Virus record (IMG/VR): IMGVR_UViG_3300022602_003276
Location: 1-27,800 of that record
Source: a virus
Direction: 5' to 3' (one strand)
DNA length: 27,800 nucleotides
A program made the position numbers and the translations under genes. A model generated the notes under the pieces. It ran no database searches. It saw only the letters and a list, made by a program, of their open reading frames with translations, and was not told where the DNA came from. Positions within the stretch are counted from its first letter, which is position 1; each line of letters begins with the position of its first letter. This document shows, one piece after another, positions 1 to 27,800 of this stretch.

Positions 1-274
1 CTTTACTGCCAAACTTAACTTTGACAAAGTCGATGTGATAGTGTAGTATACCCTCTGCAATACATAACCACATGATTGTAAAAGGATTTGTAGTATAGAA
101 AAAACTAAAGACAAGTAATGCTACTAGGCTTGTCCAGACATGGTCAACGCTATGACTTATACCAATAGGATCACGATAGATGCCTTTATGCACCGTTTGT
201 TTATAGGTCTGTATTACAAAGTCTGCGTAGCAATGTTTGATTTGCAATAAGAATAGAAGTAATATAATTTCCAT
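1..274 (-). CDS. DUF3307-like membrane protein, C-terminus cut by window edge
   Basis: An open frame starts at the ATG at 272-274 and runs off the left edge without a stop, giving about 91 residues. The N-terminus is hydrophobic (MEIILLLFLLQIKHCYADF), followed by a second hydrophobic stretch and the motif EGILHYHIDFVK. An early QIKH..ADF segment, a central histidine-rich turn and a late HYHID segment resemble the DUF3307 integral-membrane family, which occurs in bacteria and tailed phages and has no known function. A TATAAATA late-promoter motif ends only seven bases before the ATG, and no ribosome-binding site is visible. The family call is from motif memory and is fairly likely. Confidence 0.7.
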   Translation of the reverse strand, partial: MEIILLLFLLQIKHCYADFVIQTYKQTVHKGIYRDPIGISHSVDHVWTSLVALLVFSFFYTTNPFTIMWLCIAEGILHYHIDFVKVKFGSK

Positions 275-281
275 GTTGTAC

Positions 282-289
282 TATTTATA
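282..289 (-). promoter_or_regulatory. T4-type late promoter TATAAATA
   Basis: A perfect TATAAATA on the minus strand lies seven bases upstream of the ATG at 274. It matches the T4 late-promoter -10 consensus. The predicted transcript would start at or within a few bases of the start codon. Confidence 0.7.
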
Positions 290-329
290 ATACTACATGT
301 TAATAAATAATGCAATCGGATTGGTGAAA

Positions 330-1763
330 TTAACTAGTTGGTAAACTAAAACTAAATCCGCCCTTAATTTGCTTACCAGAAAACCAATTAGCTTCCATTT
401 TAGCTTTCTTCTTGAAATTTGGAGGATAAACTACATTGATTTTATCCACTATTGCATCATCTTGTTTAGTGTTCATGTAGCACTTGACCTGCACCATAGC
501 CGAGCTATTTAAGAACAAACGTATTGCTTCACCAAAATCTATTTCAGGATCTGAATTCACATGCTGTGCTACTAGACTGGCTACCCTGGCTAAACATATA
601 AATCCTACAAAACTGCCAGACTTGTATCCTCCTAAATTAAAGATTCTTTGTAGGACACGAGGAACTTTGGCCAAATCTTGTGGCATAGCAGGTTTAATAA
701 TTTGCTCAGGGCTCTTAGGATTACCAGTAAGCTGATAATTAGGATCTCGGGGATTCTCCATTAATGCTTCTATTGCCTGTTTTTCATCTGCATTAATGAG
801 ACCAAATTTTAATCCTAATTCTAATGGGGCATTTCTCTGATGTTCTTTACAAATGTCTAATATTTCTACTGCATAAGGATAATTAGCAATGTGTGTTCTA
901 CCAGTCTCCGTTTCCTGTGCCTGTTCCTTTGCCTTCCAAACATTATTGATAGATCCGTTGGCCCCAGTCTTACCTTTACTGCTGACACCGATTTCTTTAC
1001 CTGCAAGATGTATATAACTATCTACTAAACCGTTAGTTTGACTTACCGGATAACTAATAGTGGCTTTGGATACATCACCCGCTTTGAACACATCTGACAC
1101 AGCTTTGGTAAAGTCTCCTTTGACACTAGGGTGTCCTGATATCATGGCTATCGGACATAAAACTTCGCCGAAGTCATCTTGTAGTGCCGGTTTTAGTTTT
1201 GCTCCGTCCAGAAATACTATAGGCTGACCAACTATTGCGAACTTCAGTCCATGCGACAGCATGGATCCGTTTACGTGCTGAGATACTGCATTTACGATAG
1301 TATTGATAGATTTCCTACCACTGTCTGCGATGCCTACATCAAATGGTTTAAGTCTTGCATCTGCTTTAACAGCGGCACTGCTAGGTTTATCTGCACTACC
1401 AGCACGTAGACCTGCTACTGCTTTGATTTCTTTATCTAGTATAGTATTATTAGAGCTTTTCTTTGAAAAGAAAGCCCCTATAAACATTTCTTGTCCTTCA
1501 TCGGTGGCAAATATCGCAACACCGAATGATTTATGACGATTAGTTGGTTGATTAACCCAGATTATCTTGTTCATATCACCTCCGGTTAGTGCAAGTATAT
1601 CGGCTTGCATATCTTCGGAAGTTTCATATTTGTCTGCTCCGTCCGGAAATTGCCAGTTCCAGGATTGGAATTTATATTCCACTCCAGTAGGATCTGTATA
1701 AGGTTCGCCTGGAGTACCGGCACGTATACCGTTTGATTCTAAGATAATTTCAATTACACGCAT
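330..1763 (-). CDS. Unknown 477-residue phage protein
   Basis: I do not recognise a family. The protein is soluble-looking, with no signal peptide or clear membrane span. Its N-terminus (MRVIEIILESNG) resembles the short M-x-I-x-E leaders of three other proteins in this window (starts at 22054, 22733 and 23413). The C-terminal third contains a hydrophobic segment around residues 380-400 (SGSFVGFICLARVASLVAQ). The start codon lies seven bases after a CATAAATA late-promoter-like motif that also contains the stop codon of the upstream bilin reductase gene, and no Shine-Dalgarno sequence is seen. A late, perhaps virion-associated, role is inferred from the promoter and the N-terminal motif only. 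Confidence 0.75.
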   Translation of the reverse strand: MRVIEIILESNGIRAGTPGEPYTDPTGVEYKFQSWNWQFPDGADKYETSEDMQADILALTGGDMNKIIWVNQPTNRHKSFGVAIFATDEGQEMFIGAFFSKKSSNNTILDKEIKAVAGLRAGSADKPSSAAVKADARLKPFDVGIADSGRKSINTIVNAVSQHVNGSMLSHGLKFAIVGQPIVFLDGAKLKPALQDDFGEVLCPIAMISGHPSVKGDFTKAVSDVFKAGDVSKATISYPVSQTNGLVDSYIHLAGKEIGVSSKGKTGANGSINNVWKAKEQAQETETGRTHIANYPYAVEILDICKEHQRNAPLELGLKFGLINADEKQAIEALMENPRDPNYQLTGNPKSPEQIIKPAMPQDLAKVPRVLQRIFNLGGYKSGSFVGFICLARVASLVAQHVNSDPEIDFGEAIRLFLNSSAMVQVKCYMNTKQDDAIVDKINVVYPPNFKKKAKMEANWFSGKQIKGGFSFSLPTS

Positions 1764-1770
1764 AGTGTAA

Positions 1771-1778
1771 TATTTATG
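1771..1778 (-). promoter_or_regulatory. Late-promoter-like motif CATAAATA
   Basis: CATAAATA on the minus strand ends seven bases before the ATG at 1763, the same spacing as the motif at 282-289. It overlaps the TAA stop of the upstream gene, so the downstream gene could be transcribed independently of the bilin reductase operon. Confidence 0.55.
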
Positions 1779-2454
1779 CTATTTCAGGGAACAGGCATTC
1801 CTGGATGAATATACGTACATCTTCCTCGTCGAGCCCTAAACTGGCCATAACACGGGGTGTATGTGGGTTTTGTTTTTGATTATCACAGTAATAATTTTGG
1901 AAACTGGTAGTATCTAATACGGTATTGTTAGTTTCACCTACTGTAGATAGATAGTGCGATAGTGTAGTCTTAGCCATTTCTGTAATCTGATCCAGTTCTG
2001 CTTCGTCCTGGACATTACCTGCGGCAACCATGTGTTCGGTAAAGATACGCTGTGCCCACTCGGGTAAGGCACGCGGTTTGCGCCATTCTAGTTTACTTAC
2101 TTCTTGGCCAAACCATTCTATCATAGGATGAAATGTATCGCCTGCCGGGCTAAAATCATGGAAACAGCCGGTCATCTTCCTAGCACCAGCTACTACGTCA
2201 AACCCATATATTGGAGCAGGATTATGTATGTGTGGAAAGATGCAACAATGCATCATCCAGAGCCCTCGTGTATCTCGTGCATCAACCACATCAATATGAG
2301 CGCGGCGATAAAGAGGAGAACTCCATACACGATTAACCCACCCAGGTTGGTTAAATCGATCCATTCCAGGTTCAAAGATTTCAGTGCCAGTCCGGCCAAA
2401 TTCAGTCTCCAATAAGTGCTGAATATTTATTAATGTATCCCATACCTTACTCAT
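1774..2454 (-). CDS. pcyX: Ferredoxin-dependent bilin reductase, PcyX/PebS-like
   Basis: The 226-residue protein matches the FDBR family (PcyA, PebA, PebS, PcyX), which reduces biliverdin IX-alpha to phycobilins with electrons from ferredoxin. Visible landmarks are WMMHCCIFPH (H69, aligning with catalytic His88 of PcyA), NPAPIYGFDVVAG (D86, aligning with Asp105) and FHDFSP near residue 100. The C-terminal YYCDNQKQNPHTPRVMASLG resembles the FDBR C-terminal helices, including an Asp (D191) where PebS-type enzymes use one. Length is typical of the short phage forms. It overlaps the upstream heme oxygenase by ATGA, so substrate production and reduction are translationally coupled. The FDBR assignment is strong; PcyX rather than PebS, and hence phycoerythrobilin as product, is inferred from the non-cyanophage setting. 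Confidence 0.85.
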   Translation of the reverse strand: MSKVWDTLINIQHLLETEFGRTGTEIFEPGMDRFNQPGWVNRVWSSPLYRRAHIDVVDARDTRGLWMMHCCIFPHIHNPAPIYGFDVVAGARKMTGCFHDFSPAGDTFHPMIEWFGQEVSKLEWRKPRALPEWAQRIFTEHMVAAGNVQDEAELDQITEMAKTTLSHYLSTVGETNNTVLDTTSFQNYYCDNQKQNPHTPRVMASLGLDEEDVRIFIQECLFPEIA

Positions 2455-2984
2455 TTATACACCGCGTTAAGCATTTTAATAGCATATTCGAAAGCTGTAC
2501 GAGCTTCGGGCGCCATATCATCTGTTAGTTTAGCTCTTAGATTATTTTTTAATGTAGTAGCATCTTCAAATTCTAATGCATAGTGAGTAGGTGCAGGAAT
2601 GATCTTTTTAATCATCTGTCCGCCGTATAAGTCTCCCATGTGCCACACGTATAAATGAGCCAGTGCCTGATAGGGTGTAAGATTTTCTATATAATCGATA
2701 TATTCGTTTACTACCGGGTTATTACTGTTATCACTAGGAATCCAATCGCCATTTCGAATAGCAATGTAATCTTCAAACAGAGGCCTGGCACGTTTAATTC
2801 CTTGCAAATCGTCTAATAAATCGCCTTGTTCACATTTAGATTCTATCGCGGCATAAAACATGTGTCGCCAGTATGTCCATTCTTCCCATGTATCCAAAGG
2901 CAATGATTTAGCAAACACCGCTTTCATAAAAGGTGTTTGTTCAGCGGCATCGTGCAGATCTGCTGTGAGTTCTTTTAGACTCAT
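2451..2984 (-). CDS. ho: Heme oxygenase (biliverdin-producing)
   Basis: The 177-residue protein carries the heme oxygenase signatures: an N-terminal helix with the proximal heme ligand His (H11 in DLHDAAEQTPFMK) and the distal-helix motif HMGDLYGGQMIKK around residues 115-127, including the conserved Asp (D118) and flexible glycines. The enzyme opens heme to biliverdin, Fe2+ and CO using oxygen and reductant. It is somewhat shorter than cellular HO1 (about 210-240 residues), as is usual for phage forms. It starts within the stop of clpS (ATGA) and ends within the start of the bilin reductase gene (ATGA), giving a tight clpS-ho-pcyX cluster. Confidence 0.93.
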   Translation of the reverse strand: MSLKELTADLHDAAEQTPFMKAVFAKSLPLDTWEEWTYWRHMFYAAIESKCEQGDLLDDLQGIKRARPLFEDYIAIRNGDWIPSDNSNNPVVNEYIDYIENLTPYQALAHLYVWHMGDLYGGQMIKKIIPAPTHYALEFEDATTLKNNLRAKLTDDMAPEARTAFEYAIKMLNAVYK

Positions 2985-3283
2985 TCTTCTTCCAATTTAA
3001 TCTGTAATGGATAACTGTTGGTACGAGCTTGGTTAGTTGCTTCAACAGCTTTGGCTTCGGCGATTTCAAAACTGTATAATCCGGCTACACCTGAACCAGT
3101 TTCATGCACTTGCAACATAATATCTTGAGCCGAATTTTGTGTGTGTTTGAATACATCAACCAGTATTGCAATAACAAACTCCATTGGAGTAGTGTCATCA
3201 TTTAACAGAATAACTTTCCAACGCTTCGGTTCTGATATAGAGATTTTAATTTTTTCGTCGATTACTACATCTGTTGTTGACAT
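2981..3283 (-). CDS. clpS: ClpS, N-end-rule adaptor of ClpAP
   Basis: The 100-residue protein shows the ClpS core: KVILLNDDTTPMEFVI (binding-pocket N28, D29, D30), QVHETGSGVAGLYSFEIAE with H60, and the closing AR..YPLQ segment. ClpS binds proteins with bulky N-terminal residues and hands them to ClpA for degradation by ClpP. Its N-terminal tail of about 20 residues, needed for ClpA engagement, is present. No clpA or clpP is in the window, so it would have to work with the host protease. It lies 44 bp after hsp20, separated by a GNRA-loop hairpin, and is preceded by a weak GAGAAAGAG ribosome-binding site. Confidence 0.93.
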   Translation of the reverse strand: MSTTDVVIDEKIKISISEPKRWKVILLNDDTTPMEFVIAILVDVFKHTQNSAQDIMLQVHETGSGVAGLYSFEIAEAKAVEATNQARTNSYPLQIKLEEE

Positions 3284-3303
3284 GTTTACTCTTTCTCGTA
3301 AGT

Positions 3304-3321
3304 GGGGGAGTTTCCTCCCCC
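3304..3321 (-). ncRNA. Intercistronic hairpin with GAAA tetraloop (hsp20-clpS)
   Basis: On the minus strand GGGGGAG-GAAA-CTCCCCC forms a perfect 7-bp G/C-rich stem closed by a GNRA tetraloop. No U-tract follows, so it is probably not an intrinsic terminator. It may protect the upstream mRNA 3' end or mark a processing site. Confidence 0.6.
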
Positions 3322-3327
3322 TGTTGA

Positions 3328-3759
3328 TTATTTAATTTTAATTGTACGTGGTTGTAGTGCTTCTGGAACGATACGCTCAATTTCAACAATAAGCATACCA
3401 TCTTTCACTTCAGCATCTTTCACTTCCATGTATTCTGCAAGAGTCCAGCTTTGTGCAAAATCACGACTGGCAAGACCACGATGCAAATATTCTTTGCCCT
3501 CTTGATCTTCTTTTTGAGATTGTGTACCACGAACAACTAATTGATCTTGATCCACTTCTACAGTGATTTCGTCTTTGCTGAAACCCGCTACTGCGATCTC
3601 GATAGCATATTTGCTATCGCTATACTTCACAATGTTATGTGGAGGATAGTTACTATTTTGCAATCTAGTTTGATTAAAATATTGATCAAATCCTACTAGT
3701 GCTCTACTTAGGTTGGCGAATTCCGCCGGTGTTACAGTTCTTAATTGCATTGTTGCCAT
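3328..3759 (-). CDS. hsp20: Small heat-shock protein Hsp20 (IbpA-like)
   Basis: The 143-residue protein is an alpha-crystallin-domain holdase. It has the NYPPHNIVK entry to the domain (about residues 37-45), the EYLHRGLASRDFAQSW segment (about 89-104), the DGMLIVEIER strand and a C-terminal IKIK (I-x-I) tail used for oligomer assembly. Hsp20 proteins hold unfolding proteins for refolding by DnaK and are common in T4-like phages. The start is supported by a strong AAGGAG site. The leader contains GCTTAATTA just upstream of the ribosome-binding site, as does the dnaK leader. It lies 69 bp after dnaK and a strong hairpin. Confidence 0.92.
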   Translation of the reverse strand: MATMQLRTVTPAEFANLSRALVGFDQYFNQTRLQNSNYPPHNIVKYSDSKYAIEIAVAGFSKDEITVEVDQDQLVVRGTQSQKEDQEGKEYLHRGLASRDFAQSWTLAEYMEVKDAEVKDGMLIVEIERIVPEALQPRTIKIK

Positions 3760-3789
3760 TTTTTATCTCCTTATAATTAAGCAAGAATG

Positions 3790-3817
3790 TGTAGGGCCCG
3801 ACCATCGGCGCCCTACA
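3790..3817 (-). ncRNA. Long intercistronic hairpin between dnaK and hsp20
   Basis: TGTAGGGC and GCCCTACA form a perfect 8-bp outer stem. The interior CCGA-TGG-TCGG adds four more pairs after one bulged G. On the transcribed minus strand the following sequence is not U-rich, so this is more likely an mRNA stability or processing element than a terminator. Confidence 0.6.
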
Positions 3818-3828
3818 AGTATATTATA

Positions 3829-5733
3829 TTACTTCTTCTCGTCTGCGTCAACTTCTTTGAAGCTGGCGTCGACAGTTTGGCTATCATCAGCTGTTGGCTG
3901 GGCTGCCTTGGCTTGCTCAGCTTCTTGCTTCTTAGCCATCACAGGTCCCATTGCTTCGAACAATTTTGGAAGTGCTTGCTGGATTGCTTCAGCATCGTCG
4001 CCCTTAGTTGCGGTATCCAAATTATCTAAAGCAGTAGTGACTGCTGTTTTTTCTTCTTCTGTAAGTTTGTCTTTGAATTCCTCAAAGTCTTTCTTCAAAC
4101 TATGTGCCTGTGCGTCTGCCTGATTACGTGCCTCAATAAGTTCTTTCTGTTTCTTATCTGACTCGGCATTTTCTTCAGCTTCGCGAATCATACGATCGAT
4201 ATCTTCTTTGCTGAGTCCTGAATCACTCTTAATGGTGATCTTGTTCTCTTTGCCAGTATTTTTATCCTTGGCACTTACATTAAGAATACCGTTAGCATCG
4301 ATGTCTAGAGTAACTTCAATCTGTGGAGTACCACGCATTGCTGGAGCGATACCTTCTAGATTGAATTCGCCTAATAGTTTGTTGTAACGGAACAAATCAC
4401 GTTCACCTTGTGCTACTTTGATAGTAACTGCTGGTTGGTTGTCTTCTGCTGTTGAGAAGGTTTGTGAATGTTTAGTTGGGATTGTTGTATTCTTCTGAAT
4501 CAACTTAGTAAACACACCGCCCATTGTCTCGATACCCAATGTCAATGGAGTAACGTCTAACAATAGAACGTCTGTCTTGTCACCAGCTAGTACAGCACCT
4601 TGTACTGCGGCACCTGCGGCTACAGCTTCGTCTGGGTTAACATCACGACGTGGAGCCTTGCCAAACAGTTTCTCAACTGCTTCTTGTACCTTAGGCATAC
4701 GTGTCTGACCGCCAACTAGAATAACTTCGTCGATGTCTGCGGCAGTAACCTTGGCATCTGCCATACAGGTCTTGCATGGATCGATTGAACGTGCAATCAA
4801 TTCTTCAACCATAGCTTCGAATTTAGCACGTGAAATAGTTACATTCAAGTGTTTTGGACCACTAGAATCTGCTGTGATGTATGGCAAGTTTACTGTGGTT
4901 GAATTTGAGCTAGACAATTCAATCTTGGCTTTTTCTGCGGCTTCTTTCAAACGTTGTAAAGCTAATACATCTGTCTTAAGATCCATGCCGCTTTCTTTCT
5001 TAAATTCAGCAACTAGGTGATCCATTAAACGTTGATCGAAATCTTCACCGCCTAGGAATGTATCGCCATTTGTAGCAAGTACTTCAATCTGCTTATCGCC
5101 ATCTACATTTGCAATTTCGATAATTGAAATATCAAACGTACCACCACCTAGATCGTATACAGCAATCTTACGATCTTTCTTATCTGTCTTATCAACACCG
5201 TAAGCAAGAGCGGCCGCTGTTGGCTCATTAATGATGCGTAGAACTTCTAGACCAGCAATCTTACCTGCATCCTTAGTAGCTTGGCGTTGGCTGTCGTTAA
5301 AGTAAGCAGGCACGGTGATAACTGCTTGAGTAACTGTTGTACCCAAATAGTCCTCTGCTGTCTTTTTCATTTTGCGCAACACTTCTGCTGACACTTGCGG
5401 AGGAGCAAGTTTTTGTCCATTTGCTTCAACCCATGCGTCACCGTTTTCTGCCTTGACAATTCCATAAGGCATTAAACTGATATCTTTCTGTACTTCCTTT
5501 TCGTCAAATTTACGTCCAATTAGACGTTTGACTGCGTACAATGTATTCTTTGGGTTTGTGACTGCTTGTCGTTTTGCTGTTGCACCTACTAGGATCTCGT
5601 CCTTTGTATATGCAATGATTGATGGTGTTGTTCTAGCACCTTCGCTGTTTTCAATTACTTTAGCAACTCCGTTTTCTAAGATTGCTACACAGCTATTTGT
5701 TGTACCTAAATCGATACCGATGATTTTACTCAT
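3829..5733 (-). CDS. dnaK: DnaK (Hsp70) chaperone, full length
   Basis: This is a complete 634-residue Hsp70. It has the phosphate-1 loop [11 protein letters not shown], the [12 protein letters not shown] and [13 protein letters not shown] nucleotide-binding motifs, [13 protein letters not shown], the interdomain linker [13 protein letters not shown], a substrate-binding domain and a charged helical lid ending DADEKK. Length and motifs match bacterial DnaK with no truncation, so ATPase and peptide binding should be intact. No dnaJ or grpE is present, so host cochaperones are presumably used. It is preceded by AAAGGAG and an 85-base leader from a GATAAATA late promoter. A full cellular-type dnaK is uncommon in phages, and acquisition from a bacterium is likely. 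Confidence 0.97.
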
Positions 5734-5813
5734 AATATTCTCCTTTAATTAAGCGAGTAATGCGGGCACCTTGCCCATTTGTACTAAACCCTTACGGCGT
5801 TTCAGCACGTAAT

Positions 5814-5821
5814 TATTTATC
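5814..5821 (-). promoter_or_regulatory. Late promoter GATAAATA for the dnaK operon
   Basis: GATAAATA lies between the D,D-peptidase stop and dnaK, about 80 bases before the dnaK ATG. The leader contains a short GGGCA-AGG-TGCCC hairpin and ends with AAAGGAG. It would drive dnaK-hsp20-clpS-ho-pcyX late in infection. Confidence 0.6.
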
Positions 5822-5830
5822 TCTGACAGA

Positions 5831-6565
5831 TTATTCTTTTATATTTTCGAATAAAAATTCTGCTTCTGGAATACGTGTATGGGTATTTTTACTACCTAAA
5901 ACTACTACTATCCGTTTGCCTACGTCTGTGTCTAACATCATAACTATACATCCGCCCGACGCATTTATATAACCCGTCTTGCTTACTATAAATTTATGCC
6001 TTTTGCCTATGATAGGGTTTGTATTGTGAAATACTAACCAACGCTTTCTCACTTTTATCTTAACTTCGCTGGTACTTGCGGCACGGACAATTTCTGGATA
6101 AGTGCTGGCATGTTTAACTAAATGTATTAGATCGCTAGCAGTACTAACATTCATTAGACTTAGTCCTGTGGGCTCAACGAAATTAGTATTTTCCATGCCT
6201 AGCCAATGTGCCTTAGCATTCATGGCCGTGATACAGTGAGTATAGCCGGTGGGATAATTGTCGCAGAGATTTTTTGCCGCCATATTATCGGATCTCACTA
6301 AAGCCATTTCTATCAGTTGTTTTCTCGTAAAAAGACCAATTTTTTCCTCTAATGGTTGATTAGCATCTAATACTACTATTACCGTCATAAGTTTGCTTAT
6401 ACTAGCGATACTACGCACTTGCTCAGGATTAGAGCTTTGAAGTATTTTGCCGTTTTCGTCAGCAACGAGCCAACTTTTAGCAGTAAGAGAAGGCCATTCG
6501 AGTGCGTAACTATAGGAACTGACCAATAATCCTATTAGGATTATAAGTTTTCGATAGTTGACCAT
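5831..6565 (-). CDS. PBP7-like D-alanyl-D-alanine endopeptidase with signal peptide
   Basis: The 244-residue protein begins with a signal peptide (KLIILIGLLVSSYSYA, about residues 6-21) and carries all three motifs of serine D,D-peptidases (family S11): S-x-x-K as S55-I-S-K58, S-x-N as S92-D-N94, and K-T-G at 196-198. The arrangement resembles E. coli PbpG (PBP7), which cleaves D-Ala-meso-DAP cross-links in the periplasm. The complete active site suggests a working enzyme that loosens peptidoglycan from the periplasmic side. It overlaps the MazG-like gene by 25 bases. Such enzymes are rare in phages; roles in lysis, wall remodelling or superinfection exclusion are inference. Confidence 0.88.
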   Translation of the reverse strand: MVNYRKLIILIGLLVSSYSYALEWPSLTAKSWLVADENGKILQSSNPEQVRSIASISKLMTVIVVLDANQPLEEKIGLFTRKQLIEMALVRSDNMAAKNLCDNYPTGYTHCITAMNAKAHWLGMENTNFVEPTGLSLMNVSTASDLIHLVKHASTYPEIVRAASTSEVKIKVRKRWLVFHNTNPIIGKRHKFIVSKTGYINASGGCIVMMLDTDVGKRIVVVLGSKNTHTRIPEAEFLFENIKE

Positions 6566-6816
6566 TTTTTAAGTTTTTCACGTTTGTTTAATGCGGCTTG
6601 TTCAATGTTAGTCCAACTGACAACATCCATTTCTTGTAGGATTTCAATCATGGCATACAAATCGCCTAGTTCTTCTTCCAAGTGTTCTCTATTGGTTTTG
6701 GGTTTACCTGGCTTAAAGTTATCAAGCCCAAAGCGACTAATTTTACTTACCGCTTGTATAACTTCAGCACACTCTTCTTGGAGAATGTCCATTACTTCTT
6801 TAGTTTGACTGTCCAT
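6541..6816 (-). CDS. MazG-like nucleotide pyrophosphohydrolase
   Basis: The protein is 91 residues from the chosen ATG at 6814-6816 (MDSQTKEVMDILQEECAE). It has the all-alpha NTP-pyrophosphatase metal motif: E14-E15-x-x-E18 in QEECAEVIQ and EEELGDLY (E49, D52) about 35 residues later. MazG-type enzymes hydrolyse (d)NTPs to monophosphates and have been proposed to lower (p)ppGpp or clear damaged nucleotides during infection. An in-frame upstream start at 6840 would add eight residues, but the internal start suits the family better. It overlaps the small gene upstream by 17 bases. Confidence 0.82.
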   Translation of the reverse strand: MDSQTKEVMDILQEECAEVIQAVSKISRFGLDNFKPGKPKTNREHLEEELGDLYAMIEILQEMDVVSWTNIEQAALNKREKLKKWSTIENL

Positions 6817-6979
6817 TTTGTGCCTCTTGTAAAATTTCAATTAATTGTGGAATAATTTTTTCATCTAATACTACACTATATCCTTTAGCTGACCCTGTAT
6901 TAAGTTTAATTTTAATAAGTGAATCTACAATGTCTACCCAACAGTAGACTTCTCCATCGGGTTTAGTTATTTCTCTCAT
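6800..6979 (-). CDS. Unknown 59-residue protein
   Basis: A complete small frame starts at ATG 6977-6979, overlapping the exonuclease stop by ATGA, and ends at TAA 6800-6802, overlapping the MazG-like gene. The protein reads MREITKPDGEVYCWVDIVDS at its start and ends with a short amphipathic helix (IIPQLIEILQEAQ). I do not recognise it. The coupling overlaps at both ends argue that it is translated as part of the exonuclease-MazG-peptidase operon. Confidence 0.7.
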   Translation of the reverse strand: MREITKPDGEVYCWVDIVDSLIKIKLNTGSAKGYSVVLDEKIIPQLIEILQEAQNGQSN

Positions 6980-7557
6980 CTCTGATTTGCAAATGGTGCA
7001 ATATAAACACCTGCACTTGTTGTACTTGTGCGTAATGTATTATAGACATTTTGAATGCCTACTGCCTGGTTCCACGCATCCTCTAAAGCATGATGGGCCG
7101 TTACCGGAGGACGTTTAGGGTCTATTCCTAGATCGAACGCTGTGCGTACATCTCTGACTTCCCAAAACTTCCATGGAATAGCACGGTTAATCTTGCGGAA
7201 TACATGTTCACAGATTATAATATCAAAACACGATCCATTGGACCAAACACGTTTAGCACCCCAGCAGAATTTATAAAGTCGAGCAAATGCTTCTTCGATA
7301 TCAATTCTTCCTTCGGGATCAAAGGCAGCTTCTTGTGCCTCTTTACTTTGATTAGCCCACCAAGCGATTGTATCATCGTTGGTAGTTAGACCAATACGAT
7401 CGCAACTATCTAAATCTACTTTGCAATAAAAACTATCCATTTTTGGTTCTTTAATCTCAGATCCGAATGGGTCGAATTTTACAGCACCAATTGTAAGAAT
7501 GGCGGCGTCTGGAGTTGTATTTAGAGTCTCCAAATCTATCATAATGTCTGTTAGCAT
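6976..7557 (-). CDS. DEDDh 3'-5' exonuclease (DexA/RNase T-like)
   Basis: The 193-residue protein has the DEDDh exonuclease motifs: MIDLET (D8, E10) at the N-terminus, an Asp in SNGSCFDIIICEHVF in the middle, and the H-x4-D motif in HHALEDAWNQ near residue 160. It resembles T4 DexA and Rv2179c-like 3'-5' exonucleases acting on single-stranded DNA or RNA. Exo I places D8/E10 near the start, so the ATG at 7557 is favoured over the internal ATG at codon 6. There is no ribosome-binding site: a perfect TTGACA-17-TATAAT promoter ends six bases before the ATG. It heads an operon with the 59-residue protein, MazG-like and PBP7-like genes. Confidence 0.87.
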   Translation of the reverse strand: MLTDIMIDLETLNTTPDAAILTIGAVKFDPFGSEIKEPKMDSFYCKVDLDSCDRIGLTTNDDTIAWWANQSKEAQEAAFDPEGRIDIEEAFARLYKFCWGAKRVWSNGSCFDIIICEHVFRKINRAIPWKFWEVRDVRTAFDLGIDPKRPPVTAHHALEDAWNQAVGIQNVYNTLRTSTTSAGVYIAPFANQR

Positions 7558-7563
7558 ACAAAC

Positions 7564-7592
7564 ATTATAACAGATCTAGTTTGCTGTGTCAA
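7564..7592 (-). promoter_or_regulatory. Consensus sigma70 promoter, leaderless exonuclease gene
   Basis: TTGACA (7587-7592) and TATAAT (7564-7569) on the minus strand are separated by exactly 17 bp, a perfect sigma70 consensus. Only six bases separate TATAAT from the ATG at 7557, so transcription should start at or next to the start codon. The -35 box overlaps the stop codon of the bS21 gene. Confidence 0.88.
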
Positions 7593-7822
7593 TACATTTT
7601 TTTGGGCAGTTGCTGGCCTTCGAGTTTCTTTCTCCAGCGAGCACGAGCCGCACCTTTTTTACGCTTACGTTCTGTAGTGGGTTTTTCGTAAAATTCCTTG
7701 GCTCTCAACACGTCTAACAGTTTTGAATCATCAATCTTACGTTTGAATCTTCTCAAAGCCTGATTGATATTTTCACCGTCACGGACACTGACTCCTGTGC
7801 CTTTAATCTTCTTGGGTATCAT
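7589..7822 (-). CDS. rpsU: Ribosomal protein bS21
   Basis: The 77-residue protein matches bS21 of the 30S subunit: IKGTGVSVRDGENINQALRR followed by FKRKIDD, and a basic tail rich in Lys and Arg (TTERKRKKGAARARWRKKLE). bS21 sits near the mRNA exit/anti-Shine-Dalgarno site and helps initiation. The start at 7820-7822 follows a good GAGGAAGG site and gives the usual short N-terminus; a longer in-frame start would add 13 residues unlike the family. It overlaps the upstream gene by 20 bases. Phage bS21 genes are known and thought to favour phage mRNA translation. Confidence 0.93.
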   Translation of the reverse strand: MIPKKIKGTGVSVRDGENINQALRRFKRKIDDSKLLDVLRAKEFYEKPTTERKRKKGAARARWRKKLEGQQLPKKMY

Positions 7823-8219
7823 CGTCGTTACCTTCCTCCTCTGCTTTAATTTGTTCGACAATCCAATCTAAGTTATAAATTCTATTTTTACTTAATAATT
7901 GGTATGGAGTTGTTTCATCTTTGGTCATGTAATAGGCATTAGGATGCGATAACATAAAAGTGACAAACTTATGTGTTATTGGATCACAATTATCAACATC
8001 AATAATTATGCAATCTACTTGATGGCTTACACTTAACATCCAACCAATATCTATATCATCATTATCAAATATAAAGACATTCAAGTCTTCCATACTTCTA
8101 CTTAATATTGTTTGAAACTGTTCTTTAACGTGGTTACCGGGTTTAACTAATAGATAGCTCAAGTTACTGTTAAAAAATCTATCCGGCGGAGTTATTAGAG
8201 TTATTTTTCCTAAGTTCAT
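7803..8219 (-). CDS. Unknown 138-residue acidic-tailed protein
   Basis: I do not recognise a named family. The protein starts MNLGKITLITPPDRFFN at ATG 8217-8219, is predicted alpha/beta, and has a DNDDIDIGWML segment, a CIIIDVDNCD strand with clustered Asp residues, and a very acidic tail (EEEGNDDDTQED). An in-frame TTG fifteen bases upstream is a less likely start. The start lies inside the end of the -1 frame that continues the upstream membrane-protein gene (overlap 8179-8219), and its end overlaps bS21, so all three are probably co-translated. Confidence 0.72.
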   Translation of the reverse strand: MNLGKITLITPPDRFFNSNLSYLLVKPGNHVKEQFQTILSRSMEDLNVFIFDNDDIDIGWMLSVSHQVDCIIIDVDNCDPITHKFVTFMLSHPNAYYMTKDETTPYQLLSKNRIYNLDWIVEQIKAEEEGNDDDTQED

Positions 8220-8505
8220 GTATGCGTTCTTCAAAATATTCTATTTTTTCTGGAGTATAATCGCTAAATCTTGGACCGTGTTTTTTAGTCTCTTCGACAA
8301 ACGCATATAATTCAGGTTCAGTGTCATTGTTTACAATAAAATCTTCAAACTTGTGATCACTGTATTCTTTATATAGCTGATCAACTGGTGACAGTCCTAC
8401 AATTCTTGACCAGATACTAGATGTACCTTGTTCTTGATTTTGAACGTATCCTATTTCAGATCTATCACTTGTATCTTCCCCGTAGGATCCTTGGTCATAT
8501 AAGTC
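8179..8505 (-). CDS. Frameshift extension (-1) of the membrane protein gene
   Basis: A 109-codon open frame lies one base back from the frame of the gene at 8451-9716, beginning directly after a nine-A run (8506-8514) read as TCA-AAA-AAA-AAG. It contains no ATG, GTG or TTG codon, so conventional initiation cannot explain it. A -1 slip on the A-run would join residues 1-404 of the membrane protein to 108 further residues (starting DLYDQGSYGED, ending RKNNSNNSAG), a 512-residue product. The added part has protein-like composition, including VDQLYKEYSDHKFEDFI and PRFSDYTPEKIEYFEERI. One missing A in the assembly is the alternative explanation. Confidence 0.72.
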   Translation of the reverse strand, partial: DLYDQGSYGEDTSDRSEIGYVQNQEQGTSSIWSRIVGLSPVDQLYKEYSDHKFEDFIVNNDTEPELYAFVEETKKHGPRFSDYTPEKIEYFEERIHELRKNNSNNSAG

Positions 8506-9716
8506 TTTTTTTTTGAGCCGTCTTCTTCTGAATACACAGTATCTATTTGTGGTTCTGATATTTCAGCTTCTTCTAATTTTACTTCTTGACCTTCGGCATT
8601 TATATATGTTTCACCTTTGGCTACTCGTTCTTCTACGGTAGAATCTGGTTGCGCTATTGCCTTCTCGGCTTCTTCGATCATCTTATTCCATTTTTCCAAT
8701 TCACTTTCTTCTGTCAATGGAACATGAGCTTCTTCCGGTGCAGTTATATCACCTCCTAGTGCTGTCACCGGCGTTTCGTCTGGAATATCTAAGGGAGCAT
8801 TTGGATCTGTTAATTTTTCTAATGCAACATGATCAATTTCTTCTTTAATCTGCTCAATCTGATGTTCTGTCAAAGGACCATCATCTTTCTCATAGTCTGC
8901 GGGCTTTTCACCGACATCTGCTACATACGGATCAGGAGTATTTTTGTCTAATTCTTTTTGTTCTCTAGCCCAACCGAATGTCATTTGGCTAGCAAGTAAC
9001 ATAATAACTGCTAGTGGATCAAATACTATCACGATTAGGATAATAATCCAAGTGACTGCTTGCTCTAGTAAGGACGCATCTGGGTTGGCTCCATAGATAA
9101 AGGCAGCGATATACTTAATAGGGCCAACTTCGGCTTCGACCTTACGTACTTCTGCACGTATTGGAGCCGCTTGGTCGTTAAGATCAGCAATAAGTTTCTG
9201 CTGGGTTTCAATATCTTTGGCAAGTGAAACCCTGTCCTTCTGCTGACTCTTACGTACAGCGTTGGCTTTGTCGGCACCTTTTTCATCTGACGAACGACCC
9301 ATGATCTGGTCCACTGCTTCATCCATCTGTTTAAGCTGTTTGCGGTCAGCTTCGATATTCTCTTTGGCAGTTTTGATCTTTTCATCAAAGATTGCGATTT
9401 TACTTTGTACATCACCACTCACTAGATTTTGATCGTTATGTGCTTTTGACAAGAATCCAAAGATACCCATCGAAGTAATTATCATGAGAACAATCACTGC
9501 TATGCTCATGTAGATTTTCATGAAGCGTGGAACACGTTCCCAATTGGCTTTTAACCAAGAGGCGCAGACAAGTTTGCCGACTTCTAGAGCTGAACCCATA
9601 ATAATAATTGGAATCACTGCCGCAGAAAATATAGCGGTCAAACCTACTACAGAATAGTAGATTGCGACCGCCGATATTGTAAGACCTGTTAGTAGTAGTA
9701 GATACGCTAGTATCAT
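8451..9716 (-). CDS. Four-TM membrane protein with coiled coil and acidic tail
   Basis: The 421-residue zero-frame product has three N-terminal membrane segments (about residues 1-20, 22-45 and 68-90), a charged helical coiled-coil region (about 105-205, rich in Lys/Glu/Gln), a fourth membrane segment (about 222-246, TWIIILIVIVFDPLAVIMLL) and a long acidic C-terminus. The topology suggests both termini and/or the coiled coil are held at the inner membrane. I recognise it only as a type common in T4-like environmental phages, with no known function. An AAAGG site supports the ATG at 9716. Near the 3' end a nine-A run allows a -1 shift into the frame at 8179-8505. Confidence 0.8.
   Translation of the reverse strand: MILAYLLLLTGLTISAVAIYYSVVGLTAIFSAAVIPIIIMGSALEVGKLVCASWLKANWERVPRFMKIYMSIAVIVLMIITSMGIFGFLSKAHNDQNLVSGDVQSKIAIFDEKIKTAKENIEADRKQLKQMDEAVDQIMGRSSDEKGADKANAVRKSQQKDRVSLAKDIETQQKLIADLNDQAAPIRAEVRKVEAEVGPIKYIAAFIYGANPDASLLEQAVTWIIILIVIVFDPLAVIMLLASQMTFGWAREQKELDKNTPDPYVADVGEKPADYEKDDGPLTEHQIEQIKEEIDHVALEKLTDPNAPLDIPDETPVTALGGDITAPEEAHVPLTEESELEKWNKMIEEAEKAIAQPDSTVEERVAKGETYINAEGQEVKLEEAEISEPQIDTVYSEEDGSKKKTYMTKDPTGKIQVIDLK
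8505..8514 (-). promoter_or_regulatory. Slippery A9-G site, candidate -1 frameshift signal
   Basis: On the minus strand the sequence TC-AAAAAAAAA-G is read TCA-AAA-AAA-AAG. This contains the efficient bacterial A-AAA-AAG heptamer, where both tRNAs can re-pair after slipping back one base. Downstream, ATCCTA (8482-8487) can pair with TAGGAT about 29 bases later. That 6-bp stem begins about 17 bases after the slip site, so it is a weak candidate stimulator. Confidence 0.65.
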
Positions 9717-9729
9717 TGTTGCCTTTCTA

Positions 9730-10512
9730 TTATAAAGGATTACCCTGTAGTGTTGTACCGGAAATCTGAGTTACTGAAACTGTACCATAAATGTTGCTGG
9801 CAGTGGAATTTGGAGGAGTTACTATTACTTTAAGTTGGCTATCGCCGTTTGAAGCAGGATTGTACACACGATAACTGCGACTGTAAGTGCCACTTGATGC
9901 ATTGCCAATAATGATAGCATTAGTAATGATATCCTTAATAGCGACTGCCGTTGTAGTTACTGCTGTACCACCAACACCTGTATAAGCTGTGTTTGTTGTT
10001 GATGAACCTACAGTTGTTAACCCTGTATCATATTCATTTGTGTATGTACCGTTGGTGCTTTGTCCGATTAACTTTAGGTAGTTGTTCCACTCGCCTAAAA
10101 TGAATTCGTCACGATCGAACACTGCCGTAAAGCTCAAAGCTGTTGGTTGTTGTGTAGCGTCCAAAGTACCTGCTGTAAATGCACCAGTTACAGTACTTGG
10201 TGTAGCATTTGTACTGGCTACTTGATTAGTAGCTGTTACACTGACATTTTCAATGCGACAATCACTAAGATTAGCCAATGCTTTGATAATCAAATCCCAA
10301 CGCACATTGCCCTGAGCTAATACCAATGCTTGTGCCGATGACATAGCGCTGGCATTAGTGTATGCAGAGTTATCCCAATCATACGGATTCACTCCACCAC
10401 TTGCTGTATTAGCTGTAGAAGAGGGGTAATATGTACTCAAGTCTAGCGTAATACGATAGCTCGATGGTGTAATTTGATTTAAGTCTTGTTGGTATCCTGA
10501 TCCGTATCCCAT
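9730..10512 (-). CDS. Ser/Thr/Asn-rich structural protein, unknown
   Basis: The 260-residue protein has no signal peptide or membrane span and is rich in Thr, Ser, Ala, Asn and Gly. It has beta-type patterns (VSVTATNQV, SLTAVFDRD-like segments, GTVSVTQISGTT at the C-terminus), typical of virion or fibre-like proteins. No family is recognised. A GCTAAATA late-promoter motif lies 24 bases upstream and an AGGAG site precedes the ATG, supporting late expression as a structural protein. It is followed 13 bases later by the membrane-protein gene. Confidence 0.8.
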   Translation of the reverse strand: MGYGSGYQQDLNQITPSSYRITLDLSTYYPSSTANTASGGVNPYDWDNSAYTNASAMSSAQALVLAQGNVRWDLIIKALANLSDCRIENVSVTATNQVASTNATPSTVTGAFTAGTLDATQQPTALSFTAVFDRDEFILGEWNNYLKLIGQSTNGTYTNEYDTGLTTVGSSTTNTAYTGVGGTAVTTTAVAIKDIITNAIIIGNASSGTYSRSYRVYNPASNGDSQLKVIVTPPNSTASNIYGTVSVTQISGTTLQGNPL

Positions 10513-10536
10513 AATGGATGCTCCTAGTTTATAGTA

Positions 10537-10544
10537 TATTTAGC
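10537..10544 (-). promoter_or_regulatory. Late-promoter-like motif GCTAAATA
   Basis: GCTAAATA lies 24 bases before the ATG of the structural gene at 10512, in a short gap after the three-TM gene. The remaining leader holds a good AGGAG ribosome-binding site. Confidence 0.5.
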
Positions 10545-10550
10545 CTAAAA

Positions 10551-10892
10551 TTACTTAAACACAATTAAGGCTAGCATAGCGGCCTGGCAGAAAAAACCAA
10601 ACCCTATGGTCACTATATTCAAAAAATCCTTCTGGATTGCGGCTTTTATAAAAAAGCAGAACAATCCAGCCCAACTAAACAAAACCATGTCCACTGGAGG
10701 CATTTTTTCGGTCAATCCGGTGAGTACAGCCAACATTGTAGGTATTGTAGCTAAGTGTAGCAGAATAACTGCTACCCAACCCATAGTTTCTGCACTTACA
10801 TGAGGAGCATGTTCCTTTATATTTTTAACCCACAAATCTAAATCAAGTAAATCGTGTATTTGCTTTTTAATAGCTTCCATATCGAATTTCAT
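10551..10892 (-). CDS. Three-TM small membrane protein, candidate holin
   Basis: The 113-residue protein has a charged N-terminal helix (about residues 1-35) and three hydrophobic segments: about 37-60 (MGWVAVILLHLATIPTMLAV), 68-88 and 91-112. It sits eight bases after the SleB-type lysin gene. The size, three-span topology and position next to a lysin are what class I holins show, so a holin role is plausible. There is no sequence motif for it, and similar small membrane proteins of unknown function are common in T4-like phages. The start has an AAGGAC ribosome-binding site. Confidence 0.78.
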   Translation of the reverse strand: MKFDMEAIKKQIHDLLDLDLWVKNIKEHAPHVSAETMGWVAVILLHLATIPTMLAVLTGLTEKMPPVDMVLFSWAGLFCFFIKAAIQKDFLNIVTIGFGFFCQAAMLALIVFK

Positions 10893-10900
10893 CGCTGTCC

Positions 10901-11431
10901 TTAATTATAAAAAATATGATGTCCAATCTTGGCTACAGGTTTCTTATCCCAGCCAGGGTGGATATAGTCCCCATGAAAATATAAAGCATTTTTCAAATCT
11001 GGAAGACGGAACCCTTCCAAAAGTACTTTTTTAGCTACTTCCATGCTTTCTGTGTATACAGGTCCATTCATAGGCTTCATAGCACTGGGACCTTCACAAT
11101 ACCAGCTAAACTGGCACATGACTTTTTCATATACAACATTCTTTTGATATACAACCTTGCAGATATCGCTTGGGAATTGTCCACTTTCTGCACGATTGAT
11201 TGTGACTTGTGCAACTGCTACTTTGCCTTCGAAAGGCTCATAACCTGCTTCGTGATATATGTTACGAGCTAGACAATCTAGTTGTGTTTGTCTCAATTGA
11301 GCTGTAACTGGACTCGCTTGTTCGCGAGCTTGTTTGAGGTGTTCGAATTTTTTCGAAACTGCCATTTGTGCTACTGCTATTAGACTTATTGCTACCAATA
11401 AGTTTACTGCTATTTTGATAATGCGTATCAT
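10901..11431 (-). CDS. SleB-type cell wall hydrolase with N-terminal membrane anchor
   Basis: From the ATG at 11429-11431, which follows a strong AAAGGAG site, the protein has 176 residues. Residues 4-25 (IIKIAVNLLVAISLIAVAQM) form a signal anchor or SAR-type segment. The Hydrolase_2/SleB domain follows: LDCLARNIYHEAGYEPFEGK with the likely catalytic Glu (E61), VAVAQVTINRAESGQFPSDI, CQFSWYCEG, and a C-terminal LYFHGDYIHPGW. SleB-family enzymes cleave the peptidoglycan glycan strand. It is the likely endolysin. An in-frame extension to 11599 would add 56 residues crossing two leader hairpins and lacks a ribosome-binding site, so it is rejected. Confidence 0.88.
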   Translation of the reverse strand: MIRIIKIAVNLLVAISLIAVAQMAVSKKFEHLKQAREQASPVTAQLRQTQLDCLARNIYHEAGYEPFEGKVAVAQVTINRAESGQFPSDICKVVYQKNVVYEKVMCQFSWYCEGPSAMKPMNGPVYTESMEVAKKVLLEGFRLPDLKNALYFHGDYIHPGWDKKPVAKIGHHIFYN

Positions 11432-11523
11432 TTTTGTCTCCTTTACGCTGGATGAGGTGTCGCTACCACCGTCATTGGTTAATGTTTGGCTGTATCTATT
11501 TCTCCTTAAATTAATAGCCGTCG

Positions 11524-11572
11524 CCCCAAAACTCTTTGGGGACAATATATAGTTATCCTCTGTTGCTAGAGG
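11524..11572 (-). ncRNA. Two hairpins in the SleB lysin leader
   Basis: The 171-base region between the upstream gene and the lysin ATG contains two stem-loops on the transcribed strand: CCTCT-(6)-AGAGG (11557-11572) and CCCCAAA-GAGT-TTTGGGG (11524-11541, perfect 7 bp). With the motif at 11583-11590 as promoter, they lie in a leader of about 145 bases and could control lysin timing. Confidence 0.5.
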
Positions 11573-11582
11573 AAAAGTACTA

Positions 11583-11590
11583 TGTTTATA
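11583..11590 (-). promoter_or_regulatory. Late-promoter-like motif TATAAACA for the lysin
   Basis: TATAAACA differs from TATAAATA at one position and lies in the gap just after the stop of the upstream gene. It would start a leader of about 145 bases in front of the SleB lysin. Confidence 0.4.
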
Positions 11591-11602
11591 CTTAGTCACA
11601 GT

Positions 11603-12004
11603 TTAACGTCGCATTCTTGAAATGTCAACTGCTTGTTCATCGCTAAAAACCGGCACTGCGTTGCTTTTATGCATGGTTGCAATGCCTTTTACCATAGTTC
11701 CTGTGTAGATTTTGGCCGGTGCTAATGTGGCATTCCCCATGCCGGAATCTCTACTTTTGATATGAGCAGTAGTATTACGACCCGCAGGAATGGCCAAACT
11801 ATAACCAGAAGTAGCTAGATTACCAGCACTCAGGGCTCGTTTACGTTTCTTCTGCTCTTGCTCAATATTATATTTTTTAAGCAGTTCTTTCCATTCATGA
11901 TCCAATTGTCTTGCCTTTCTTGCATGTTCTGCTGAAGCGAATTTTTGTTTGCCTTTCTTTTTGCCTGTAGTTGAATACATAGGCGGCAACAAGTGCATAC
12001 TCAT
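11603..12004 (-). CDS. Basic phage protein of unknown function
   Basis: The protein has 133 residues from the TAATG-coupled start at 12002-12004; an in-frame ATG at 12013 would add three. It has a basic helical N-terminal half (KKKGKQKFASAEHARKARQL, then a Lys/Glu-rich helix) and ends with KSNAVPVFSDEQAVDISRMRR, a C-terminal motif I associate with small conserved hypothetical proteins of several phage groups. No function is known to me. The overlapping stop/start couples it to the preceding gene under the consensus promoter at 12348-12376. Confidence 0.75.
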   Translation of the reverse strand: MSMHLLPPMYSTTGKKKGKQKFASAEHARKARQLDHEWKELLKKYNIEQEQKKRKRALSAGNLATSGYSLAIPAGRNTTAHIKSRDSGMGNATLAPAKIYTGTMVKGIATMHKSNAVPVFSDEQAVDISRMRR

Positions 12005-12315
12005 TAGCGACATCCGATCATTGTAATATTTTTAGCATTGTTGGCAATCCAAGCACCGTACTTTTTGTGAAATTTATCAAAGGTCTCTCCTAACTTGTTA
12101 GGATCCAATGGTAAATGATAATAACTAAGCCAAGTTTTAATCACTCTAGCTAGATCTTCTCTAGATAAATGTGCCATGGCCAAATCAAGATAATTTTGAG
12201 CTTCTTTATTCACTCTATTTTCTGATTTTCCCGTCATCTCTTTGCCACATATATGCGCAAAATATTGTGCATCAAATTTTAATTGATTCCAAAATTTATT
12301 CTGTTCTGGTGTCAA
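12004..12315 (-). CDS. Unknown 103-residue helical protein, TTG start
   Basis: The frame uses a TTG start at 12313-12315, preceded by TGGAGA at good distance, and begins TPEQNKFWNQLKFDAQYFAH after Met. It is mostly alpha-helical with many charged residues and ends NITMIGCR. No family is recognised. It is the first gene after a perfect sigma70 promoter, so it is probably expressed early, and it is coupled by TAATG to the next gene. Confidence 0.72.
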   Translation of the reverse strand: MTPEQNKFWNQLKFDAQYFAHICGKEMTGKSENRVNKEAQNYLDLAMAHLSREDLARVIKTWLSYYHLPLDPNKLGETFDKFHKKYGAWIANNAKNITMIGCR

Positions 12316-12342
12316 AATAAATCTCCAAAAGTTATAACAATA

Positions 12343-12376
12343 CTAGTATTATACTAGCAAATCCGACTTGTGTCAA
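12343..12376 (-). promoter_or_regulatory. Perfect sigma70 promoter with -10 inside a palindrome
   Basis: TTGACA (12371-12376) and TATAAT (12348-12353) are 17 bp apart on the minus strand, a perfect consensus. The -10 box lies inside the 15-bp palindrome CTAGTATTATACTAG (12343-12357), which could be a repressor operator. The promoter sits in the 67-base gap between iscA and the TTG-start gene. Confidence 0.88.
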
Positions 12377-12382
12377 TTATTA

Positions 12383-12709
12383 TTATACTCGGAAACTTTC
12401 TCCACATCCGCATTCACCTCTGGAATTGGGATTGGTGAATTCGAAACCTTCATTGAGTCCATTGCGGACCCAATCCATTGTTAAGCCTGATAAGTAAGGC
12501 TCGTCTTTCATACTTACAAGTACACAGAATTCGTTTTGAGCATAATTGATTATGCCTTCTTCTCCGTCATACTTGTCCACATATTCCAACACATAGGCCA
12601 AGCCCGAGCAACCGGTAGTTTTTACGCCTATGCGAATACCAACGCCTTTACCTCGACGTGCCAAATTCTGTTTGATTTTTTTACTGGCTGTGTCTGTTAC
12701 GGTAATCAT
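12383..12709 (-). CDS. iscA: A-type Fe-S carrier protein (IscA/ErpA-like)
   Basis: The 108-residue protein has the three conserved cysteines of A-type carriers: C34 in KTTGCSGLAYVLEY, and C100 and C102 in the C-terminal ECGCGESF. The length is typical. These proteins accept or bind Fe-S clusters or iron and pass them to target apoproteins. The gene directly abuts the iscU stop (no gap), so the two are co-expressed. IscA and ErpA cannot be separated by motif alone; the pairing with iscU favours IscA. Confidence 0.93.
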   Translation of the reverse strand: MITVTDTASKKIKQNLARRGKGVGIRIGVKTTGCSGLAYVLEYVDKYDGEEGIINYAQNEFCVLVSMKDEPYLSGLTMDWVRNGLNEGFEFTNPNSRGECGCGESFRV

Positions 12710-13093
12710 CTAATGTAGATTGTTTTTCTGTTTATAATCCGCAATGGCAGACTTCAATGAATCTTCCGCTAGGATTGAACAATGTATCTTTACCGGAGGT
12801 AAAGATAGTTCCTCTGCAATCGCTGAATTTTTAATTGTACTTGCTTGTTCAAGAGTTTGTCCTTTTAGCCATTCAGTTACTAGAGATGAACTTGCAATAG
12901 CACTGCCACAGCCATAGGTTTTGAATTTTGCATCTACAATAATTCCGTCTTCGACTTTAATTTGCAACTTCATTACATCTCCGCAGGCCGGACTTCCGGT
13001 GAGTCCTGTGCCAACGTTGGGATCATTCTTATCAAACGATCCTACATTTCGAGGGTTTTCATAATGGTCGATTACTTTGTCTGAATAGGCCAT
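12710..13093 (-). CDS. iscU: IscU Fe-S cluster scaffold
   Basis: The 127-residue protein begins MAYSDKVIDHYENPRNVGSF, the IscU signature, and keeps all cluster ligands: C37 and D39 (SPACGD), C62 (YGCGSA), and H104-C105. The LPPVK motif (98-102) recognised by the specialised Hsp70 HscA is intact. IscU assembles [2Fe-2S] clusters from IscS-derived sulfur. No iscS, hscA or hscB is in the window, so host partners would be used. It follows two bases after the exported protein gene and adjoins iscA. Confidence 0.95.
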   Translation of the reverse strand: MAYSDKVIDHYENPRNVGSFDKNDPNVGTGLTGSPACGDVMKLQIKVEDGIIVDAKFKTYGCGSAIASSSLVTEWLKGQTLEQASTIKNSAIAEELSLPPVKIHCSILAEDSLKSAIADYKQKNNLH

Positions 13094-13094
13094 A

Positions 13095-13448
13095 TTAGTT
13101 TGGAACTAGTACAATTTTTTGTGTATTAGTTTGTGGATCAATCATTTCCTGCCAATGATAGCCAGCTGGTGGTGCTTGTACAGTCGGCTGTGTATAGATA
13201 ACACTGGGTTGTTGTACATACACTGGAGGTTGTTCAACAATTACTGTGCGAGGTTGAGCAATTTCATAACCAATTACTCCGCCTATTACAGCTGGAGCGA
13301 CCCACCCCATTCCGTAACCGCCTCGATAGCAACAGCCGCCACGATATCTAAATCCCTCGTGTGCTTGAGCCTGTGGGCTGTAGGCAAACAAAGCACTCAT
13401 TGCCAAAATACTGGCAAACACTGAACCAATTATAAGTTTACTTTTCAT
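13095..13448 (-). CDS. Exported Gly/Tyr- and Gln/Pro-rich protein, unknown
   Basis: The 117-residue protein has a clear signal peptide (basic MKSK, hydrophobic core to about residue 22, AQA cleavage site near residue 29). The mature part has a RYRGGCCYRGGYGMGW segment, a glycine-zipper-like APAVIGGVIGYEIA stretch, repeated Gln-Pro units (EQPPVYVQQPSVIYTQP) and a C-terminal GYHWQEMIDPQTNTQKIV. It resembles small bacterial envelope proteins of unknown function. A good AAGGAG site and an ACTAAATA motif lie upstream. A periplasmic or outer-membrane location is likely; the function is not recognised. Confidence 0.8.
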   Translation of the reverse strand: MKSKLIIGSVFASILAMSALFAYSPQAQAHEGFRYRGGCCYRGGYGMGWVAPAVIGGVIGYEIAQPRTVIVEQPPVYVQQPSVIYTQPTVQAPPAGYHWQEMIDPQTNTQKIVLVPN

Positions 13449-13490
13449 ACTATTCTCCTTGGCATATAATATAATAACGCCTTAGACTAA

Positions 13491-13498
13491 TATTTAGT
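13491..13498 (-). promoter_or_regulatory. Late-promoter-like motif ACTAAATA
   Basis: ACTAAATA lies between the histone-like gene and the exported-protein gene, 42 bases before the ATG at 13448. It would drive the exported protein, iscU and iscA. Confidence 0.5.
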
Positions 13499-13502
13499 TG
13501 AC

Positions 13503-13697
13503 TTATTTGGCTTCTTTACGAGCATTTTTAACTGCTGTAACATCGTTACGAGTTTCTTTACACAACTTTGCAAGTTCTTGCAAATGTTTACGAACACGGG
13601 TACCTGCGGCACCAACTTCTTTGTCGTAGAATTTTTCGAAATCTGATTCCATAGCTTCTACTAACGCTGTGAATTCTGTATATTTGTTTTGGGCCAT
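13503..13697 (-). CDS. Histone H1-like (Hc1-type) small basic protein
   Basis: The 64-residue Lys-rich helical protein (YTEFTALVEAMESDFEKFYD, then AAGTRVRKHLQELAKLCKE) matches the bacterial/phage histone H1-like Hc1 pattern: an acidic N-terminal helix followed by a basic helix ending in Lys/Arg. It may bind DNA nonspecifically. It has its own AAAGGAG site and a sigma70-like promoter with an inverted repeat. Family assignment is from pattern recognition, so DNA binding is inference. Confidence 0.78.
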   Translation of the reverse strand: MAQNKYTEFTALVEAMESDFEKFYDKEVGAAGTRVRKHLQELAKLCKETRNDVTAVKNARKEAK

Positions 13698-13714
13698 TTA
13701 ATTCTCCTTTAGGC

Positions 13715-13763
13715 AAGTACGAGTACTTAGCACTAGTATAAAGGAGTTAAAAATAAATGTCTA
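13715..13763 (-). promoter_or_regulatory. Sigma70-like promoter and operator-like repeat, histone-like gene
   Basis: TAGACA (13758-13763) and TATACT (13735-13740) are 17 bp apart on the minus strand. Just downstream, around the expected transcription start, AAGTAC-TC-GTACTT (13715-13728) forms a perfect 6-bp inverted repeat that could bind a dimeric repressor or fold in the mRNA. Confidence 0.68.
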
Positions 13764-13764
13764 G

Positions 13765-14070
13765 TCAATTGGCTATCACATTTGGACTGCCGGCAGTGAT
13801 TGCCCCGCCGTCCGTTGAATCCCCAACTCGAGCCACCGCTATACCACCTACGAAAACATTGCCCGACCCTACATTGATAACTGCACTGTGTGGAACACAT
13901 TGATTGCCACTAGGAATGGTGTGGGGTGCAGTTGGATTGCCTTTACATTCGATTGGTATGCCGTTGGCAAAAACCTTCGCGCCAGCACCAGTGGGCCCAA
14001 CTACTGTCGTAGTACTGTCACATCCATGTCCGGTAGTTGTTGGGTCACCTTGTCTTGCTACAGCTGGCAT
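13765..14070 (-). CDS. PAAR-domain spike tip protein
   Basis: The 101-residue protein has the PAAR fold pattern: MPAVARQGDPTTTGHGCDST, repeated beta turns with conserved His and Cys that bind a metal at the point (GHGC, CKGN, APHTI, QCVPHS), and the closing GSGNVFVGGIAVARVGDSTD. PAAR proteins cap the central baseplate spike of contractile tails and help to pierce the outer membrane. The gene overlaps the previous one by one base (TAATG). Confidence in the family is very high. Confidence 0.95.
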   Translation of the reverse strand: MPAVARQGDPTTTGHGCDSTTTVVGPTGAGAKVFANGIPIECKGNPTAPHTIPSGNQCVPHSAVINVGSGNVFVGGIAVARVGDSTDGGAITAGSPNVIAN

Positions 14071-14360
14071 TATGCTAGTTTAATTCCTGTTGTTTGTTCT
14101 GTATAACGATCAGCCGCATCCTTAATTGTTGGAGCTATGACCATTATTGTATTTCTATTTATAGTTACTTCGGTATCCGGATCTGTAGTAAACAAGAACG
14201 GAACTAGTCCTATTCCATCTTTAGTAGCTGTCAAGCATAGTGGTTTACTAACACGAACACCTAATGGGTTTTCTTCTACTAGCTTTGCTACTATCTCTTC
14301 ACCGGCTGAAGTTTTAATAGTCACTACTTCCCCAGGTGTTATACCTTTATTAATTAACAT
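14070..14360 (-). CDS. Unknown 96-residue beta-rich phage protein
   Basis: The protein (PGEVVTIKTSAGEEIVAKLV, a PLCLTATKDGIGLVPFLF centre, then ITINRNTIMVIAP-like strands and a C-terminal helix ADRYTEQTTGIKLA) has the alternating strands of a small beta-barrel, SH3- or Sm-like. I recognise it only as a type often found in T4-like phages near tail or RNR genes. Function is unknown. It lies one base after grx and is coupled to the PAAR gene by TAATG. Confidence 0.75.
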   Translation of the reverse strand: MLINKGITPGEVVTIKTSAGEEIVAKLVEENPLGVRVSKPLCLTATKDGIGLVPFLFTTDPDTEVTINRNTIMVIAPTIKDAADRYTEQTTGIKLA

Positions 14361-14361
14361 A

Positions 14362-14589
14362 TTATACCTTTTCGAAATGTTTCTTAAGTTCTGTGAACCC
14401 GCCTATATAATTATCGTCTAAAAATATTTGAGGCAAAGTTCTGGCTGTTGGTACAGCCTCTAATAATTGCTCTTTAGTCCAATCAGTTTGTACGTTACGT
14501 TCTTCGTATTCAATACCTTTCATCTCTAGTAAGGCTTTGGCCTGCACACAAAATGGACAGGCGTTTTTGCTCCACACTATTGCTCTCAT
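14362..14589 (-). CDS. grx: Glutaredoxin
   Basis: The 75-residue protein is a phage-type glutaredoxin: CPFC active site (C11, C14) after the first strand, TLPQIF with the cis-proline, and IGGFTEL for glutathione binding. It can reduce the NrdA C-terminal cysteines after each turnover. It follows nrdB by 19 bases, an arrangement fitting an RNR electron donor. The two-cysteine active site makes it dithiol-type. Confidence 0.94.
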   Translation of the reverse strand: MRAIVWSKNACPFCVQAKALLEMKGIEYEERNVQTDWTKEQLLEAVPTARTLPQIFLDDNYIGGFTELKKHFEKV

Positions 14590-14608
14590 TCTTATTCCTT
14601 TTTACTTA

Positions 14609-15709
14609 TTATACTGCGGGCAAGGCATCATAGTCAATGCCATCGCTCATCACACCAATTACATAATTGGTCGATTCGGATTCTTGTAATGCTGTTTGTT
14701 TACTACTTGTATTAACGTGTTTATTGAACCAAGGGATCGGAGTTGACCTAGGGGCGGCCTGTTGATATTTGATTCCAATATCTTTAAGTGCGCCCACTGC
14801 TGTATAGTCTACAAAGTCTTTGAGAATGTTTGCGTTTAATCCAATAACTGGACCTTTCTTAAATAGGTAGTCTGCCCATTCCTTTTCTTCACGGATAACA
14901 TCCATGTAAAGAGCATATACTTCCTGTTCACATTCCTGCTTTGCTTTGGCGAATCGACTATCTTCTTTAACCACTTGGTTAATCAAAAAAGCAGTCCAAC
15001 CTTTGTGCAATAATTCATCTTGTAGAATTAAACTGATAATGTTACCATTACCAATAAAGATCTTGTTCTCTATCATAGCAAGACTTGTAGCAAAACTAAC
15101 CATAAAGCGGAACGCTTCAAGGGCGTAGCTGGCATTTAGGGCTAACCAAATAGCCTTGATGTGATCTACCTCTTTAATGTTCCCGTTACATTCCACAGCA
15201 CAATTGATTTGGTGTAGATCGTCGTAGTATTTGCCTACACTCGATGCCATACTAATAATCTCTTCAGTGTCGTGAATTGTATTAAACACATCCTTGGGCA
15301 CGTTGTAGATATTACGGATTATGTGACTATAGCTCTTGCTGTGGATGTTGGTTTCAAAGAACCCCCAGTTGTACATGAGAGCTTCGACTTCTGGAATGGA
15401 ACACACCGGAGTAAATACTTGTGTTGGTCCACGACCTTGAAGACTATCAAGTGCTGTTTGACGTAATAGATTTGAAGTAAAAATATGTTTAACTGCATCG
15501 CTCGCATCCTTAAAGTCATTTGCGTCTTTGGTAAGACTTATCTCTTCAGGTTGCCAGAAGAAGCCTCGGGCTGTCGCTTCAAAATCTGCAATCTTCTTGT
15601 ATTTAACCTCTTCGAATCTCTGTATAGTTACAGGACCAGCTGGATCCAAAAACATCTTACGATTCAAATAGTCTGTCTTTGTCTGTAGGTTATATTGTTG
15701 TTTGCTCAT
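14609..15709 (-). CDS. nrdB: Ribonucleotide reductase class Ia, beta subunit NrdB
   Basis: The protein has 366 residues from the ATGA-coupled start at 15707-15709 (an ATG nine bases upstream is too close to the GAGG site). It carries D88 (LDSLQGR), Y127 (HSKSYSHIIRNI, radical tyrosine), H123, E198 (ALEAFRF), E232 and H235 (DELLH) of the di-iron/tyrosyl-radical site. The first Glu-His pair reads E119-T-N-I-H123, one residue longer than E. coli E115-x-x-H118. The subunit makes the radical used by NrdA; the C-terminal tail for NrdA docking is present. It overlaps nrdA by four bases. Confidence 0.95.
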   Translation of the reverse strand: MSKQQYNLQTKTDYLNRKMFLDPAGPVTIQRFEEVKYKKIADFEATARGFFWQPEEISLTKDANDFKDASDAVKHIFTSNLLRQTALDSLQGRGPTQVFTPVCSIPEVEALMYNWGFFETNIHSKSYSHIIRNIYNVPKDVFNTIHDTEEIISMASSVGKYYDDLHQINCAVECNGNIKEVDHIKAIWLALNASYALEAFRFMVSFATSLAMIENKIFIGNGNIISLILQDELLHKGWTAFLINQVVKEDSRFAKAKQECEQEVYALYMDVIREEKEWADYLFKKGPVIGLNANILKDFVDYTAVGALKDIGIKYQQAAPRSTPIPWFNKHVNTSSKQTALQESESTNYVIGVMSDGIDYDALPAV

Positions 15710-18042
15710 AGTTTGCATGCCTCGCAGTCATCTTCTAATTCTTCGTAATGGAATCCGTTCAGTTGGACACCATCGACTTTTGTTTCTTCAACTTCGACTG
15801 CCTTACTGCCAGCTTTATTAATTAGACTATAATAGAACGTTTTTAATCCCCATACTTGAGCTTGCATCAAGTTCTTAGCGATCAGTGTAGTTGGTACTTT
15901 ACGATCCGCAAAGTGTGCTGGATTGTAAAAAGTGTTAGTACTTATACTTTGATCAACATAGGCGGCAAGAACTGCGGCGGTTTTAATATACCCATCGCAG
16001 TCTCGTTGATCCCACATTAGCTGATACTTGTTCTTAAGTTTATGATATTCAGGAACAACTTGAATAAATGATCCGGCTTTACTTTCTTTAACGCTGATCA
16101 AACTCATGGGTAACTCAATTCCATTAGTGCTGTTTATAACAACACTACTGCTTTCGACTGGTGCAATAGCCATTAGTGTAGCATTGCGCACTCCGTACTG
16201 TTTCATATTGGTACGTAGTGTTTCCCAATCAAGTTCTGGAGTAAAATCTGCTAGTTCGTTTGCACCTTCAGCACGTAATTCCCAAGGAAATACGCCTTGG
16301 CCGTATCGTGTATGTGTGCTATGCAGACAAGGTCCACGCTCTCGGGCTAACTCAACTGTTGCTTCAGTTAAGTAATAGGCTTGATGCTCCATCCAACTTT
16401 TAACATCTTGAAGTGCATCCTTCTCTCCATACTTTAATCCACGCTTGGCATGCCAATAAGCTAAGTTTGTAACTCCGATGCCTAATGGTTGTATTTCATC
16501 ATTACTTAGTTTGCTTTGTATACTTAGAAAATCTTGATAGTCAAGTATATTGCAAAGACTACGTTGTAAAATTCTACATGCCCTGCGCATGTCTTCCGGA
16601 TTTCTAAATGCACCCCAGTTGATAGATCCAAGAGTGCATAACGCTATGCGGCCATCCTCATCGTCAAGACGCTTAAATGATTTAGTGGGCAGTAGAATTT
16701 CACAGCATAAGTTACTTTGATAGATGGTATGATACTCGGGATCAAATGGTCCTTGCTTCTGTACATTATCGATAAACACAAGATAGATACGTCCAGTATC
16801 TGTACGTTCTTTTAATATTCCGCCTTTGAATACTTCCTCCGCTGTCATTGTTTTAGTCCGCAAGTCTGTTCGCTTTTCATATTTTACATACAGTTCTTCA
16901 AATTTTTCTGTGTTACGATAAAAGGCTTCATATAAGTCGGGTACTTCATTCGGATCAAAGAAGGTAATGTTTTCTTTGTTCTTAAATCGTCTCCAAAAGA
17001 ACTTGCTAATGACAACTCCATAGTCCATGTGTCTAACTCTTGTTTCCTCTGTGCCTTGGTTGTTCTTAAGAACAATAAGGTCATCAAACTGATGATGCCA
17101 AATGGGATAAAATACAGTAGCACTTGCATTACGAATACCTCCTTGACTGCAACTTCTAAGATCACCGAACCATTTCTTTAAGAATGGTATCATACCAGTG
17201 TGCATGATCTCACCGCCTCTAATGGGACTACCCAATGGACGTAAACGGCCGATCTCTAAACCAATGCCAGCACGTTTGCTAGCATACTTGGCCATCATCT
17301 CTCCAGAAGCAAATATGCTATCCAGATCGTCGTCACTGCGGATAAGCACACAACTAGAAAACTGCTTAGTCGGAGTGCCAAGGCCAGCCAGCACAGGTGT
17401 AGCGAGAGTAAACAGGCCATCGGATGCTGCCTGATAGTATTCTTTAATGTAACGCATCCTTGCGCTATTCGGTTCTTCTTTATGGAACACAGTAGCCGCG
17501 GCAATAATATATCTAATTTGTGGAGTTTCATAAATTTCCTTTGTCGCACGATTGCGTACCAGGTACTTCTCTATCAACTGCTCGATAGCCGCATATCCAT
17601 ACTGTTCATCCTTTTCGTGATCCAGCATATCATTCATTTTATTCCAGTCCTCTTCGCTGTACCACTCTAATAATTCGGGCGTATATAAACCTATGTCAAC
17701 ATTACGTTGCACAATAGAGAAAAGGTTTGGAACGGTATACGAACTGTATACATCTTTTCGTAGCATACTCAATCTTTGTTTACCTGCTACGTATTGATAG
17801 TTAGTATGACCTACATCCGGATTAGATTCGACATCGATTAGATCTACAATAGCACGTAACGTTATGTTATCAATCTCTGTTGTGGTAATACCGTCATAAA
17901 AATGAGGTTGGCTTTTGATTTCAATCATACTCTGACTGACATCGGCAATTCCTTGGCATACCTTGGCAATCTGCGCTTGCCATTTTTCAACTGCTAGTGG
18001 CTCTCTTTGTCCACTTCTCTTAATTACTGTAATCTGGGTCAT
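15706..18042 (-). CDS. nrdA: Ribonucleotide reductase class Ia, alpha subunit NrdA
   Basis: The 778-residue catalytic subunit reduces ribonucleoside diphosphates. An ATP-cone-like N-terminus (about residues 1-95: ITVIKRSGQREPLAVEKW) suggests dATP activity control. Active-site residues are C231 (QFSSCVLI), N444/C446/E448 (SNLCCEI), C469 (ALCTLGS) and the C-terminal C-x-x-C (DDCEACKL). The 446-469 spacing equals E. coli C439-C462. All catalytic parts are intact, with no intein or split, unlike several T4-like relatives. A long structured leader with a sigma70-like promoter precedes it, and nrdB and grx follow in the same operon. Confidence 0.97.
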   Translation of the reverse strand: MTQITVIKRSGQREPLAVEKWQAQIAKVCQGIADVSQSMIEIKSQPHFYDGITTTEIDNITLRAIVDLIDVESNPDVGHTNYQYVAGKQRLSMLRKDVYSSYTVPNLFSIVQRNVDIGLYTPELLEWYSEEDWNKMNDMLDHEKDEQYGYAAIEQLIEKYLVRNRATKEIYETPQIRYIIAAATVFHKEEPNSARMRYIKEYYQAASDGLFTLATPVLAGLGTPTKQFSSCVLIRSDDDLDSIFASGEMMAKYASKRAGIGLEIGRLRPLGSPIRGGEIMHTGMIPFLKKWFGDLRSCSQGGIRNASATVFYPIWHHQFDDLIVLKNNQGTEETRVRHMDYGVVISKFFWRRFKNKENITFFDPNEVPDLYEAFYRNTEKFEELYVKYEKRTDLRTKTMTAEEVFKGGILKERTDTGRIYLVFIDNVQKQGPFDPEYHTIYQSNLCCEILLPTKSFKRLDDEDGRIALCTLGSINWGAFRNPEDMRRACRILQRSLCNILDYQDFLSIQSKLSNDEIQPLGIGVTNLAYWHAKRGLKYGEKDALQDVKSWMEHQAYYLTEATVELARERGPCLHSTHTRYGQGVFPWELRAEGANELADFTPELDWETLRTNMKQYGVRNATLMAIAPVESSSVVINSTNGIELPMSLISVKESKAGSFIQVVPEYHKLKNKYQLMWDQRDCDGYIKTAAVLAAYVDQSISTNTFYNPAHFADRKVPTTLIAKNLMQAQVWGLKTFYYSLINKAGSKAVEVEETKVDGVQLNGFHYEELEDDCEACKL

Positions 18043-18077
18043 TGTGCTTTCTATGTAATATTTTTATATTCAGGTAG

Positions 18078-18085
18078 TATTTAGT
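18078..18085 (-). promoter_or_regulatory. Late-promoter-like motif ACTAAATA before nrdA
   Basis: ACTAAATA lies 35 bases before the nrdA ATG, downstream of the structured leader. It would give a short second transcript that bypasses the leader structure. Confidence 0.4.
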
Positions 18086-18097
18086 GATCGATTTTTA

Positions 18098-18149
18098 TCG
18101 GCCGAAACTTATTACAAATCGGCTCTTAACTGTTGATTTCAGCCGATTT
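18098..18149 (-). promoter_or_regulatory. Structured nrdA leader with three competing arms
   Basis: On the transcribed strand the order is AAATCGGCT (18141-18149), a 16-base loop, AGCCGATTT (18116-18124), then the palindrome TCGGCCGA (18098-18105). The middle arm can pair perfectly with the first arm or, through GCCGA, with the last. This is the geometry of an attenuator or riboswitch-like leader. On the plus strand the same stem is followed by eight T residues and would work as a terminator for antisense transcripts. Confidence 0.5.
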
Positions 18150-18196
18150 TTTTTAATTTTTTTAGATGGCTAGACATTATCACGATATAGTTACTA

Positions 18197-18225
18197 ATTA
18201 TATACGTAGTTTTTGTTTAAGTCTA
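18197..18225 (-). promoter_or_regulatory. Sigma70-like promoter for nrdA
   Basis: TAGACT (18220-18225, four of six matches) and TATAAT (18197-18202, perfect) are separated by 17 bp on the minus strand. It would give an nrdA leader of about 150 bases containing the competing-arm structure. Confidence 0.55.
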
Positions 18226-18237
18226 GGAGTTTGACAA

Positions 18238-19959
18238 TCAAGTAGTGTGCGAATTGACTGTATAAGAATAGTTCAATACACCGGAGTCATTGGTAAGAGT
18301 ATTGGTATATTGGATAGCTATGGTAGTAGCAACTTGCCCTGCGGCGGCCGTATATAAACTTCCATCTTGTGCCAAATAGACTGCGCTAAATGTTAGTACC
18401 TGTGCGATTGAATCAGAACTGTCACTACCTGCGAAGTTATAGTCATCGGATAGCGATATCTGTGAATGATTGATATCTGCGGCTAGATATAGATTTCCTG
18501 TTCTGCTAAAACTATTTACAGTACTCTTATAGACATAGTTAATATCATATGAAATAGTACCGTTAGGTGTTCCATATTGATCAGTAGATGCAGGTAATCT
18601 AAATAATGTTATCGCCGTATTAATTTGTCCAATCGCTAGACTATTAACTGTTGAATATTGGTAGTAGACATTTCCTGATATTTCTGGAACATACGGATTA
18701 GAATTTGTAGTAACCAGATTGTCTGCTCGATCGCTGACGATATTCGAAACTGTATTTCCTACGGTCTTGAAATATATCTGTGGATATAAAGGCAATGCAG
18801 GACCTTGATCGTTGTTTCCAACGTCTGTCATTTTACAATTAGTGACAATATTAAATTCGCCACGCTCTAGATATACAGCCTGTTTTCTAACCTTGTTGAA
18901 TTTACTGTTATTGATAGTAGTTTGCTGTGGACCATATTGTTGTCCTGTTACTGAACCTCCCAGGGATCCTGTTCCTAGGCTAAACCCAATCTGAGCATCA
19001 TAGATGTAAAAGTTATTGAACGTATTGTTAAGTATGTCTTGTTGCGCATATACCGCAGTAGTGGTATTTCTAATTGATACATTATTGAATACATTATGTT
19101 CACAAGTTACGATAGCACTAAAGGCATTAAGAACGATTCCTATATTGCTTGTATTGTAAACCGTAAAATTAGTAGTAGTGCTATCAATGCTTATGTTTTC
19201 AAATATTCCATCTTTGACGGAATCAAGTTGCATACCGATATTAGTGCCATTAGGTAAGTTGATGGCAAAATTATTCATCTGTATATATTTAGGTTGATTA
19301 GTAGCTTGAAGTCCACTTGTTACATTATAAATGCCTGGACTGCTAGTGTCGTTGACAAATTGAAACATAGGGGATGTATCACCAGTTAGTGGTACATAAT
19401 TGAAGATAGTTTTTTCAGGACCCGAACCTACGATAGTTGCATAGCTAGGGATGTAGATTGTCTTGCTTATATTATAGATGCCAGGAGCAATTTGTAACAC
19501 TACTCTGGCGCCTGCACCTGCTACAGTTTGACTGCTGGCTTGATGCGATGGATTTAGAAACAGTGTGTTGATTGCCTGTTGAAACATTGGCGCATTGTCA
19601 GTGGAATTGTCGCCCACCATTCCAAAATCTTCACTAGTTACAATATCGTCAAAACGTTGTTGTAAAGTTCTAAATACAGGTGCGCTTGCACTTACTCCTG
19701 ATTGTATAGTGCTATCTGTTACTTTATATGAATATTGACCAATTGATAGAATATTGCCATAAGTGGAAATATCATTTACAGATAACAGTCTAGTGTTACC
19801 GACAAACGGTGCGCCTTCACTAACACTTCCATTACCAATATATAATTCTTGTGTATCCACGGCCCATGCCATTTCACCACTGGCAAGCTGTGGAATTCCT
19901 GTTCCTTGAAGGGATTGTCCGCGTCTGACTTGTATGCGGCTAATTTGATAAACGGCCAT
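18238..19959 (-). CDS. Tail spike/fibre, Mtd-like N-terminus plus pectate-lyase fold
   Basis: The 573-residue protein starts with a particle-binding domain (about residues 1-70: ISRIQVRRGQSLQGTGIPQL, ASGEMAWAVDTQELYIGNGS) matching the N-terminal domain of major tropism determinant-type receptor-binding proteins. A pectate-lyase-superfamily beta-helix follows (about 105-420: DIVTSEDFGMVGDNSTDNAP, FQQAINTLF, then repeated N-V-x-I-x-N rungs). The C-terminal part is beta-rich and Ser/Tyr-rich. Such proteins attach to, and may cleave, surface polysaccharide; catalytic residues cannot be assigned here. A GATAAATA late promoter and a hairpin lie in front. Confidence 0.88.
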   Translation of the reverse strand: MAVYQISRIQVRRGQSLQGTGIPQLASGEMAWAVDTQELYIGNGSVSEGAPFVGNTRLLSVNDISTYGNILSIGQYSYKVTDSTIQSGVSASAPVFRTLQQRFDDIVTSEDFGMVGDNSTDNAPMFQQAINTLFLNPSHQASSQTVAGAGARVVLQIAPGIYNISKTIYIPSYATIVGSGPEKTIFNYVPLTGDTSPMFQFVNDTSSPGIYNVTSGLQATNQPKYIQMNNFAINLPNGTNIGMQLDSVKDGIFENISIDSTTTNFTVYNTSNIGIVLNAFSAIVTCEHNVFNNVSIRNTTTAVYAQQDILNNTFNNFYIYDAQIGFSLGTGSLGGSVTGQQYGPQQTTINNSKFNKVRKQAVYLERGEFNIVTNCKMTDVGNNDQGPALPLYPQIYFKTVGNTVSNIVSDRADNLVTTNSNPYVPEISGNVYYQYSTVNSLAIGQINTAITLFRLPASTDQYGTPNGTISYDINYVYKSTVNSFSRTGNLYLAADINHSQISLSDDYNFAGSDSSDSIAQVLTFSAVYLAQDGSLYTAAAGQVATTIAIQYTNTLTNDSGVLNYSYTVNSHTT

Positions 19960-19962
19960 GAG

Positions 19963-19982
19963 ATATCCTCTATATAGGATAT
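19963..19982 (-). ncRNA. Hairpin covering the tail-spike ribosome-binding site
   Basis: On the minus strand ATATCCT-ATATAG-AGGATAT forms a perfect 7-bp stem with a six-base loop. The AGAGG Shine-Dalgarno sequence spans the loop and second arm, seven bases before the ATG, so folding would hide it. Confidence 0.5.
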
Positions 19983-19987
19983 TTATC
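19980..19987 (-). promoter_or_regulatory. Late promoter GATAAATA for the tail spike
   Basis: GATAAATA overlaps the stop of the upstream nuclease gene and lies 20 bases before the spike ATG at 19959, as expected for a late structural gene. Confidence 0.6.
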
Positions 19988-20705
19988 AGTTCTTACCGTA
20001 GTATTCTTCGACTCTATCCCACCAACGGCGTTCCCAATAGCTAAAATCTTCAGGTTTAAGTATGAATTCTTGATACACAGGAGTGTCTATCATCTCCAGC
20101 TTTTCGTTCAGCTTGGGTTGTACACACATTAGCACTACACCCTTGCGTATGTTAGTTCCGTGTACTTCGTTATGTGCTAGGGCATAAGCAGTTAATTGTA
20201 GATAGTAATCTTCAATCCACTCTTCCTTTTTGGGTTTATTAGTTTGCTTATAATCGATAATAGCTTGTTCATTAAGATGCAAACCTAGTCCATCAGTAGT
20301 TCCTGCATATAATCCCGGAAAATACAAAGGAACTTCTACACCCCATATTTCATTTACATTGCACAAGCCTTGCTGAATAACAACTTCGGCCATAGCATGA
20401 CTCTGCTTACTGTAGGGATTAGTTCCTGGGGGTTGTATTGCACCAGTTTTAACGTAATCCTCTAGGTATTTGTGCATGCGAGTTCCGCGATTGGCAGCTT
20501 CAGTAGTGATTTCCTGAGCTTTCTTTTCACCGACAGCCTTACGCCAATTGGCCAATGCGATGCGTTTTTCTTCGGGTTTGGTTCGGTCTAAGATGGTAGT
20601 TACACTAGGTACTTTTGATCCATCCGGTGTCGCGTATAAGCGTTTGCCTTCTACACTTTCACGATTTATAGGTGTGTAGACATACCTTTCTGTTAATAGG
20701 GTCAT
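19986..20705 (-). CDS. PD-(D/E)XK nuclease (RecB-like exonuclease domain)
   Basis: The 239-residue protein has the RecB-type nuclease motifs in order: E124 in WGVEVPLYF, D138 in YAGTTDGLG, the core IIDYKQ with D151 and K153, and YYLQLTAYALAHN (motif III Q-x3-Y). The N-terminus has a GTRMHKYLEDY helix typical of this family. It probably degrades or processes DNA ends in replication, recombination or host-DNA breakdown. It has no ribosome-binding site; a TTGACA-16-TATAAT promoter ends five bases before the ATG, predicting a leaderless early transcript. Confidence 0.88.
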   Translation of the reverse strand: MTLLTERYVYTPINRESVEGKRLYATPDGSKVPSVTTILDRTKPEEKRIALANWRKAVGEKKAQEITTEAANRGTRMHKYLEDYVKTGAIQPPGTNPYSKQSHAMAEVVIQQGLCNVNEIWGVEVPLYFPGLYAGTTDGLGLHLNEQAIIDYKQTNKPKKEEWIEDYYLQLTAYALAHNEVHGTNIRKGVVLMCVQPKLNEKLEMIDTPVYQEFILKPEDFSYWERRWWDRVEEYYGKN

Positions 20706-20710
20706 ACGCT

Positions 20711-20738
20711 ATTATATAACAAATCGACGAGTTGTCAA
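20711..20738 (-). promoter_or_regulatory. Sigma70 promoter for the PD-(D/E)XK nuclease gene
   Basis: Perfect TTGACA (20733-20738) and TATAAT (20711-20716) hexamers on the minus strand are separated by 16 bp. Five bases separate TATAAT from the ATG at 20705, leaving no room for a ribosome-binding site on the transcript. Confidence 0.83.
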
Positions 20739-20981
20739 CTATCTTAGAGCTTTTGCTGTGGCACGTTTAGCCATTTTAGCGACTTCTCCTGGCTTAGGAG
20801 GTTCGCCTTGCATAGGATGATCGGCTTTCTTGTTGGTCTTGATAACTACACCCTGGCCATCAAATCTAGCTACTAGTTGTTTTAGTACAGGGTCACTTTC
20901 CCAACGTGCCGCGAAGCGGTCATAGTCTATATCGGGTGCGCCGTAGTCTTGACCCATCTTATTGATAGCATCCCATGTCAT
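20739..20981 (-). CDS. Unknown 80-residue protein
   Basis: The protein starts MTWDAINKMGQDYGAPDIDY, has a charged central part (FAARWESDPVLKQLVARF) and a basic C-terminus (EVAKMAKRATAKALR) that could bind nucleic acid. I do not recognise the family. It is preceded by a hairpin-containing 80-base gap and only a weak ribosome-binding site, and its stop is followed at once by the promoter of the nuclease gene. Confidence 0.68.
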   Translation of the reverse strand: MTWDAINKMGQDYGAPDIDYDRFAARWESDPVLKQLVARFDGQGVVIKTNKKADHPMQGEPPKPGEVAKMAKRATAKALR

Positions 20982-21022
20982 GGGACTTTCGACGTTTTGA
21001 TTGTTTGCGCTAGATTGGAGAG

Positions 21023-21044
21023 CCCTTAGTGTAAGAACTAAGGG
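21023..21044 (-). ncRNA. Intercistronic hairpin, 8-bp stem
   Basis: CCCTTAGT-TCTTAC-ACTAAGGG forms a perfect 8-bp stem with a six-base loop in the gap after the gene at 21062-22054. No U-tract follows on the minus strand. It is probably an mRNA 3'-end stabiliser or weak terminator. Confidence 0.5.
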
Positions 21045-21061
21045 ATCTGCTGTTTCACTAA

Positions 21062-22054
21062 TTACTTTTTTTTTGATGAAGCCAATAACATGCCTAGTCT
21101 ACGGCTGTAGTCAATTGATTCACGCTTTTCTCTGCCTGTGGCTTCTGGGCCTGCTGGAGGAGCCATTTCTGGGCCTGCTTCTGCGCCTGGTGGAGGAGGA
21201 TTGCCTCCTGCTGGAACTTCATCTGCCGGTGCTCCCATTGTTGGTGCACCGCCCATTGTTGGTGCTTCACCGCCTGATACTAGTGCTAGTGCGCCTTGTA
21301 GTCCCTGACGACTTGTTTCGATAGCTGTATAGATTGCTTCTAGTGCTGGTTTTACAGCGTCTGTATATTGTTGGGCAACATCACTGCCCAATGCTTCTCT
21401 TATAGAGTCTGTTAATTCTAATAGCTGTTCAGCTTTCATCTGTGCTGTGTCTTCCAACCAACCAGTGACACGGTCAACCATATCTTTGGTGGCCATGATA
21501 ACTTCAGCTTTTTCTTCTTCGCCTTCTGCTAGATATACGATATAATTAGCAACATTTTCACTTAGGTCATAACGTGTTGTTAATTCTGCAACAAATTCAT
21601 CTTCATCGCTTTCGCCTAGTTCTATTCTGTTTAATGCACTATTGATCCAGCTTTCTGGAACGCTGTGTTCTTTTGCTTTAGATTTTAATTTCTGTGCCTG
21701 TAGCTTTTTGTGCATTTCTGCTTTCTTGTCGGCCTTTTCATCATGCATGCCTTCTTCAACACAATCGCATGGATCATGATGGCATTTTGAACATTTGCCT
21801 TCTTCGCGCTCCATGATCTCTGTATTGATACAGTCTAGCATTACACGGGTCTTTTGATACTGTGGATTTTCGTTAACATTATCATAGTTTTCACTTAGCT
21901 CAAGCTGGCTTAATTTTGTACGTAATTTATTACGTGCATCTTCTAACTGAACATCGCTGAACTGTTCAAGGTTTAGTTTGTAACCAAATTGCTTGGCCAA
22001 ACTTTCGTTTATGCGCTTGCTGGTTAGTGGCTTCGATAATTCTCTGATTTCCAT
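21062..22054 (-). CDS. Unknown 330-residue protein with Cys cluster and low-complexity tail
   Basis: The protein starts MEIRELSKPLTSKRINESLA, has a helical N-terminal part, then a CSKCHHDPCDC cluster near residues 93-103 that could bind zinc, charged helices (about 105-245), and a Pro/Gly/Ala-rich stretch near 265-310 with an APTMG repeat. It ends IDYSRRLGMLLASSKKK. A perfect TATAAATA lies 27 bases upstream with an AGGGAT site between, so it is a late gene. A head-internal, scaffold or neck role is possible but not shown. Confidence 0.75.
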   Translation of the reverse strand: MEIRELSKPLTSKRINESLAKQFGYKLNLEQFSDVQLEDARNKLRTKLSQLELSENYDNVNENPQYQKTRVMLDCINTEIMEREEGKCSKCHHDPCDCVEEGMHDEKADKKAEMHKKLQAQKLKSKAKEHSVPESWINSALNRIELGESDEDEFVAELTTRYDLSENVANYIVYLAEGEEEKAEVIMATKDMVDRVTGWLEDTAQMKAEQLLELTDSIREALGSDVAQQYTDAVKPALEAIYTAIETSRQGLQGALALVSGGEAPTMGGAPTMGAPADEVPAGGNPPPPGAEAGPEMAPPAGPEATGREKRESIDYSRRLGMLLASSKKK

Positions 22055-22081
22055 GGTGGTATCCCTAAGCTATTGTTCTAG

Positions 22082-22089
22082 TATTTATA
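22082..22089 (-). promoter_or_regulatory. Late promoter TATAAATA
   Basis: A perfect T4 late consensus lies 27 bases before the ATG at 22054, overlapping the stop region of the upstream gene. Confidence 0.65.
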
Positions 22090-22543
22090 CAAAACTCCAC
22101 TTAAACATCTTGGCGATTTCTTCTCGATAATAGTCTGCCAACTGCTGTGTATTTTCAAGTTTATTTAACAATACCAAGTATCTGTCAAAATCTTTCGCTG
22201 TTTTAATATTGTGCTTATATGTCTGGCTATCACAAAAATTAGCCCAGTATCGATTGTCTAAATGTTTGATTTCGAACATTCTTTCCAGTCTAGTTTGATC
22301 GTGGGCTTTGGCAGCCATGATAGCACTGGTTCTGAGGTAGAATTGTTCTATGCAGTCTTTACTATGCATGTTATATAATCCCCAATTTCCTAGAGGATTT
22401 TTCATAACTGCATAACCTTTGTAGGTCACTGCGCCGTTTTTGTGGACTGTGATTGGTAGGGTCTTGTTTAGCTCTTGTTCAAAATGAGCGGCAAGTTCAG
22501 TTATAACCTGTTTCTGCGGTTTAGTTTTTTTTGTTTTTGTCAT
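22085..22543 (-). CDS. Unknown 152-residue protein
   Basis: The protein has a Lys-rich start (TKTKKTKPQKQVITELAAHF), a middle with GYAVMKNPLGNWGLYNMHS and YWANFCDSQTYKHNI, and a C-terminal helix. It is basic, soluble and unrecognised. The start overlaps the preceding gene by 23 bases, suggesting coupled translation in the operon that begins at 24087. Confidence 0.72.
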   Translation of the reverse strand: MTKTKKTKPQKQVITELAAHFEQELNKTLPITVHKNGAVTYKGYAVMKNPLGNWGLYNMHSKDCIEQFYLRTSAIMAAKAHDQTRLERMFEIKHLDNRYWANFCDSQTYKHNIKTAKDFDRYLVLLNKLENTQQLADYYREEIAKMFKWSFV

Positions 22544-22733
22544 TAGCTACTACCATCGGATCCTTATGTCCAATCTTAGTTAGCAAACTTTTACGAATCA
22601 TGGCTTCGATCTTGAACTGTTCATGCTCGCTGAGGCTACTAACACGCACAGGCTCAGTAAACTTCTTTAATAGTTTACGTTCTTCATTTGTAGTCCAGAT
22701 CTCAAATCCATCTAGTAATTCGTTGATTTTCAT
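22521..22733 (-). CDS. Unknown 70-residue protein with M-x-I-x-E start
   Basis: The protein reads MKINELLDGFEIWTTNEERK at its start and is predicted helical, with SSLSEHEQFKIEAMIRKSLL in the middle. It is of a type I have seen in environmental T4-like phages without function. It overlaps both neighbours by a few bases (ATG within the upstream stop region) and shares its first residues with the next upstream protein. Confidence 0.75.
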   Translation of the reverse strand: MKINELLDGFEIWTTNEERKLLKKFTEPVRVSSLSEHEQFKIEAMIRKSLLTKIGHKDPMVVANDKNKKN

Positions 22734-23413
22734 TTTAATCCTGCTATAGTCAACATTTTCTGTAAGAGTATGTCATCTTCACTAAGTGGGCTCATAGTAC
22801 CGTTATGATGTCTGGCAGCTTTTTCAAAACCTTTATCTCTAACGCTGTCGATAAAATCATCAGTAGGGTCGCCGCCTACATCATGATTGCCTTGGCTGAT
22901 AAGGTCTTCATCTGGTTCTTCTTCCAGTCCCATATAGTCCAATGCGCGATCAAGCATGCCATGTGTTTTCAAATATTCAGGACTCATACCTTCTTTACCA
23001 ACTATACGAGCAATAATCTTAGGATCTGTTTTGGCTTCCCATTCTTGGGGGCTTAATACAGGAATTGGATTGCCTTTAGCATCGTGTGGAACATTGCCGC
23101 TCTTAACTGCCTCTAGACGTTTTTGCAGTTGTACCTTTTCCCAGGGCTGTGTGGCTTGTTGCATCATTATAGTAAGTTGCTGTTGATACTGTTGGGCCGC
23201 AGGATCTGATTCGGAGTCTTCGCTGGTCTGCTGATCATCTCCTCCACCTAGCGAAAGCTGTCCCTTATCAGCCATAGTTTTTATAGCCTGAGCGGCCGCA
23301 GGGTCTTTAGCAGTGCCAGCTACAGAACCATCTGGAGCTACGATCTGTTGTGCTCCTGGTAATGGTTTTAGTGTAACTTCTCCGTCTTCTCCTAGTATTT
23401 CTTTTATTTTCAT
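22730..23413 (-). CDS. Unknown 227-residue protein, Gln-rich, M-x-I-x-E start
   Basis: It begins MKIKEILGEDGEVTLKPLPG and has an Asp/Gln/Ser-rich linker (about residues 50-90), a helical middle (QPWEKVQLQKRLEAVKSG) and an acidic C-terminal part. The early L-G-E resembles the L/I-x-E site cut by T4 prohead protease gp21. No family is recognised. It is coupled by ATGA to the nucleotidyltransferase-fold gene upstream. Confidence 0.75.
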   Translation of the reverse strand: MKIKEILGEDGEVTLKPLPGAQQIVAPDGSVAGTAKDPAAAQAIKTMADKGQLSLGGGDDQQTSEDSESDPAAQQYQQQLTIMMQQATQPWEKVQLQKRLEAVKSGNVPHDAKGNPIPVLSPQEWEAKTDPKIIARIVGKEGMSPEYLKTHGMLDRALDYMGLEEEPDEDLISQGNHDVGGDPTDDFIDSVRDKGFEKAARHHNGTMSPLSEDDILLQKMLTIAGLK

Positions 23414-24087
23414 TTTAGTTCCTCGAGGCTGAGTTCAGCACTTGTTAATTTATCTATGTATTTACGCAATTTATCAATACTTCCTCTAGCTCTTAGTAGC
23501 TTAAAAGACAGATTTTCCACGCTCTGTTCACCGCCCGATTCTAATCCGGCTTTACGGAGTCGTTTTAATTCATCCATTACTTGTCGGCATTGCGTTACAT
23601 CTCCACTGCGCATGGCCTTATTGATCTTTCCTGAATAGCTACGAGCTTTGCTTTTGATGTCTCTAGGATCAGCTGTAGGTTCCTCGTGATTGGGTTCTCG
23701 TATCCATTTATTGTCTAAAACACTAAAAATTCCGGCACTGTGATGAGGCTGGCCTGCAGGTTGCACATATAATTCTACAGGAATGCCTTTTATACGTAGT
23801 TTGTATCTATTATTGTATTCTATTTTTTGTGGGGTAAAAGTTTCCTCGCTATTGACTACTAGATGTAGATCTATATCGCTATAGTCACTGTAGTTATAGC
23901 CGGCACTAGATCCGCTGACTGTGACGTCCTTAAGACGTAATTTAGGAACAGATAGAAATTCAATAAAATTTTTGGCTATTTTCAACAGCTGATGTCGCAC
24001 ATCTGTGTGCATAGCTGTACCATCCCAAAGTGCTGGGTTTAGCTCGTGGTGATGAGGATTTGGATCGATTAATTCTTCAAAGTTCAT
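23410..24087 (-). CDS. Nucleotidyltransferase-fold protein
   Basis: The 225-residue protein has the nucleotidyltransferase signature G-S-(x10)-D-x-D in VSGSSAGYNYSDYSDIDLHL (G59, S60, D71, D73), followed by a strand pair and a basic helical C-terminus. The family transfers nucleotides to proteins, RNA or small molecules; the target here is unknown. A similar gene occurs in many environmental myoviruses. The start lies next to a GTTAAATA motif and inverted repeat (24086-24104). Confidence 0.83.
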   Translation of the reverse strand: MNFEELIDPNPHHHELNPALWDGTAMHTDVRHQLLKIAKNFIEFLSVPKLRLKDVTVSGSSAGYNYSDYSDIDLHLVVNSEETFTPQKIEYNNRYKLRIKGIPVELYVQPAGQPHHSAGIFSVLDNKWIREPNHEEPTADPRDIKSKARSYSGKINKAMRSGDVTQCRQVMDELKRLRKAGLESGGEQSVENLSFKLLRARGSIDKLRKYIDKLTSAELSLEELK

Positions 24088-24104
24088 TCAGTATTTAACT
24101 GAAT
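24086..24104 (-). repeat. Inverted repeat with late-like motif at start codon
   Basis: ATTCAG-TTAAATA-CTGAAT spans the gap between two genes. Its right half overlaps the ATG of the nucleotidyltransferase gene and its loop contains the TTAAATA late-like motif. It may be a weak promoter/operator or an mRNA hairpin. Confidence 0.35.
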
Positions 24105-24466
24105 TATAGGCCTAGGAACTTTAATATGTGCGGAAGATTCATAGTGTTTATCCAACCTGCTCCTGCGGCAAATGCCATGGCGGCTAGTGAATACTTGACC
24201 CATTTGTCTTTTACTGATTGTAGTTCTTTGATTTTGCCAGCTAGCTCATCATGCTGTTTAGTAGATTCTTCGCTCATGGCCTTGAGCTTGTCTGCTAACA
24301 AATCTCGAGTATTATCTAGACAATCGTGCATGTCCTTGACGCCTATCTTGAGATCGTCGATCTTTTCTTCTATCTGATGTACTTTGGTTTCAACTACAGC
24401 TACACGTTCAGGTAGTGTTGCCAGTTGTGATACTGCTTCAGTTTTAGCTATTGCTGTTCGGGCCAT
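24104..24466 (-). CDS. Coiled-coil protein with C-terminal membrane anchor (XhlA-like topology)
   Basis: The 120-residue protein has a heptad-rich coiled coil (about residues 20-90: RVAVVETKVHQIEEKIDDLK and on) and one C-terminal membrane segment (about 93-115, YSLAAMAFAAGAGWI). This topology is that of XhlA-like phage proteins, some of which assist lysis, and of small membrane tethers. The call rests on topology only. A long leader with a late promoter and a hairpin precedes it, with TTGGAGAG as ribosome-binding site. Confidence 0.75.
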   Translation of the reverse strand: MARTAIAKTEAVSQLATLPERVAVVETKVHQIEEKIDDLKIGVKDMHDCLDNTRDLLADKLKAMSEESTKQHDELAGKIKELQSVKDKWVKYSLAAMAFAAGAGWINTMNLPHILKFLGL

Positions 24467-24573
24467 TATAGGCTCTCCAATGTTATAAGTCTTGTGCTCG
24501 CTCCGAGCCGGGCCTATTCTATGATTGGGTGTGATTAAAAAGTGCCTAGATAATGATTATTTGCCTACAACTT

Positions 24574-24581
24574 TATTTATT
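24574..24581 (-). promoter_or_regulatory. Late promoter AATAAATA with long leader
   Basis: AATAAATA lies about 107 bases before the ATG at 24466 in the 143-base gap 24467-24609. The leader contains a GCTCG-GAG-CGAGC hairpin. No gene was found in the gap. Confidence 0.5.
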
Positions 24582-24609
24582 ACAGTTGGTATATAATTAA
24601 CACTAGTGT

Positions 24610-24999
24610 TTATTTTTGATAGAACGATATATTCTTGCCAGGATTAGCGGTATTGAATACAGCATATTTCTGTTCCATATTTTCGCCTAGTCCGCCTATA
24701 TAAGGTACTAGGTGAAAGTCCTGTTTTAGTAGACCAATTGGATCTGAACCACTTTCATACAGTGCGTCTCTATCGGTACTGAAATCAAACCGCCATAGAT
24801 TTAATATTTCATCTGTGTCGAAGCCTACTAGTCGACCTTGTGTTTCTAGCGTAACTGGACTGGTTGTGTATACAACATTCGCTCTAATGCCCAATGTCTG
24901 TAAAACCGTATTGAAATTTTGTTCGCGCCATCGTTCTTCATTAGTACGAGGTTGTTTGGTGTGGGTAATGTCCACTAGAGTATAGAGTTTGTATTCCAT
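24610..24999 (-). CDS. Unknown 129-residue conserved-type phage protein
   Basis: From ATG 24997-24999 it reads MEYKLYTLVDITHTKQPRTN, followed by NFNTVLQTLGIRANVVY, a WRFDFSTDRDALYESG strand-helix region and NTANPGKNISFYQ at the end. I know the pattern from environmental T4-like phages but not a function. A longer in-frame start at 25173 would run back through a terminator and is rejected. The start lies just after the terminator at 25021-25049 and a GTTAAATA motif (25005-25012), so the mRNA may be nearly leaderless. Confidence 0.78.
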   Translation of the reverse strand: MEYKLYTLVDITHTKQPRTNEERWREQNFNTVLQTLGIRANVVYTTSPVTLETQGRLVGFDTDEILNLWRFDFSTDRDALYESGSDPIGLLKQDFHLVPYIGGLGENMEQKYAVFNTANPGKNISFYQK

Positions 25000-25004
25000 G
25001 ATAA

Positions 25005-25012
25005 TATTTAAC
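25005..25012 (-). promoter_or_regulatory. Late-promoter-like motif GTTAAATA between terminator and gene
   Basis: GTTAAATA ends five bases before the ATG at 24999 and lies just after the terminator for the upstream gene, which would otherwise block transcription of this gene. Confidence 0.4.
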
Positions 25013-25020
25013 AGAGGTAA

Positions 25021-25049
25021 AAAAAAGCCTAGTAAAACTAGGCTTTTTT
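25021..25049 (-). terminator. Intrinsic terminator after the gene at 25103-25684
   Basis: AAAAAAGCCTAG and CTAGGCTTTTTT form a 12-bp stem with a five-base loop and a T-tract on both strands. On the minus strand it follows the stop of the structural-type gene and precedes the next start codon. Confidence 0.88.
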
Positions 25050-25102
25050 CCTTCCCATAATATAGAGCTAGCTCTATAATCCCGAACAGGAATAAACTTA
25101 AA

Positions 25103-25684
25103 TTAATAAGCTGTTGAACCAGTAGTAACTGTGCTACCATTGAACCATACCGCTGTAACTGTAACGGCAGCACCAGTACCCAAGCTAGTTGAGTTTGTAA
25201 CTGCTGTTAACAATGTTTGTGCATTTGGGTTAGCAACTGAAGCGGCTTGCATACCTGCACCTTTACTTGCGGCTGTATCGATATAAACACCAACTGTAAT
25301 TGTACATGTTGCTGTTGAAGTACCTTGTGAACCACCAAAATATGGTACGCCAACATAAGCGATTTCCATCTGTTGTGCAACACCGTTTAGAATAGCGTAA
25401 ACGTTGCTGTTAGATGGGAACACGTATGTGCTTGGACTTACTACACCAGTTGAATTATCACCGATCTTGTATTCTTGACCTTGTGTGTTCTCGTCTGTTG
25501 TGCTTAGATCTGTTGTTGCGTTGTTAATGTTAGCACCTGTACATGCAATAGCAAAGAAAGCTAATTGACGTGTACCAAAGTTGCTGAATGGTGCTAGGGC
25601 ACGACGATAGTTAGCGGCTACGCCTGTGCTAATTGTACCGTCTGAACCTGTTTGACCTACTAAATTACCTGAATATGTTGGCAT
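25103..25684 (-). CDS. Structural-type protein, probably abundant virion component
   Basis: The 193-residue protein (MPTYSGNLVGQTGSDGTIST, RRALAPFSNFGTRQLAFFAI, VYAILNGVAQQMEIAYVGVP, then a Thr/Val-rich beta C-terminus) has no signal peptide or membrane span and is rich in Thr, Ser, Ala and Gly, like phage decoration, tube or fibre proteins. No family is recognised. It has its own late-type promoter, a structured leader, an excellent GAGGAG site and its own terminator, the layout of a highly expressed late gene. Confidence 0.8.
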   Translation of the reverse strand: MPTYSGNLVGQTGSDGTISTGVAANYRRALAPFSNFGTRQLAFFAIACTGANINNATTDLSTTDENTQGQEYKIGDNSTGVVSPSTYVFPSNSNVYAILNGVAQQMEIAYVGVPYFGGSQGTSTATCTITVGVYIDTAASKGAGMQAASVANPNAQTLLTAVTNSTSLGTGAAVTVTAVWFNGSTVTTGSTAY

Positions 25685-25712
25685 TTTATAATCTCCTCGA
25701 ATTTGCTCAACT

Positions 25713-25729
25713 GTTCACACTCTGTGAAC
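25713..25729 (-). ncRNA. Leader hairpin of the structural gene
   Basis: GTTCACA-GAG-TGTGAAC is a perfect 7-bp stem with a three-base loop in the 72-base leader. It is joined by an AAAGGCCTTT palindrome further upstream. These are likely mRNA-stabilising structures. Confidence 0.5.
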
Positions 25730-25756
25730 GACCTTTCTAAAAGGCCTTTGTAATGT

Positions 25757-25764
25757 TATTTAGC
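25757..25764 (-). promoter_or_regulatory. Late-promoter-like motif GCTAAATA
   Basis: GCTAAATA lies 72 bases before the ATG at 25684, with the structured leader in between. It is the likely late promoter of the structural gene. Confidence 0.5.
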
Positions 25765-25806
25765 TCAAAATTGAGAAATACTGTCTAATAGACTGTTTTT
25801 TGAGAT

Positions 25807-26064
25807 CTAGGTTTGATCTTTAGATTCTTGGATTCGTTTGACGCCACGCTTAAATTTGGTGACATCATTGTTTTTGATACTGCTGAGAAATCTGCGTTCT
25901 AGTTCAGCCGCAGTTTCTACATCATAGTTTTCGCGTATCATGTTCATTAAATTTATAGCACTCTGTATTATGTTGCTACCGCGACTTTCGATAACTAGGT
26001 CCGGGTCTCTGCTGAGCCCAATCTCGTTAATTTCCTGTAATATGCTACGTGTGCTTTTACGCAT
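25807..26064 (-). CDS. Unknown 85-residue helical protein
   Basis: The protein starts MRKSTRSILQEINEIGLSRD, continues with NIIQSAINLMNMIRENYDVE and a basic C-terminal part ending KRIQESKDQT. It is mainly helical, with no recognised family. An AATAAATA late-type motif lies 19 bases upstream; the ribosome-binding site is weak. Confidence 0.68.
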   Translation of the reverse strand: MRKSTRSILQEINEIGLSRDPDLVIESRGSNIIQSAINLMNMIRENYDVETAAELERRFLSSIKNNDVTKFKRGVKRIQESKDQT

Positions 26065-26083
26065 TATGTTTCTCTGTTTGAGT

Positions 26084-26091
26084 TATTTATT
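26084..26091 (-). promoter_or_regulatory. Late-promoter motif AATAAATA
   Basis: AATAAATA lies 19 bases before the ATG at 26064 and is one half of a divergent promoter region with the plus-strand motif at 26157. Confidence 0.5.
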
Positions 26092-26156
26092 GAATTGTAC
26101 AAGGTCATTAAACTAATATCAAATAGGTTGAAAAATCTCAGTGTTTATACTAATAT

Positions 26157-26164
26157 GCTAAATA
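26157..26164 (+). promoter_or_regulatory. Late-promoter-like motif GCTAAATA, plus strand
   Basis: GCTAAATA on the plus strand lies 61 bases before the ATG at 26226 and is the only late motif I see in that orientation, matching the only plus-strand operon. TTGAAA followed 17 bp later by TAATAT (26128-26156) is a weak sigma70 alternative. Confidence 0.5.
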
Positions 26165-26166
26165 CT

Positions 26167-26194
26167 CAGTAGAAACCATGATATATTTCTACTG
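26167..26194 (+). ncRNA. Leader hairpin of the plus-strand operon
   Basis: CAGTAGAAA and TTTCTACTG form a perfect 9-bp stem around a ten-base loop, starting directly after the late-promoter motif, in the leader before a TAAAAGGAAC ribosome-binding site. Confidence 0.55.
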
Positions 26195-26225
26195 ATATTA
26201 CACATACACTTAAAAGGAACACAAA

Positions 26226-26411
26226 ATGTTAAAAATCATATCAAACTGGGTCAAAAACCTAGAGCAATCATTTAGTAAGCCACAAACTTACGGCAGTGGA
26301 TTAGAGTACTATATCGTATCAAACAAGCCACAAAACGCGGCAGATGTAGATCGTCTAACCAAAGAGTACGAGACCAACAGAAATAGTTTTTTCTGGGCAA
26401 GGGGGCTTTGA
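26226..26411 (+). CDS. Small 61-residue protein, DUF3563-like pattern
   Basis: The protein starts MLKIISNWVKNLEQSF and has LEYYIVSNKPQNAADVDRLT followed by a charged stretch and NSFFWARGL. The Y-(x)n-A-D-V-D-R-L-T-x-E-Y pattern recalls small DUF3563-type bacterial proteins, with low certainty. It has an AAAAGGAAC ribosome-binding site. It starts the plus-strand operon; the next gene begins one base after its stop. Confidence 0.7.
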   Translation: MLKIISNWVKNLEQSFSKPQTYGSGLEYYIVSNKPQNAADVDRLTKEYETNRNSFFWARGL

Positions 26412-26412
26412 A

Positions 26413-26505
26413 ATGCGCAAATTTCTTAAAGACTTTTACGAGATTATCAAAGCTGTACAGCAAGCTCGTGCAGAAGCTGTGCTTAAAGGTCAGCACTGGA
26501 TCTAA
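26413..26505 (+). CDS. Tiny 30-residue protein
   Basis: A short frame (MRKFLKDFYEIIKAVQQARA, then EAVLKGQHWI) begins one base after the upstream stop and ends three bases before the acetyltransferase start. It is a single basic amphipathic helix. Position and coupling suggest it is translated; no function is recognised. Confidence 0.55.
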   Translation: MRKFLKDFYEIIKAVQQARAEAVLKGQHWI

Positions 26506-26508
26506 GTC

Positions 26509-27063
26509 GTGGCACACGCAGTTCGCAAACTATTGCCACATGAGTATGGCAAGTATCGCACACACCTTAAATCCTTGGATGACGATAGCAAGGAACTCAG
26601 GTTTGGCTACACAGCTAGTGACACAATCATTGACCAGCTTTGTAACAAATTCGAAGCCAATCCTAGTAAGCATATTCTTTTTTGTATAGAAAATAGCAAT
26701 TTAGAACTTGTTGCCGTAGGCCATATTGCCTTAGAAGGCGAAATGGAATTGGCATTTTCTGTACTTAAAGACTATCAAGGACAGGGTATGGGCAACTTGC
26801 TTATGAAACGCTGTATTCAATGGTGCAGAACACACAACATACTAGAAGGTTGTATGGTCTGCCTTAGTCACAATAAAGCTATAAAACATCTTTGTTCTAA
26901 GTATGGTATTAGTATGACTAATGAACATGGTGAAACATTGGCTACTATCAAGTTCGAGCATCCAGATCTGTTTACTTATGTAGACGAAGCTACAAGTGCT
27001 AATCTAGCAGTAGTAGACTGGTTGAGCAAACGCATCACAAAACCTCTTGCTTTTGTAGCATAA
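26509..27063 (+). CDS. GNAT-family N-acetyltransferase
   Basis: The 184-residue protein (GTG start at 26509) has the GNAT acetyl-CoA pyrophosphate loop Q-x-x-G-x-G in YQGQGMGNLLMKRCIQWCR, preceded by strands GHIALEGEMELAFSV. A following strand-helix region ends in a C-terminal extension. GNAT enzymes acetylate small molecules or protein amines; the substrate is unknown. The start has only a weak upstream ribosome-binding site, so coupling to the tiny upstream gene is likely. Confidence 0.88.
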   Translation: MAHAVRKLLPHEYGKYRTHLKSLDDDSKELRFGYTASDTIIDQLCNKFEANPSKHILFCIENSNLELVAVGHIALEGEMELAFSVLKDYQGQGMGNLLMKRCIQWCRTHNILEGCMVCLSHNKAIKHLCSKYGISMTNEHGETLATIKFEHPDLFTYVDEATSANLAVVDWLSKRITKPLAFVA

Positions 27064-27128
27064 GAGATATATAATAGTACAACAACATAAAGTTGTTGCA
27101 ACACACAAACATACACAAGGAGAAAAAT

Positions 27129-27335
27129 ATGTTTAATCAAGCAATCGATACCGTTCAGAACGGCAAAAAAGTAATCGTTAACACATTTGTTAAAGATGAA
27201 TCAGTTCAAAAAGAATTAGTAAAACTAATCGAAGCACAAACTAAGTTATATCAAGGATGGGTCGACACAACTCTTACACTTGCAGAAACTCTAGTTAAAG
27301 TTTATAAAAATCCTTTCGCACAAGGAGCAAAATAA
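27129..27335 (+). CDS. Small phasin-like helical protein
   Basis: The protein has 68 residues from ATG 27129-27131, which follows AAGGAG at good distance; an upstream in-frame ATG lacks one. It is entirely helical (NQAIDTVQNGKKVIVNTFVK, ELVKLIEAQTKLYQGWVDTT) and resembles the phasin pattern of amphipathic helices on storage granules, with low certainty. It overlaps the next gene by one base. Confidence 0.7.
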   Translation: MFNQAIDTVQNGKKVIVNTFVKDESVQKELVKLIEAQTKLYQGWVDTTLTLAETLVKVYKNPFAQGAK

Positions 27336-27604
27336 TGGCTTTCGAATCACCTAAATTACCGCAAGTACAGTTCAACAAGAACGGCTACGAAATCCGTGCA
27401 GACATCCTAGCATTGGCTAAAGAAGCTGTAATCGAAGAATATCACAGCAAGTTCCATGGCTGGGAAGTTTCAGCTTCTAAGGATGAAAAGACTGGACAAT
27501 TAGTTACTTCGGTAGCCATGCCAGAAGTTCCAGGCCTAGACAAGATCCTAGAAGCCGCACAAAAGATGTATGACTTTGTAAACCAAGGCGTTGCAAAGAA
27601 GTAA
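27335..27604 (+). CDS. Unknown 89-residue phage protein
   Basis: The protein starts MAFESPKLPQVQFNKNGYEI, with a central HSKFHGWEVSASKDEKTGQL and a C-terminal helix (LDKILEAAQKMYDFVNQG). I recognise it only as a type present in environmental T4-like phages, often next to a phasin-like gene. It shares a TAATG overlap with that gene and an AAGGAG site. It is the last gene of the operon before the terminator. Confidence 0.78.
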   Translation: MAFESPKLPQVQFNKNGYEIRADILALAKEAVIEEYHSKFHGWEVSASKDEKTGQLVTSVAMPEVPGLDKILEAAQKMYDFVNQGVAKK

Positions 27605-27645
27605 TACATTAGCATAGCTATTAAGTAGGCTGATACTATAAAAGC

Positions 27646-27669
27646 AAAAAGGACCTTCGGGTCCTTTTT
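27646..27669 (+). terminator. Bidirectional UUCG-loop terminator
   Basis: AAAAAGGACC-TTCG-GGTCCTTTTT forms a 10-bp stem capped by the very stable UUCG tetraloop and followed by T residues. The reverse strand also ends in a T-tract, so it can serve both the plus-strand operon and the convergent gene at 27673. Confidence 0.93.
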
Positions 27670-27672
27670 TTA

Positions 27673-27800
27673 CTATCTACTTTCAATCCACTGCATACTG
27701 GCTTGACCGTATTGTGTACCTGATGATAATTGTGCGATAGCGATAGTATAAGTTTCACTAACAGTGCCTAGACTTTGACGACCTAGTTGGAAAGCAATAT
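27673..27800 (-). CDS. C-terminal end of a minus-strand protein, 5' end outside window
   Basis: The last 42 complete codons before TAG (27673-27675) read IAFQLGRQSLGTVSETYTIA, then IAQLSSGTQYGQASMQWIESR. The composition is like a phage structural or fibre protein, but the fragment is too short to name. It converges on the plus-strand operon and shares its terminator. Confidence 0.7.
   Translation of the reverse strand, partial: IAFQLGRQSLGTVSETYTIAIAQLSSGTQYGQASMQWIESR

Follow-up and report, generated by a model that had tools for sequence, protein, structure and literature searches.

Phage cassettes of the HO-PcyX and HO-PcyA-AlaS kinds consist of a heme oxygenase (HO) gene followed by a gene for a ferredoxin-dependent bilin reductase (FDBR) of the PcyX or PcyA type, and belong to phages of non-cyanobacterial hosts (Wegner et al. 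2024, PMC11480375). Members include the marine PcyX EBK42635, Pelagibacter phage Mosig and freshwater phage CB_2, whose PcyA yields a phycocyanobilin that can occupy a phytochrome (PMC11480375). In the running text of that paper the joint presence of HO, FDBR and alaS genes is termed 'still enigmatic', and ClpS is never mentioned there; its figures or supplement may already show clpS. Separately, ClpS, ClpA, DnaJ and ClpP are encoded by jumbo phages such as Agrobacterium phage Atu_ph07 and the Rak2-like phages (PMC6102473, PMC7824862), and Hsp20, known from cyanophages and pmoC-phages, is near-core in large aquatic, cyanophage-related phages (Chen et al. 2020, PMC7674155). A search of the open-licence literature returned no report of a proteostasis block in conserved union with HO-PcyX.

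The window (the whole 27.8-kb stretch analysed) is a linear virus fragment, and the genes of the block described next are all encoded by its minus strand. Upstream in the block is a MazG-like pyrophosphohydrolase gene (6541..6840; Pfam 2.9e-6), of a kind that often precedes dnaK. It is followed by a D-Ala-D-Ala carboxypeptidase-like gene (S11; 5831..6565; Pfam 5.2e-40), which occupies this position in some near relatives only, and by dnaK (3829..5733; 634 aa; NCBIfam DnaK 1.7e-295, passing the cut-off). A gap of 69 bases separates dnaK from hsp20, a small heat-shock protein gene conserved just upstream of clpS (3328..3759; Pfam HSP20 1.2e-17), and a further 44 bases separate hsp20 from clpS (2981..3283; 100 aa; Pfam ClpS 1.5e-29), which encodes a predicted N-degron adaptor for ClpAP. 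The block ends with HO (2451..2984; 177 aa; Pfam Heme_oxygenase 5e-14) and the FDBR (1774..2454; 226 aa; Pfam Fe_bilin_red 6.8e-15). The last three reading frames are open and intact where the original prediction had placed them, and the two ATGA overlaps that it reported, between the clpS stop and HO start (plus-strand 2981..2984) and between the HO stop and FDBR start (2451..2454), are both real. Its clpS-HO-FDBR cluster stands, but the upstream start of the block (dnaK, hsp20 and often mazG) had been overlooked, as had the ClpA, ClpP and DnaJ encoded by relatives. Elsewhere on the same strand are nrdA (15706..18042; Pfam 4.8e-109) and nrdB (14609..15718; Pfam 9.9e-41, PHROG small subunit), encoding the large and small chains of ribonucleotide reductase, as well as iscU, a conserved-block Fe-S scaffold gene (12710..13093; Pfam NifU_N 1.6e-52), and the Fe-S carrier gene iscA (12383..12709; Pfam Fe-S_biosyn 4.1e-17). 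A ribosomal protein S21-like gene (PHROG 21469) also lies inside the conserved block, at window positions 7589-7861. The gene identities and the conservation of the coupled block can be regarded as close to certain.

The reductase resembles PcyX by several measures. By sequence, its best match among solved structures is PcyX EBK42635 (5owg, 7e-69), with PcyA far behind (8e-14). Profile scores are 299 bits for PcyX and 148 for PcyA, and all others tested score 43 or less, which places PcyX ahead of PcyA, PebS, PebA, PebB and HY2 as the nearest characterised FDBR. An AlphaFold model (pLDDT 94) superposes on 5owg with Z 25.7 and an rmsd of 1.0 Å over 177 residues at 48% identity. In a quick tree, many inner forks of which are weakly supported, a starred branch (98) joins the sequence to Mosig and PcyX_5owg and leaves cyanophage PcyA outside. 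The protein is clearly an FDBR, so that the first outcome named by the original prediction as counting against it, a reductase outside the FDBRs, did not occur. Asp55 of the window protein aligns with the Asp numbered 55 in the 5owg entry, the residue named as the PcyX-specific catalytic one by Wegner et al. 2024 (in the text of PMC11480375), and the equivalent position in Synechocystis PcyA is Glu, the PcyA state. His69 and Asp86, which correspond to PcyA His88 and Asp105, are also present, as they are in all 168 distinct ClpS-linked FDBRs. Based on these scores, the modelled fold, Asp55, the catalytic His and Asp and the tree clade, the window reductase is assigned to the PcyX type, and its predicted product, drawing on family knowledge together with the residue check, is probably the pink bilin phycoerythrobilin. 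Of the earlier label 'PcyX/PebS-like' only the first half survives, the PebS profile reaching 18 bits; PebS identity, or a place on the PebA-PebS branch, is ruled out.

Position 55 is itself variable among the 168 distinct ClpS-linked FDBRs, with Asp in 149, Glu in 12 and other residues in 7. ClpS-linked FDBRs with Glu or Ser in place of Asp55 occur in L085, L086, L088, L089, L161, L303 and L310, and such proteins are perhaps phycocyanobilin makers like that of phage CB_2. This variability suggests that linkage to clpS is independent of any one predicted product. A scan of 84,980 genomes, using an alignment from which cyanophage PcyA had been left out (the first version being too diverse), found PcyX-type matches on five contigs only. 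Four of these are phage-like (L248-L251) and are binned into MAGs labelled Arcticimaribacter, Halobacteroidaceae, Pirellulales and Neomarinimicrobiota; three of them have hsp20-clpS-HO-FDBR, and L248 has the HO-FDBR part. The fifth belongs to the cultured bacterium Shewanella surugensis DSM 17177, whose FDBRs lie close to the PcyX branch. It carries HO with a truncated PcyX-like FDBR and a second FDBR of 256 aa with a transposase-like gene nearby (L252 7453-8225, L254 1405-2175).

The heme oxygenase is assigned to the HO-1/HmuO type. Its AlphaFold model (pLDDT 95.5) is all-helical and matches HmuO over all 177 residues (Z 22.2, rmsd 2.1), and the proximal His11 and the distal-helix residues D118 and G121-G122-Q123 (GD..GGQ) are kept in each of 123 distinct relatives, from which heme cleavage is predicted. 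Its history differs from that of its neighbours. Compared with L003-L011, the window FDBR is 87-91% identical and ClpS 77-80%, whereas HO is only 34-38% identical (in one comparison 91%, 79% and 35%, respectively). The closest HO sequences are instead those of L083 (80%) and L084 (69%), followed by L085, L086, L088, L089 and L161 (47-52%). Divergence of HO between similar neighbours, with the overlapping junctions retained, indicates that the gene was exchanged in place. This feature suggests a demand for an HO at this position, irrespective of the lineage from which it came. HO genes lacking an adjoining FDBR are found in other phages (L146 2485-3018, L148 515-1015), the one in L146 adjoining a helicase-like gene.

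ClpS 3dnj is the closest solved structure to the window ClpS. Residues N28, D29 and H60, equivalent to the N-degron pocket of E. coli ClpS (N34, D35, H66), are present in all 92 distinct relatives. The same is true of T32 and P33 in the TPM loop, with M34 kept in 87. About 18 residues precede the core as an N-terminal extension, in which a DEKIK-like motif is frequent. In the putative ClpA-contact patch, which we take to correspond to E79 and K84 of E. coli ClpS, E73 is invariant and position 78 (K in the window) is mostly K or R. The protein passes the Pfam gathering score (102 vs 23 bits) but falls below the NCBIfam equivalog cut-off (best 98.5 bits vs 149), and it therefore represents a diverged phage lineage within the family and not a bacterial equivalog.

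The junction between clpS and HO is far more constrained than that between hsp20 and clpS. Counted over distinct sequence pairs rather than contigs, 134 of 178 ClpS-HO pairs overlap by exactly 4 bases; the remainder have another overlap (6), a gap of 0-60 bases (28) or a gap of more than 60 (10). Such recurrence rules out chance or an assembly artefact. A 4-base overlap was seen in none of 177 hsp20-clpS junctions, and the length of the HO/FDBR overlap varies across relatives. Among the 134 pairs overlapping by 4 bases, clpS has a purine-rich ending, GGAAGAAGA or GGAGGAAGA, in 82. In the window these Glu-tail codons (GGAAGAAGA, 2985..2993) are Shine-Dalgarno-like with respect to HO, which suggests that the Glu-rich tail of ClpS can double as a ribosome-binding signal for the next gene. 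The sequence evidence for selected translational coupling of clpS and HO is good, and the overlap of both downstream start codons with the preceding stop makes coupled translation of clpS, HO and pcyX probable.

The arrangement is widespread. One limited pattern scan for the FDBR found relatives encoded on 277 viral contigs, and the first 163 loci predominantly show the order dnaK-hsp20-clpS-HO-FDBR, often with mazG in front; the same gene order was found in more than 100 viral loci. The carriers are large phages, mostly freshwater. The original prediction had proposed looking for clpS beside HO-FDBR pairs in other phages, and the paired arrangement is present in most relatives. Starting from ClpS, HO adjoins clpS in 78 of 79 newly fetched loci, and the exception ends 73 bases past clpS. 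In two wider ClpS scans, clpS adjoined HO at 80 loci, 15 loci had hsp20-clpS and no HO despite room (15 of the 94 cases with room), and 16 had neither hsp20 nor HO. Conversely, other phages have HO-FDBR pairs that lack clpS and sit amid tail-fibre and lysis genes. In the isolate Mosig an HO-FDBR pair occurs with no clpS match, and 2OG-Fe(II) oxygenases are found upstream of HO. Among isolates, clpS occurs mainly in jumbo phages, and none of these is among the HO matches in the phage collection. Pairwise divergence of ClpS correlates with that of Hsp20 (r 0.77) far more than with HO (0.33) or FDBR (0.12), a pattern that independent recombination of the modules would produce. The proteostasis block and the heme/bilin pair are thus repeatedly kept together, yet separable, and the occurrence of HO-FDBR in phages that have no clpS implies that the heme pair needs no ClpS.

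Several variants of the locus were observed. In L251 (6390-8687) a carbon-nitrogen hydrolase-like gene of 351 aa lies between HO and FDBR, and the ClpS-linked loci L306, L361 and L371 have insertions of 0.6-1.5 kb at the same position. Where clpS is absent, 2OG-Fe(II)-oxygenase-like genes occur beside HO/FDBR in L079 (4799-5443), L124 (6479-7108) and L002 (11614-13451), and Mosig has a putative ferrochelatase near its HO-FDBR. In L116 (5490-6004), with the same FDBR type, two small unknown genes replace clpS, and one of them overlaps HO by 4 bases. Asn/Thr-rich repeat genes with signal-peptide-like starts lie downstream of the block in a 356-kb relative, G005 (284401-287530), and in L251 (10028-13682).

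G005 is a T4-type genome, and its collinearity with the window begins at the FDBR and takes in iscA, iscU, PAAR, grx, nrdB, nrdA and several further genes; nrdA, nrdB, grx, iscU and iscA have the same strand and order in both. It also encodes a gp23-type capsid protein, alaS (~35 kb from HO-FDBR), clpP and a run of dnaJ, peptide deformylase (def) and clpA (172685-176277; L286 2686-6278), the deformylase fitting a theme of proteolysis based on N-termini. Among 15 large viral records carrying the block, 8 encode Clp_N proteins of ClpA size, compared with 0 of 10 viral records with HO-FDBR and no clpS beside it, a contrast that is only suggestive since it is confounded by record size. The full-length ClpA sequences of relatives keep the IGF/VGF loop that docks on ClpP. 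ClpP-family proteins occur in 10 of the 15; one match, in G011, looks by sequence more like a head-maturation protease than a functional ClpP. AlaS is encoded in 6 of the 15 and in the phage-like G016 contig, which connects the block phages with those for which Wegner et al. describe valaS (the three-gene cassette hemO-pcyA/X-valaS); it was not found in the other 9, some of which are fragments, nor in the window. Leucyl/phenylalanyl-transferase (Aat) and phytochrome PHY domains were absent from the 15 large relatives, and ferredoxin from 12 large-relative records.

The original prediction described the phage as T4-like and without photosystem genes. As to the first, a T4 gp23 capsid protein is encoded in 5 of the 15 large ClpS-linked records (214-383 kb), but the description cannot be read from structural genes of the window itself, in which no gp23-type major capsid protein was seen. 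These five carriers, which include collinear G005, are with one exception the largest ClpS-linked relatives tested. The second description is true of the window and extends to the 15 large relatives, where no psbA/psbD-type reaction-centre genes were found. The earlier claim of an HO-FDBR pair with a PcyX-like reductase in an apparently non-cyanophage phage is likewise supported. The host is probably non-cyanobacterial, and hosts of these phages may lack photosynthesis. DnaK points to no clear donor, being at most 73% identical to the matches listed among 398 sampled genomes of the phylum of Shewanella.

One reading of these observations is that the block, whose genes all run in one direction in a large T4-type phage, serves heme and iron salvage while the host proteome is remodelled. 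The protein-quality-control genes for DnaK, Hsp20 and ClpS are joined here to HO, which would open heme, and PcyX, which would reduce biliverdin. ClpS would guide N-degron substrates to ClpAP, for which relatives encode ClpA and ClpP of their own. Heme set free from degraded host hemoproteins by ClpAPS/DnaK turnover would be destroyed before it became toxic, HO opening it to biliverdin, Fe2+ and CO. PcyX would then reduce biliverdin, most likely to phycoerythrobilin, with host ferredoxin presumably feeding both enzymes, and by draining biliverdin it would pull the HO reaction. The iron could be reused by the phage ribonucleotide reductase (NrdB) and by IscU/IscA from the same collinear block. 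Intact active sites, the folds, the conserved block, the 4-base overlap and exchange of HO in place are consistent with this salvage model, as are ClpA and ClpP in large relatives, the collinear nrd and isc genes, and the absence of ferredoxin (12 records) and of PHY domains and reaction-centre genes (15 records). It is weakened by the separability of the modules, by ClpS divergence that tracks Hsp20 and by the size-confounded Clp_N contrast. The genomic coupling of ClpS, HO and PcyX is strong, but the functional link of pigment or heme breakdown to proteolysis suggested by the original prediction is a hypothesis. The salvage purpose is what we infer, and the full statement, purpose included, is put forward tentatively as one possible account. 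A more ambitious version, in which phage DnaK/DnaJ/Hsp20 and ClpA/ClpP/ClpS form a self-contained line for dismantling hemoproteins, with HO/PcyX recovering iron for ribonucleotide reductase and Fe-S proteins, is unlikely; if true, it would explain what the so far puzzling HO-PcyX genes do in phages of hosts other than cyanobacteria.

The main rival holds that the proteostasis and heme/bilin genes are independent modules sharing an operon for timing or dosage in a compact T4-type genome, where ClpS would remodel the host proteome or protect phage proteins and HO-PcyX would work alone. That each module occurs without the other, that ClpS divergence is weakly correlated with that of HO and FDBR, and that Atu_ph07 has ClpS, ClpA and ClpP (PMC6102473) while not being among the HO matches all agree with such independence. 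It accounts less readily for a clpS/HO junction far more constrained (134/178 at -4) than that of hsp20/clpS (0/177), or for an HO that was displaced in place and not lost. On balance, it is a serious possibility and no less probable than salvage.

Two further proposals give ClpS or the bilin a different part. ClpS might re-set host tetrapyrrole synthesis, with ClpAP degrading a heme-pathway enzyme (e.g. HemA/GluTR), HO draining heme and, in some relatives, phage AlaS replacing ALA supply. Plant ClpS does bind GluTR for degradation by Clp, and bacterial GluTR is turned over by Clp and Lon (PMC6597238). The alaS genes of six large block records and the G016 contig would suit this proposal, but the nine large records in which alaS was not found, some of them fragments, speak against it, and it appears quite improbable. 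Alternatively, the bilin itself might matter, be it as the chromophore of a photoreceptor in host or phage, as a regulator or as an antioxidant, with the ClpS linkage incidental. The conserved reductase after HO suggests that the end product matters, and the phytochrome-filling product of CB_2 PcyA (text of PMC11480375) offers a precedent. However, the 15 large relatives contain no PHY domain, and the variation at residue 55 (D 149, E 12, others 7; n=168) implies that there may be no constraint on which bilin is made, leaving this proposal rather improbable.

The block hints that these phages handle protein and heme breakdown jointly, and some of them carry ClpA, ClpP, ClpS, DnaK and DnaJ together. 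A conserved, overlapping partner gene narrows the puzzle of HO-PcyX to the cargo of ClpS, heme or iron limitation during infection, and the relevance of the bilin. The 277 contigs from one limited scan also show that aquatic phages carry HO-PcyX much more often than the small number of published contigs would indicate.

Compared with the published HO-PcyX and HO-PcyA-AlaS cassettes, the window pair differs in overlapping clpS and in being preceded by hsp20 and dnaK; its FDBR is 48% identical to that of Mosig. It shares with PebS (P-SSM2) and cyanophage PcyA the reduction of biliverdin by a phage FDBR, here predicted, but is only 12% identical to PebS in the fold alignment and 24-28% identical to cyanophage PcyA, and unlike cyanophages the large relatives have no reaction-centre genes. 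As in the jumbo-phage Clp systems, dnaJ lies near clpA in relatives of the window. In contrast, heme is nowhere mentioned for Atu_ph07 (PMC6102473), and the jumbo-phage survey (PMC7824862) does not mention heme oxygenase; its phages, like Atu_ph07, are not among the HO matches. The text on pmoC-phages (PMC7674155) shares Hsp20 with this block but contains no ClpS, DnaK, heme or heme oxygenase. HO-PcyX cassettes and phage ClpS, ClpA and DnaJ are thus already known separately, and what appears new, relative to the literature searched, is their conserved union in one block.
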